In this document: piece by piece, positions 1 through 48,595 of the stretch
Position numbering within the stretch: the stretch's first letter is position 1
Layout: every line of letters begins with the position of its first letter
Assembly: GCA_029550685.1 (NCBI GenBank)
Contig: JAKPGY010000094.1
Location: 1 to 48,595 of the forward strand
Source: Bacillota bacterium
GTDB taxonomy: Bacteria > Bacillota > Syntrophomonadia > Syntrophomonadales > Syntrophomonadaceae
Reading direction: 5' to 3'
DNA: 48,595 nt
Made by a program: the position numbers and the translations under genes
The notes under the pieces: generated by a model
Told to the model about the DNA's origin: nothing
Databases searched by the model: none
The model's input: only the letters and a program-made list of their open reading frames with translations

Positions 1-75
1 AAAGCCCATATCCTAAACATCAATGGCGAAAGCTACCGCTTTAAGCAGGCTCTCGCCAGGCAAACCACTGACTAA
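1..75 (+). CDS. istB: C-terminal tip of an IS21-family IstB-like helper ATPase (partial)
   Basis: Only the last 24 codons are inside the window, read in frame 1 and closed by TAA at 73-75. The peptide runs from KAHILNI through GESYRFK to QTTD. IstB proteins of IS21 elements commonly end with a similar short basic stretch (HA/Y-I-x-x-x-G-x-S-x-R), and the sequence behind the stop carries IS21-like terminal repeats. IstB is the AAA+ helper of the IS21 transposase and takes part in target capture. The ATPase core lies outside the window, so it cannot be judged whether the gene is intact. Confidence 0.55.
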   Translation, partial: KAHILNINGESYRFKQALARQTTD

Positions 76-135
76 TTTTTTATTACTCAAGTGGCCTAAT
101 TTCTTACCAGCAAATGGCCTAATTTTTGATTGACA
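1..135 (+). mobile_element. Right end of an IS21-like insertion sequence
   Basis: After the istB-like stop, the motif TGGCCTAATTT occurs twice in full (about 91-101 and 115-125) and is partly matched just after the stop. Repeated short motifs at the termini are typical of IS21-family ends, where they serve as transposase sites. The element probably ends with the CA of TTGACA at 134-135, because IS21 ends usually finish in CA. The left end and istA are outside the window, and no target duplication can be checked. Confidence 0.5.
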
Positions 136-158
136 TTAACACATGTATAAATTATACA
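130..158 (+). promoter_or_regulatory. Sigma-A type promoter overlapping the IS end, upstream of the sigma-54 activator
   Basis: TTGACA at 130-135 is followed after exactly 17 bp by TATACA at 153-158, a near-consensus vegetative promoter about 65 bp upstream of the start codon at 229. The -35 box coincides with the proposed last six bases of the IS21-like end and the -10 lies in flanking DNA, so this may be a hybrid promoter created by the insertion. The motif is seen; activity is inferred. Confidence 0.6.
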
Positions 159-228
159 ATTAAATTATATATTTTTTTTATTACTTAAGCACTAATTTTA
201 TATATAATTCAGGACCTGGAGGTGGAAT

Positions 229-2328
229 ATGAAAGTTGCACAGTTTATGACCAATGATCCAATTGTACTGGATACAGATAACAGTCTGTGGGAGACAGCA
301 TGCTTGTTTATTCAAAAGAAAATTGATGGCGCACCAGTTGTAAAAGATGGCAAAATGGTGGGGCTGATAACAAAAACCCATCTCATACGGGCTATAGTTG
401 ACGGGGTTGATATGCAAAGTCCCATTAAGGATTATATGACTAAACAGGTCAAGTATCTGCATCCCGAACAGGACATTCGTGATGTGGATATTATGTATAC
501 CGGTCGTTATCCTGTAGTGGATAACGACAAGATAATTGGATTCATCACCAAATCGGATATAATGGTTGCCTTAAATCAAATAATCGATGAACTGGCAGGG
601 CAAATGGAAACAGTAATCAATTCCGCCTACAATCCCATTGTAGCCATTGATTGTGAGGGCATTATCCGTATATGGAATAATGCAGCTGAACGCTATACCG
701 GGTTATCCCGCAGTGATGTGGTAGGATCATTTATTAATGATATTATTCCCGAAAGCCAGTTATTTGAAATCATCAAGAGCAAGAAATGTGAGTATGGTAT
801 AAGAATACGGGTAGGAGACACATCATTTATCACTAATCGTGCCCCTATCATTAATAATGGTGAAGTGACCGGCGCAGTAGCGGTATTGTATGATGTTTCA
901 GAGTTGGAGGAGATTACCCGCGAGCTGGCTTATGTAAAATCGCTGAATGCGGAACTGGACGCCATCATTGAATCGAGTTATGACGGCCTCTATATTACCG
1001 ATGGCAACGGATTGACCCTGCGTATAAATAAAGCTATTAGACGTATGACCGGATTAGGGGAAGAAGATCTGGTTAACAAGACCATGTATGAACTGGTTGA
1101 TCAGGGGATACTGTCACGATCAGCCTCAATACTGGTATTAGAGCAACGTAAGCCAATAACCATAACTTTAACAACAGTGACCGGTACTAACTTACTGGTA
1201 AGTGCTACTCCGGTTTTTGATGAGGAAGGTAATATTTTTCGTATTGTTACCAGTGTTCGTGATGTAAGTGAATTAAATATGCTTAAACAACGGGTGGAAC
1301 AGCTGGAAGGATTAAATGCTCATTTTGAATTTCAGATGCAGCAAATGAAAGTAAAGATGTCAGGAGAACTGGTCTTCAAGAATCCCGAGATGGAAAAGAT
1401 AATCTACCAGGCGCTGAAAATCGCTGAAGTAGATTCTACCGTTTTAATATCTGGTGAATCGGGAGTGGGGAAAGAACGTATCGCTGAAATTATCCAGAGT
1501 CATAGTGCCAGGAAGAACGGGCCTTTCGTTAAGGTGAACTGTACTGCAATCCCCGACAATTTGATTGAATCAGAATTATTCGGCTATGAAAGTGGAGCAT
1601 TCACGGGAGCAAAACGGGAGGGAAAACCTGGATTATTTGAGTTGGCTCATGAAGGAACATTATTGTTAGATGAAATAGGAGATATTCCTCTGCACTTGCA
1701 GGTCAAGCTGTTACGGGCTATTCAAGAGAGGGAGATATTCCGGGTTGGAGGAACCAAGCCTATTAAAATAGATGTGCGCATTATTGCCATTACCAATAAG
1801 AACTTGGAACAAATGGTGAAACAAGGCGAGTTCCGTGAAGATCTCTATTATCGACTCAATGTTATTCCGATTTATGTACCCAGTCTGCGTGAGCGCCGCG
1901 AAGACATCCCTCTTCTGATTCGCCATTTCTTAGGATATTTTAACCAGCGTTACAATTATATGAAAGAATTTGAACCGGAAGTTTTTGAGGTTTTAATGCG
2001 TTACAGCTGGCCGGGCAATATTAGAGAACTGGAAAATTTAATCGAGAGATTGGTGGTTACGTCAAGCACGGAAAAAATTGGGCTGCATCATTTACCATCC
2101 TATCTTTTTGGTAATGAGGAAGCACTTACTGACCAAAACCAGCCCGTTACTGTAAATAGAATAATGCCCTTAAAAGATGCAGTTGAATATTTAGAGAAAG
2201 CCATGCTGGAAAAAACCTTCTTGATCACGGACTCGTATTATAAAGCTGCCAAGATATTGGAGGTAGATGCTTCTACGATATCGCGGAAAGCTAGAAAATA
2301 CCAGGTTAAGGTAAAGGGGCAATCTTAA
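229..2328 (+). CDS. Sigma-54-dependent transcriptional activator with two CBS and two PAS domains
   Basis: This 699-residue enhancer-binding protein activates RNA polymerase carrying sigma-54. Order: two CBS motifs (about 1-120, FITKSDI in the second) that may bind an adenylate or similar nucleotide; two PAS domains (about 125-235 and 245-360); a short coiled linker; a sigma-54 AAA+ domain (about 384-620); and a Fis-type helix-turn-helix at about 665-697. Walker A GESGVGKE is near 407, the sigma-54 contact loop GAFTGA near 455 and Walker B LLLDEIGD near 480. The start follows GGAGGTGG. The protein has no phosphoacceptor receiver domain, so it probably senses a small ligand or redox state. The convergent CoA-transferase carries a -24/-12 promoter and is the obvious candidate target. 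Confidence 0.93.
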   Translation: MKVAQFMTNDPIVLDTDNSLWETACLFIQKKIDGAPVVKDGKMVGLITKTHLIRAIVDGVDMQSPIKDYMTKQVKYLHPEQDIRDVDIMYTGRYPVVDNDKIIGFITKSDIMVALNQIIDELAGQMETVINSAYNPIVAIDCEGIIRIWNNAAERYTGLSRSDVVGSFINDIIPESQLFEIIKSKKCEYGIRIRVGDTSFITNRAPIINNGEVTGAVAVLYDVSELEEITRELAYVKSLNAELDAIIESSYDGLYITDGNGLTLRINKAIRRMTGLGEEDLVNKTMYELVDQGILSRSASILVLEQRKPITITLTTVTGTNLLVSATPVFDEEGNIFRIVTSVRDVSELNMLKQRVEQLEGLNAHFEFQMQQMKVKMSGELVFKNPEMEKIIYQALKIAEVDSTVLISGESGVGKERIAEIIQSHSARKNGPFVKVNCTAIPDNLIESELFGYESGAFTGAKREGKPGLFELAHEGTLLLDEIGDIPLHLQVKLLRAIQEREIFRVGGTKPIKIDVRIIAITNKNLEQMVKQGEFREDLYYRLNVIPIYVPSLRERREDIPLLIRHFLGYFNQRYNYMKEFEPEVFEVLMRYSWPGNIRELENLIERLVVTSSTEKIGLHHLPSYLFGNEEALTDQNQPVTVNRIMPLKDAVEYLEKAMLEKTFLITDSYYKAAKILEVDASTISRKARKYQVKVKGQS

Positions 2329-2342
2329 TGCCTATTAGAATA

Positions 2343-2364
2343 CGCGGGTGCCTGTGCACCCGCG
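2343..2364. terminator. Hairpin between convergent activator and CoA-transferase genes
   Basis: Perfect 9-bp stem (CGCGGGTGC/GCACCCGCG) with a 4-base loop, 15 bases after the activator stop and about 40 bases beyond the CoA-transferase stop. There is no long T tract on either side, so it could be a weak bidirectional terminator or an mRNA end stabiliser. A second, imperfect inverted repeat lies at about 2373-2402. Confidence 0.5.
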
Positions 2365-2406
2365 GAAATCAACCAGCCTTTGGCCAAAAAGGGCTAAGGC
2401 CTGGGA

Positions 2407-3771
2407 TCAAGCATCTTGTTTATTGGTGCGAACCCATATTTTCATTTTTTCTGCTTCTTTGATCAATTCATCCCGGAAGTCAGGATGGGCAATTTTTATG
2501 AGTTCTTCAGCACGTTGCCAGGTAGTTCTTCCTTTCATGAGAGCGATTCCATACTCAGTGACTACATAGTAATTTAAGGAGCGAGGAATGGTGACTATTG
2601 TGCCCGGCGACAAAGTGGGACGAATGCGGGAAACTACAGTACCATCAGATAACTTTTTAGTAGCGCTGAGGCAAATGAAACCTTTGCCTCCCTTTGATCG
2701 AAAGGAAGCGAATATAAAATCAAGCTGCCCACCGGTGCCGGATATCTGCTTGGTGCCAGAGGCCTCCGAGGCTACTTGACTGTACAGATCCACTTCAATG
2801 GCATTATTTATAGCAAACACTTGGTCATTCTGGGCGATAATGAAAGGATCATTAGTGTAGTGAACCGGGTAGCTGGCACAAACCGGATTCAAATCGAGAA
2901 AATCATAAAGTTTATCAGTTCCCATGGCGAAGGTATATACCATCTTGCCTTTATCAATCTGCTTGCGTTTGCCGGTTACTACCCCTGAATTATACATGTC
3001 TACAAAGGAGTCCACCAACATTTCGGTATGAACTCCCAAATCCTTAAGACCAGATTCTGCAATCATTGCCCCTATGGCATTGGGCATGGCGCCGATGCCC
3101 AGTTGCAAGCAAGCACCATCTTCCAGCTGCTCCATTAAATGAGAGGCAATTTGGCGATCTTCAGGAGTGATGCTGGGCTCGGGAAGATTTAACAGTTTGG
3201 TATTATGTTGACTTTCTACTATATAGTCAACCTGGGTAATATGAACGGCTTCACTATTGCCTCCCAAGCACACTGGTACCGATTTATTAACTTCCACGAT
3301 TACAGTTTTAGCTTTTTCGATTACATATGAGGTTATGGAGTTGGAAGTACCTAAATTAAAATAACCATTGCGATCCATGGGTGCTACCAATACAAAAGCT
3401 ACATCAATATTAACTAATTCATTAATTATTTTCTTAGCTTCATGATAGGTAATGGGGATATAATTACATAGATTTTGTTGGTGCAGTGCGCGAGAAAATC
3501 CTGAAAAATGCCAATCATTGAAACGGAAGTGCTCTCGTTTAGGATCAGCTTTGACAATTTCCGGAACCATAGTTGTGCATACAGCACGTACTTTGACATC
3601 GTGGAGTTCATTAACGCGTTTAGCCAGTGCAGCATCAAGTTCTCTTGGCTGCATTACAAATTCTCCATACTGGACCCAATCACCGGATTTTACAACTTTA
3701 ACAGCTTCTTCAGCTGTAACCAGTTTTTGCTGGTATAAATGCCCGTAGTTGTCTGCTAAACATAAAGCCAA
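2407..3771 (-). CDS. Acetyl-CoA hydrolase/transferase family acyl CoA-transferase (4-hydroxybutyrate/butyryl-CoA:acetate type)
   Basis: 454 residues, the usual size for family I CoA-transferases of the AbfT/butyryl-CoA:acetate type. They swap CoA between acetyl-CoA and a short-chain acid through a glutamyl-CoA thioester. The probable catalytic glutamate is E250 in GVHTEM. The glycine-rich CoA-binding pieces [11 protein letters not shown] (about 223-233) and GTGGQLDF are present. The start is TTG at 3771, behind AGGAGGGG at 5-6 bp spacing. In a syntrophic fatty-acid oxidiser such an enzyme would activate butyrate or a related acid; the substrate cannot be read from the sequence. The gene is monocistronic and sits behind a strong sigma-54 promoter match, facing a sigma-54 activator. 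Confidence 0.9.
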
Positions 3772-3867
3772 TTTAACCCCTCCTCAATAATTCAGGTAAG
3801 AAATTGACTAAACTGCCAGGTGTCACCCCCCGTAGGCTAATTTCTCTTTGTTCGTTCATATAAATAG

Positions 3868-3882
3868 GCAATAAGTGTGCCA
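3868..3882 (-). promoter_or_regulatory. Sigma-54 (-24/-12) promoter of the CoA-transferase gene
   Basis: Read on the minus strand, TGGCAC-ACTTA-TTGC matches the sigma-54 consensus TGGCAC-N5-TTGC at every position. It lies about 100 bp upstream of the TTG start at 3771, giving a leader of about 85 nt. A sigma-54 activator gene ends 1.5 kb away. Confidence 0.85.
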
Positions 3883-3963
3883 TACCGGTAATAACAATTA
3901 GTATCGGGGAAAAAGCCTTATTTTAAGGGATTACAAATTTTTATAACTTCTGGGACATATAGC

Positions 3964-3993
3964 ATTGATGCAATACTTACGTGCAATTTTGCA
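3964..3993. promoter_or_regulatory. Candidate upstream activator sites for the sigma-54 promoter
   Basis: Two short inverted repeats lie 82-111 bp upstream of the -24 element: ATTG-ATG-CAAT (3964-3974) and TGCAA-TT-TTGCA (3982-3993). Their centres are about 18-19 bp apart, and both contain the half-site TGCAA/TTGCA. Position and dyad symmetry fit enhancer sites for a Fis-type HTH activator. The assignment is inference. Confidence 0.4.
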
Positions 3994-3997
3994 TGAT

Positions 3998-4319
3998 GCT
4001 AAATAAATAAGCACTCAGAAGACGTTTATATTGCTTCGTTGCATGTGGTCTAATTTTGGATGTATGGGATATGATGCTAAAATAGAAGGCAATTAAGCGC
4101 TCCAACTCTAATCTCATTAATTCTACCCTGAGAGTCTGGCTTACTATGTTTATTGGCATGAAAAGAGGATTTCCCGAATTACCAGGTCGAATTAGTAGTA
4201 AAATAATGGGTATATAACTATAGAACAGCCTATGAAGAGGATGGTAAGTACAAGGAAAAAGCGGGTGGGTTTTGTCCATCAGCTATTTCCGATCAAAAAG
4301 CTTTCCGAAAGGTGGGAGT
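3998..4319 (+). other. Gene-free stretch upstream of the DUF366 gene with one possible promoter
   Basis: No convincing coding frame or RNA was seen. A possible vegetative promoter, TTGGAT (4056-4061), 16 bp, TAAAAT (4078-4083), would give a leader of about 230 nt before the start at 4320. Nothing else stands out. Confidence 0.3.
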
Positions 4320-4889
4320 ATGGTGTTAAAGATTCTAGTTACAGATAAGGAAATAAAATACACTGGCAAGGAGTTGGCTCCACACTGGATATATCGAAAC
4401 TTTGACCTGCGTGGAGATGCTGCAGTTGCTTTTATCGGTCCGGCCCAGGTGGATGTTGATAATATGGTGGATTTAACGAATGTAAAAGAGCAGGGTTATA
4501 TTTATTCGCCATTGATGCTTAATTTTATTATCGAACATTTTTCCACTGATTTGGAACTGGCTGTGTACCGGCAGCGTTTATTTATTACCTGTATTAAAGA
4601 AGAATTAGAATTATTTGAAGTTCCAGTAGCCCGGGTCGGAGACAACCTATACGTCAACCGGGGAAAATTATCGGTTTCCATTGCTACTTGCTCCACCGTA
4701 TCCAGTTTAATTCATGTTGGATTAAACATTTCAACAGAAGGAACACCCGTAAAGACAGCTGGTCTGGAGCAAATCGGCATTAAGGATATAAAGTCATTTG
4801 CTCAAAATATATTAAGGCGCTATCAAAACGAGTTGGAGCAAATTTACCTGGCCCGCTGTAAAGTGAGGGGTATTACTACGGAAGGTTAG
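4320..4889 (+). CDS. DUF366 family protein
   Basis: 189 residues from ATG 4320, chosen because AAAGGTGGGAG lies 5 bp upstream; a longer frame from 4272 has no ribosome site. The sequence matches my memory of DUF366, known mainly from archaea and some anaerobic bacteria: WIYRNFDLRGDA near the N terminus, GPAQVDVDNMVDL, then the central RVGDNLYVN, KLSVSIATCS and HVGLNIS, ending in ARCKVRGI. The function is unknown. The conserved small polar motifs suggest an enzyme or ligand-binding fold rather than a structural protein. No signal peptide or membrane helix is visible. It lies about 110 bp upstream of the next small gene and may be transcribed with it. Confidence 0.75.
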   Translation: MVLKILVTDKEIKYTGKELAPHWIYRNFDLRGDAAVAFIGPAQVDVDNMVDLTNVKEQGYIYSPLMLNFIIEHFSTDLELAVYRQRLFITCIKEELELFEVPVARVGDNLYVNRGKLSVSIATCSTVSSLIHVGLNISTEGTPVKTAGLEQIGIKDIKSFAQNILRRYQNELEQIYLARCKVRGITTEG

Positions 4890-5002
4890 TAGCTGAATTC
4901 TTCCTCAACCCATCCTTACGCTCAGATAAATGAGCATCGAACCCGGTTTACTTGTAAATGTATACCGCTTCCACTACAATTAATTGGGAAGGAGAATACC
5001 TA

Positions 5003-5179
5003 ATGGATGATCAACAGGGAAAGCTGGAACTGATTGCTTGTAAAACCTTTAAGGCTGACCCCGAGCTGGTCTATATCATAGATTTCTTAAATAAAAGCTT
5101 AAAGGATAAACATATAATGTTTGGATTGACTAAAGAACGGGACAAAGAAGAAATGACTATTAATATTTACGAATTTTAA
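5003..5179 (+). CDS. Small DUF4264 (YpmA-like) protein
   Basis: 58 residues from ATG 5003, preceded by GGAAGGAG at suitable spacing; an in-frame start at 4958 lacks a ribosome site. The order ELIACKTFKAD, IIDFLNKSLKDK, IMFGLTK, MTINIYEF fits the small Firmicute family DUF4264, whose B. subtilis member is YpmA. It would be a compact cytoplasmic alpha/beta protein of unknown role. The gap to the signal peptidase gene is only 11 bp, so the two are likely co-transcribed. Confidence 0.65.
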   Translation: MDDQQGKLELIACKTFKADPELVYIIDFLNKSLKDKHIMFGLTKERDKEEMTINIYEF

Positions 5180-5190
5180 CGGGGTGGGTT

Positions 5191-5739
5191 ATGAACAAAG
5201 AAATAGTAAGTTTTATAAAAGAAACACTCAGCATAATAGTAATAGCCTTTATTTTAGCTATGATTTTAAGAACCTTTGTCATTGAAGGCAGGATTATACC
5301 CAGTGGCTCCATGTTACCTACTATACAGCTGCAAGATCGAGTCATGGTAAACAAATTTATATATTACTTTACTGAACCCCAGCGTGGCGATATTGTAGTC
5401 CTGGATCCACCAGAAATCTTGAATGCCAACCAGGATTATATTAAACGGGTGATAGGTTTGCCCGGGGAAGAGATAGAGATTAAAGACGGAAAAGTATATG
5501 TTGACGGGAAAGCCCTTAACGAACCATATCTAGCTGAACCGATTACCTATGAGTTCGGACCCGTAGTAGTTCCGGAAAATAGCCTGTTGGTTCTGGGAGA
5601 TAACCGCAACCATAGTTTTGACAGTCATCACTGGAATGCCTGGCTAACTGAAGACCGGGTCAAAGGAAAAGCCTTTCTAACTTACTGGCCGGTGAAACAC
5701 ATAAAACTCCTGGAGCGGGGTGTATCTTTTCAAGAATGA
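5191..5739 (+). CDS. lepB: Signal peptidase I
   Basis: 182 residues, the usual length for a gram-positive type I signal peptidase with one N-terminal anchor (about 12-30). The catalytic Ser40 is in PSGSM and the general base Lys85 in DYIKRVIGLPGE. The box RGDIVVLDPP and the C-terminal GDNRNHSFDS signature are also present. It acts on the outer face of the membrane and cleaves signal peptides from exported proteins. GGGGTGGG precedes the ATG. The stop overlaps the surE start by 4 bp (ATGA), so the genes are translationally coupled. Confidence 0.96.
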   Translation: MNKEIVSFIKETLSIIVIAFILAMILRTFVIEGRIIPSGSMLPTIQLQDRVMVNKFIYYFTEPQRGDIVVLDPPEILNANQDYIKRVIGLPGEEIEIKDGKVYVDGKALNEPYLAEPITYEFGPVVVPENSLLVLGDNRNHSFDSHHWNAWLTEDRVKGKAFLTYWPVKHIKLLERGVSFQE

Positions 5740-6530
5740 GGATACTATTAACCAATGATGACGGAATTCACGCCCAGGGAATCCACAGCCTGGCGCGGGA
5801 ACTTAGCAGTATAGCAGAATTATATCTGGCTGCACCAGATCGGGAAAGGAGCGGAACCGGTCATTCCATTACCGTATTTGAACCTATAAAAGCTGTCCCG
5901 ACTACGGTAACGGGTGTGAAAAAGGCCTGGATCGTGGGAGGTACACCAGTGGACTGTGTAAAACTAGCCTTGGCTCGACTGATTAATGGCCCCATAGATT
6001 TGGTCGTATCAGGTATAAACCACGGGCCTAACCTGGGGACTGATGTATTGTATTCGGGAACTGTCTCAGCAGCGGCCGAAGGAGTCATCATGGGATGTCC
6101 TGCCCTGGCGGTATCCTTAAACGCTTATGGCGGGGATGCAGATTTTACCGCGGCGGCTCGTTTTACGCGCCGAATGATACAGGTTATTATGAAAAAGGGC
6201 ATTGAGCCTACCACATTAATAAATATTAATGTGCCGGCCTTACCTGAGAACCAAATTAACGGCATAAGGATTACTCGCTTGGGAGTAAGGAACTACGATA
6301 ATTTGTTTGAAGAAAGAAGAGATCCACGCGGGAATACCTACTACTGGATGGGTGGAGGAGTTGTAGAAGAGGATCAGGAACCAGAGAGTGATGTAACTGC
6401 GGTACAAGAAGCCTATATAAGCATTACTCCTATCCATTTGGATTTAACGGATTACCGGCTCATAGAGACATATAAAACTGACTTTGCCCGGTATCTATCG
6501 GGTTGGAGAACGATTGATGATAATAGTTAG
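5736..6530 (+). CDS. surE: 5'/3'-nucleotidase SurE
   Basis: 264 residues, normal for SurE. The metal-binding start MRILLTNDDG puts D8 and D9 at the expected positions. Family boxes follow: AAPDRERSGTGHSI (about 33-46), GGTPVDCVKL and VSGINHGPNLG, which holds the metal-binding Asn. SurE is a metal-dependent cytoplasmic phosphatase that removes phosphate from nucleoside monophosphates and is tied to stationary-phase survival and nucleotide salvage. Its start overlaps the lepB stop, and its end overlaps the following small membrane gene by 14 bp. Confidence 0.96.
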   Translation: MRILLTNDDGIHAQGIHSLARELSSIAELYLAAPDRERSGTGHSITVFEPIKAVPTTVTGVKKAWIVGGTPVDCVKLALARLINGPIDLVVSGINHGPNLGTDVLYSGTVSAAAEGVIMGCPALAVSLNAYGGDADFTAAARFTRRMIQVIMKKGIEPTTLININVPALPENQINGIRITRLGVRNYDNLFEERRDPRGNTYYWMGGGVVEEDQEPESDVTAVQEAYISITPIHLDLTDYRLIETYKTDFARYLSGWRTIDDNS

Positions 6531-6777
6531 TCTGATAATAAATACCATCATAATATTTTTGGTATTGAACATTGGTTATATTAGAAAGAAGCGTGAAGAT
6601 CCGAACTATCCAGACAAGCCCTTTAGACATCTGGTTTTGTTTCCCTTAGCTTTAGGTATTGTCTTTACCCTAATAGTGGATGGATTTAAGGGTGTTTTCA
6701 TTTACCAGCTAGCTTTGTTCGCGGCCGCAGCCTTGCTCTTATACTGGATTTTTTATATTTTGGTTCCTCGAAAGTGA
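6517..6777 (+). CDS. Small membrane protein of unknown function
   Basis: 86 residues from ATG 6517, with TTGGAG 8-10 bp upstream inside surE; a longer start at 6484 would overlap surE by more and has a poorer site. Three hydrophobic segments are visible: about 1-18, 40-55 and 58-80. Between the first two lies a charged loop rich in Lys, Arg, Asp and Pro (RKKREDPNYPDKP). No enzyme motif is seen and I do not recognise the family. It is the last gene of the lepB-surE run, coupled by overlap; the EF-G paralogue begins 92 bp downstream with its own ribosome site. Confidence 0.65.
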   Translation: MIIVSLIINTIIIFLVLNIGYIRKKREDPNYPDKPFRHLVLFPLALGIVFTLIVDGFKGVFIYQLALFAAAALLLYWIFYILVPRK

Positions 6778-6869
6778 TGAAACTGGTGCAAGGCTGAAAA
6801 AATCTTTGCTACTTACGGGAAATTATAGTACCATTTTTACAGTTATGTTTGAACGGAGGAGGTCATTTA

Positions 6870-8918
6870 ATGAAGGTTTACCCCAGTGGTAGTATACGTA
6901 ATGTTGCTTTAGTAGGTCATGGAGGTACGGGAAAAACCTCACTGGCAGAGGCGATGCTTTTTAACACTGGAGCCACCAAACGAATGGGAAAAGTTGATGA
7001 TGGTAATACCGTTAGTGACTACCTGCAGGAGGAGATTAAACGTAAGATTACTATCAGCAGTTCCTTGGTTCCGTGTGAATATAGAGATCATAAAATAAAT
7101 GTGATTGACACTCCTGGTTATGCTGATTTTTATTACGAAGTAGTTGGAGCTATGAGGGTAGTTGACAGCATGGTAGTGGTAATGTCTGCAACTGCCGGAG
7201 TAGAAGTTCAGACCGAGATCATTTGGGAAGACTTCCCGGATATTCCCAAATTGGTTTTTATAAATAAAATGGACCGGGAGCATGCCAACTTCTACAAAGT
7301 TTTAGACCAGATGAAAGAATTATTCTCCGACAATATTGTACCGGTACAGCTGCCCATTGGGGCTGAAGCCAGCTTTAAAGGTGTAGTGGATCTGGTCAAG
7401 ATGAAAGCCTATACTTTTGAAGCCGGTTCAGGCAAGGCTACCGAGACGGAAATACCCGGTGATTTAATGGATGAAGCCGAAAAGTATAAGGAAGCCCTTA
7501 TCGAAGCTGCTGCCGAAGCAGATGATGATTTACTGGCCAAGTACCTGGAAGGTGAAGAATTAACTGATGATGAAATCCTCAAAGGGATAAAAGAAGCTTG
7601 TTATAAGGGAACAGCCGTATTTGTATTTTGCGGGGCAGCCTTGTCCAATATAGCCATTACTCCGTTAATGGATTTTATAGTGGATTGCGCAGCAACTCCG
7701 GACCGGCATCCTTTTGTGGCGGGTAAAAACATGGCCTCCGAACCTATGTCCGCACAGGTATTCAAGACTATTGCCGACCCCTATATCGGTCGTCTTAACA
7801 TGTTCCGCCTGTTTACGGGCAACCTTAAAGCTGACTCAGTAGTCTACAACTCTGCCAAGGAAAAAGAGGAAAAGATTGCCCAGATATTAATAATGACCGG
7901 TAAGGAACAAGCCGGTGTACCTGAGCTGCATGCCGGAGATATTGGAGCAGTTGCTAAGTTATCGGTAACCGGAACTGGTGACACTCTATGCACCAAAGCT
8001 AATCCCGTAGTCTTGGATGCTATTCAATTCCCGCAGCCTACCCTCAGTGTGGCTATTGAGCCTAAGAGTAAGGGTGATGAGGACAAACTCAGCGGCGCTG
8101 TCCAGAGGATTTTAGAAGAAGATCCCACGGTTCGGCTGGAAAAGAATTCTGAGACCAAGCAGACTATCTTAACTGCCATGGGGGACACCCACATAGATTA
8201 CATTATCGAAAAGCTGACCCGTAAATACGGGGTAGATGTGGTAATGCGGGAAATGCGCATACCCTACCGGGAAACCATTCGTGCATCAGTTGAAGCGGAA
8301 GGCAAGCATAAAAAGCAAACCGGTGGACACGGTCAATATGGCCATGTTTGGATTAAATTCGAACCCTATCCGGATGGAGAATTTGCCTTTGAAGAAAATG
8401 TTTTCGGTGGAGCAGTACCACGCAACTTCTTCCCCGCAGTCGAAAAGGGCTTGTTAGAAGCTATGGAAGAAGGAGTTCTGGCTGGTTATAAGGTGACCAA
8501 TTTAAAGGCTACTTTGTATGATGGTTCCTACCATTCAGTGGACTCCTCAGAAATGGCTTTCAAACTGGCTGCCCGCCTGGCCTTCAAGAAGGGGGTTGAA
8601 AGTGCCAAGCCAGTACTGCTGGAACCAATAATGAATGTAGAAATTATGGTTCCCGATGCTTTCATGGGTGATATAATTGGTGATTTAAACACCAAACGGG
8701 GCCGGGTTCTGGGAATGGAACCTTCCGGCAAAAAGCAGGTTATAAAAGCTCAAGTTCCTCTGGCGGAAATGGCGCGTTACACCATAGACCTGAAATCCAT
8801 TACCCAAGGCCGGGGGAAATTCAAGATGGAGTTCTCCCACTATGAAGAAGTGCCGGCTCAAAACGCAGAAAAAATTATCGAGAGAGCCAGGAAAGAAAGA
8901 GAAGAGAAAGAGAAATAG
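6870..8918 (+). CDS. Elongation factor G-like translational GTPase (EF-G paralogue)
   Basis: 682 residues from ATG 6870 behind GGAGGAGG. The EF-G layout is complete: G domain, domain II and the EF-G fold domains III-V, including GGHGQYGHV and the C-terminal ITQGRGKFKMEFSHYEEVP. The G motifs differ from canonical EF-G: G1 is GHGGTGKT, switch I reads KITISSS where EF-G has a GITI motif, and G3 is DTPGYADF instead of DTPGHVDF. In the last, the His needed for fast ribosome-stimulated GTP hydrolysis is replaced by Tyr. G4 NKMD is intact. This is the second EF-G type common in Firmicutes, and its role on the ribosome is unsettled. It is not next to rpsG/tuf genes. Confidence 0.88.
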   Translation: MKVYPSGSIRNVALVGHGGTGKTSLAEAMLFNTGATKRMGKVDDGNTVSDYLQEEIKRKITISSSLVPCEYRDHKINVIDTPGYADFYYEVVGAMRVVDSMVVVMSATAGVEVQTEIIWEDFPDIPKLVFINKMDREHANFYKVLDQMKELFSDNIVPVQLPIGAEASFKGVVDLVKMKAYTFEAGSGKATETEIPGDLMDEAEKYKEALIEAAAEADDDLLAKYLEGEELTDDEILKGIKEACYKGTAVFVFCGAALSNIAITPLMDFIVDCAATPDRHPFVAGKNMASEPMSAQVFKTIADPYIGRLNMFRLFTGNLKADSVVYNSAKEKEEKIAQILIMTGKEQAGVPELHAGDIGAVAKLSVTGTGDTLCTKANPVVLDAIQFPQPTLSVAIEPKSKGDEDKLSGAVQRILEEDPTVRLEKNSETKQTILTAMGDTHIDYIIEKLTRKYGVDVVMREMRIPYRETIRASVEAEGKHKKQTGGHGQYGHVWIKFEPYPDGEFAFEENVFGGAVPRNFFPAVEKGLLEAMEEGVLAGYKVTNLKATLYDGSYHSVDSSEMAFKLAARLAFKKGVESAKPVLLEPIMNVEIMVPDAFMGDIIGDLNTKRGRVLGMEPSGKKQVIKAQVPLAEMARYTIDLKSITQGRGKFKMEFSHYEEVPAQNAEKIIERARKEREEKEK

Positions 8919-8928
8919 TTACAGATGC

Positions 8929-8950
8929 AAGGGCCGCAAATGCGGCCCTT
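8929..8950 (+). terminator. Hairpin after the EF-G-like gene
   Basis: Perfect 9-bp stem AAGGGCCGC/GCGGCCCTT with loop AAAT, 10 bp after the stop codon. There is no clear T tract (ATTA follows). It sits between convergent genes and could serve both. Confidence 0.65.
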
Positions 8951-8951
8951 A

Positions 8952-9221
8952 TTACATACGATCCATAGCTTTTGCTAATAGGGGATTGGGGTTAGGTTCA
9001 AGAGCCTGCACAACTACCACATGTATCTGGTGGGAAGCTACTATTGGCTGCTGGCTTTGTATTATTAAGTGATAAGCCGTAAAGATTAGGGTATATAAAC
9101 AACAACCCAGTGAAAAAAGGTAGAATAAATTATGGGTTAATCCTAATCCCAGCAATGCCAAGTGCAAAAGCAGACCGCAAATGACTAGTATCACAATTAA
9201 GTTTCTCTGAACAGGGTTCAT
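8952..9221 (-). CDS. Small two-helix membrane protein of unknown function
   Basis: 89 residues from ATG 9221, behind TAGGAGGATAT; a longer frame from 9260 has no comparable site. Residues 7-27 and 30-53 form two hydrophobic helices with little between them. A tail follows with a hydrophobic stretch (IHVVVVQAL) and a Pro/Asn-rich end. No known family was recognised. The gene stands alone, convergent with the EF-G-like gene and divergent from mscS. The good ribosome site and hydrophobic pattern support a real gene, but codon-level evidence is thin. Confidence 0.6.
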   Translation of the reverse strand: MNPVQRNLIVILVICGLLLHLALLGLGLTHNLFYLFSLGCCLYTLIFTAYHLIIQSQQPIVASHQIHVVVVQALEPNPNPLLAKAMDRM

Positions 9222-9343
9222 ATATCCTCCTAACAAGGTGCTTTTCTTGATTATTGACAATTAAACGAAATATATTACCTGCTGTTGTAAGAAAAGCGAC
9301 GTTAGCTTAAAAATAATCAAAAGGAGGGCGCAAAAGGCAGCGG

Positions 9344-10453
9344 ATGATCCAGGGTCATATGAACAATTTGATTAGTTCAACCTTTGCATGGGCTGAATCT
9401 TGGTTATTGTCTGTTCATTGGGGATCTCTATTGGGAGCAATCCTCATATTTCTGTTGTTTATTTTGCTGCGCAAATATGTCATACAGTATGTTTTTAAGT
9501 GGATTCGAAAATGGACAGCAGGTAATGATAGGTCATACGAAACCATAATAGAAGCTGTGGAGGCTCCTCTTAGGCTGCTGATATTAGTACTAGGCTTATT
9601 CTTGGCCCTGCGCTTTTTGCATTTAAGCGTAGCAGCTGATGCAATGATATTAAAGGTATTTCGTTCGGTCATTGTTTTGATACTGGGATGGGCTGTATAT
9701 AGGGCCAGCGGTCCCGATTCTTTAATATCCCAAAAGGTTAGTGAACGGTTGGACGTGGATGATATAGTGTCTTCCGTTTTGTCCAAGGCGGTACGCTTTA
9801 TCATAATTGCCCTGCTGGTAGTCATGATTGCCAATGAATGGGGTTATGATGTAAACGGGTTTATAGCTGGATTAGGACTGGGGGGATTGGCTTTTGCGCT
9901 GGCAGCCAAAGACGCTCTCAGCAATATGTTTGGCGGATTGGTGATAGTGCTGGAAAAACCCTTTGTCATAGGGGATTGGATATTAACACCCAGTGTGGAA
10001 GGTACCGTGGAAGCCATTACTTTTCGAAGTACTCAAGTAAGGGGATTTGACCAGGCAGTTATTACCGTGCCTAATTCCATTCTGGCTAATGAACCCATAA
10101 CCAATTATACCCGTAGGGGAAAAAGAAGGATCAACTACCATTTGAGCCTTTCCTATCAAACCAGTGTAGAGCAAATGCAGACTTGCGTCAGCCGCATAAA
10201 GCAAATGCTCATCGACCACCCCGGAATACATCCGGAAACAATTCTGGTTAGTTTCGAAAAGTTTTCGGAGAGCAGTCTGGATGTTATGATCTATTGTTTC
10301 ACTAATACTACTGTGTGGAGTGAATACTTGGAGATTCGCCAGGATGTCAATCTAAAAATAATGAAAATCGTGGAGGAACTTAATCTGGATATTGCATTTC
10401 CTACTCGCACTATATATTGGGAACCTAAAGAAACTGCACCAAAATCCAATTAG
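9344..10453 (+). CDS. Small-conductance mechanosensitive channel, MscS family
   Basis: 369 residues. N-terminal hydrophobic segments (about 22-45, 75-95, 100-120 and 150-170) lead into the pore-lining TM3 (FIAGLGLGGLAFALAAKDAL). The beta-domain signature NMFGGLVIVLEKPFVIGDWI and VITVPNSILANEPITNY follow. It should form a heptameric inner-membrane channel that opens under membrane tension and protects against osmotic downshift. The start at 9344 is the first ATG after AGGAGGG but about 15 bp away; a second ATG at 9359 is possible. It is monocistronic, with a terminator right after it. Confidence 0.9.
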   Translation: MIQGHMNNLISSTFAWAESWLLSVHWGSLLGAILIFLLFILLRKYVIQYVFKWIRKWTAGNDRSYETIIEAVEAPLRLLILVLGLFLALRFLHLSVAADAMILKVFRSVIVLILGWAVYRASGPDSLISQKVSERLDVDDIVSSVLSKAVRFIIIALLVVMIANEWGYDVNGFIAGLGLGGLAFALAAKDALSNMFGGLVIVLEKPFVIGDWILTPSVEGTVEAITFRSTQVRGFDQAVITVPNSILANEPITNYTRRGKRRINYHLSLSYQTSVEQMQTCVSRIKQMLIDHPGIHPETILVSFEKFSESSLDVMIYCFTNTTVWSEYLEIRQDVNLKIMKIVEELNLDIAFPTRTIYWEPKETAPKSN

Positions 10454-10464
10454 AAGACAACGAT

Positions 10465-10489
10465 AAGCGGCCTAACAGCCGCTTTGCTT
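10465..10489 (+). terminator. Terminator of the MscS-type gene
   Basis: AAGCGGC-CTAACA-GCCGCTT (7-bp stem, 6-base loop) followed by TGCTT, 11 bp after the stop codon. The T tract is short. Confidence 0.6.
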
Positions 10490-10655
10490 ACCATTGTGCA
10501 GCCTTTCGTACAACCCCATTCTGATCTTGGTTAAAATATGCGTACAGTGTATTGGGCTTGATTTTCAAATAATGAATTGCCGCTCACCGATTATCGTATG
10601 AATTTAGCAGGAAAAGGAGAACCTACATGGTGACTATATGGTGAGGTGATATTCT

Positions 10656-11603
10656 GTGGGCAAATACTCATGGGCAGCCATGTTCCTGGTCACCATTCTT
10701 CTGATAATACCAGGCTGTTCTGGCCAATCGGGGTCTGCTCAGAAGCCAGCTCAGCAAGAAAATCAGCAGGCTGAACTCCCCTCTGAATTTGAAAAAATCG
10801 TTTTAGAAACAGAAAACATAATATTGTTAACTGATCAAAAATGGAAGATGCGACAGGCCTCTACTCTAAGGAGATCTGCCCCGATTCAAGCCCAAGAAGA
10901 TCAACAAAAGCAAGGCGGGCAGGACGGAGGTCAGGCAGGCTTAACAGAGCAGCAGCGACAATCAGAGAATCAAGGTTCCTCTAGTGGTCAGGAAAAGGGA
11001 CAGAATCAGCAGGAACCAAAGGGACCCCAAAATCAGCAGGAGCAAACCGCTGGGATGTTAGACACCTGGGAACAGGAGATCAAAAGCTTGATGAGTATTC
11101 ATGAAAACTGGACCGCCCTTCAGGCTAAGGCTATGCAAGCCGGTATGAATAATGCCACTAAATTGAACTTTGACGATGCCTTAGACCGGCTAACTGCAGA
11201 AATTAATAAGGAGAACGAGGCGGAAAGCTTGTTGGCAGCTATTGAGTTGTATGGGCAGTTTGATGACATAGCACGTTTGTTTAAAGCTGAGGTACCTCCC
11301 ACCTTTTATAATGTCAAATATCAGATTATGCGGGTAACTGCCTTGGGACAGCAAGAGGATTGGCAAACAGCTCAGACCCAAACAGTAAGTATGCTGGATG
11401 AATGGGATTCTTTGAAGAATCAAGCCCAGAAGGCTGAGAAAACCGTGGTTAGCTGTACAGAAATAGCTATTCAGGACCTAGCCAGGGCAGTGGACAACCA
11501 ATCCCGTGAATTAGTTTTAATAAAAGGTGAAATTGCGGTAAAAGAAATCATGAAATTGAAAGAACAGCTGTCCAAAAAAATGCCCACTTCGCAACCAAGC
11601 TAG
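10656..11603 (+). CDS. Gln-rich lipoprotein of unknown function
   Basis: 315 residues from GTG 10656 (GAGGTGA upstream). The first 21 residues are a lipoprotein signal ending in the lipobox IIPGC, so the mature protein starts at Cys21 and is anchored outside the membrane. Residues about 25-35 and 70-130 are low-complexity, rich in Gln, Gly, Glu and Ser. The C-terminal half (about 130-310) is mainly helical with conserved-looking W and L spacing (LDTWEQEIKSLMSIHENW). It may be a cell-surface helical bundle. I do not recognise a family. It appears monocistronic, followed by a large hairpin. Confidence 0.75.
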   Translation: MGKYSWAAMFLVTILLIIPGCSGQSGSAQKPAQQENQQAELPSEFEKIVLETENIILLTDQKWKMRQASTLRRSAPIQAQEDQQKQGGQDGGQAGLTEQQRQSENQGSSSGQEKGQNQQEPKGPQNQQEQTAGMLDTWEQEIKSLMSIHENWTALQAKAMQAGMNNATKLNFDDALDRLTAEINKENEAESLLAAIELYGQFDDIARLFKAEVPPTFYNVKYQIMRVTALGQQEDWQTAQTQTVSMLDEWDSLKNQAQKAEKTVVSCTEIAIQDLARAVDNQSRELVLIKGEIAVKEIMKLKEQLSKKMPTSQPS

Positions 11604-11614
11604 CCAGTACTTGA

Positions 11615-11652
11615 ATAACCGGCGGCATTCAAGGAAATATACCGCCAGTTAT
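11615..11652. terminator. Bidirectional hairpin between lipoprotein and HDAC-family genes
   Basis: ATAACCGGCGG and CCGCCAGTTAT form an 11-bp stem with one mismatch around a 16-base loop, between two convergent genes (stops at 11603 and 11655). The A/T-rich stem ends give TTAT or similar on both strands, but there is no long T run. Confidence 0.55.
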
Positions 11653-11654
11653 AG

Positions 11655-12479
11655 TTAGAGAAGGGATTCAATCACCGCCGGAATAGCTAAAGATGCTACC
11701 TGGGGATTGGAGCCCCCTGACAAAACGTAGAGCAGGGGACGGGTGCCGCAAAATTCTTTCATGCGGTGAGTAAACTGTCTGTAACCGTCGATAGTCAGAT
11801 AGAAGTCACCATAGTCTTCACAATGAGAATCATGGCCAAAAATTACGATAGTAAATTCCGCGCCTGCAGCTCTCGGAAGGTTCTCTTCCAAAGCCTGGAG
11901 GAAAACCTGATCAGTGGCATTGTCAAGAAGTATGCCGTAATTATTTAGTTTGTTATCCTGGTAAGAATAATTTTCATCAGCAAAGAAGTTAATATGGACT
12001 ATGCTAGGATCTAAAGCCACCAAATCTCTAGTACCATCTCCTGAATGGGGATCCATGTCCAATATCAGAATCCGGTTTATCCCCAGCTGATTCAGACGCA
12101 GAACGGCCATGGCTACATCATTGTAGTAACAGAATCCCCAGCTATAATTACGTCCGGCATGATGGCCCCCAGTACCGACAAAGCAAAAAGCACGATCTAG
12201 TTGTTGGGTTGCTAACATTTCCGCCGCATTCACAACTCCTGCAGCACTTAAAAGAGCTACTTCATGAAACCCCTCTGCTTTGACTGTATTTATATGGCTA
12301 GCAGTGTGTATCTGGATTAATAACTCCTGGTGCAATTGAGTTATGGAAGGCTCAAAAAACAGTAGCTTGTTAGTATACGCCTGTTTGCAAAGTGCCTCAT
12401 ACGCTGGTTTGATCCGGTGCCTGAGAGTTATATAACCGCGCTCAGCAAAATCAGGATGATAAAAGACCCCTACCCGCAC
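11655..12479 (-). CDS. Histone deacetylase superfamily protein (acetoin-utilization/amidohydrolase type) with altered active site
   Basis: 274 residues from GTG 12479, with AAGGTGAG at good spacing. The arginase/deacetylase core is present: GGHHAGRNY (H106, H107), DMDPHSGDGTRD (D143 and H145 in the zinc-ligand positions) and FGHDSHCED (third metal Asp). Family enzymes remove acetyl groups from acetyl-lysine, polyamines or small amides. The usual GGY motif near the C terminus, which supplies the catalytic tyrosine, reads GGSN here (about 256-259). Zinc binding is therefore likely kept while the transition-state Tyr is lost. The protein is also shorter than typical HDACs (over 300). The substrate is unknown. 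It is divergent from the gene at 12567. Confidence 0.8.
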   Translation of the reverse strand: MRVGVFYHPDFAERGYITLRHRIKPAYEALCKQAYTNKLLFFEPSITQLHQELLIQIHTASHINTVKAEGFHEVALLSAAGVVNAAEMLATQQLDRAFCFVGTGGHHAGRNYSWGFCYYNDVAMAVLRLNQLGINRILILDMDPHSGDGTRDLVALDPSIVHINFFADENYSYQDNKLNNYGILLDNATDQVFLQALEENLPRAAGAEFTIVIFGHDSHCEDYGDFYLTIDGYRQFTHRMKEFCGTRPLLYVLSGGSNPQVASLAIPAVIESLL

Positions 12480-12566
12480 TTGCTCACCTTCTTGGCTAAT
12501 AGACTTTATTTCATATTTACCTCAATGATAAGATAAAGGCAAAATTATTTTGGCGAGGAGAGAGAA

Positions 12567-13400
12567 ATGAACTGTCTGTGGCAAAGGTCCTGGCATATAC
12601 AGGTGCAACGAACTGGTGAAAACTTGGTGTGTTCCTGCCACTACCTGGATTCCAGCGATGAAACTGAAGCACAATTAACAGTTAGTATAAAGGATTACTC
12701 TATCCAGGAAGCCCGGTTGATTAAGTTAGGCAAACCCGGGGGGTTTAGTGAGGATGTTGTTGGTATACCTGAACTAAAGGGAATACCAGCCTATACGGGC
12801 AGCGGACCGGAACTGAGGAAAATACTGGAACCGTTAATATCCCCTCAGGAGCGAGAGCTTATTAATCAATGTATTATCGGGGCTTTCCAGGCGGAAACCT
12901 TTGTTTATCAGGAACGAGGTTTTGCCAGTGCGCAAGCATATACCCATGCCGGCGATGAGTTTTTGAAAGATACCTGTAGTTACTACAGCAACCTGGACCG
13001 GATATCTGCTCCCTGGATGGAATATATAGGAGATTCATTGCGAAAGGAGTACCTGTTTGACCGGTTTAAAAACCAGCATTTGCTGACCACGGGAGATGAG
13101 TACTGGCTGATTGGTTCACTCAATGATTCCTTTCATCAAGTCAGTACAGTTTTACAGTTGACTAAATCTGCCCAGCGGGTAAAAGCAGCCTGGGGGGAAT
13201 TGCTAAAAGCACCGGACCAGGTGTGCCGGGAATCCGGCAACTTTGTTCCAAGTTTAATAGGTCTCAATATTACCCAGATGAGTAAAAAGGAGCTAGCCCA
13301 CCATTTAGGAGCCCAAAATGGCTGCGTGCACCTGATTGATACGATTTTCGATAGTGCTGAAACTCTGCGCCTGTATTTGCAAAATAAAGCAGGAGCATGA
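12567..13400 (+). CDS. Uncharacterised protein, possibly DUF2889-like
   Basis: 277 residues, start behind GAGGAGAGAG. The C-terminal stretch GAQNGCVHLIDTIFDSAETL (about 250-269) resembles the Cys-x-His signature of DUF2889 proteins, and the N-terminal third has the strand-rich pattern expected there (LTVSIKDYSIQEARLIK). No signal peptide or membrane helix is seen. The function is unknown. Its start is 87 bp from the divergent HDAC-family gene, so the two may share a control region. No other neighbour suggests a pathway. Confidence 0.6.
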   Translation: MNCLWQRSWHIQVQRTGENLVCSCHYLDSSDETEAQLTVSIKDYSIQEARLIKLGKPGGFSEDVVGIPELKGIPAYTGSGPELRKILEPLISPQERELINQCIIGAFQAETFVYQERGFASAQAYTHAGDEFLKDTCSYYSNLDRISAPWMEYIGDSLRKEYLFDRFKNQHLLTTGDEYWLIGSLNDSFHQVSTVLQLTKSAQRVKAAWGELLKAPDQVCRESGNFVPSLIGLNITQMSKKELAHHLGAQNGCVHLIDTIFDSAETLRLYLQNKAGA

Positions 13401-13422
13401 TCTTTTTAATTTCTTTGGGATA

Positions 13423-14172
13423 CTAACCGAATAAGCCGGAAACAAATCCTTGGGTTTCCGGTTTTTCAGGAGACTCAAACAATTTGTTGGTTGGGGCTTT
13501 TTCTATGAGCCGGCCCTCCAGTATAAAGGCGGTCTCATGGGATATTCGCTTAGCTTGGAAAAGGTTATGGGTAACAATAATAATTGTTATTTCCTCGGCC
13601 AGCTGGGTTAATAAATCTTCAATCATCCCAGTGGAAGCCGGATCAAGACTGGAGCAGGGTTCATCAAGAAGTAATAGCTGTGGCTCCACAGCCAGCGCCC
13701 GGGCTATAGCCAGGCGCTGCTTCTGACCACCGGATAGCTGTGATGCAGGCCGTTTCAGGCGATCTTTTACTTCATCCCAGAGAGCTACCCGGCGGAGGCA
13801 TTTCTCAGTTATAGCTTCTAATTCGGACCGGTTTTTCACCCCATAGTACTTTGGTCCAAAGAGTACATTTTCCATTATGCTTAAAGGCAAGGCTACCGGA
13901 ACCTGGTAAACCATACCTACCCGCCGGCGCAAAATAGACACATTTCGATATTCATTGATTGATTGCCCTAATACTCTTATATCCCCCCGGCTGTTAAATC
14001 CATTTTCCAATTCCGCGGTACGATTGATACTTCGTAATAATGTTGTTTTGCCACATCCGGAAGGTCCTATTATAGCTGTAATGGAATTAGCGGTAAACTT
14101 CATATTTATATTTCTCAAAACCGCCTTTTGACCATAAAAAGTGCTAAAATCAATAAATTCAACCGTATTCAT
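13423..14172 (-). CDS. pstB: Phosphate ABC transporter ATPase PstB
   Basis: 249 residues, standard length. Walker A GPSGCGKTT (about 37-45), the ABC signature LSGGQKQR, Walker B LLLLDEPCSSLD and the switch His in IIVTHN are all present, so it should be an active ATPase. It drives high-affinity phosphate uptake together with PstA and PstC. Its ATG overlaps the pstA stop at 14172, and it is the last gene of the cluster; no phoU follows. A perfect 8-bp inverted repeat (CCGGAAAC/GTTTCCGG, 13436-13461) lies inside its 3' end and might act as the transcript-end hairpin. Confidence 0.92.
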   Translation of the reverse strand: MNTVEFIDFSTFYGQKAVLRNINMKFTANSITAIIGPSGCGKTTLLRSINRTAELENGFNSRGDIRVLGQSINEYRNVSILRRRVGMVYQVPVALPLSIMENVLFGPKYYGVKNRSELEAITEKCLRRVALWDEVKDRLKRPASQLSGGQKQRLAIARALAVEPQLLLLDEPCSSLDPASTGMIEDLLTQLAEEITIIIVTHNLFQAKRISHETAFILEGRLIEKAPTNKLFESPEKPETQGFVSGLFG

Positions 14173-15020
14173 TATCTATTTATCCTCTCTTGTAAGCTGC
14201 TTAATGATAGTGCCAGTATATTAAGAAATAACACTAAGCAAACCAAAACCAGGGCTGTTGCATAAGCATGATGAATGGAACTATGTTCCGTAAACAATAT
14301 ATAGAGATGATAGGGTAAAGCCATAACTGGTTCCAGCAAAGCCCCTGATGAACTGGCTATAATAGCTGCGGCTGTTACCATAATCGGAGCAGTGGCTCCA
14401 GCAGCATATCCTAAAGCCAATAATATCCCGGCAAGTATGCCTGGTATCGCCCGGGGCAGAATGATCCGGTATAACGTATAAGATTTTGAAACCCCCAGAG
14501 AGCTTGCCACCAATCGATAATTCTCATCAATTGCCAGGAGAGCATTACGACTGGATACTACAATGACAGGGAAAACCATAATAGCTAGAGCTAACCCTCC
14601 TGCCAGGAGTGATATTCCCCAGCCTAGTGTAACTACCCCCAGAGCATAGACAAATAAACCGGTAATAATAGAAGGGACTCCGGCCATGCTTTGTACCAGA
14701 AGGCTTATGAAGGCCGCCAATCGTCCGCTGCGCCCATATTCACTCAAGTATATGGCTGTCATCAAGCCCGGAACAATAGATAGGACCAAGGCCAGTAAAA
14801 TAAGCCATAAGGTTCCTTTTATAGCCGGAAATATTCCTCCTTCAGTACCGAGAGGAAATCCACTGGGGCTCTCAAGTATAAACTCCAGGTTGACAAACGC
14901 TCCACCACGCCAGATGAGGTATACTATTATAGCCAGTAGGATTACCAGTATGAGAAGCCCCGATGACCAGAACCAAGCCATCAGCAGGTAATCAATCATT
15001 GTTTTTTTCATATATTTCAA
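14172..15020 (-). CDS. pstA: Phosphate ABC transporter permease PstA
   Basis: 282 residues with about six hydrophobic helices and the binding-protein-dependent transport (BPD) loop SSLGVSKSYTLYRIILPRAIPGILAG (about 174-199), which docks to PstB. It forms the phosphate channel with PstC. The start is ATG 15020; its first 4 bp overlap the pstC stop, so it is coupled. No truncation is seen. Confidence 0.92.
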   Translation of the reverse strand: MKYMKKTMIDYLLMAWFWSSGLLILVILLAIIVYLIWRGGAFVNLEFILESPSGFPLGTEGGIFPAIKGTLWLILLALVLSIVPGLMTAIYLSEYGRSGRLAAFISLLVQSMAGVPSIITGLFVYALGVVTLGWGISLLAGGLALAIMVFPVIVVSSRNALLAIDENYRLVASSLGVSKSYTLYRIILPRAIPGILAGILLALGYAAGATAPIMVTAAAIIASSSGALLEPVMALPYHLYILFTEHSSIHHAYATALVLVCLVLFLNILALSLSSLQERINR

Positions 15021-15901
15021 ACCTCATTTTGTATCCGGTTCAAAAGAAGGTTTATGACTGCATTGACAGCTATAACCATTACAACCAGAACCAGTCCCGC
15101 AGCAAACAAGGCCTGGTAATGAAAACTACCCGGTATACTGCTTCCTAGCTCCAAAGCAATCAATGCCGCAAGTGGCTCACCCTTGTCAAACCATGATCCG
15201 GGAAAGCGCAGTATGTTCCCAGCCAGCATGAGCACCGCCATGGTTTCACCCATTGCTCGGCCAAAGGCTAGTACCAGTGCCCCCAGCATTCCTTTTCGGG
15301 CCAGGGGCACCAAAACACGCATGGTCAGATATGGTTTGGAAACCCCCAGAGCAATTCCGGCGTGGCGGTATTCAGATGCTACTGAGCGCAGAGCAGCTTC
15401 AGAGTTGGCAATTATAAAGGGAATAACCATTATAGCTAGTATTAGAGAAGCAGCAAAAAGTGATTCGCCGCTGGCCAAGTCGAATTTTACTTCAAAAAAC
15501 TTCACTAAAACAGCTGCCCCCAGAAAACCGTAAACAACTGAGGGTATACCGGTCAACATATTAACAACAGGACGTAAAACTGCCGCCAGAGACGATGGAG
15601 CAAATTCGGCCAGGAAAACAGCACAGCCAATTCCCAGCGGAGCCGCAATAAGCAAGGCTCCTCCGGCTACCCACATGGTACTGGCGATCATGGAGAGGAT
15701 ACCAATTTCAGGCGGAGTGTTCAAAGGCCTCCAGGTTGATCCAGTCAAAAAAGCACTTACACCGATTTGTGACCAGATAGGCCAGCTTTCCCGTAATATA
15801 TAGATCAGCATAGCTAAGAGCAGCAGTGATGAAACAGTTGCTGCACCAATTACGATGAAACTTATTATTTTTTCCTTTAATTCTGCTCCTAAATTTATCA
15901 A
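15017..15901 (-). CDS. pstC: Phosphate ABC transporter permease PstC
   Basis: 294 residues, about six membrane helices. The inner-membrane loop ALGVSKPYLTMRVLVPLARKGMLGA (about 182-206) is the ATPase-docking motif, and GRAMGETMAVLMLAG is typical of PstC. It pairs with PstA as the permease. It starts about 70 bp after pstS, and this gap holds a strong hairpin likely to set the ratio of binding protein to permease mRNA. Confidence 0.92.
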   Translation of the reverse strand: MINLGAELKEKIISFIVIGAATVSSLLLLAMLIYILRESWPIWSQIGVSAFLTGSTWRPLNTPPEIGILSMIASTMWVAGGALLIAAPLGIGCAVFLAEFAPSSLAAVLRPVVNMLTGIPSVVYGFLGAAVLVKFFEVKFDLASGESLFAASLILAIMVIPFIIANSEAALRSVASEYRHAGIALGVSKPYLTMRVLVPLARKGMLGALVLAFGRAMGETMAVLMLAGNILRFPGSWFDKGEPLAALIALELGSSIPGSFHYQALFAAGLVLVVMVIAVNAVINLLLNRIQNEV

Positions 15902-15932
15902 TTTCCGTTACCTTCTTTATAGTGCGAAAACA

Positions 15933-15957
15933 GGCGAGCAGGTCTAACCTGCTCGCC
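15933..15957 (-). terminator. Intra-operon hairpin between pstS and pstC
   Basis: Perfect 11-bp stem GGCGAGCAGGT/ACCTGCTCGCC with a 3-base loop. On the coding (minus) strand TGTTTTCG follows, a weak T tract. Such hairpins behind binding-protein genes commonly stop part of the transcripts or protect the upstream mRNA, raising PstS over the permease. Confidence 0.75.
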
Positions 15958-15970
15958 AATATGATATAGA

Positions 15971-16885
15971 TTATTGAGCCACCGGAATATATCCTAATTC
16001 CTCTACCACCTTTAAGCCTTTCTCAGATAGCAGGTAGTCAAGGAACTTCTGTTCACGAAGGTCAGGTTGATCTTTGCTGACCAGCAGCAGTGGCCGGCCA
16101 ACTTTGTATGCTCCGGAATTGATATTCTCCAGAGTAGGTGCAATTCCGTCAACGCTGATAGGGATTATTTTATCGGGATTCTGGTTAACCAAGCCGCTGG
16201 ATACATAACCTATGGTATCTGCATTGTCCATTATCTTGCCGGCCAAGGCTCCCATGGAGGGAATCTGTAAAGCTTCTTCGGATATGGGGGTACCCTTCAT
16301 AATGGCCGCATCGAAAACTTCGCTGGCCCCACCGCCCAGATCACGAACAGCCACTACAATAGGTCGGTCAGGTAAAGCAGGATCAAGTTCTTTCCAGTTT
16401 TTAATCTGGCCCGAAAAAATTGAGACCAGCTCTTCAGTTGTAAGGCTAGGTTTTACCTGAGCAACTGGATTGGCTGCATTAACCCCGATAACCAATACAT
16501 CAGAACCCAGCTGAGTAATGCTGCCATTGGCGAATTGTTCCTTTTCTTCATCTTTTAAGGTTTTACTCACCATACCAAAATCAAATGTCCCATCGAGAGC
16601 TGATTTCAGACCAAATCCGGAACCACCGGTTGACACGAATATAACGATGGGTTCTTCCGGTAAGCTGGGGTCAACATTATTCCAGGTTTTAAATTCTTCC
16701 GTAAAATCATCAGCACATTGAGCTATGATGGGTGCCAGTGTACTGGAGCCGCCGATCTTAATAGAATTGTCCTTTGGCGCAGCCGCATTGTCCTTATTAC
16801 CCGTTTCATTGCCTGCACAGCCAGCCAGCATTGTAATGGCTAGAATAAAACACAACAATAAACTTAACCACTTTCTCCGCTTCAT
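15971..16885 (-). CDS. pstS: Phosphate-binding lipoprotein PstS
   Basis: 304 residues. The signal peptide ends in LAGC, giving a lipidated Cys22 and surface anchoring. GGSSTLAPI, STGGSGFGLKSALDG and the VRDLGGGASEVF box are the phosphate-binding loops of the PstS family. It delivers inorganic phosphate to PstCAB. It is first in the pstSCAB order and is preceded by a 350-bp gene-free region that should hold the promoter. No two-component phoB/phoR genes or phoU are in the window. Confidence 0.92.
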   Translation of the reverse strand: MKRRKWLSLLLCFILAITMLAGCAGNETGNKDNAAAPKDNSIKIGGSSTLAPIIAQCADDFTEEFKTWNNVDPSLPEEPIVIFVSTGGSGFGLKSALDGTFDFGMVSKTLKDEEKEQFANGSITQLGSDVLVIGVNAANPVAQVKPSLTTEELVSIFSGQIKNWKELDPALPDRPIVVAVRDLGGGASEVFDAAIMKGTPISEEALQIPSMGALAGKIMDNADTIGYVSSGLVNQNPDKIIPISVDGIAPTLENINSGAYKVGRPLLLVSKDQPDLREQKFLDYLLSEKGLKVVEELGYIPVAQ

Positions 16886-17161
16886 TCTTCAGACCCCCAT
16901 TTTTGGTATTCATAATAAAATAGTATAGATTACAAAATATAATTCGTCTAATAACAAATAATTATAGTTTAGGATAAAGCTATAGGATCGGATCGTCTTC
17001 CGGTAGGGCCCGTTAGAGAGAAGGTTCGACCTATCACCGGTTTCACAGTATCAAGAGGAGTGAAAAAATAGGGTAGAACGAGGAAAGAAACCTCAATAAA
17101 CGGTAATTAAAAAACACTCTCCTGGTCCAAAGGAGTTGAGGCCTCATAAATGCGAAAACTC
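16886..17161 (-). promoter_or_regulatory. Gene-free pstS leader/promoter region
   Basis: No coding frame is supported. A possible -10 TATACT (minus strand, near 16922-16927) with a poor TTAGAC -35 lies about 40-65 bp from the pstS start. Further upstream, CCGGT (17000-17004) and ACCGG (17036-17040) enclose GGT-TCG-ACC, a nested structure on either strand. A small hairpin (17119-17135) followed on the minus strand by six or more T residues could be a third read-through stop for the tRNA transcript. Confidence 0.35.
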
Positions 17162-17194
17162 AAAAAGGCAAATAGATGGTTTCATCTAATTGCC
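17162..17194 (-). terminator. Second terminator downstream of tRNA-Trp
   Basis: GGCAATTAGATG/CATCTATTTGCC (12-bp stem with one mismatch, 4-base loop), followed by TTTTT on the minus strand. Confidence 0.75.
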
Positions 17195-17200
17195 AAAAAA

Positions 17201-17229
17201 AATAACGGAGCTTAAAAAGCTCCAGTTTT
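17201..17229. terminator. First terminator downstream of tRNA-Trp, bidirectional form
   Basis: The GGAGCTT/AAGCTCC stem (17207-17223) has a 3-base loop. On the minus strand it leads into GTTATTTTTTTT, and on the plus strand into AGTTTTTTG. Confidence 0.8.
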
Positions 17230-17237
17230 TTGCTATT

Positions 17238-17313
17238 TGGCAGGGGAGAGAGGTCTCGAACCCCCAGCCCTCGGTTTTGGAGACCGATGCTCTGCCAATT
17301 GAGCTACTCCCCT
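17238..17313 (-). tRNA. trnW: tRNA-Trp (anticodon CCA)
   Basis: The minus strand folds into a full cloverleaf: acceptor AGGGGAG/CTCCCCT, D-arm AGCTCAATTGGCAGAGC, anticodon stem CGGT/ACCG with loop CTCCAAA (anticodon CCA, tryptophan), and T-arm CTGGGGGTTCGAGACCTC-like with GTTCGA. CCA is encoded at 17238-17240. It is a single-gene transcript with its own promoter and terminators. Confidence 0.95.
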
Positions 17314-17334
17314 GTACTGTGTTCAGCAAAACCT

Positions 17335-17363
17335 ATTGTACCACAGGATAGGGGATCATTCAA
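17335..17363 (-). promoter_or_regulatory. tRNA-Trp promoter
   Basis: On the minus strand TTGAAT (17363-17358), exactly 17 bp, then TACAAT (17340-17335), 22 bp upstream of the mature tRNA 5' end. Confidence 0.8.
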
Positions 17364-17440
17364 GAGAATACCCGTTAATGTGTTGTTAATCAGTGATAAT
17401 GTCATAACATAACTAATCAGGGAAAATGTTTTTTCGTTAA

Positions 17441-17548
17441 CTAGAAAAGAAGTAAGAAACCAACACTAAAGAGATAAACCGAACCTAACATACTAACTGC
17501 AGCCAGAACTGATTGAACGAATTCCCTTTTGCTGAAACCGACAAACAT
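17441..17548 (-). CDS. SOS-controlled 35-residue membrane peptide
   Basis: This small gene lies behind GAGGTGA (7-8 bp from the ATG at 17548) and stops with TAG at 17441. The peptide starts MFVGFSKREFVQS and continues with an uncharged, hydrophobic stretch (about 14-35) long enough to span the membrane; a short charged segment (KRE) precedes it. Two LexA boxes and a clear -35/-10 stand directly upstream, so expression on DNA damage is expected. Small SOS-induced membrane peptides elsewhere inhibit division (SidA in Caulobacter) or depolarise the membrane (TisB in E. coli). Those are analogies; no homology is claimed. Confidence 0.7.
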   Translation of the reverse strand: MFVGFSKREFVQSVLAAVSMLGSVYLFSVGFLLLF

Positions 17549-17563
17549 TAAAAATCACCTCAC

Positions 17564-17577
17564 AGAACAAATGTTCT
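17564..17577 (-). promoter_or_regulatory. LexA (SOS) box 1, downstream of the -10
   Basis: AGAACATTTGTTCT on the minus strand matches the gram-positive LexA core GAAC-N4-GTTC. It covers the expected transcription start, between the -10 and the ribosome site of the small peptide gene. Confidence 0.85.
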
Positions 17578-17583
17578 CTTATT

Positions 17584-17612
17584 AGTATACAAACGAACAA
17601 ATGTTCTGTAAA
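17584..17612 (-). promoter_or_regulatory. Promoter with an internal LexA (SOS) box 2
   Basis: On the minus strand TTTACA (17612-17607), 17 bp, TATACT (17589-17584) form a strong vegetative promoter. The spacer contains the second LexA palindrome AGAACATTTGTTCG (17594-17607). The two boxes are 30 bp apart centre to centre, about three helical turns, which would suit cooperative repression. Confidence 0.85.
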
Positions 17613-17775
17613 GTATATTTTATTATTTGTAGAATATCATTTAAGATAATTGTATTGCAGTCGTATATACATAAAGACGGTCTTTTAATAATATTGATGA
17701 CCACAAGCAAATGATTGATTATGAGAGATAAACTTAGCTGGCGGTATAACTTTAAAAACCGAATGGAGGGTCGTA

Positions 17776-18705
17776 ATGAAAGTATTAGTATTAATGGGCG
17801 GCACATCTGCCGAAAGAGAGGTATCCTTAAAGAGTGGAAATGCTGTGTTGCAGGCTCTGCGAAATATTGGCTACCAAGCCGAAGGCTGGGATTTTAATCC
17901 AGACGCCTTGGAAGAAATAAAGAAGCATAAACCTGATGTGGTATTTATAGCTTTGCATGGTAAACCAGGTGAGGATGGTGCAGTACAGGGGCTGCTGGAC
18001 CTATGGAAAATTCCTTATACCGGCTCGGGATTAGCTTCCAGTGCTATTTGCATTGATAAGATTCTAACCAAAAAGTATTTAACTCTGGAGGGAATCCCCA
18101 CTGCTCCTTATGTTATAGTTAGCCAGAAAGAATACCACTGCGATCCTCAAGGAACATGCAAAAACCTGGCTTCAACATTTGGAGTACCTCTGGTGGTTAA
18201 ACCACCTACCCAGGGTTCAAGTATAGGTACCGTGATTGTAAAAGAGAAAACTCAAATTGGTCCTGCTCTGGAACAAGCATTTAAATATGATAGTGATGTG
18301 CTGGTGGAACAGTATATTCAGGGAACAGAAGTAACAGCTGCTGTTTTGGGAAATCAGGATATAGAAGTTCTCCCTATAATAGAAATAACCTCTGTGAATG
18401 AATTTTATGATTACGAATCCAAATATACCCAGGGGAAATGTGAGCACCTAATACCAGCTCGACTGAGTGATGAAGTTACACAAAAGGTTGTGCAGATTGC
18501 GGCAGCTGCCTACCGTTTATTAAAATGCCGTGGTTTTGGCCGGGTGGACTTTCGTGTTGATGAATCAGGAAATCCTTTTGTGCTGGAGGTAAATACCATA
18601 CCAGGGATGACAGAAATGAGCTTGGTTCCGGACGCTGCACGTGCTGCCAACATTGATTTTGAAGAACTGGTGGATAGAATTGTCAAACTTGCTCTGGAAA
18701 AATAA
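17776..18705 (+). CDS. ddl: D-alanine--D-alanine ligase
   Basis: 309 residues, the size of short bacterial Ddl. It starts behind GGAGGG. The N-terminal box MGGTSAEREVSLKSG, the ATP-grasp element PLVVKPPTQGSSIGT, the Mg-binding FGRVDFRVDESG and the terminal EVNTIPGMTEMSLVP are all present. It joins two D-Ala residues in the cytoplasm for peptidoglycan precursors. It stands outside a mur cluster, with the divergent SOS peptide gene upstream and a small unknown gene 65 bp downstream. Confidence 0.95.
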   Translation: MKVLVLMGGTSAEREVSLKSGNAVLQALRNIGYQAEGWDFNPDALEEIKKHKPDVVFIALHGKPGEDGAVQGLLDLWKIPYTGSGLASSAICIDKILTKKYLTLEGIPTAPYVIVSQKEYHCDPQGTCKNLASTFGVPLVVKPPTQGSSIGTVIVKEKTQIGPALEQAFKYDSDVLVEQYIQGTEVTAAVLGNQDIEVLPIIEITSVNEFYDYESKYTQGKCEHLIPARLSDEVTQKVVQIAAAAYRLLKCRGFGRVDFRVDESGNPFVLEVNTIPGMTEMSLVPDAARAANIDFEELVDRIVKLALEK

Positions 18706-18769
18706 CAAAAAAGGTTTTTATGGGATACCGCAGAAATTTAAATTAGATTTTGCTGAGGGGTAAACAGCG

Positions 18770-19084
18770 ATGACCAACTTTCTGCCCGCCGGAATCATTA
18801 ATGACACTATTTTGGAAATACAGGCCAAAAGCTGCCAACTACAGAAAGAGTTGGCCCAACAAAACCTGTATAATGTTAAGCAGGGCCTTAAGGAAATTGA
18901 AGAACTGGCGGTTGAACTTGCTATGTTTCTGGAGAAGCTGTCCTGTCAACCTTTGATTTTTACTGGATCAGGTACTACCGAAGAAGTAATACGACGTTTG
19001 GAATGGGCGCTAACTTTTAGCGAAGAAATTGATCCTATTGAATACTATCGCTATATGGAACAGGTCCGCAAAGAGGCTAAATAG
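18770..19084 (+). CDS. Hypothetical 104-residue helical protein
   Basis: It starts 7-8 bp after GAGGGG. The sequence is largely amphipathic helix with many Glu, Gln and Leu (ILEIQAKSCQLQKELAQ, GLKEIEELAVELAMFLEKL). A short Gly/Thr break (FTGSGTTEE, about 64-72) is followed by another helix. No membrane segment or known motif is seen and I do not recognise it. It may share a transcript with ddl. A long imperfect inverted repeat begins at its stop codon. Confidence 0.6.
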   Translation: MTNFLPAGIINDTILEIQAKSCQLQKELAQQNLYNVKQGLKEIEELAVELAMFLEKLSCQPLIFTGSGTTEEVIRRLEWALTFSEEIDPIEYYRYMEQVRKEAK

Positions 19085-19178
19085 ATAGGGTCAAGGCAGA
19101 GAGATTCCTGGTTGGATGATGCAGCAGTAACGTTTGCGCCGTCATCACGTTGGGGATTTTTCCGCCCTGACCCTATTT
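19085..19178. repeat. Long imperfect hairpin between the hypothetical gene and mqnE
   Basis: ATAGGGTCAAGGCAG near the hypothetical-gene stop pairs with CCGCCCTGACCCTAT at about 19161-19176 (15 positions, 2 not Watson-Crick). Inside, ATTCC and GATGATG face CGTCATC and GGGGAT. The 90-nt region would fold into one rod with a small apical loop. It may be a terminator of unusual length, a structured RNA or a small repeat element; only this copy is seen. Confidence 0.5.
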
Positions 19179-19223
19179 ATAAATTTGCTATAATACAGCT
19201 AAGTGCTATTAGGAGAGATCTAA

Positions 19224-20306
19224 ATGAATAAAGGTATGCAAAAAATAGCTGACAAAGTGAGAAACGGGGTACCCCTGGATAAAAATGATGGGCTATTTTT
19301 ATACAATGAAGCCGAATTATTGGATATTGGCCAGTTGGCCAGGGAAGTAAAAATTCACAAGACGGGTAAACATGTCTTTTTTAATGTTAACTGCCACATA
19401 AATTTGACCAATATCTGCGTATCTCGATGCAAATTCTGTGCTTTTGGAGTGGATGAGGATGGTGAAGGCGGACCTTATCTTATGTCAGCGCAGGAAGCCT
19501 TTGACTATGGCAGCAGTCAAGCTGACAGCGGTATAACCGAGTTTCATATTGTCAGTGCCCTCCATCCTAAAATGCCTTTTGAGTATTATGTGGACATTAT
19601 TGATAGATTTCACAAAGCTTATCCTCATATTCATATCCAGGCTTTCACCGCCGTAGAAATTGTATACTTTGCAAAGATCAGCGGCTTATCAGTGGAACAA
19701 GTATTGAAAGAACTGCAGTCCGTGGGTTTGGGTTCCATGCCCGGAGGCGGAGCTGAGATCCTTAATGATGACATCCGGCGGGAATTATGTCCTCGAAAGG
19801 CCAGCAGTGAAGAGTGGATGGAAGTGCATCGTATTGCTCACCAACTGGGGATAAAGACGAATTGCACTATGCTCTATGGCCACGTGGAAACCATTGAGGA
19901 CCGCATTGACCATATGCTTAAATTACGGGAACTGCAAAATGAAGCCCCTGGTTTTCAATCTTTTATACCGCTGCCTTTTCTGCCGGACAATACTAAACTG
20001 AGCCACATAACTCGCACCAGTGCCGTGGATGATCTTAAAACCATTGCTATCTCCAGGCTGATGCTGGACAATATCGACCATATTAAAGCTTTCTGGATAA
20101 TGCAGGGTATACCTGTTGCTCAAATTGCTTTGCATTTCGGTGCTGATGATATGGATGGAACTATTGTGGAAGAACGCATTATGCATGCAGCCGGAGCTAA
20201 AACCAGGAAAGGTATAACCAAGCAGGAAATGATTACTTTAATAAAGGATACCGGTTATATTCCTGCGGAAAGGGACACGGTTTACAATATCCTGAGGACA
20301 TATTAA
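19224..20306 (+). CDS. mqnE: Aminodeoxyfutalosine synthase MqnE (radical SAM)
   Basis: 360 residues behind AGGAGAG. The radical-SAM cluster motif CxxxCxxC is C65-C69-C72, in NICVSRCKFCAFG. PGGGAEI, FIPLPFLPDNT and the C-terminal family boxes are intact. MqnE joins SAM's adenosyl group to the MqnA product, 3-[(1-carboxyvinyl)oxy]benzoate, to form aminodeoxyfutalosine. It is the first gene of a mqnE-mqnA-mqnC run with gaps of about 15 bp. TATAAT at 19191-19196 is a likely -10 just upstream. Futalosine-route menaquinone fits an anaerobe that needs membrane electron carriers. Confidence 0.92.
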   Translation: MNKGMQKIADKVRNGVPLDKNDGLFLYNEAELLDIGQLAREVKIHKTGKHVFFNVNCHINLTNICVSRCKFCAFGVDEDGEGGPYLMSAQEAFDYGSSQADSGITEFHIVSALHPKMPFEYYVDIIDRFHKAYPHIHIQAFTAVEIVYFAKISGLSVEQVLKELQSVGLGSMPGGGAEILNDDIRRELCPRKASSEEWMEVHRIAHQLGIKTNCTMLYGHVETIEDRIDHMLKLRELQNEAPGFQSFIPLPFLPDNTKLSHITRTSAVDDLKTIAISRLMLDNIDHIKAFWIMQGIPVAQIALHFGADDMDGTIVEERIMHAAGAKTRKGITKQEMITLIKDTGYIPAERDTVYNILRTY

Positions 20307-20321
20307 AAGGAGAGGCACAAA

Positions 20322-21149
20322 ATGAGACCAAGAGTTGGGCACATTCAGTTCATTAATTGTTTTCCTCTTTTTTACGGATTAATAGAAAAGAAATTCCTAT
20401 TAGACATCGATTTGATAAAAGGTACTCCCAAGGACCTGACTGCCATGCTGGAGGCCAATCTGCTTGACATGGCTGCCATTCCTTCCATTAAATATGCTAA
20501 GAATTTTCATGACTATGTAATCATGCCTGATATATCCATTAGTTGCGATGGTGAAGTAAAGAGTATTTACCTCTTTTCCAAGATTCCTATACAGGATCTG
20601 CATCATAAAAAAATCGCTTTGACTAATACCTCGGCTACTTCCCAGGCTCTGCTGCGCATAATTATGGCGCGCAAGTATGAAGCGGTACCGGAGTATTTCG
20701 ACTCTATTCCGGAATTAAGGGCCATGCTCATGGAAGCTGATGCAGCTTTGCTCATAGGCGATGATGCCTTAAGAGCTAAATACAAAACCTCGGATAGTCT
20801 GTATGTTTATGACCTGGGCCAGGAGTGGAAGGATATGACCGGCTTGCCCATGGTATTTTCGGTTTGGGCTATACGACGTGAATTTGCTGAAAACCATCTG
20901 GATCAGGTCAAGCTTATTTACGACGCCTTCTGCGATTCCATGGCATATAGCCTGGAAAATATAGAGGATGTGGCCCGCAAGGCCAGCCAGTGGGAAGACT
21001 TTCCTCCCGAGTATTTGGTGGAATATTTTAGGACCTTGCGTTTTGATTTTGATGTCTCCAAGCAGGAAGGACTGCTGGAGTATTACCGGCAGGCCAACAG
21101 CATGGGGCTGTTAGAACAGGTTCCGCCGCTGAATGTCTTAAATCTATAA
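20322..21149 (+). CDS. mqnA: Chorismate dehydratase MqnA
   Basis: 275 residues with a periplasmic-binding-protein-like fold. The start MRPRVGHIQFINCFPL holds the Asn-containing box of MqnA; IGDDALR and the late hydrophobic box are also typical. It dehydrates chorismate to 3-enolpyruvyl-benzoate, the first committed step of the futalosine pathway. AGGAGAG is at good spacing. It is 15 bp from both neighbours, mqnE and mqnC. Confidence 0.92.
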   Translation: MRPRVGHIQFINCFPLFYGLIEKKFLLDIDLIKGTPKDLTAMLEANLLDMAAIPSIKYAKNFHDYVIMPDISISCDGEVKSIYLFSKIPIQDLHHKKIALTNTSATSQALLRIIMARKYEAVPEYFDSIPELRAMLMEADAALLIGDDALRAKYKTSDSLYVYDLGQEWKDMTGLPMVFSVWAIRREFAENHLDQVKLIYDAFCDSMAYSLENIEDVARKASQWEDFPPEYLVEYFRTLRFDFDVSKQEGLLEYYRQANSMGLLEQVPPLNVLNL

Positions 21150-21164
21150 TAGGGAAGGGTTATT

Positions 21165-22247
21165 TTGTCTAAAACACAGAGTATTTTGCAGGAACTGACC
21201 CAAGGTCGCCGGATGACCCCCAATGAGTTTCGTTTGCTGTTTCAAGATGCTGATATTTATGAATTGGCCCGGGCGGCTAATGCAGTGCGGGATCGTCGTT
21301 TTCCGGAAAAGATGACTACCTTTGTAATAGATCGTAATATTAACTATACCAATATATGTTCATGCCAATGTCGCTTTTGCGCGTTTTACCGGGATAAAGA
21401 TGACCCAGATGCTTATGTAATTGATGAAAAGCTGCTTTATCAAAAAATTGAGGAAGCATTGGAATTGGGGGCAACCCAGTTGATGATTCAAGGGGGATTA
21501 AATGAGGATTTAGACCTGGCTTTTTTTGAAGAGATGTTCCGGGGAATCAAGGCTCGCTATAATATTACTATTCATTCCCTGACAGCACCCGAAGTAGCTT
21601 TCCTTGCTCGTAAAGAAGGGTTGACCCTGACGGAAACCCTACGGCGCCTGCGTAATGCGGGCTTGGATTCTTTGCCTGGAGGGGGGGCGGAGATTCTTCA
21701 TGATGAGGTACGAGCCCAGATTAGTCCTAATAAAATCAGCAGCCATGAGTGGCTGGAGGTTATGCGAGCAGCTCACCTGGAAGGCATCAAAAGCACCGCC
21801 ACTATGATGATCGGCACGGTGGAAAACCTGGATCACCGCCTGTTCCACCTGCAAAGTATTCGCGATCTGCAGGATGAGACCGGTGGTTTTAGAGCTTTTA
21901 TCGTATGGACCTATCAACCTGGAAATAATGAATTAATGGGAGATAAAATATCTTCCCTGGAGTACCTCCGGTTTTTAGCCCTAAGCCGCCTTTATTTGGA
22001 CAACTTTGATCATATTCAGGGATCATGGGTAACCCAGGGAAAACAGATTGGACAGATATCCCAGTTCTTTGGAGCTGATGATTTGGGCAGCATTATGATC
22101 GAAGAAAATGTTGTGCGGGCAGCTGGGTTAAGTTACCGCATGAATATAGAAGAAATGATTGAGTTGATTACATCTGCCGGGCGCATACCTGCTCTGCGGG
22201 ATACTGAATATCGCATTATTAAAACTTTTCCAGGAGGGCGGCAATGA
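21165..22247 (+). CDS. mqnC: Cyclic dehypoxanthine futalosine synthase MqnC (radical SAM)
   Basis: 360 residues from TTG 21165 (GGGAAGGG upstream). CxxxCxxC is C65-C69-C72, within NYTNICSCQCRFCAFYRD, the usual MqnC motif; C67 is an extra Cys. IHSLTAPE, LPGGGAEILH and FQGSWVTQG-like boxes follow. It cyclises dehypoxanthine futalosine to the bicyclic menaquinone intermediate. It resembles mqnE in length and layout, as expected for sister enzymes. The stop overlaps the next gene by 4 bp, so they are coupled. Confidence 0.92.
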   Translation: MSKTQSILQELTQGRRMTPNEFRLLFQDADIYELARAANAVRDRRFPEKMTTFVIDRNINYTNICSCQCRFCAFYRDKDDPDAYVIDEKLLYQKIEEALELGATQLMIQGGLNEDLDLAFFEEMFRGIKARYNITIHSLTAPEVAFLARKEGLTLTETLRRLRNAGLDSLPGGGAEILHDEVRAQISPNKISSHEWLEVMRAAHLEGIKSTATMMIGTVENLDHRLFHLQSIRDLQDETGGFRAFIVWTYQPGNNELMGDKISSLEYLRFLALSRLYLDNFDHIQGSWVTQGKQIGQISQFFGADDLGSIMIEENVVRAAGLSYRMNIEEMIELITSAGRIPALRDTEYRIIKTFPGGRQ

Positions 22248-23098
22248 TAATTCCCCATGCTTCACTAGCCTTAATAGGGGGTTCAAGTACTTTAAGCATC
22301 CAAGTTCCGGAGGATCTGAAACTGGATTTCGTAAAAATTATTGACCAGAATATGGTCTTTGCTACTCCTTTTGGAGACAGTCCAGCCTTCAAACTATTAG
22401 AGATCCACGGTGAGCAGGGAGCTAGGAGGGTGCTGACCTGTCGCATGCATGGATGGCGCAGGGGAGTCACCAGAGCCAATGCCTCCCGTCAAGTATTTTG
22501 GGTTTTAGCTCAGGCTGGAGTGAAAAGAATCCTGGCCGAAGGTGGTGTGGGAGCAGTCAACCATTTGCTGGATCCTCGCGATATTGTAATTCCTCATGAT
22601 TACATAGATGTTTCCATGCGGAAGGATGTAAACCTGGATGATCGCTATCTGCTGATCATGCGGGACGCATTATGCCCTGATCTGCGCCAGCGTTTGATGA
22701 AAAAGACCAGAGAAATGTGGAAAGCTGGGCGGGTTTTTGACCGGGGCATTTATATCAACACTGACGGCCGGCATTTTGAAAGTCCGGCGGAAGTAAATTT
22801 CTACCGATTGGGAGCAGGAGATGTAATAGGGCAGAGTATTTGTCCCGAGGTTTATCTAGCCCGGGAAATTGGGGCCTGTTATGCAGGTTTCTATATGGTA
22901 GTCAATTATGCTGAAGGAATCGTTGCTCCCTGGACCCACCGGGAATTAACTGATATATTTTACAATCAAAGTCAGGAAGTAGGGAAACTTCTTTTTTCGG
23001 TTCTGCGCAATCTGCCTGAGGAAGGTGATTGCGGATGCCGGGATTTACGCAAAGCAACATTATTGAAGGAAGTATATGAGGAGGGATTGGATGGATAA
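22244..23098 (+). CDS. MTAP/PNP-family nucleoside phosphorylase-like protein in the menaquinone cluster
   Basis: 284 residues, ATG overlapping the mqnC stop. The family C-terminal half is clear: [43 protein letters not shown] and [15 protein letters not shown] near the N terminus is also typical. The family splits purine nucleosides. In this position it probably supplies the base-release step between MqnE and MqnC that MqnB/MTAN does elsewhere. The phosphate loop RHG is altered to CRMHGW. The purine-recognition position is Asn in VVNYAEG; I align it to Asn243 of human PNP (6-oxopurine type) rather than Asp220 of MTAP (adenine type). No mqnB or mqnD is in the window. Confidence 0.78.
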
Positions 23099-25850
23099 CC
23101 AGCAGAAAGGCTCAATGAGCAGTACCATTAAGCTGATTTTACTGTTTCTTATCTTATGGTTTATATCATTCTTATCCAATATGTATGTGGACTGGCTATG
23201 GTTCGAGTCCGTAAATTTCAAAGAGGTTTTTGTTACTTTTCTGTTTAACAAAGTAGGGCTTTACTGCCTGGTATTTTTGCTGGTTTTTATTATATTTGCC
23301 GTTAACCTTTTTATTGCTCGACGAAATTTGACCAATGAAGAGGATCCGCCCTATCATAACGATCCTGATCAAGATATTATTTATCTAAACCCAAATCCAA
23401 ATCCATGGAAACAATTTTTACGCGGGAAAAACGCTACCTGGTTATTCATAGGCATATCTTTATTGGGGGCCTTTTTAGTCAGTTCAGTGGCAGCGGATAA
23501 CTGGATTGTAGTACAACAGTACTTGAATCGAGTAGCTGTAGGTACTTCTGATCCAATATTTAACAAAGATATAGGCTTTTACTTTTTCAATCTTAATTTT
23601 TACCAGTTTGCATACAGCACCTTAATGTCTGCTCTAGTTCTAGTTTTCGTCACTCTGATAGTAGTTTATATGTTGAATGCCAGTTCGGCTGCTTTGTTAG
23701 GAAACTGGAGAGAGTTCACCTTTGCTAAAGGCCATCTGGCTGTAGTTCTCGCTCTAATCTTTGCTCTTAAATCCTGGGGATACCTGCTAAATAGTTATGA
23801 ACTGCTTTTCTCTAGCAATGGATTAATATTCGGAGCTACTTATACGGATATTCACGCCCGGCTACTGGCTCTTAAAGTATTGATGATTGTCTCCCTGGCA
23901 GTGGCTGTAATAATTCTGGCTAATATTTTTGTGCAAAAACTAAATTGGGTTATTTGGGGCATAGTAGCCTGGATGGGTGTAGCTATTATTATAGGAAGCG
24001 CTTATCCTGCCCTAATGCAAAAACTAGTGGTACAGCCCAACGAGTTTAACAAGGAGAAACCCTACTTAGAAAACTCTATTGCTTTTACCCGTCAAGCCTA
24101 TGCGCTGGATAGGGCAGAAGAGAGGGAATTTAAAATTGATTACAACCTGGACATTAATGATCCTGCCCATGAAGCTACGATTAATAATATAAGACTTTGG
24201 GATTGGCAGCCGTTAAAGACCACCTATAAAAACCTGCAACAGTTAAGGCCTTACTATGTATTCGATGATGTGGATATCGACCGCTACACCATCGACGGGC
24301 GCTATCGTCAGGTTATGTTGTCAGCTCGCGAAATAGATCAAAGCGAGCTTACTGCCGAGGCCCAAACCTGGATTAACCAGCGGCTAATGTATACACATGG
24401 TTATGGTATAGTAGCCAGTCCGGTTACGGAAGTGGCTGAGGAAGGCTTTCCCGAATTTATAATAAAAGACATTCCTCCCCAGTTTATTACGGATCTTAAG
24501 GTTACCCGTCCGGAAATCTATTTTGGTGAAAGAACCAATTCTTACGTTATTGTGAACACTGATCAGCCAGAATTCGATTATCCTATGGGGGATGAAAATG
24601 TTTATTCCACCTACCAGGGTAAGAATGGCATCAAGGTTGGTTCCTTAGGTAAGCGGCTGGTGTTAGCCTGGGTATTAAAGGACTATAAAATGATACTATC
24701 CAACGACATAAACAGTGACAGCCAGGTGCTGATGCATAGGAACATTATGCAGCGGGTAAAGAAAATTGCTCCTTATCTGCGTTTTGATCAAGATCCCTAT
24801 ATCGTGATCGATGATCAAGGAGCCCTTTACTGGATGCTGGACGCTTATACTTTTACTGACAAGTACCCTTATTCTCAGCCTTTTGACAGTACCGGCAATA
24901 ATTATATTCGCAATGCAGTCAAGATAACCGTTAATACCTATAGCGGCGAGATGAAATTTTATATCGCAGATAAAACTGATCCCATAATTAAAACTTACGA
25001 TAAAATATTCCCGGGTATGTACCTGCCGCTGGAAGCCATGCCCGATAGTTTGAGAGCCCATATTAGATATCCAGAAGATATGTTCCAGATCCAGGCCAAT
25101 ATGTACCGTACCTTCCATATGACCGACCCTAACGTGTTCTACAATAAGGAAGACTTATGGGTCATACCTACGGAAATTGTGGAAGAAGAGCCTCAGCAGG
25201 TGGAACCCTATTACCTGATTATGAAGCTGCCTGGCGAAACGGAGGCCGAATACGTACTGATGCTTCCTTATTCACCAAAGAGCCGTCCTAATATGATAGC
25301 CTGGATGGCAGCTCGTATGGACGGTGACAATTACGGGAAAATGCTGGTTTTCAACTTCCCCAAACAGGAGACGGTTTATGGCCCGGAACAGATTGAAGCT
25401 CGCATAAACCAAAATACTGAAATAGCCCAGCAGTTGACCCTCTGGAGTCAAAGGGGATCACGAGTCTACCGGGGTAATCTTTTAGTAATTCCCATGGCCA
25501 ATTCCATCCTATATGTTGAGCCTCTGTATCTGCAGGCAGAAAATGGCCGTATTCCAGAATTAAAGCGGGTAATAGCTGGATTTGGCAATAAAATCGTGAT
25601 GGAACCTTCTCTGGAGGACGCCTTATTAAAGCTGTTTGGCGATCAGCCTGCTGGCGGTGGGCCTGGTACCGGGACCAAGCCCGATGATGAACCTGCTGCT
25701 CCATCCAGTGTAGCTGAACTAACCGCTTTGGCCAGAGATTACTATGATCGGGCTGAACAACGGCTGCGGGAAGGCGATTGGGCCGGATATGGAGAATACA
25801 TCGATAAACTAGATGAGATAATACGTCAGTTAGAGGAAGCGGTAGAATAA
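23091..25850 (+). CDS. UPF0182 family large membrane protein
   Basis: 919 residues from ATG 23091, behind GAGGAGGG; it overlaps the preceding stop by 8 bp. About seven membrane helices fill residues 10-310, with [17 protein letters not shown] at the start. A long extracytoplasmic domain follows, holding the UPF0182/COG1615 boxes [31 protein letters not shown] and [20 protein letters not shown]. The last 90 residues are a Gly/Pro/Asp linker and a helical tail. The family has no settled function. Its place behind the mqn genes may only reflect shared transcription. Confidence 0.88.
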
Positions 25851-25885
25851 ATAAGAGAGGATTTACAGGTAGGGGGTGGGGAGAC

Positions 25886-26782
25886 TTGGTTGTTTCCATT
25901 GACCATCACGTGAAACTGGTCTTCAGTGAAGCAGGGTTCATGTTTTGCAACTGTGTATTTGTTGATGATGACATTAAAGCCATAATAGATACTGGCGCCG
26001 ATGTTAAGTCCTTAAACGCAATTAAACCTGATCAAATCGACATGGTTCTGTACACTCATCATCATTATGATCACACCAGAGGGCACCGGTTTTTCACCGG
26101 TGCTCAGACCTATATACATGCTGATGATACTCAAGCTTTATCAGATTGGGACGAGTTTATGTATTATAATTCCATTGATCGTTGGGATGAATTGATGCCG
26201 GGAATTGATTACCGGGAGGCTGCTGCCCAGTTAGGCATCGAAGCAGCAGGCAAGCCGGATATAGATATTCATGGAGTATTAACTGATGGACAAGTACTGG
26301 ATTTCGGGCACACTAAAGTGGAGGTATTGCATACTCCGGGGCATTCGGCTGGACACTGTTGTTTCTGGTTCCCTGACCAGGAGTTTTTATTTACAGGAGA
26401 CATTTGTTTAACCCAAGCTGGCCCATGGTATGGAGAGATTATGGCCAGTCCGGACCAGATGATCCAATCCATTGACCGCTTAGTTGCTTTGAATCCCCCT
26501 CGGGTGTGCTCTTGCCATATCAACGAGATTAATACCGATCCCAAAGCGGCTATGAAGGAATTTAGGCAACGGATTATAAAACGGGATGAACGCATTTATG
26601 CTTTTTTAAAAAAGAAACCTGCTGATCTGCACGAAATAGCTGAGCAACACTTAATCTACCGCCTGCATCCAACTCCTTTTGTTTTATTCTGGGAAAAGCT
26701 GATGGTTATAAAGCATTTGGAACGCTTGGAGAAAATGGGTATGGTAAAAACCGTAGAAGATGGTTTGTTTACTGCGGTATAG
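25886..26782 (+). CDS. Metallo-beta-lactamase-fold hydrolase
   Basis: 298 residues from TTG 25886, behind GGTGGGGAG. The zinc motif HHHYDH (58-63) with D62 and H63, HTPGHSAGH near 150 and the TGDI box are present, so a two-metal site is expected. A C-terminal extension (about 215-290) with EIAEQHLIYRLH looks like a small winged-helix or dimerisation segment, as in some thioesterase- or glyoxalase-type members. The substrate is not known. It is 35 bp from UPF0182 and 11 bp from the SGNH gene. Confidence 0.85.
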   Translation: MVVSIDHHVKLVFSEAGFMFCNCVFVDDDIKAIIDTGADVKSLNAIKPDQIDMVLYTHHHYDHTRGHRFFTGAQTYIHADDTQALSDWDEFMYYNSIDRWDELMPGIDYREAAAQLGIEAAGKPDIDIHGVLTDGQVLDFGHTKVEVLHTPGHSAGHCCFWFPDQEFLFTGDICLTQAGPWYGEIMASPDQMIQSIDRLVALNPPRVCSCHINEINTDPKAAMKEFRQRIIKRDERIYAFLKKKPADLHEIAEQHLIYRLHPTPFVLFWEKLMVIKHLERLEKMGMVKTVEDGLFTAV

Positions 26783-26793
26783 GAGGAAAACTA

Positions 26794-27342
26794 ATGAAAA
26801 TAGTATGCTTGGGTGATTCAATTACCTGGGGGTTTCCCTTTGGCCCTCAGGATTCATGGGTAGCAATGTTGCAGAAACAGCTGCAAGTAGAAATAATCAA
26901 CCGGGGGATTAATGGGAACACCACCTCTGATATGCTGGCCCGCTTTGACCGCCATGTACTCCAAGCCCAGCCCACTCATTTAATACTCATGGGCGGTATT
27001 AATGATGTGGTATGCCAGGATTCCTTTGATCTTATTACTTATAATATACAGACTATGGTAGAAAAAGCTCTTGCTGCTGGCATTACAGTTATTTTGGGTA
27101 CTCCTACAGCAGTGGACTATCCACCCTGGGAACGAATCCTGCAACGCTTGCGGGAATGGATACATAGACTGGCAGAACAGCATAATCTTCAGGTAATAGA
27201 TTTTCATAAGGCATTTTATGATCAGGAAGGTAATCTTCGCACTGACCTGTTGCTGCCGGATGGGGGACACCCCACCCGTTCAGGCTATCAGGCCATATAT
27301 GATCAGATAGATCTTAGCATTTTCGGCTATCCAACCAGCTAA
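26794..27342 (+). CDS. SGNH/GDSL-family lipase/esterase
   Basis: 182 residues behind AGGAGG. Block I GDSITWG puts the nucleophile at Ser9, block III GGINDV supplies the Asn, and block V LLPDGGHPTRSGY holds the Asp-x-x-His pair (Asp and His near 156-159). It is cytoplasmic, with no signal. Small SGNH hydrolases of this type deacetylate or de-esterify small substrates; which one is unknown. The gene ends convergent with the PP-loop gene, with the two stop codons overlapping by 4 bp. Confidence 0.88.
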   Translation: MKIVCLGDSITWGFPFGPQDSWVAMLQKQLQVEIINRGINGNTTSDMLARFDRHVLQAQPTHLILMGGINDVVCQDSFDLITYNIQTMVEKALAAGITVILGTPTAVDYPPWERILQRLREWIHRLAEQHNLQVIDFHKAFYDQEGNLRTDLLLPDGGHPTRSGYQAIYDQIDLSIFGYPTS

Positions 27343-28328
27343 ATGGTAGCAGGAACTCGGTCCGGGGATAGCGGAGTGACTTCTATAGCATTAATAATCT
27401 GGCCGTCCGGAGTATAGATTTTTAAACGGGCGGTACTTTCATTTTTGGCGTCACTATAGCGAGCCACTATAGAGCCGGCGTAATTTAAATAAGATTCAAT
27501 ATCAACCGGCAGAATTGCCCGCAGCAAGCCCACTGGACCAGGACGGTCGGTTACTTTCAGTAACAGATCAGAGGAAGTGGCCAGCGATTCCAACCGCTCG
27601 TTTTCAGCATGATTACGACCAACTGCCAGTAGTAATCCTTCCTGCAGGTAGAAATGACGTCCCACTCTTAATATACCCAGGTGTTCAGGTCGGGGATTTT
27701 CAATCAGGCTCATTAAGTGCTTGAGACGACGTACATAGTTTTGTTCAGTTAGCAAACATCCTCCGGCTGGGGACGGATATTCCTGGATGCCATATTTTTC
27801 AGCCAGCTGCATCTGGCGGGTGCGGCTGCGTCCACTGATGTCCAATAACATCTGGCGATCTATCCAGCCCTCTTTTTCAGGTATAGTAGCATCCAGCAGC
27901 TGTCCACAAAGAGGACGGACTATATATCCTTTATATCCTGACAGCTTATCAACCGCATTAAGCGCAGAGCGATTCTGACTCATGGGGCGCTGACCTAGAA
28001 CTTCACCGGTAATGATAAAGGAAGCCCCTAGATCCTGCATTAAGTCTCCGGCTTTTCTGAACATAAAGGCATGGCAGTCAATACAGGGGTTTAGATTTTT
28101 GCCGTATCCGTATACCGGGTTTTTTAATACCTTTTCAAAATATTCGTCACCCACCGGCTGTACCAACCATTCAATACCCAAGTGGCAAGCTGCTTTTTTA
28201 GTACGTTCATTAGCCCCGAAAAAAGGACTATCGAAGGTTATAGCTGTTACTTCGATGCCTTGATTCTGCATCAGCTTAACTGCCAACTGGGAATCAAGTC
28301 CCCCTGAAAAAAGGCTGATTGCCTTCAT
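27339..28328 (-). CDS. PP-loop ATPase resembling tRNA thiolation enzymes (MnmA/ThiI-like)
   Basis: 329 residues. The PP-loop SGGLDSQ (8-14) binds ATP for adenylation. NPCIDCHAF (about 81-89) gives a CxxC pair. TGEVLGQRPMSQN and PAGGCLLTE resemble tRNA-sulfuration proteins. It likely acts on a tRNA base or a similar sulfur or amide transfer substrate. It lacks the THUMP domain of ThiI and the full length of MnmA. The C-terminal part (about 205-329) has an unassigned domain. The start is ATG 28328; the upstream DUF523 stop overlaps it by 4 bp, so the two are coupled. Confidence 0.78.
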   Translation of the reverse strand: MKAISLFSGGLDSQLAVKLMQNQGIEVTAITFDSPFFGANERTKKAACHLGIEWLVQPVGDEYFEKVLKNPVYGYGKNLNPCIDCHAFMFRKAGDLMQDLGASFIITGEVLGQRPMSQNRSALNAVDKLSGYKGYIVRPLCGQLLDATIPEKEGWIDRQMLLDISGRSRTRQMQLAEKYGIQEYPSPAGGCLLTEQNYVRRLKHLMSLIENPRPEHLGILRVGRHFYLQEGLLLAVGRNHAENERLESLATSSDLLLKVTDRPGPVGLLRAILPVDIESYLNYAGSIVARYSDAKNESTARLKIYTPDGQIINAIEVTPLSPDRVPATI

Positions 28329-28789
28329 TCCTGACCACGCTCCTTGAGATATTCCACATCACTAACTACGGAAAAACCGTTTTCCTTTAGTAAAGCGGCG
28401 GTAACACCGCAGCCTTCCCGCAGGCGATGAGAGAAGGTGCCATCGTATATTTCGCCCACACCACAAGAAGGACTGTTGCTTTTCAGAATCACTAAATTAA
28501 CATCATATTCCCGGGCTAATTCCAAGGTACGTTTAGCTCCCAACAAGAATGGAGTGGTCAAATCTTCTCCATCGTTACTAATAACCTGGGCAGTTCCTTC
28601 CAATACATCATATCCGGTTCCGTTAATTATTTCAGCGGGTTTTCTAGGAATAGGCAGTCCACCTAAGACTTCCGGACACACGGTAACCACCTCTCCACGA
28701 TCCAGCATATCTGCGAAAACCGGGTGCTCGTTACTGCCACCATTGTATTTACAATTCAATCCACACAAGCAGGCACTTATAAGTATCAT
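28325..28789 (-). CDS. DUF523 family protein (YbbK-like)
   Basis: 154 residues from ATG 28789. ISACLCGLNCKYNG at the N terminus holds Cys7, Cys9 and Cys13-type cysteines, and VILKSNSPSCG near residue 105 is the other family signature. The cysteine pattern suggests a metal or iron-sulfur site. The molecular role is not firmly established. The coupling with a PP-loop thiolation-type enzyme is suggestive, because DUF523 has been linked to 2-thiouracil/sulfur metabolism in other bacteria; here that is only inference. Confidence 0.82.
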   Translation of the reverse strand: MILISACLCGLNCKYNGGSNEHPVFADMLDRGEVVTVCPEVLGGLPIPRKPAEIINGTGYDVLEGTAQVISNDGEDLTTPFLLGAKRTLELAREYDVNLVILKSNSPSCGVGEIYDGTFSHRLREGCGVTAALLKENGFSVVSDVEYLKERGQE

Positions 28790-28927
28790 AATGTTGATCT
28801 CTCCATTTGCTCCTATTATTCATATTATGGCTGGGAAAGTGGGTGCTGCGTCGATACTTTTAATATTAGCAAAGAATGAATCATTTTCATATTATAAGAT
28901 ACTTAACAGGAACGGGGCGATAATAAG

Positions 28928-30307
28928 ATGCACATATTTCCTAAGATTCGCATCACAGCTGATAACAAACTGGGCACAAAAAGAGTTGGCATAACCGAGA
29001 GCTTGGGTAAGAGACTGTCCTTAAAGGATAATGATCAACTGTTGATTTGTGCCGGCAAACGGAAAATTCCTTATGTCATCAGTATACTACCGGGAAAAAA
29101 TGATGCTGCTTTTATGCATACCACAAACATCCACCAGTTGTGTTTAACCCCCGACAGTGAATACGGTTATATCTATAATGCCGGAGAGCTTCGACTCGGT
29201 CCTATGGTAGGAATTATGATAGAAATACTAGGTGGACCCAGCAAGCGATATGCTGGTCAAACCACTTTTATTAAGTCATTAATCATCAGAGGGCAGGAGC
29301 TTGGAGAGATATGTTTCGCATTTAGTCCTTATGCTATCAACTGGCAACGTCAACTGGTCACCGGATATACCTTCAGGAAAGGTGCATGGGTGAAACAGAC
29401 TTTTCCTTTTCCAGATGTAGTATATCCTCGCGAAAGAACTTATGCTTATTCCCGTGTTATTGTGGAAATCCGCAAAAAATTTGATGCCCTGGGAGTGAAA
29501 TTTCTTAACCCCCAATTGGCTGGCAAATGGGTAACTTATCAGACTATTAACAACCAGCCTCACCTGAAAGATTTTGTTCCTGATACTAGGTTGTTAACAA
29601 ATTTTACTGTAGTTGAGGCGATGTTAAAAAAATACCGGACCGTTTACTTAAAACCAATTATAGGCTCAAAAGGTCAAAACATTATTCGAGTCACTCGCAA
29701 CCGGTCCAATAAATTATACCAATACCAGTATCAGAAGAACCAAAAGGCAGTGCGGGGAGCCGCTACTAGTTTGGGGCAACTAAAGGCTTCTTTAAGCAGT
29801 GTAATGGGAAAAAGAGATTACTTGGTACAACAAGGCATTAATTTACTTATTGATGAGGGTCATATTACCGACATACGGGTAATCGTACAAAAAAATCATA
29901 CTGGAAAATGGATGGTCACAGGTATCGGCTGCCGCATGGGACCCGCAGGATCCATCACTAGCAACCTATCTTCCGGTGGACGTGGAGCCAAACTCACCAC
30001 AGTACTGGAAAGGCATTTTTCTAGCCAGCAACAGCGAGATCAAATTGAGAGCGATATCCGTTATATAGCCTTAGAATCAGCTCGAGTTTTAGAAAAAACT
30101 ATCGGTTCTGCCGGAGAAATGGGAGTTGATTTAGGAATAGATGTAGACGGCAAAGTTTGGTTCATTGAGGCCAATTTACGTCCCGCCCGCCGAATATTTC
30201 GCCTGATTGATGAGCCTTTTATTCGTCAGCAGTCCATAGTGAATCCTATGCTTTATAGCCGCTATCTGGCAGGATTTTCTGGAAAGGAGTATGCTGAGTG
30301 CAAGTAG
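28928..30307 (+). CDS. YheC/YheD-type spore-coat-associated ATP-grasp protein, copy 1
   Basis: 459 residues. The N-terminal 130 residues form the YheC/D lead domain with the signature LRLGPMVGIMI (about 81-91). The ATP-grasp domain follows: YLKPIIGSKGQNIIRV, LVQQGINLLID, DIRVIVQKN, SSGGRGAK and the Mg-binding end GVDLGIDVDGKVWFIEANLRP. Family members are spore-coat associated and probably ligate a carboxylate to an amine. The start at 28928 has only a weak GGGG-type site 8-13 bp upstream. The 3' end overlaps the next copy. A CATATTATA string at 28888-28896 resembles a sigma-K -10 but has no clear -35. Confidence 0.85.
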   Translation: MHIFPKIRITADNKLGTKRVGITESLGKRLSLKDNDQLLICAGKRKIPYVISILPGKNDAAFMHTTNIHQLCLTPDSEYGYIYNAGELRLGPMVGIMIEILGGPSKRYAGQTTFIKSLIIRGQELGEICFAFSPYAINWQRQLVTGYTFRKGAWVKQTFPFPDVVYPRERTYAYSRVIVEIRKKFDALGVKFLNPQLAGKWVTYQTINNQPHLKDFVPDTRLLTNFTVVEAMLKKYRTVYLKPIIGSKGQNIIRVTRNRSNKLYQYQYQKNQKAVRGAATSLGQLKASLSSVMGKRDYLVQQGINLLIDEGHITDIRVIVQKNHTGKWMVTGIGCRMGPAGSITSNLSSGGRGAKLTTVLERHFSSQQQRDQIESDIRYIALESARVLEKTIGSAGEMGVDLGIDVDGKVWFIEANLRPARRIFRLIDEPFIRQQSIVNPMLYSRYLAGFSGKEYAECK

Positions 30308-31635
30308 TTGGCAGAATATTTCTATCCGATCGTCTGGTGGAAAATCTGGGAATAAATGTCCAACCCCTGGTGCAAGTGAGAGTAGGTTGCCTGGTTGTTA
30401 CTACCGAAATGGTAGTAAAGGCAGATGAACGTGCTACTTATACGTTATCACCCGCCTTGGCTCAGGCACTTTATGTTCATAAACAGAAACGTTTGCAGAT
30501 TCGATATGATAGTAAGTATGATATGCTGCATCTAGGACCTACCATTGGAATATTTGCTACCAGTTTGCCAAACCGTGGATATTATGAGCCAACCCATATT
30601 GGGGCCGAGCTCATTTTTTTAAGTCATATAAGTAACACGCTGCCTGGCCAGACCTATATTTTTACCCCTGCGTCTATTAACTGGGACAATTTAACAGTCA
30701 GGGGTTATTCCTATCGTCCCAACAGTTCAGGCCGAGGGGTTTGGGTGTCCTCCCTGTATCCCTTACCCGATGTGGTATATGACCGGGTATCCACTCGTTC
30801 CGGAGAAGCCCGCGATCAGATTAGAAATACAAAAATCAGGTTAATGCAGCAGCCTTATCTCAATTATTTTAATCCCTCATTTTTGAACAAATGGAAAGTT
30901 CATCAAATGCTCCTCACTAACCCTTGGCTGCACAAACATCTTCCGGAAACCCGGCCTTTAACCGCCGAAAATTTAGAAGAAATGTTGAAAATATATAAAA
31001 TTGTATATGTAAAGCCCAGTAATGGAAGCCTGGGCTTGGGAATCATACGGGTAACCTTGGATCAGAAAGGCAACTTGAACTATGTGGTACACCGCAGCAA
31101 ACGTTTCCGGAGTGTCGCTGACAATGCCACTGACTTTATGTCCAGAACCCGCAAGATACGTGCTGATAAACCATATATTGTGCAACAAGGAATTAATATA
31201 GCCACCTACCATGGATCACCTTTTGATATCCGCATAATTTATCAAAAAAACCGCCATGGAGAATGGCAAATTGGCAAGAAATTTGCCCGAGTTGCCCCTA
31301 AAGGAAGTTCGGTATCCAACTTAAGTAGTGGTGGTAAAGCTTTGCCCATTAAGATCTTGATGAGAGCAATGTTTCGCAAAGCAGACTTAATCGAAGAAAA
31401 AAACAGGCAGATCAAGGAAGTCTGTTATCAGGTAGCCCAGACCATTGAGAAAACCAGTCAAATGATTTATGGAGAATTAGGCCTGGATCTAGGGCTGGAT
31501 AAAAGTGGTCATATTTGGCTTATTGAAGTTAATTCTAAGCCGCGCAAAACTACAGAAACACAATTGTCAAAGATAATTATGCGTAATGCATTTAAGAGAC
31601 CGTTGGAATTCAGCACCTATTTGGCAGGATTTTGA
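30298..31635 (+). CDS. YheC/YheD-type spore-coat-associated ATP-grasp protein, copy 2
   Basis: 445 residues from GTG 30298, behind GGAAAGGAG; it overlaps copy 1 by 10 bp, so it is coupled. It keeps the family pattern: LHLGPTIGIFATS (about 80), YVKPSNGSLGLGIIRV, YIVQQGINIATY, DIRIIYQKN, SNLSSGGKAL and GLDLGLDKSGHIWLIEVNSKP. It is clearly a paralogue of copy 1 but diverged, so the pair may form a heteromer or act in sequence. Expression in the mother cell during coat assembly is inferred from the family only. Confidence 0.88.
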   Translation: MQVVGRIFLSDRLVENLGINVQPLVQVRVGCLVVTTEMVVKADERATYTLSPALAQALYVHKQKRLQIRYDSKYDMLHLGPTIGIFATSLPNRGYYEPTHIGAELIFLSHISNTLPGQTYIFTPASINWDNLTVRGYSYRPNSSGRGVWVSSLYPLPDVVYDRVSTRSGEARDQIRNTKIRLMQQPYLNYFNPSFLNKWKVHQMLLTNPWLHKHLPETRPLTAENLEEMLKIYKIVYVKPSNGSLGLGIIRVTLDQKGNLNYVVHRSKRFRSVADNATDFMSRTRKIRADKPYIVQQGINIATYHGSPFDIRIIYQKNRHGEWQIGKKFARVAPKGSSVSNLSSGGKALPIKILMRAMFRKADLIEEKNRQIKEVCYQVAQTIEKTSQMIYGELGLDLGLDKSGHIWLIEVNSKPRKTTETQLSKIIMRNAFKRPLEFSTYLAGF

Positions 31636-31821
31636 TTTTGGATGAGAAATCCAACTATATGAACTTGTTCAAAGCACAACTTGCTATAAACGTCTAAACT
31701 GAATAATGATATACTGGGAGTGACCATTAATTTACAATAGGCAGTAAAAGATCAACGCCATAGATCCCCAAATAAATATTTATTTATAAAAAGTATATGA
31801 AAGTCATCTAGGAGGTTAAAT

Positions 31822-32916
31822 ATGGCCAAGATTAAACGTATAGGAGTGCTCACTGGAGGAGGGGACTGCCCAGGGTTAAATGCGGTAATTCGAGCAGTTA
31901 CTAAAACAGCTATAAATGAATATGGAGTTGAAGTGATAGGATTCCGCGATGGTTTTAAGGGCTTAGTGGAAAATGATTATCTGCCATTAGACTTGAGCTC
32001 AGTATCGGGAATTGCTCATACAGGGGGAACCATCCTGGGGACTACTAACCGGGACAATCCTTTTAATTTTCATTCCGTAGTGAATGGACAAGACCATTTT
32101 AGCGATAAGTCACAACAGGCCATTGACAACATGGAAAAACTTGGCTTAGGAGGATTGGTGGTTATCGGTGGTGATGGCAGCCTGAACATTGCCTACCGTT
32201 TCTATCAATTAGGTGTGCCGGTGGTGGGGGTACCCAAGACCATTGATAATGACTTGTCTGCTACTGATGTTACTTTTGGTTTTTATACAGCGGTTACCAC
32301 TGCTTCGGAAGCTCTCGACAAGCTGCATACCACAGCCGAATCTCATCACCGGGTTATGATTTTGGAAGTAATGGGACGGTATGCTGGTTGGATAGCATTA
32401 TATGCTGGCCTATCAGGAGGGGCTGACGTAATACTGATTCCCGAGATACCCTATCACATTGATGCAGTAGTTCAAAAGATCAAGCAGCGCCACCAGCAGA
32501 CTAAAAAGTTCAGCATCATAGTAGTGGCTGAGGGTGCAGCTCCTGTCGGTGGGGAAATGGTGGTGCAAAAGCTGGTTCCAACCAGTCATGACCCTATCCG
32601 ACTGGGAGGTATTGGTAACCAGCTGGCTGAACAGATAGAGGAAATAACAGGTATTGAAACCCGTGTTACGGTCCTGGGACACCTGCAAAGAGGAGGCCAG
32701 CCTATTCCATATGACCGTATTCTGGCCACCAGATACGGAGTAGCTGCTGCAGAGAATTTAATTGAAGGCAATTTCGGAGTTATGGTGAGTCTAAAGGGAA
32801 CAAGGATAACTTCAGTTCCTTTACAGGAAGCTATCAGAGAAATAAGAAAAGTACCTTTGGATAGTGATATGATCAGGGCTGGGAGAGCGGTAGGTATCAG
32901 TTTTGGCGATCAATAA
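31822..32916 (+). CDS. pfkA: 6-phosphofructokinase (PfkA family, G104/K124 type)
   Basis: 364 residues behind AGGAGG, longer than the 320-residue E. coli type. GGGDCPGLN (12-20), GGDGS (116-120), PKTIDNDL, MGRYAGWIA, LGHLQRGGQ and the sugar-phosphate loops are present. Gly119, at the E. coli Gly104 position, marks ATP use, while Lys139 replaces Gly124 and is the lysine usual in PPi-dependent enzymes. This mixed signature occurs in some ATP-dependent PFKs. It phosphorylates fructose-6-phosphate. Its end overlaps the longest frame of the sigma-54 activator, so they are probably on one transcript. Confidence 0.92.
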   Translation: MAKIKRIGVLTGGGDCPGLNAVIRAVTKTAINEYGVEVIGFRDGFKGLVENDYLPLDLSSVSGIAHTGGTILGTTNRDNPFNFHSVVNGQDHFSDKSQQAIDNMEKLGLGGLVVIGGDGSLNIAYRFYQLGVPVVGVPKTIDNDLSATDVTFGFYTAVTTASEALDKLHTTAESHHRVMILEVMGRYAGWIALYAGLSGGADVILIPEIPYHIDAVVQKIKQRHQQTKKFSIIVVAEGAAPVGGEMVVQKLVPTSHDPIRLGGIGNQLAEQIEEITGIETRVTVLGHLQRGGQPIPYDRILATRYGVAAAENLIEGNFGVMVSLKGTRITSVPLQEAIREIRKVPLDSDMIRAGRAVGISFGDQ

Positions 32917-32950
32917 AACCTTTACTATTAATGAAATGAGGGTTTACGGT

Positions 32951-34585
32951 ATGCTGGTTAGAGATATCATGCGTACTGAATTTCATGCCTTTAATATCCA
33001 TGATACCCTTGCATCTGTCTGCGAAAGCATGGACAGTCATAAACTATATGGTGCCCCGGTAATAGATGATCAAGGTATAATTAGAGGCATTTTTACCAGG
33101 CCTCACCTCATACGAGCCTTAACTGAACTCCGGGATCCTGATACCTTAATTCAGGATCTTATGCAGCCATCTATAGTAACCCTGGAACCTGACAATGACA
33201 TCAGCGAAGCTATAAAAATGTTTGTGGATACCGGTTATCGTCATTATCCAGTCAGGGATAGTGAGGGACACTTGGTGGGACTGGTTCTGTCTTCGGATTT
33301 GCTGCAGGTCGGAGCACAGGAACTATATCGAGTTTTCGGTACCCATCGCTTTGATTACCTAGGCAATGCCATGATAGGTATTGACGCTAAAGGATACATT
33401 AGGTCAGTTAGTGAGAGTGCTCGCAGGGTATTTGGTCCTCGAGCTTCAGAATTGTTAAACAAACACGTGATGGAGACTCTTCCGCTTATGGAAAACCTAG
33501 CCAAGGAGATGGCATTAGATGCTCAAAAAGCTAAACACCTGGCCCATCAATTAACTATTGCTTTGAATAGACTAGAGTATTACCGTAATGAATTGAAAAC
33601 AGTACGCAGCAAATACACTTTCAACGAAATAGTAGGCATGTCCCCGCAGATGAAAAAGTTACGCCATCTGGCTGCGCAAGCTGCTAAAACAACTTCCACC
33701 GTCCTTATCAGGGGTGAAAGCGGAACGGGCAAGGAATTGCTGGCTCAAGCCATTCATAATGCCAGCTCTAGAAGCAATCAGCCTTTTATTAAAGTGAATT
33801 GCGCAGCTATACCTGAGAGTCTTATGGAATCCGAGCTGTTTGGCTACTGCGAAGGAGCCTTTACCGGAGCGTTAAGAGGCGGCAAGCCGGGTAAATTTGA
33901 ACTGGCTAACGGGGGAACCATATTCTTGGATGAAATTGGAGACCTTCATCCCAGTATCCAGTCAAAACTGCTGAGGGTTCTGCAGGAGTTCGAGTTTGAA
34001 CGATTAGGTGGTACTAAGACAATTAATGTTGATGTAAGGGTTATTGCTGCTACCAATCGTGATCTTCGTGATTTAATCAAGCGGGGCAAGTTCAGAAGCG
34101 ATTTATTTTATCGCCTTAATGTAGTGGACATAACTACTCCGCCGCTGCGGGAGCGCCGCGAAGATATTGACTATCTCACCGATTATTTACTGGAGAAAAT
34201 AACCGATCGGCTACATATACCGTTGGTAGGGATAAGCGAAGAAGCCCGCCAGCTGCTGAGACAGTACGATTTTCCTGGTAATGTCCGGGAATTGGAAAAC
34301 ATTCTGGAGAGGGCTATAAATGTAATTAATGAAAACAGTGACACTATACAACCTGAACACCTGCAGTTGCTGGGAAATCATGGCAGTAGCAATAGTGATC
34401 CAGCCGATAATAAAATACCGGAAGCTTCGACCATGAGTTTAGAGGAAACTATGAGGTTGGCAGAGAAAAATGCTATATTAGAGGCATTAAGACGTTCTGG
34501 AGGCAACCGCAATAAGGCTGCTCAACTTCTTAATATCCACCGGTCAGTGCTGTACAAAAAAATGTATAAACATAATATAAGATAG
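32951..34585 (+). CDS. Sigma-54-dependent transcriptional activator with two CBS and one PAS domain
   Basis: 544 residues from ATG 32951 (GAGGG 8 bp upstream). A TTG at 32903 would extend it into pfkA without a good site. Two CBS motifs fill about 1-125, then one PAS-like domain (about 140-200), a coiled linker and the AAA+ domain from about 225. Walker A GESGTGKE is near 254, GAFTGA near 304 and Walker B FLDEIGD near 325. A Fis-type HTH closes the protein (NRNKAAQLLNIHRSVLYKK). It is a shorter relative of the activator at 229-2328. It lies 17 bp upstream of a beta-oxidation dehydrogenase, suggesting control of fatty-acid/butyrate metabolism. Confidence 0.93.
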   Translation: MLVRDIMRTEFHAFNIHDTLASVCESMDSHKLYGAPVIDDQGIIRGIFTRPHLIRALTELRDPDTLIQDLMQPSIVTLEPDNDISEAIKMFVDTGYRHYPVRDSEGHLVGLVLSSDLLQVGAQELYRVFGTHRFDYLGNAMIGIDAKGYIRSVSESARRVFGPRASELLNKHVMETLPLMENLAKEMALDAQKAKHLAHQLTIALNRLEYYRNELKTVRSKYTFNEIVGMSPQMKKLRHLAAQAAKTTSTVLIRGESGTGKELLAQAIHNASSRSNQPFIKVNCAAIPESLMESELFGYCEGAFTGALRGGKPGKFELANGGTIFLDEIGDLHPSIQSKLLRVLQEFEFERLGGTKTINVDVRVIAATNRDLRDLIKRGKFRSDLFYRLNVVDITTPPLRERREDIDYLTDYLLEKITDRLHIPLVGISEEARQLLRQYDFPGNVRELENILERAINVINENSDTIQPEHLQLLGNHGSSNSDPADNKIPEASTMSLEETMRLAEKNAILEALRRSGGNRNKAAQLLNIHRSVLYKKMYKHNIR

Positions 34586-34602
34586 GTGGGGAGGAGAAGG
34601 TA

Positions 34603-35448
34603 ATGAAAAAAGTTGCAATTCTGGGCGCTGGCATCATGGGTGCTGGTATTGCTCAGGTAGCAGCTCAGGGTGGATACCAAGTACTCCTGCGTGACCTTCA
34701 GCAAAATATTGTTCTGGATGGATTACGGACAGTAGAAAGGAATCTAAATAAAGCTATTGACAAAAAACAGCTAAACCCTAAGCAGCGGGATGAAATACTC
34801 AGCCGGATAGCAACCTGTACTGATTTAGCTGAGGTCCACGATGCGGACCTAGTTATAGAAGCGGTTGTTGAAAATATGGCAGTAAAAAAACAAATTTTTG
34901 CCGAACTAGATCATTTGTGCCAACTTCATACTCTATTAGCCACCAATACTTCATCATTATCTATAACGGAAATCGCTTCTGCCACGCGAAGACCGGATAA
35001 GGTACTGGGCATGCACTTTTTTAATCCGGTTCCTGCAATGAAGCTGGTGGAATTAGTTAAAGGGATGGAAACTAGTTCTGAAACTATAAACAGCGCCCGC
35101 CGGTTTATCAGGCAAATAGGCAAAGAGGAAGTTGTTGTGCATCGGGATAGTCCCGGGTATATAGTAAACCGCATTCTGGTGCCCTATGTAAATGAGGCTA
35201 TATTTGTAGTAGGTGAAGGCTTGGCTAGCTCAGAGGCTATTGACATGGCTATGAAGTATGGGGCGGGAATGCCTATGGGACCTTTGGAATTAGCTGACAT
35301 GATCGGTCTGGATATTATTTATTCAGTTATTCTGGCTTTTTATAATGAATTCCGTGACCCTAAGTATCGTCCTCACCATTTATTGTCGACCATGATACGA
35401 GCAGGATACCTGGGACGAAAAAGTGGTCGCGGGTTTTATAGATACTAG
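34603..35448 (+). CDS. hbd: 3-hydroxybutyryl-CoA dehydrogenase
   Basis: 281 residues behind GGGGAGGAG. Rossmann motif GAGIMGAGIAQVAA (8-21), TNTSSLSIT (about 113-121), the catalytic His in MHFFNPVP, and DSPGYIVNRI and GAGMPMGPLELAD show a complete short-chain HAD. It interconverts 3-hydroxybutyryl-CoA and acetoacetyl-CoA with NAD(H), here most likely in the oxidative direction in a syntroph. It stands directly behind a sigma-54 activator, with 24 bp to the following membrane gene. Confidence 0.95.
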   Translation: MKKVAILGAGIMGAGIAQVAAQGGYQVLLRDLQQNIVLDGLRTVERNLNKAIDKKQLNPKQRDEILSRIATCTDLAEVHDADLVIEAVVENMAVKKQIFAELDHLCQLHTLLATNTSSLSITEIASATRRPDKVLGMHFFNPVPAMKLVELVKGMETSSETINSARRFIRQIGKEEVVVHRDSPGYIVNRILVPYVNEAIFVVGEGLASSEAIDMAMKYGAGMPMGPLELADMIGLDIIYSVILAFYNEFRDPKYRPHHLLSTMIRAGYLGRKSGRGFYRY

Positions 35449-35472
35449 AGGAGGCTAATGGGAGGTTAAGAA

Positions 35473-36300
35473 TTGAAAATCAAGGTTATGCCATCAAAAG
35501 CCTTTTGGCTGGGATTAATTTTGGGTGGAATGATATTTGGCTTTATATTCTGGGGTATAAACTATTCTCTGGGATCCGGGGATGAAGCATTGAAAATGGC
35601 TCTGATACTGCCAGCTTACTTGTTTGCCGGAATATTTATCGTTTTATTGATAGGGTCATTCAACCTGAGGTATCAGATTGAAGATGATCACCTCCTTATT
35701 TATTGGGGTATAAGAACTATTAAAGTTCCTTTTACTGAAATAAATGAAATCATCCAGGTTAAGGGGAGAGCCAATCTATTTTCTATTCTGGGAGTAAGCT
35801 GGCCGGGGTATATGGTAGGTCTTTATTCAGCCAAAGGGCTGGGACCAGTAAGGATGTATGCTACTCAACCTTACCAGGGATTTGTCTACCTAAAAACCAA
35901 CTTGGGCTTTTTTGGTCTGACTCCCGCAGATGATACCTTGATCAAAACGGTTGCCCAGCGTACTGAAAAAGAGATAACCATTGCTGACATGGATAAAATA
36001 CCCGAGGAGACTAAGGGCAAAAGTATGCAAGAGGACCGATTTTACCGATTATTATTTACCTTAAACATTGTATTTCTGCTGGCCTTTGCCGTGTATCTGG
36101 CGTTGTTTTTCCCAGGTTCTGGAGCACCTTCCTTTGTGGTATTATTGTTAGTATTGGCTATAGCTTTATTTTTCTTTAATATTAGCAATGCTGGCCGGTT
36201 GTATCAGTTTAGTGAGATGGGTGGGTACATACTGTTAATTATTGGCCTGGCAGTTACTGGCATATTTCTAATTCTGGCTCTGTCCGAGATTAGCTTATGA
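35473..36300 (+). CDS. Membrane protein with a PH-like central domain
   Basis: 275 residues from TTG 35473 (GGGAGGTTA upstream). Two N-terminal helices (about 8-28 and 38-60) precede a strand-rich central part, RYQIEDDHLLIYWGIRTIKVPFTEINEII, typical of bacterial PH-like domains, with WPGYMVGLYSAKGLGPVRMYAT. Three hydrophobic segments follow (about 190-215, 218-240 and 250-272). The central domain is probably cytoplasmic. The function is unknown. It is the last gene of the pfkA run, 24 bp after hbd and ahead of a terminator. Confidence 0.7.
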   Translation: MKIKVMPSKAFWLGLILGGMIFGFIFWGINYSLGSGDEALKMALILPAYLFAGIFIVLLIGSFNLRYQIEDDHLLIYWGIRTIKVPFTEINEIIQVKGRANLFSILGVSWPGYMVGLYSAKGLGPVRMYATQPYQGFVYLKTNLGFFGLTPADDTLIKTVAQRTEKEITIADMDKIPEETKGKSMQEDRFYRLLFTLNIVFLLAFAVYLALFFPGSGAPSFVVLLLVLAIALFFFNISNAGRLYQFSEMGGYILLIIGLAVTGIFLILALSEISL

Positions 36301-36369
36301 TCGGGTTGTCTATGTATACCACAGACTATTTGCCGCGTAACTCAGATAAATGCATATAATATAAACGAT

Positions 36370-36402
36370 GGCCTTTTCAATCAGGAAAGGCCTTATTTCT
36401 TA
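36370..36402 (+). terminator. Terminator after the pfkA-hbd-membrane protein run
   Basis: GGCCTTT/AAAGGCC (7-bp stem, 9-base loop) followed by TTATTTCTT. Confidence 0.7.
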
Positions 36403-36478
36403 GAAACAGGAAACTACTGGTATTCTGCACATTGCCGGGATATAATAAAATTTGACATTTTAGGAGGAATGATAGTTC

Positions 36479-37543
36479 ATGCAGCTTGGAATAATCGGTT
36501 TACCAATGGTGGGCAAGACAACTATTTTCGAATTGTTAACGGAAAGCCACCATAAAGGTGGAACTTCCAGCAAGGCTAATACAGCGATGGCCAGAATACC
36601 AGACTATAGAATTGATTACTTGTCGGAGCTTTACAAGCCAAAAAAGACCACTTATGCTCAACTGGAAATAGTAGATATTCCTGGGTTAGCTCCAGGTAAT
36701 AACAAAGGAGCATCTGTATTTTTAGATGGAGTCAGACAAGCCGACGCCTTACTGCATGTGGTGAGAGTATTTGAGGATGATTTGGTACCTATGGTGAATG
36801 ACAAAATTGATCCCATCAGCGACATTGAGCTTATCAATTACGAACTCTTGCTGGCTGACTTGGATTTAATTGATAAAAGAGTGGAAAGAATTAATGCGGG
36901 CAAACGCAAATCGCATACCGAGAAAGAACTGCATCTGCTATCCCGTTTGCGGGAAGCTATAGAAAACCAACAACCTATTTCTACGGTAGATCTTGATGAT
37001 GAAGAACAGGTAATTATGAAGAGTTATCAGTTCCTCACCAGCAAACCGATGCTGATATGCCTCAATTTGTCGGAAAAAGACTTGCTGTCAGGCAATTATC
37101 CGGATCGGGATAAAGTGGAAGAATATTGCCGGCAATACCAAATACCCATGGTAGAATTGTCGGCCAGCATTGAACGGGACATTGCCGAATTAGACGAAGA
37201 GGAACGGGAATTGTTTATGCAGGATGCAGGTATAACTGAACCTGGCCTGGTCAAGGTCTCCCGAACTATGTACGAGCGCCTGGGACTTATATCATTTTTC
37301 ACAGTAGGGGAGGACGAAGTAAAAGCCTGGACCATTAATGAAGGGACCAATGCCCGTAAGGCAGCTGGCAAGATACATTCCGACATTGAGCGGGGATTTA
37401 TCAGGGCGGAAGTGGTGGAATTCGAAGCATTAAAAGAGTATGGTTCTATGGCTGCGGTAAAAGAACATGGCTTATTTAGGCTGGAAGGTAAGGATTACAT
37501 TGTCCAGGACGGGGATATAGTTCATTTCCGCTTCAATATATAG
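36479..37543 (+). CDS. ychF: YchF-type Obg-family ATPase/GTPase
   Basis: 354 residues, close to YchF's 363, with AGGAGG upstream. G1 reads GLPMVGKTT (family GLPNVGKST), G3 is DIPGL, and the G4 position is NLSE in LICLNLSEKD, which fits the NxxE motif that lets YchF prefer ATP. The C-terminal TGS/DUF933 part is typical: FFTVGEDEVKAWTINEGTNA, KIHSDIERGFIRAEV and GKDYIVQDGDIVHFRFN. YchF binds ribosomes and takes part in stress control. The G1 changes (Met for Asn, Thr for Ser) make this a divergent member or a second paralogue. Confidence 0.82.
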   Translation: MQLGIIGLPMVGKTTIFELLTESHHKGGTSSKANTAMARIPDYRIDYLSELYKPKKTTYAQLEIVDIPGLAPGNNKGASVFLDGVRQADALLHVVRVFEDDLVPMVNDKIDPISDIELINYELLLADLDLIDKRVERINAGKRKSHTEKELHLLSRLREAIENQQPISTVDLDDEEQVIMKSYQFLTSKPMLICLNLSEKDLLSGNYPDRDKVEEYCRQYQIPMVELSASIERDIAELDEEERELFMQDAGITEPGLVKVSRTMYERLGLISFFTVGEDEVKAWTINEGTNARKAAGKIHSDIERGFIRAEVVEFEALKEYGSMAAVKEHGLFRLEGKDYIVQDGDIVHFRFNI

Positions 37544-37554
37544 GAGGAAGGCTA

Positions 37555-38907
37555 ATGAAAGCCATTATTATCGGTGCCGGAAAAGTAGGGTTTAGTATTG
37601 CCCAACTGCTGTCCGATGAAAACCATGATGTGGTAGTAATTGAACAGGATGAAGAAAGGGCACAACTGGTGGATCAGGTCTTAGATGTACAGGTTATCAA
37701 TGGCAGCGGCGCATCCTGGAAAGTGTTGGAGTCGGCTGGAGTACGTCATGCCAATATGGTGGTGGCGGTTACTGAAATAGATGAACTTAATATGATTGCC
37801 TGTCTGCTGGCCAAACAGTATGGTGTGAAAACAACAGTAGCCAGGGTGCGCAATACTGAATATGTAGAAACTCCACAGTTTTCACCGGAATCTTTGCTAG
37901 GCATTGATATGATTATTAATCCGGAACGGGTTACCGCTTTGGAAATAGCCAAAATTGTAGCTAACCCAGAAGCCTTGAATGTTGAGTATTATTCCCAAGG
38001 CCAGGTACAGATGGTAGAGTTGCTGGTGGAAGAAAAGTCTCCTCTAGCGGGTGTAAGAATTAATACTCTGGACAGTTCAAAGTATGTGATTGTTGCCATA
38101 ACTAGAAAAAACCGTACCATTGTCCCCAGCGGGAGTGACAGTATATATGCCGGTGATCATATTTATGTTGTGGCCAATACTCATGATATGCCTGAGGTTC
38201 TTAGGTCTATCGGCATAAAGCGGCACCGGGTGGAAAATGTAATCATTTTGGGCGGAGGGCGGACTGGTTGTTATATAGCTCAAATTTTAGAAAAAAAACG
38301 CTTGCCGTTAAATATTAAAATCATTGAAAAAGATCCCAAGAGAGCCCGGGAAGTTAGCCATTTAGTAAAGAACACCCTGGTAATCAACGGTGACGGAAGT
38401 GATTTGGAACTTTTAGAAAGTGAAAATGTCGGTCAAGCTGATATTTATATTGCTGTCAGCAACGATGACAAACTGAATCTGCTTTCATCATTAATTGCCC
38501 GTAATCTAGGTGTACCCAAGACTATTGCCAAAGTAAAACGTTCCGATATAATGCCCCTCATGCAGCAGGTGGGAGTGGATGTAGTATTTAGTCCCAGGTT
38601 GCTGACTGCAGGAGCAATCTTGAAATATATCCGGCGGGGGGATATTATTTCCGTTACCGTCTTAGGAGAAGAACATGCAGAAATGATAGAGTTGGTAGTA
38701 CAACCCAAATCAATAGCTGCTGACAAGGAACTATCTAAAATTAGATTTCCCAGAGGTTCTGTGCTGGGGGCCATTGTGCGAGAAGATGCAGTGATTATTC
38801 CCACTGGGAAAAGTATCATTCGAGCTGGGGACAAGTTGATGGTATTTACCCTTCCCACCAGTATTCATAAGGTGGAAAAACTGTTTATCAACGGGGGGAA
38901 GCACTAA
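37555..38907 (+). CDS. trkA: Trk potassium uptake regulatory subunit TrkA
   Basis: 450 residues with the duplicated design: NAD-binding RCK_N domains at about 1-120 (IIGAGKVGFSIAQLL) and 230-350 (ILGGGRTGCYIAQIL), each followed by an RCK_C domain (about 140-215 and 370-447). It is a cytoplasmic gating subunit that binds NAD(H) or ATP and controls TrkH. It starts behind AGGAGG, 11 bp after ychF. trkH begins at the next base after its stop, so the subunits are made together. Confidence 0.95.
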   Translation: MKAIIIGAGKVGFSIAQLLSDENHDVVVIEQDEERAQLVDQVLDVQVINGSGASWKVLESAGVRHANMVVAVTEIDELNMIACLLAKQYGVKTTVARVRNTEYVETPQFSPESLLGIDMIINPERVTALEIAKIVANPEALNVEYYSQGQVQMVELLVEEKSPLAGVRINTLDSSKYVIVAITRKNRTIVPSGSDSIYAGDHIYVVANTHDMPEVLRSIGIKRHRVENVIILGGGRTGCYIAQILEKKRLPLNIKIIEKDPKRAREVSHLVKNTLVINGDGSDLELLESENVGQADIYIAVSNDDKLNLLSSLIARNLGVPKTIAKVKRSDIMPLMQQVGVDVVFSPRLLTAGAILKYIRRGDIISVTVLGEEHAEMIELVVQPKSIAADKELSKIRFPRGSVLGAIVREDAVIIPTGKSIIRAGDKLMVFTLPTSIHKVEKLFINGGKH

Positions 38908-40344
38908 TTGGTACGGCCAGAGGTGGTTCTCAATTATATTGGGAAGATTATTATATTCGTCGGCATAGCCATGCTGACCTTGGTAATTTGTGCTTTGATT
39001 TATGGTGAAAATACCATAGTGCAATTGTTGCTTTCAGCTGTAATTACCATAGTTTTAGGCACATCTTTAAGCTGGTTTTACCGTCACAATCAAACCATGA
39101 ATTACCGTGAGACCTTTGCCGTGGTAGGATTAGGATGGATAGCTGCATCACTGGTAGGATCCCTACCTTTTATTTTGACCGGGTATGCATCTGTGGCTGA
39201 TGCCGTATTCGAGACAGTGTCCGGATTTACCACTACCGGAGCCACCATTTTTTCCGATGTTGAAGCTCTTCCCCATAGCTTGCTTTTTTGGCGAAGCCTA
39301 ACCCATTGGCTGGGGGGCATGGGTATTATCGTTTTATTTGTGTCTATTATTGGCGGTATTGGTGTTCGGGCAAACCAGTTATTCCGAGCCGAGGTTACCG
39401 GCCCAGTATCGGATAAGCTTAGCCCCCGTATAAAAGAAACTGCTCGCTTTCTCTGGATCACCTATGTTGTTTTCACCGTAGTGCTCACAATTTTGTTATT
39501 GTTTTTAGGCATGGATCTCTTTGATGCCCTGTGTCATGCATTTGGCACTGTGTCTACAGGAGGTTTTTCAACCAAAAACCAAAGCATAGCCTACTGGGAC
39601 AGTGCTCTGATTCAGTGGACTATTACTCTATTTATGTTCTTGTGCGGTGCTAGTTTTTCCCTCCATTACCAGGTGTTTGCAAGAAAGTCTTTGAAGCAAT
39701 ACCTGCTGGATGGGGAGTTCAGATTGTATTCCTTAATCATTTTAGCGGCAACCTTCACAGGCGTTTTTGGCATCACTCAGGCCAACGGAGTTGAAGAACA
39801 CCTGCGGGCGTCGGCTTTTCAGGTGGTCTCTATAATAACTACCACAGGTTTTGCCAGTATGGACTTTGATCAATGGACCCCCTTGAGCAAAACGGTGCTT
39901 TTAATACTAATGCTTATCGGAGGATGTGCCGGGTCTACTGCCGGTGGGATCAAGGTAATCCGTCATTTAATTGCCCTGCAGAGAGTCAAAATAGAAATTA
40001 AGCACATACTGCATCCGAGAGCTACGATATCCCAAAAATTTGGCGATAGGTTCATTGATGATTCCCTGGTTATAAACGTACTGCAGTTTATATTTTTCTA
40101 CGGTATGTTGGCAATGCTTGGAACCTTAGCAATGACTGCACTGGGATTAGACTTAGTTAGTGGGTTTACTGCTTCTGCGTCATGCCTGGGTAATATTGGA
40201 CCAGGCTTTGGAAACGTTGGACCAATGGTAAACTATGGTTTTATTCCTGACATAGGTAAATACCTGTTAAGCCTGCTGATGCTTTTAGGCCGTCTGGAAA
40301 TTTATACATTGATTCTGCTTTTTTATCCCGATTACTGGCGATAG
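38908..40344 (+). CDS. trkH: Trk potassium uptake membrane subunit TrkH
   Basis: 478 residues, start TTG 38908 directly after the trkA stop (GGGGGAAG upstream). About ten membrane helices in four M1-P-M2 repeats are visible. The selectivity loops appear as SGFTTTGAT, GTVSTGGFST, TTTGFASMD and SCLGNIGPGFG, and TrkH's GGMGIIVL and GGCAGSTAGGIKVIRH follow. It is the K+ pore, driven by ion gradient or gating through TrkA. Confidence 0.95.
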   Translation: MVRPEVVLNYIGKIIIFVGIAMLTLVICALIYGENTIVQLLLSAVITIVLGTSLSWFYRHNQTMNYRETFAVVGLGWIAASLVGSLPFILTGYASVADAVFETVSGFTTTGATIFSDVEALPHSLLFWRSLTHWLGGMGIIVLFVSIIGGIGVRANQLFRAEVTGPVSDKLSPRIKETARFLWITYVVFTVVLTILLLFLGMDLFDALCHAFGTVSTGGFSTKNQSIAYWDSALIQWTITLFMFLCGASFSLHYQVFARKSLKQYLLDGEFRLYSLIILAATFTGVFGITQANGVEEHLRASAFQVVSIITTTGFASMDFDQWTPLSKTVLLILMLIGGCAGSTAGGIKVIRHLIALQRVKIEIKHILHPRATISQKFGDRFIDDSLVINVLQFIFFYGMLAMLGTLAMTALGLDLVSGFTASASCLGNIGPGFGNVGPMVNYGFIPDIGKYLLSLLMLLGRLEIYTLILLFYPDYWR

Positions 40345-40349
40345 CAAAA

Positions 40350-40380
40350 GTGGGTAAAACCCACAAAGCGATCTTTTATT
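40350..40380 (+). terminator. Possible terminator after trkH
   Basis: Short GTGGGT-AAA-ACCCAC hairpin 6 bp after the trkH stop, followed after eight bases by TCTTTTATTTTT. Confidence 0.5.
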
Positions 40381-40410
40381 TTTATAGACACAAGAGGGCG
40401 ATTTGCACGC

Positions 40411-40472
40411 ACTTCGCGTATGAGACATATTATGCATTATATAATCGGTGAAGGAGTCTCATGATGCGAAGT
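40411..40472. promoter_or_regulatory. Inverted repeat spanning the start of YheC/D copy 3
   Basis: ACTTCGC-GT-ATGAGAC (40411-40426) pairs with GTCTCAT-GAT-GCGAAGT (40456-40472), 14 paired bases with one internal bulge. The loop contains the AAGGAG ribosome site and the right arm contains the start codon(s) ATGATG. It could hide the start in an mRNA hairpin or be an operator dyad. Confidence 0.55.
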
Positions 40473-41807
40473 GTACACAGCAAAAAGCCTACAGTTATAA
40501 TACCACCTTACCTGGCTGAACCAACCCTTCCGGCTACTATTCTCCTTCAAGCCGGAAACCGTTCACTAACTGTGCAAGCCAAACTGGATAACGATTCTGT
40601 TGACGAGAAACCATCTAATTGCCTTCAACTGACGCCGTATGCAGCTCGTGAATTGGCCATACCAGCTTATTCATATCGGATTTTAAGTTACGATGACAAT
40701 TGTTTAAGAATTGGTCCTATCATCGGAATACTTGCTGCAGGTAAACCTGGAGATGCTGCCGCATCTGAAAAAGCTGGACGGCTATATAAACAGCTTATTA
40801 TGCAGGGGTGGGCTAAAGGAATATTTGTCTACTGTTTTTTACCTCAAAACATTTCCTGGAGCCGAGGCTTAATTCAGGGACAGACCTGTACCCCTAACGG
40901 CAAATGGATGAAAGGGCAATTTCCCATACCTGATGTAGTCTATAACCGAATACTGTATAGAAGCACTGAAAATCAAAAAATGGTACAAAAAATGTTGGAA
41001 GAATTCGATGAGCACCCGGGGATATACTTATTCAACCGGCGTTTTCTTAATAAATGGGAAGTAGCGCAAGTATTAGAACAAAATTCCTGCACCAGCCACT
41101 GGATTCCAGAAACTACCCCTTTTAGCATAACCAATCTAAAAACAATGCTGCAACGCCACCAGGAACTGTTTTTAAAACCCTGCCACAACAGTAAAGGCCA
41201 AGGTATTTATAAAATTGAAAGAACTGGTGATAAGGGGTTTCGCTATGGACGTACGGAATGGAAAGGTAAGTATTGGATTTATGTACCTAATTATAATCAA
41301 CTCACTATGAGATTAAAACAGAGCCTTGATCATCCAAGGCACTACATTATTCAACAAGGCATTGATTTAGCTCGCCTGCAGGGAAGAGTATTTGATTTGC
41401 GTGCACAAGCACAGAAGAACCGGCAGGGTGAATGGGTATTAACCGGAGTAGGAGTGCGGATAGCTGCGCGCAACCGCTTTGTAACTCATGTTCCTAATGG
41501 CGGTTCACGAGCGGATTTTCAAAAGGTAATTAAGGAGGTGTTCGACTCTTCGCAAATTCAGAATTCCATTGAACAGGAACTTCATAGAATCTGCACCGTT
41601 GCTCCTGTTGTCCTAGAACAGGAACTCAAAATACCTTTGGGAATCTTATCCCTGGATATTGGAGTGGATTCATCTGCCAGACTCTGGATACTGGAAATAA
41701 ACTCCAAACCCGCTAGATTCGATGAAGCCGATATCCGTCAGAGACACATGCAGCTTTTATTGGATTATTTCATATATGCAGCTGAACACAATTCTAAAGG
41801 AAGGTAG
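40461..41807 (+). CDS. YheC/YheD-type spore-coat-associated ATP-grasp protein, copy 3
   Basis: 448 residues from ATG 40461 (or 40464, adjoining ATG), behind GAAGGAG. It has the same order as the other copies: LRIGPIIGILAAG (about 81-93), the FLKPCHNSKGQGIYKI nucleotide loop, YIIQQGIDLARL, DLRAQAQKN, HVPNGGSRAD and the end SLDIGVDSSARLWILEINSKP with the metal-binding acids. It is co-transcribed with the downstream amidoligase fusion (4 bp gap). That pairing suggests stepwise ligation of a small amino compound onto a peptide or cell-wall/coat substrate. Confidence 0.88.
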   Translation: MMRSVHSKKPTVIIPPYLAEPTLPATILLQAGNRSLTVQAKLDNDSVDEKPSNCLQLTPYAARELAIPAYSYRILSYDDNCLRIGPIIGILAAGKPGDAAASEKAGRLYKQLIMQGWAKGIFVYCFLPQNISWSRGLIQGQTCTPNGKWMKGQFPIPDVVYNRILYRSTENQKMVQKMLEEFDEHPGIYLFNRRFLNKWEVAQVLEQNSCTSHWIPETTPFSITNLKTMLQRHQELFLKPCHNSKGQGIYKIERTGDKGFRYGRTEWKGKYWIYVPNYNQLTMRLKQSLDHPRHYIIQQGIDLARLQGRVFDLRAQAQKNRQGEWVLTGVGVRIAARNRFVTHVPNGGSRADFQKVIKEVFDSSQIQNSIEQELHRICTVAPVVLEQELKIPLGILSLDIGVDSSARLWILEINSKPARFDEADIRQRHMQLLLDYFIYAAEHNSKGR

Positions 41808-41811
41808 TCTC

Positions 41812-43464
41812 ATGAATTTGACTATACTTTACCAAATGAATTCGGTGGGGGAAAGGCTGCTAAATACGATGCAAAAGTTGTTCGAGGAAGTTGAGTACAG
41901 GATCTTAGCCATAGATAATGTGGATTATTACCAGATTAATCGCATTGACCGTTCATCCACAGTACGGCGCATAATAAACACTCCCAGAGCTGTCCGCAAC
42001 AGTCTAAATACAGAGCAAACCTCTGGTATATTAAGTGCTAATAACATTCATCATGGGCTATCGGAGGAGGAAACAGTTAACAGAAGCTACGAAGTATTAA
42101 TAGCCGATTTCGAAACCGTATCCATTAAAGTTACAACGTTTATAAAAGGGAAACAGCAGGCCAAGTATATACGCGAGAAGGATAATCAAAAAATTGCTGA
42201 GCTAGCTCGGCGAGTGGCCTATTTAATAGGTCTTGATATCGCGATGGTCACTATTGTTCTGACTGCCAAGCGCCGCTATAAGGTAGTAGACATAAATTCA
42301 TCTCCTGAACCACGCGAGAAAGATTTCAATCGAATAGTAGAAAAAATAAAAGATTTGGCGGAAAGGGACCGGGAACTACGGGAGATAGAAGTTAAAATGG
42401 GAGCAGATCCGGAGTTTATGATTCTGAACAGCAAGACGGGTAAAATGATATCTGCTTCTGAGTTTTTTCCCCGAGACGGAATTGTTGGCTGTGACAATAT
42501 TCGCATACCTAACCGCCAACAGCGTCCCGTGGCTGAAGTAAGACCTAGACCAGATTCATCTCCGCTCGAGCTGGCAGCTAATATACGACAGGCTCTTACC
42601 AGTGCTTCCCGCTTGGCACCCTATCGAAATACACGTTGGCTTGCTGGGAGTCAACCAGTGAACGGATATTCGATAGGTGGACATATACATTTCAGTAATA
42701 TTCGATTAGATGGGGGATTACTGAGGGCTTTGGATAACTATCTTGGTATACCAGTTTTCTTAATAGAAAACCCCACCACTGCAGCTAAAAGAAGGAAAAA
42801 GTATGGATTCATTGGAGATTACCGGCTGAAAGAACACGGCGGTTTTGAATATCGCACCTTAGGAAGTTGGCTGGTGAGCCAAAAAATTGCTACAGCGGTG
42901 TTATGCCTAGCAAAGATAGTAGCCAATCGTTATGCAGAAATTCCTCAGAATTATCTTAATACTGCCGAGGCCCAGCGCGCTTTTTATAAAGGTGATCAGG
43001 ACTTTTTCCGCCCCATGTTTAATTCAATATGGTCGAATATAGAGAATCTAGATTTGTATCAGGAATACCGGGAACAACTGCAAATTATACCTGAGATGAT
43101 AAGGAATAATGTTATTTGGGACGAGAAAAGTGATCTCAGACGAGGATGGAAACTAGGCCAACCTCTCAAGAAAAACTATAACGAATCTGATAAGTTGGCT
43201 GCTAGGCCGTCGCAGGTGACTTCGGTTACAAGCAGCACTTCAGTAAATAGCCCAGGCCGGGCCCCGGTCTCAACGCGAACTAGCCGGTCCTCGCATTATT
43301 CAAGTGGTTCCTCCCGGGCAAGTGTTATCGATGTTCGACCTTCCCGGTACCGGAGTTCAACCGGTATAAGCAGGGACCGGAGGTCAGTATCTTCTTCCAC
43401 CCAGCAGGGCAGGATAACCTCCGGTCAAATTCGCAGTTCCAGCAGGTACAATGTGGTTCGGTAA
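41812..43464 (+). CDS. ATP-grasp-like/amidoligase (COOH-NH2 ligase type 2) fusion with a Ser/Arg-rich tail
   Basis: 550 residues from ATG 41812, behind GGAAGG; a frame opening at 41722 lies inside the preceding gene. The N terminus (about 1-180) ends in GLDIAMVTIVLTAKRRYKV followed by VDINSSPEP, like the C-terminal half of an ATP-grasp enzyme, but no phosphate-binding glycine loop is visible. From about 200, MGADPEFMIL, VAEVRPRPDSSPLELAANIR, GGHIHFSN and GGFEYRTLGSWL are glutamine-synthetase-like amidoligase motifs. The last 90 residues are rich in Ser, Arg, Thr and Tyr, like spore-coat tails. Related amidoligases are predicted to make isopeptide or peptide-tag bonds. The target is unknown. 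Confidence 0.78.
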   Translation: MNLTILYQMNSVGERLLNTMQKLFEEVEYRILAIDNVDYYQINRIDRSSTVRRIINTPRAVRNSLNTEQTSGILSANNIHHGLSEEETVNRSYEVLIADFETVSIKVTTFIKGKQQAKYIREKDNQKIAELARRVAYLIGLDIAMVTIVLTAKRRYKVVDINSSPEPREKDFNRIVEKIKDLAERDRELREIEVKMGADPEFMILNSKTGKMISASEFFPRDGIVGCDNIRIPNRQQRPVAEVRPRPDSSPLELAANIRQALTSASRLAPYRNTRWLAGSQPVNGYSIGGHIHFSNIRLDGGLLRALDNYLGIPVFLIENPTTAAKRRKKYGFIGDYRLKEHGGFEYRTLGSWLVSQKIATAVLCLAKIVANRYAEIPQNYLNTAEAQRAFYKGDQDFFRPMFNSIWSNIENLDLYQEYREQLQIIPEMIRNNVIWDEKSDLRRGWKLGQPLKKNYNESDKLAARPSQVTSVTSSTSVNSPGRAPVSTRTSRSSHYSSGSSRASVIDVRPSRYRSSTGISRDRRSVSSSTQQGRITSGQIRSSSRYNVVR

Positions 43465-44979
43465 TTAACGCATATTTAAACTACTGAGCAGCTTATTAAC
43501 CGCCTGGGTATGGTAGTTGACTCGAATCGATAGGGAGGGATTGTCACAGGTCTCAAAAATCATGGTATGTACTCCCAGATATTCACCCGCTGCTCGTGCT
43601 AAACTTCCCTTTACCGGATAGCGAAGCAGGCTAAATTTCTTAAGTGAACTGCTGATGCCTTTATTAAGATCATCAACTATAGCCTGAGCTGTAGTCTTGG
43701 TAGAATTAGCAGGATAGTAAATTAAGGTTTGTCCTACAGAATCTGTTGAAGAATTTTTATAGTAATCATATCCCTCATGAAGGTCTATCAGCCAGTCAAC
43801 TTTATAGTCCTTAATCGCACTGTAAATTGCACGTGATAAAACGTTTTTGGGGTTTTGGCTGGAAGATTGGGGAAAGGCGCGATTAAGATCACTTTCCCCA
43901 GGAGCGGCCCGGCGGTTAGCTTCTATAGCTAATTTATTTGCCTCTGGTATGACTATAAGAGTACCACGATTAATCTTGTATTCTGTTATTTTCCGAGCCG
44001 CAGAATATCCAGCTTCTTCATTGCCGTGCACCCCACCCACGACCATAACAACTGGTCCGGGCTGGCCACTGCTGATCACGTAAAGTGGTGTTGCGTATTT
44101 GGTCCCCGCGGCCAGCGTCTCTACTTTAACATTTGCCTTAGATGGTGCAGGGGAAGATCCAGTTGGAGTAGCATAAACAAAACTGCAGTAATTGGATTCT
44201 TCTCCTGCTTCATTAATAGCCTTAACCTTCAAGGTGTATTTTTTGCCATTAGTCAAACCAGTTAGTGAGTAGCTTGTACCACTGGTAAAAACAGATTTGT
44301 AGGATCCCCCCTCAGGTTTATAAGCCAGACGATACTGTTTCAAGTCGGACCCTTTATTCGGATTCCATGCTACATCGATTCGCCCATTACCAATAGATGT
44401 GACTTTTAAACCGCTAGGAGTTGAGGGTGGTGTTGACTTGGGAGTAGCATATACGTGACTGGAATACGAAGAATATTCATCGCTGGTATTTTGGGCTTTT
44501 ACTTTCAGAGTATACTTGATTCCGTTTTGCAGCCCGGTTATCGTACATTTAGTGGAAGTGGTAAAGAATGATTGATATGTACCCCCGGCAGGTTTGTAAG
44601 CCACCCGGTAACCTTTCAGGTCGGCCTCACTGTTCGCTTGCCAAGATAATTCGACCCGGTTGCTGCCTGTGGAAACCACTTTTAAACCGGTAGGTGCAGC
44701 CGGTTTGGTTGTTAAAGGTTTTAGGGCCGGCAGTGGAGTAGACTGAGATGCCGAGGTGTTATATGTATAGGGAACCCCCTGAACTCGAATGGTGACAGCA
44801 TCTGAAGGGTCGCTATAGAAGTTAGACAGTTGAGCCGATGAATCAAAGGCCATTGCCTGGAGGTAAGATGTTGACAACCCACCGGCATCCTGTGGCAGCA
44901 ACAAAACAGTACACCAGGTAAGAGCACCTATCATAATTGCTGCCCAATAACGTAAAAGGGTAGTTCTTACTTTCTGCAA
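43465..44979 (-). CDS. Secreted FN3-FN3-succinylglutamate desuccinylase/aspartoacylase-like zinc hydrolase
   Basis: 504 residues from TTG 44979 (GGAGTG upstream). An N-terminal hydrophobic segment (about 10-28) acts as a signal or anchor. Two fibronectin type III repeats (about 93-180 and 186-275) share SWQANSEADLKGYRVAYKP-like cores. The M14/AstE-type hydrolase domain (about 285-500) has GGVHGNEEAGY with the His and Glu zinc ligands, DLNRAFP and DLHEG with the second His. It probably cleaves an amide or peptide bond outside the cell, with the FN3 domains binding a polymer. The stop abuts the amidoligase stop on the other strand with no gap. Confidence 0.82.
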   Translation of the reverse strand: MQKVRTTLLRYWAAIMIGALTWCTVLLLPQDAGGLSTSYLQAMAFDSSAQLSNFYSDPSDAVTIRVQGVPYTYNTSASQSTPLPALKPLTTKPAAPTGLKVVSTGSNRVELSWQANSEADLKGYRVAYKPAGGTYQSFFTTSTKCTITGLQNGIKYTLKVKAQNTSDEYSSYSSHVYATPKSTPPSTPSGLKVTSIGNGRIDVAWNPNKGSDLKQYRLAYKPEGGSYKSVFTSGTSYSLTGLTNGKKYTLKVKAINEAGEESNYCSFVYATPTGSSPAPSKANVKVETLAAGTKYATPLYVISSGQPGPVVMVVGGVHGNEEAGYSAARKITEYKINRGTLIVIPEANKLAIEANRRAAPGESDLNRAFPQSSSQNPKNVLSRAIYSAIKDYKVDWLIDLHEGYDYYKNSSTDSVGQTLIYYPANSTKTTAQAIVDDLNKGISSSLKKFSLLRYPVKGSLARAAGEYLGVHTMIFETCDNPSLSIRVNYHTQAVNKLLSSLNMR

Positions 44980-45092
44980 AGTTTATCACTCCTTTCCATT
45001 GCAATATCATCTTTACAGAAAAGTAATTACTACCCAATATTCAACAAATAATGACAAAAACCTTCATATTAACCATGGTAAATAGTGGTAGG

Positions 45093-45383
45093 TTAATCCG
45101 AGATCTGGTTATAAAGGAAGTTAATTAATTCGGCTTGGTCACTATATTGGTATACTGTTTCTTTTAATGCAGACAAAATTAAATCAGATTCAGGAAAACT
45201 GGCACTAACTGCCGCAAAGCCGATAGTGGCACGCTGCCACAGTTCATGATGTTCCACCTCGCTAATTGATATATTAAAACGCTTACGGACCTTGGCTATA
45301 ATCGCCTGAACCGTTTTGCGTTTTTCTTTCAAGGAAGAGGCATAGGGTAAATGCAATTCAATTTTCCCATAAACAACAAACAT
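45093..45383 (-). CDS. DUF503 family protein (YlxP-like)
   Basis: 96 residues. The start is taken as ATG 45383, because AAGGTGG is 9-10 bp upstream of it but touches the TTG at 45392. LHLPYASSLKEKRKTVQAII near the N terminus and NISISEVEHHELWQRATIGFAAV are the family signatures. DUF503 is a small cytoplasmic alpha/beta protein; B. subtilis YlxP is usually encoded near ribosome-maturation genes, which is not the case here. The function is unknown. It is divergent from the LysR gene. Confidence 0.82.
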   Translation of the reverse strand: MFVVYGKIELHLPYASSLKEKRKTVQAIIAKVRKRFNISISEVEHHELWQRATIGFAAVSASFPESDLILSALKETVYQYSDQAELINFLYNQISD

Positions 45384-45520
45384 AGCTGACAACCACCTTT
45401 CAATAAGTTACTGTAATGAAATATCCAAGAACCAGTCGAAATCTATTGTATAATGTCTGAAGTTTGATATTATATAGATGTATAAAAAATTTTAATATGC
45501 AAGCGACCAGGGGGATTTGG

Positions 45521-46468
45521 ATGAATATCGAGCAATTTGAAATTTTTCGTACTATAGCCCAGGCTAAGAGTTTTACTAAAGCAGCTAAAATACTTAATTT
45601 CACCCAACCAGCCATCAGTTCCCAGGTCAAGATGTTGGAACAAAATTTTAATGTTGCACTGTTTGAACGTTGCAACACTGGGGTTAAACTTACCGAAGCA
45701 GGCCGCAAGTTTTACGAATACGGTGAGCGTATTCTAGCTATTTATGCGGAAATGGAACGGGAAATAGCCAATATTTCAGGAAATAATAGAGAATTTATAA
45801 ATGTAGGAGCTACCTTCACTGCTGGTAATTATTTTCTGCCTGCGTCTATAATAACTTTTAAAGAACTACATGATAATGTTCATATTCGCTTAGATATCGG
45901 TCATAGTATTGACATTATAAATGCTATCAAAGAACGTTCTCTTGATTTAGGGGTGGTTGAAGGAGATTATTATCTGGACAAGGATCTTGATGCCTACAAG
46001 GTCCAGAGTAATGAACTAGTAATAATATCATCACCTAACAATCGCTGGTTTGACCACCGGGTGATTACTTTGGAGGAACTGATGCAGATTCCTTTCATAG
46101 CTAGGGAAGAGGAATCAAGCATACGCCATTTCGTAGACTCATATCTAAAAACATTAGGAGTTTCTTTTGATGATTTTAACATTATCACCGAAATAAGCAA
46201 TTTTGAGGCTATCAAGGAAGCAGTGATGAGAAATAAGGGTATATCCCTGGTTCCGTTACCCGTAGTACAGAGAGAAATTCAAGAAGGACATCTTATCCGT
46301 CTGGAAGTAAAAGGAGTTAAATTAGCTTGGGATATGAGAGTGGTGGTCCGGGCTAATGAAACTTTAACCGGGATAAAAGAGGAATTTCTTCAGTTCCTGA
46401 CCGACCCCAATACTATGTGGAAAGCGGAGAGCGATTACAATCAGAATCAAAAAATGAGATTTATATAA
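45521..46468 (+). CDS. LysR-family transcriptional regulator
   Basis: 315 residues from ATG 45521 behind AGGGGGAT. The LysR winged-helix HTH is at about 1-60 (FRTIAQAKSFTKAAKILNFTQPAISSQVKMLE), followed by a dimer helix and a periplasmic-binding-type effector domain (about 90-290), GATFTAGNYFLPASI at its start. The effector is unknown. It may act on the divergent DUF503 gene or itself: TATAAT lies near 45452 in the shared 137-bp gap. A strong terminator follows. Confidence 0.93.
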   Translation: MNIEQFEIFRTIAQAKSFTKAAKILNFTQPAISSQVKMLEQNFNVALFERCNTGVKLTEAGRKFYEYGERILAIYAEMEREIANISGNNREFINVGATFTAGNYFLPASIITFKELHDNVHIRLDIGHSIDIINAIKERSLDLGVVEGDYYLDKDLDAYKVQSNELVIISSPNNRWFDHRVITLEELMQIPFIAREEESSIRHFVDSYLKTLGVSFDDFNIITEISNFEAIKEAVMRNKGISLVPLPVVQREIQEGHLIRLEVKGVKLAWDMRVVVRANETLTGIKEEFLQFLTDPNTMWKAESDYNQNQKMRFI

Positions 46469-46474
46469 TGACCA

Positions 46475-46499
46475 AAACCCGGCACGGCCGGGTTTTTTT
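46475..46499 (+). terminator. Terminator of the LysR gene
   Basis: AAACCCGGC-ACG-GCCGGGTTT followed by TTTTA (9-bp stem, 7 T residues counting the stem end). Confidence 0.92.
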
Positions 46500-46575
46500 A
46501 ACAGAGGTGTTAAAGAATCATCATAAACCCTGCTTATATCTGCAACAAAGATCAACAATTTTTAACTATTACGTT

Positions 46576-46647
46576 ATTGGGTTATATTAATATTAATAAT
46601 CCAATCTCATTCTTTTTCTGCCCGCTTGGCTAGGCGGGTATTTTTTT
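46576..46647 (+). ncRNA. Possible small RNA tail: hairpin followed by a strong terminator
   Basis: An AT-rich hairpin (46576-46605; ATTGG-G-TTAT with ATAA-T-CCAAT, one G-U pair) is followed by a terminator (GCCCGC...GCGGG, 46620-46638) and seven T residues at 46641-46647. No coding frame ends there, so the terminator has no gene unless a small RNA is made between the LysR terminator and this point. No good promoter was seen. Confidence 0.35.
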
Positions 46648-46810
46648 ACCTAAATAAGTGGTGCTAGAGACAACTGAAGGACATTTTAAATCCGAGAACA
46701 AATTTGGAATAATTATTTCATAAAAAGCCTGGAGAAAATGGTAAGCCATGACTAAACTTAGTTAGCCCTATCCAGGTCAATTTTTAATCTCTTCCACAAC
46801 TTCCGATAAT
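46648..46810. other. Gene-free spacer before the repeat array, with one hairpin
   Basis: About 160 bases without a coding frame. An outer stem CCTGG/CCAGG (about 46730-46787) encloses ACTAA/TTAGT, and T-rich tracts follow on both strands (AATTTTTAA on plus, CTTTTTATG on minus). It could end transcripts leaving the array on the minus strand or entering it on the plus. Confidence 0.35.
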
Positions 46811-47542
46811 GAACATTATGTAAACTAGCATGAAAACTTGGGTGATCTCCTGTTTAATGGGCGGGGCTAGTTTACATGAATGTTCATTTTCTGTTCTATA
46901 GATTCAATACGAACTATTATTCATGACAATTAATTCAACAATTAAATCAATCAATTAATTAATCACCGTGCCGCTACGGCCAGCGAGGCGTAATGCTATC
47001 ATGCTTGCCCCTAATGTAAAGGGTAAAGGCTAAGCCCGCTGATAGGGCTAATAATTTGCTATCTAAGACCCTTGAAATTCACTTGGTGGTGGGATAAGAC
47101 CTGGTGAACTAAAACGCGCCCTTTACATCAGGTTCCCGCGCGCATGATAATTCGCTGGAAGGCGGGCCAGGCGCGGCTTTTAATCAATAACTAACTAACT
47201 AATATTTGTTCTAATTTCTAACCACCACCTTTATAGAAATGTTAAGCTAGCTTTACAGAAACGGTTGAAAAATGATACTAAGTCAAGTATAAGCAAGAAC
47301 CATGCCAACTATTTCCTAGCAGGGTTTCCCTCCTAGGCGATGTATGAAATCGAGCCCAGTGACACCATAGGCCCCCCCCGATTACGGGCCCCCCCCATGG
47401 AATCACTAGGCCATGTTCCAGCATCGGCCAGCGAGCCACCGTTAGCTAGTCAACATAATAGGCTGTTATACGCTATAGCCCTCAGCTTAGTACCAATTAT
47501 GACAACCAGGTGATTCCCTGGCGGGCTACAGCCCATAACAGC
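46811..47542. repeat. Structured tandem repeat, unit 1 (732 bp)
   Basis: Begins with GAACATTATGTAAACTAGC, which pairs with 46866-46885. The central block (46976-47158) is nearly identical in all copies; the end closes with GCTGTTAT/ATAACAGC (47462-47469 with 47535-47542), directly before unit 2. AT-rich spacers of different sequence separate the structured parts. No frame of protein-coding length was found. Confidence 0.85.
46980..47158 (+). ncRNA. Conserved multibranch core of unit 1, candidate structured RNA
   Basis: Three helices nest inside one another: CCAGCGA (46980-46986) with TCGCTGG (47152-47158); TATCATGC (46997-47004) with GCATGATA (47142-47149); ATGTAAAGGG (47014-47023) with CCCTTTACAT (47119-47128). 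Within are GCCC...GGGC and TTCAC...GTGAA hairpins. A local GCCG-CTA-CGGC hairpin precedes the core. This order of nested perfect stems over 180 nt, almost unchanged in three copies, points to a folded RNA. Strand and expression are inferred. Confidence 0.6.
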
Positions 47543-48262
47543 GAATATTATGTAAACTAGCATGAAAGTCTGCTGGTTACCTGGTTTAATACGGTGCTAG
47601 TTTACATTAATATTCATTTCTAATTATGTGGATCATATATGCACTATTGTTCATGACAATGAATTCATGATCAAAACCAACAAACGAATCAATTAATCAC
47701 GGTGCCGCTGCGGCCAGCGAGGCGTAATGCTATCATGCTTGCCCCTAATGTAAAGGGTAAAGGCTAAGCCCGCTGATAGGGCTAATAATTTGCTATCTAA
47801 GACCCTTGAAATTCACTTGGTGGTGGGATAAGACCTTGGTGAACTAAAACGCGCCCTTTACATCAGGTTCCCGCGCGCATGATAATTCGCTGGAAGGCGG
47901 GCCGGGGCGGCTTTTAATCAATAACTAACTATCAACTAATTTATAGTACTTATCTACTAAATTGTTTAGGACTAATTACTCAAGGTATTAAGAAATGATA
48001 CTAAGTCAAGTATAAGCAAGAACCATGCCAACTATTTCCTAGCAGGGTTTCCCTCCTGGGCGATGTATGAAATCGAGCCTAGTGACACCATGGGACCCCC
48101 CGATAACGGGCCCCCCCATGGAATCACTAGGCCAGGTTCCAGCATCGGCCAGCGGGCCACCGTTAGCTAGTCTACATAACGGCTGTTCTACGCAATAGCC
48201 CTCAGCTTAGTACCAATTATGACAACCAGGTGATTCCCTGCCGGGCTATAGCCTAGAACAGT
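47543..48262. repeat. Structured tandem repeat, unit 2 (720 bp)
   Basis: Starts with GAATATTATGTAAACTAGC, pairing with 47596-47615. The central core is nearly identical to unit 1 in all nested helices. The final stem is GCTGTTCT (48182-48189) with AGAACAGT (48255-48262), changed together relative to unit 1. The hairpin CCTAG...CTGGG at 48038-48060 also differs by one G-U change. Confidence 0.85.
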
Positions 48263-48595
48263 GAACATTATGTAAACTAGCATGAAATCCTTTTAGTTAC
48301 CTGTTTTACAGTGAGGCTAGTTTACAGAATGTTCATTTTCTGTTGTGTAGATTCAATACGAACTATTATTCATGACAATTAATTCAATAATTAAATCAAT
48401 TAATTAATTAATCACCGTGCCGCTACGGCCAGCGAGGCGTAATGCTATCATGCGTGCCCCTAATGTAAAGGGTAAAGGCTGCGCCCGCTGATAGGGCTAA
48501 TAATTTGCTATCTAAGACCCTTGAAATTCACTTGGTGGTGGGATAAGACCTTGGTGAACTAAAACGCGCCCTTTACATCAGGTTCCCGCGCGCAT
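48263..48595. repeat. Structured tandem repeat, unit 3 (cut by the window end)
   Basis: GAACATTATGTAAACTAGC (48263-48281) pairs with 48316-48334. The conserved core follows and runs off the window near the second arm of the GCATGATA helix. The array therefore continues downstream; the number of copies is unknown. Confidence 0.85.

Follow-up and report, generated by a model that had tools for sequence, protein, structure and literature searches.

Gene-free tandem units in the dif site of a syntrophic Firmicute: probable integrative elements that use the host Xer recombinases

The array and its chromosomal site

The right end of the window, by which is meant the whole 48,595-nucleotide stretch of DNA that was analysed, is made up of direct repeats. 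Self-comparison delimits units of 732 bp (46811-47542) and 720 bp (47543-48262), arranged head to tail and followed by 334 bp of a third that runs to the end of the contig, in agreement with the tandem array described in the original prediction. If starts are counted instead from the boundary between the XerC arm and the centre of the recombination site discussed below, they fall at 46810, 47542 and 48262. On this count, unit 1 extends from the dif centre through a XerC-like arm (46810-47541), unit 2 occupies 47542-48261, and unit 3, cut by the contig end, covers 48262-48595; these and all features below are given on the + strand. Because the contig (G000:C36) ends at 48595, within unit 3, the window stops inside the array, and the copy number is at least 2.4. 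With one unit as the query, the only matches in the genome to which the window belongs (G000) were 46811-47540, 47543-48260 and 48263-48595.

The units had been said to hold no plausible gene, and indeed their longest open reading frame is 57 amino acids and is not kept from one unit to the next. Units 1 and 2 are 86% identical, and the partial third unit reaches 93%. The identity of units 1 and 2 is distributed unevenly: an origin-like domain agrees at 205 of 208 positions and a further structured block, domain 3, at 167 of 174, whereas two AT-rich linkers (54/77 and 54/86) and a hairpin loop (19/33) diverge. The contrast between near-identical structured blocks and divergent AT-rich linkers that was noticed at the outset is therefore real.

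The array has a dif site as its left edge, and unit 1 starts within it. The 28-mer at 46799-46826, ACTTCCGATAA TGAACA TTATGTAAACT, consists of a XerC arm (46799-46809), a centre (TGAACA, 46810-46815) and a XerD arm (46816-46826), which is the form of a Firmicutes dif site, an identification that was then tested. When up to three mismatches are allowed, the 28-mer has a single match in the genome and is present in 34 of the 54 family genomes, in 33 of them as a single copy; a control search with the reversed sequence gave no match. Furthermore, in both complete relatives, GC skew changes sign at the 28-mer: in G023 from +0.10 at 1330 kb to -0.05 at 1400 kb, with dif at 1365.8 kb, and in G006 from +0.23 at 720 kb to -0.15 at 780 kb, with dif at 734.9 kb. 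Copy number and GC skew together make it very probable that the 28-mer is dif, where chromosome dimers are resolved. Two XerD-family recombinases are encoded in the genome, both scoring over the XerD model's curated cut-off, and are taken as the XerC and XerD of the host. To the left of dif lies a host gene outside the element (45464-46468), assigned by eye from its sequence to the LysR-type regulators, which is the left neighbour of dif in this genus; its 3' end likewise adjoins dif in G001 (L006) and in the IMG/VR contig L044.

Junctions, hairpins and the origin-like domain

Every unit opens with the centre of dif, followed by the XerD arm, and closes with a degenerate XerC-like arm. The junction between units 1 and 2 (47523-47558) is composed of a XerC-like arm, the centre CGAATA and the XerD arm TTATGTAAACT, and that between units 2 and 3 (48243-48278) of a XerC-like arm, the centre TGAACA and the XerD arm. 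Junction comparison finds this anatomy to be exact in the array itself, at the right end of the G002 array and in L044, G024, G027 and G045. A full dif is present at the left, and at the right ends (G002, G024, G027 and G045) the XerD arm is kept and the XerC side is poor or extended. Counted by eye, the XerC-like arm matches at 3-4 of 11 positions if the centre is 6 bp and at 6-8 of 11 if it is 9 bp.

Each junction carries three att-like copies: the junction itself, an inverted copy about 100 nt upstream and another about 50 nt downstream. In a single-stranded DNA fold of the junction, the XerC-like arm is paired with the upstream copy, and the centre and XerD arm with the downstream one, so that inversely oriented att copies able to pair within one strand, as sought in elements of the CTX-phi type, are present. 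On the XerC side, the hairpin of unit 1 (47445-47541) is formed by an inverted att copy (47445-47481) and the XerC-like arm at 47523-47541, and that of unit 2 (48166-48261) by the copy at 48166-48201 and the arm at 48243-48261. The XerD-side hairpin of unit 1 (46810-46886) was recognised by an inverted-repeat pattern that gives no matches in controls; its centre, XerD arm and a following AGC pair at 18 of 18 positions with an inverted copy at 46866-46886, around a variable loop of 36 nt. The corresponding hairpins of units 2 and 3 lie at 47542-47616, where the centre CGAATA is matched by a compensating change in the inverted copy, and at 48262-48336, where inverted repeat and pairing recur. 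At the junction of units 2 and 3, the two stems abut at AACAG/TGAACA, which is the boundary of XerC arm and centre, where XerC would cleave.

These hairpins have been maintained. Across 11 elements, 193 of 198 pairs of the XerD-side hairpin are kept. It shows three compensatory double changes, of which two belong to G024 and the third to unit 2, whose centre and inverted copy have altered in step. In the XerC-side hairpin there are two compensatory changes. These counts are small because few independent sequences are available. The altered centre of unit 2, CGAATA, agrees with the downstream copy of that unit, and the same CGAATA stands, exceptionally, at the centre of dif in G002. These few cases suggest that the centre arrives with the incoming element, that is, that exchange occurs on the XerC side.

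Inside the units, an origin-like domain is found at 46964-47180 in unit 1, at 47698-47912 in unit 2 and, truncated, at 48413-48595 in unit 3. In unit 1 its conserved motif, TAAAGGGTAAAGGCTAAGCCC (47017-47037), pairs with GCGCCCTTTACATCAGG (47116-47132); the motif lies at 47751-47771 and 48466-48486 in the other two. Motif and stem are common to two gene-bearing elements of relatives described below, in G024 and G027: TAAAGGGTAAAGGCT and CCCTTTA are invariant in all of these, and the rest of the stems around them varies among elements yet still pairs. We infer that this shared hairpin is a replication origin, although it could instead serve for packaging, for the binding of a repressor or as an origin of the second strand, and so not be the region that a Rep nicks. 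Copies of the motif with two mismatches in G045 (contig C25), G009, G029, G036, G023 and G032 were treated as chance because those in G045, G009, G029 and G036 lie in or beside ordinary genes. Domain 3 (47270-47436 in unit 1), identified by its fold and self-complementarity, is a long imperfect hairpin with a C-rich/G-rich core. As a separate observation, the origin-like stem of both complete units has a promoter-like match, TTTACA-18-GATAAT, in its right arm (47122-47151 and 47857-47886); speculatively, it could be a promoter for second-strand priming as in filamentous phages.

Occupied, empty and decayed dif sites in the family

Comparison of one unit with related genomes, a check that had been proposed with the prediction, gave partial homologues in the same family only (Syntrophomonadaceae/Syntrophomonas), and no match to plasmids or phages was obtained by blastn. 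Immediately next to dif, the XerD arm is repeated in inverted orientation (GTAAACTAGC-N-GCTAGTTTAC) in 6 of 54 family genomes, with no matches in controls, and in most other family genomes dif is followed by unrelated DNA; these are empty sites. When the pattern was sought over 85,000 genomes, it also matched in Metabacillus, Anaerovibrio, Companilactobacillus, Desulfotomaculum and a Bacteroidetes MAG; these matches were discarded because their flanks are ordinary long hairpins, terminator- or repeat-like, with no dif.

The occupied sites differ in content. A second strain, represented by the IMG/VR contig L044, has the same LysR-dif locus with 2.4 units. This contig (IMGVR_UViG_3300006674_001650, 1-4251) is chimeric, the Syntrophomonas locus and array giving way after 2 kb to phage-like genes, and only its first 2 kb were used, a chimeric join marked by N bases lying past about position 2000. 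In G002, one contig ends with dif and seven further bases (AGCATGA), and another starts with the right end of an array; the flank of that right end, sought in G000 in order to locate the other end of its array, gave only weak transporter matches. The first 12 bases of this second contig (L004:1-12, TATAAGAGACAG) look like a leftover Nextera transposase adapter at the array break. A contig of G022 ends inside a unit-like stretch, and this genome probably carries a gene-free array as well. In addition, a decayed unit is found at dif in G001, hairpin-only remains are found in G003 and G013, and G045 has a mini-element of 97 bp with both ends present.

Larger versions carry genes. In G024, the element at dif is 1.13 kb long and has, besides the same origin-like hairpin, a gene for a ribbon-helix-helix (RHH) protein. 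In G027, a 2.7-kb element at dif comprises a hairpin, two small open reading frames, an RHH protein that is 45% identical to that of G024, and a Rep of the REP_ORF2-G2P family (PF23343, E = 1.5e-25; phrog rolling-circle initiator, 2.8e-23). The gene-free units have in common with this Rep element both the origin-like hairpin and the hairpin at the dif end, the origin and ends being what a satellite is expected to share. After the Rep element come two units, one of about 515 bp and the other of about 570 bp, which have XerD arms at their boundaries and no convincing gene; the last 301 bp of the first are identical to the Rep element, and both are without the origin motif of the window's units. 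Between species, the bodies of the elements at dif thus differ in sequence and in length, from 0.1 to 2.7 kb.

The G027 Rep is 37-43% identical to Reps of small rolling-circle (RCR) plasmids and 40% identical to an inovirus Rep. Small RCR plasmids and inoviruses with a REP_ORF2-G2P Rep (pGTG5, pHT926 and the bajarodino viruses) are among the known systems that come nearest; the units of the window, unlike these, have no Rep. An arm like TTATGTAAACTAG was sought in four such plasmids and not found, and a search of viral contigs with the Rep gave none. Its best relative found, 45% identical, is on a contig of G137 (L081:1-3532) that also encodes an inovirus coat protein (PF05356, 2.1e-6, over the cut-off). 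The same contig has an RHH-like open reading frame and a strong hairpin between genes, and probably represents an inovirus-like element, not yet described, from a Firmicute. The Rep of G044 was ruled out as part of a dif element, since it belongs to a larger integrated element that has a serine recombinase and is not located at dif.

A helper in the same cell, the other feature expected of a satellite, was not found in the genome of the window. Profile searches there detected neither a PF23343 Rep nor Zot; Rep_1 (PF01446) was not found either, in a search that also gave no match in control genomes, so that its absence is unproven. As the assembly is a draft of 251 contigs with an estimated contamination of 7%, plasmids may be missing from the bin.

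Origin and possible mobility of the units

The original prediction preferred the concept of a large ornate RNA, in which the units would be a structured non-coding RNA family in tandem, each transcribed into one such molecule. The high degree of structure on which this was based is not in question: compared with shuffled sequences, unit 2 folds strongly as RNA (z = -7.95), and genes are absent and structured blocks conserved amid variable linkers, so that the units are, like OLE, GOLLD, ROOL and HEARO, large, folded and non-coding. However, the DNA strands fold equally well (z = -7.9 for the + strand and -7.0 for the - strand), with no strand preference in the fold. Furthermore, the Rfam search that had been called for, run at gathering and relaxed thresholds, found nothing within the units. 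Promoter-like sites (8, versus 5.3 +/- 2.1 in shuffles) are not clearly above background, and terminator-like sites number 1, versus 1.8 +/- 1.2, that one lying outside the units. Unlike those RNAs, moreover, the units are bounded by recombination junctions of the Xer type, and dif is empty in most relatives. An RNA family is thus highly improbable. A locus owned by the host, for example an accessory of dif that serves the terminus or segregation, would account for a position exactly at dif, in the terminus, in several species of one family; since most family genomes have unrelated DNA beyond dif, the body and its length vary by species, and some versions have Rep or RHH genes, it is the least credible of the explanations considered.

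A greater probability, though still a low one, attaches to the idea that the units are dead remains, namely deletion derivatives of a complete Rep-encoding dif element that were amplified by unequal recombination between repeats and are now immobile. The fossils in G001, G003, G013 and G045 are of the kind this would leave, and because no helper was found, the array could be a relic. However, neither drift nor a recent plain duplication would be expected to leave the domains nearly unchanged alongside linkers and loops with differences at 30-40% of sites; neighbouring units differ in their loops, and compensatory changes preserve the hairpins.

It is instead probable that the array consists of gene-free integrative elements, placed head to tail, that use the host XerC/XerD at dif and whose origin and ends are related to those of an inovirus-like or rolling-circle element. 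A remark made in passing with the prediction, that the array might be a replication or segregation locus or a phage-type element, would then be right on both counts, as this would be a mobile element in the chromosome dimer resolution site. The units are most likely a protein-free satellite of a Xer-exploiting (IMEX) element of the inovirus or RCR type. IMEX are a known kind of element, and what is found here is probably an IMEX-like element reduced to DNA structure, a gene-free version, rather than an RNA family. Mobility, integration as a single strand and dependence on a helper we infer from these comparisons of sequence.

In this model of integrative elements, a Rep supplied in trans would nick the origin-like domain and give rise to one-unit circles of single-stranded DNA. 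Attachment would take place at the folded junction, whose two stems meet at the XerC cleavage position, and strand exchange would join the XerC arm of the host to the centre and XerD arm of the unit. Such an exchange would rebuild a good dif at the left and leave a poor site at the right. Since dif would be rebuilt on insertion, further units could enter at the same place, and repeated entry at the regenerated dif would produce a tandem array, which in turn would supply rolling-circle replication with start and stop points at a distance of one unit. The most specific form of this proposal is put forward tentatively, its chances being judged a little short of even: a 0.7-kb protein-free single-stranded DNA satellite made of DNA structures only, which would depend on a small helper for Rep and on host XerC/XerD, use a folded three-copy attachment site with two hairpins that meet exactly at the XerC cleavage position, and form arrays in dif, as a bacterial counterpart of the deltasatellites.

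CTX-phi and RS1 form tandem arrays in Vibrio cholerae. Like CTX-phi and its kin, the IMEX that integrate as single-stranded DNA, the units have inversely oriented att copies able to fold in single-stranded DNA into a dif-like duplex, show a dif at one end and poor dif-like sites elsewhere, and lie in tandem arrays; they would likewise enter dif without an integrase of their own. In CTX-phi, a forked hairpin arises from two inverted att copies separated by about 90 bp, and once the phage has integrated, one functional dif and two poor sites remain (PMC3089051, PMC4246890). The units, in contrast, are gene-free and about 0.7 kb rather than about 7 kb long, have three att copies (with one upstream and one downstream of the junction) rather than two and hairpins on both sides of the junction, and reside in a syntrophic anaerobic Firmicute. 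Because the units have no genes, including the filamentous-phage genes (Zot, coat, RstA/Rep), and no Zot was found in the genome, they were not classed as a phage of the CTX-phi type. RS1 and TLC-phi, like the units as proposed here, are satellites at dif, beside or among larger helpers, and rely on others for some functions. RS1 carries replication genes. TLC-phi has an autonomous replication module (PMC4246890). The units, unlike both, lack replication genes and would need a Rep in trans. Begomovirus deltasatellites are small non-coding circular single-stranded DNAs that share mainly the origin with their helper. Their way of working would be similar but unrelated, the units sitting in a bacterial chromosome by way of Xer and dif. 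A shared origin is described for DNA satellites (PMC12193555).

In the literature searched, which included few subscription papers, Xer-exploiting elements carry genes and come from proteobacteria, and no gene-free IMEX or Syntrophomonas dif element is described. Gene-free arrays at dif of syntrophic Firmicutes, with relatives bearing Rep or RHH genes at the same site, would show the minimal DNA needed for mobility, and would be natural material with which to test the use of folded single-stranded DNA by Xer. Arrays would also explain why contigs often stop beside dif in this family: of 30 dif loci, 9 have a contig end within 500 bp on the XerD side and none has one on the XerC side (Fisher p = 0.002). 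As such stops are expected if arrays break assemblies, they indicate, indirectly, that the elements are commoner than the assembled copies. Such arrays are also a warning that assembly readily loses the terminus of these genomes.

Some minor observations concern dif and its surroundings in other members of the family. Three contigs from different genera (L049, L063 and L053, of G005, G008 and G022) stop 233-234 bp beyond dif. The complete genome G023 has a second dif-like 28-mer with three mismatches on the reverse strand, 144 kb from dif (L083:6914; G023:C1:1509915-1509942), which could mark an old integrated element. Finally, in G018 (L078:3402-4090), an inverted exact XerD arm lies 676 bp beyond dif, with gene-poor DNA between the two, and this is possibly another kind of dif element.
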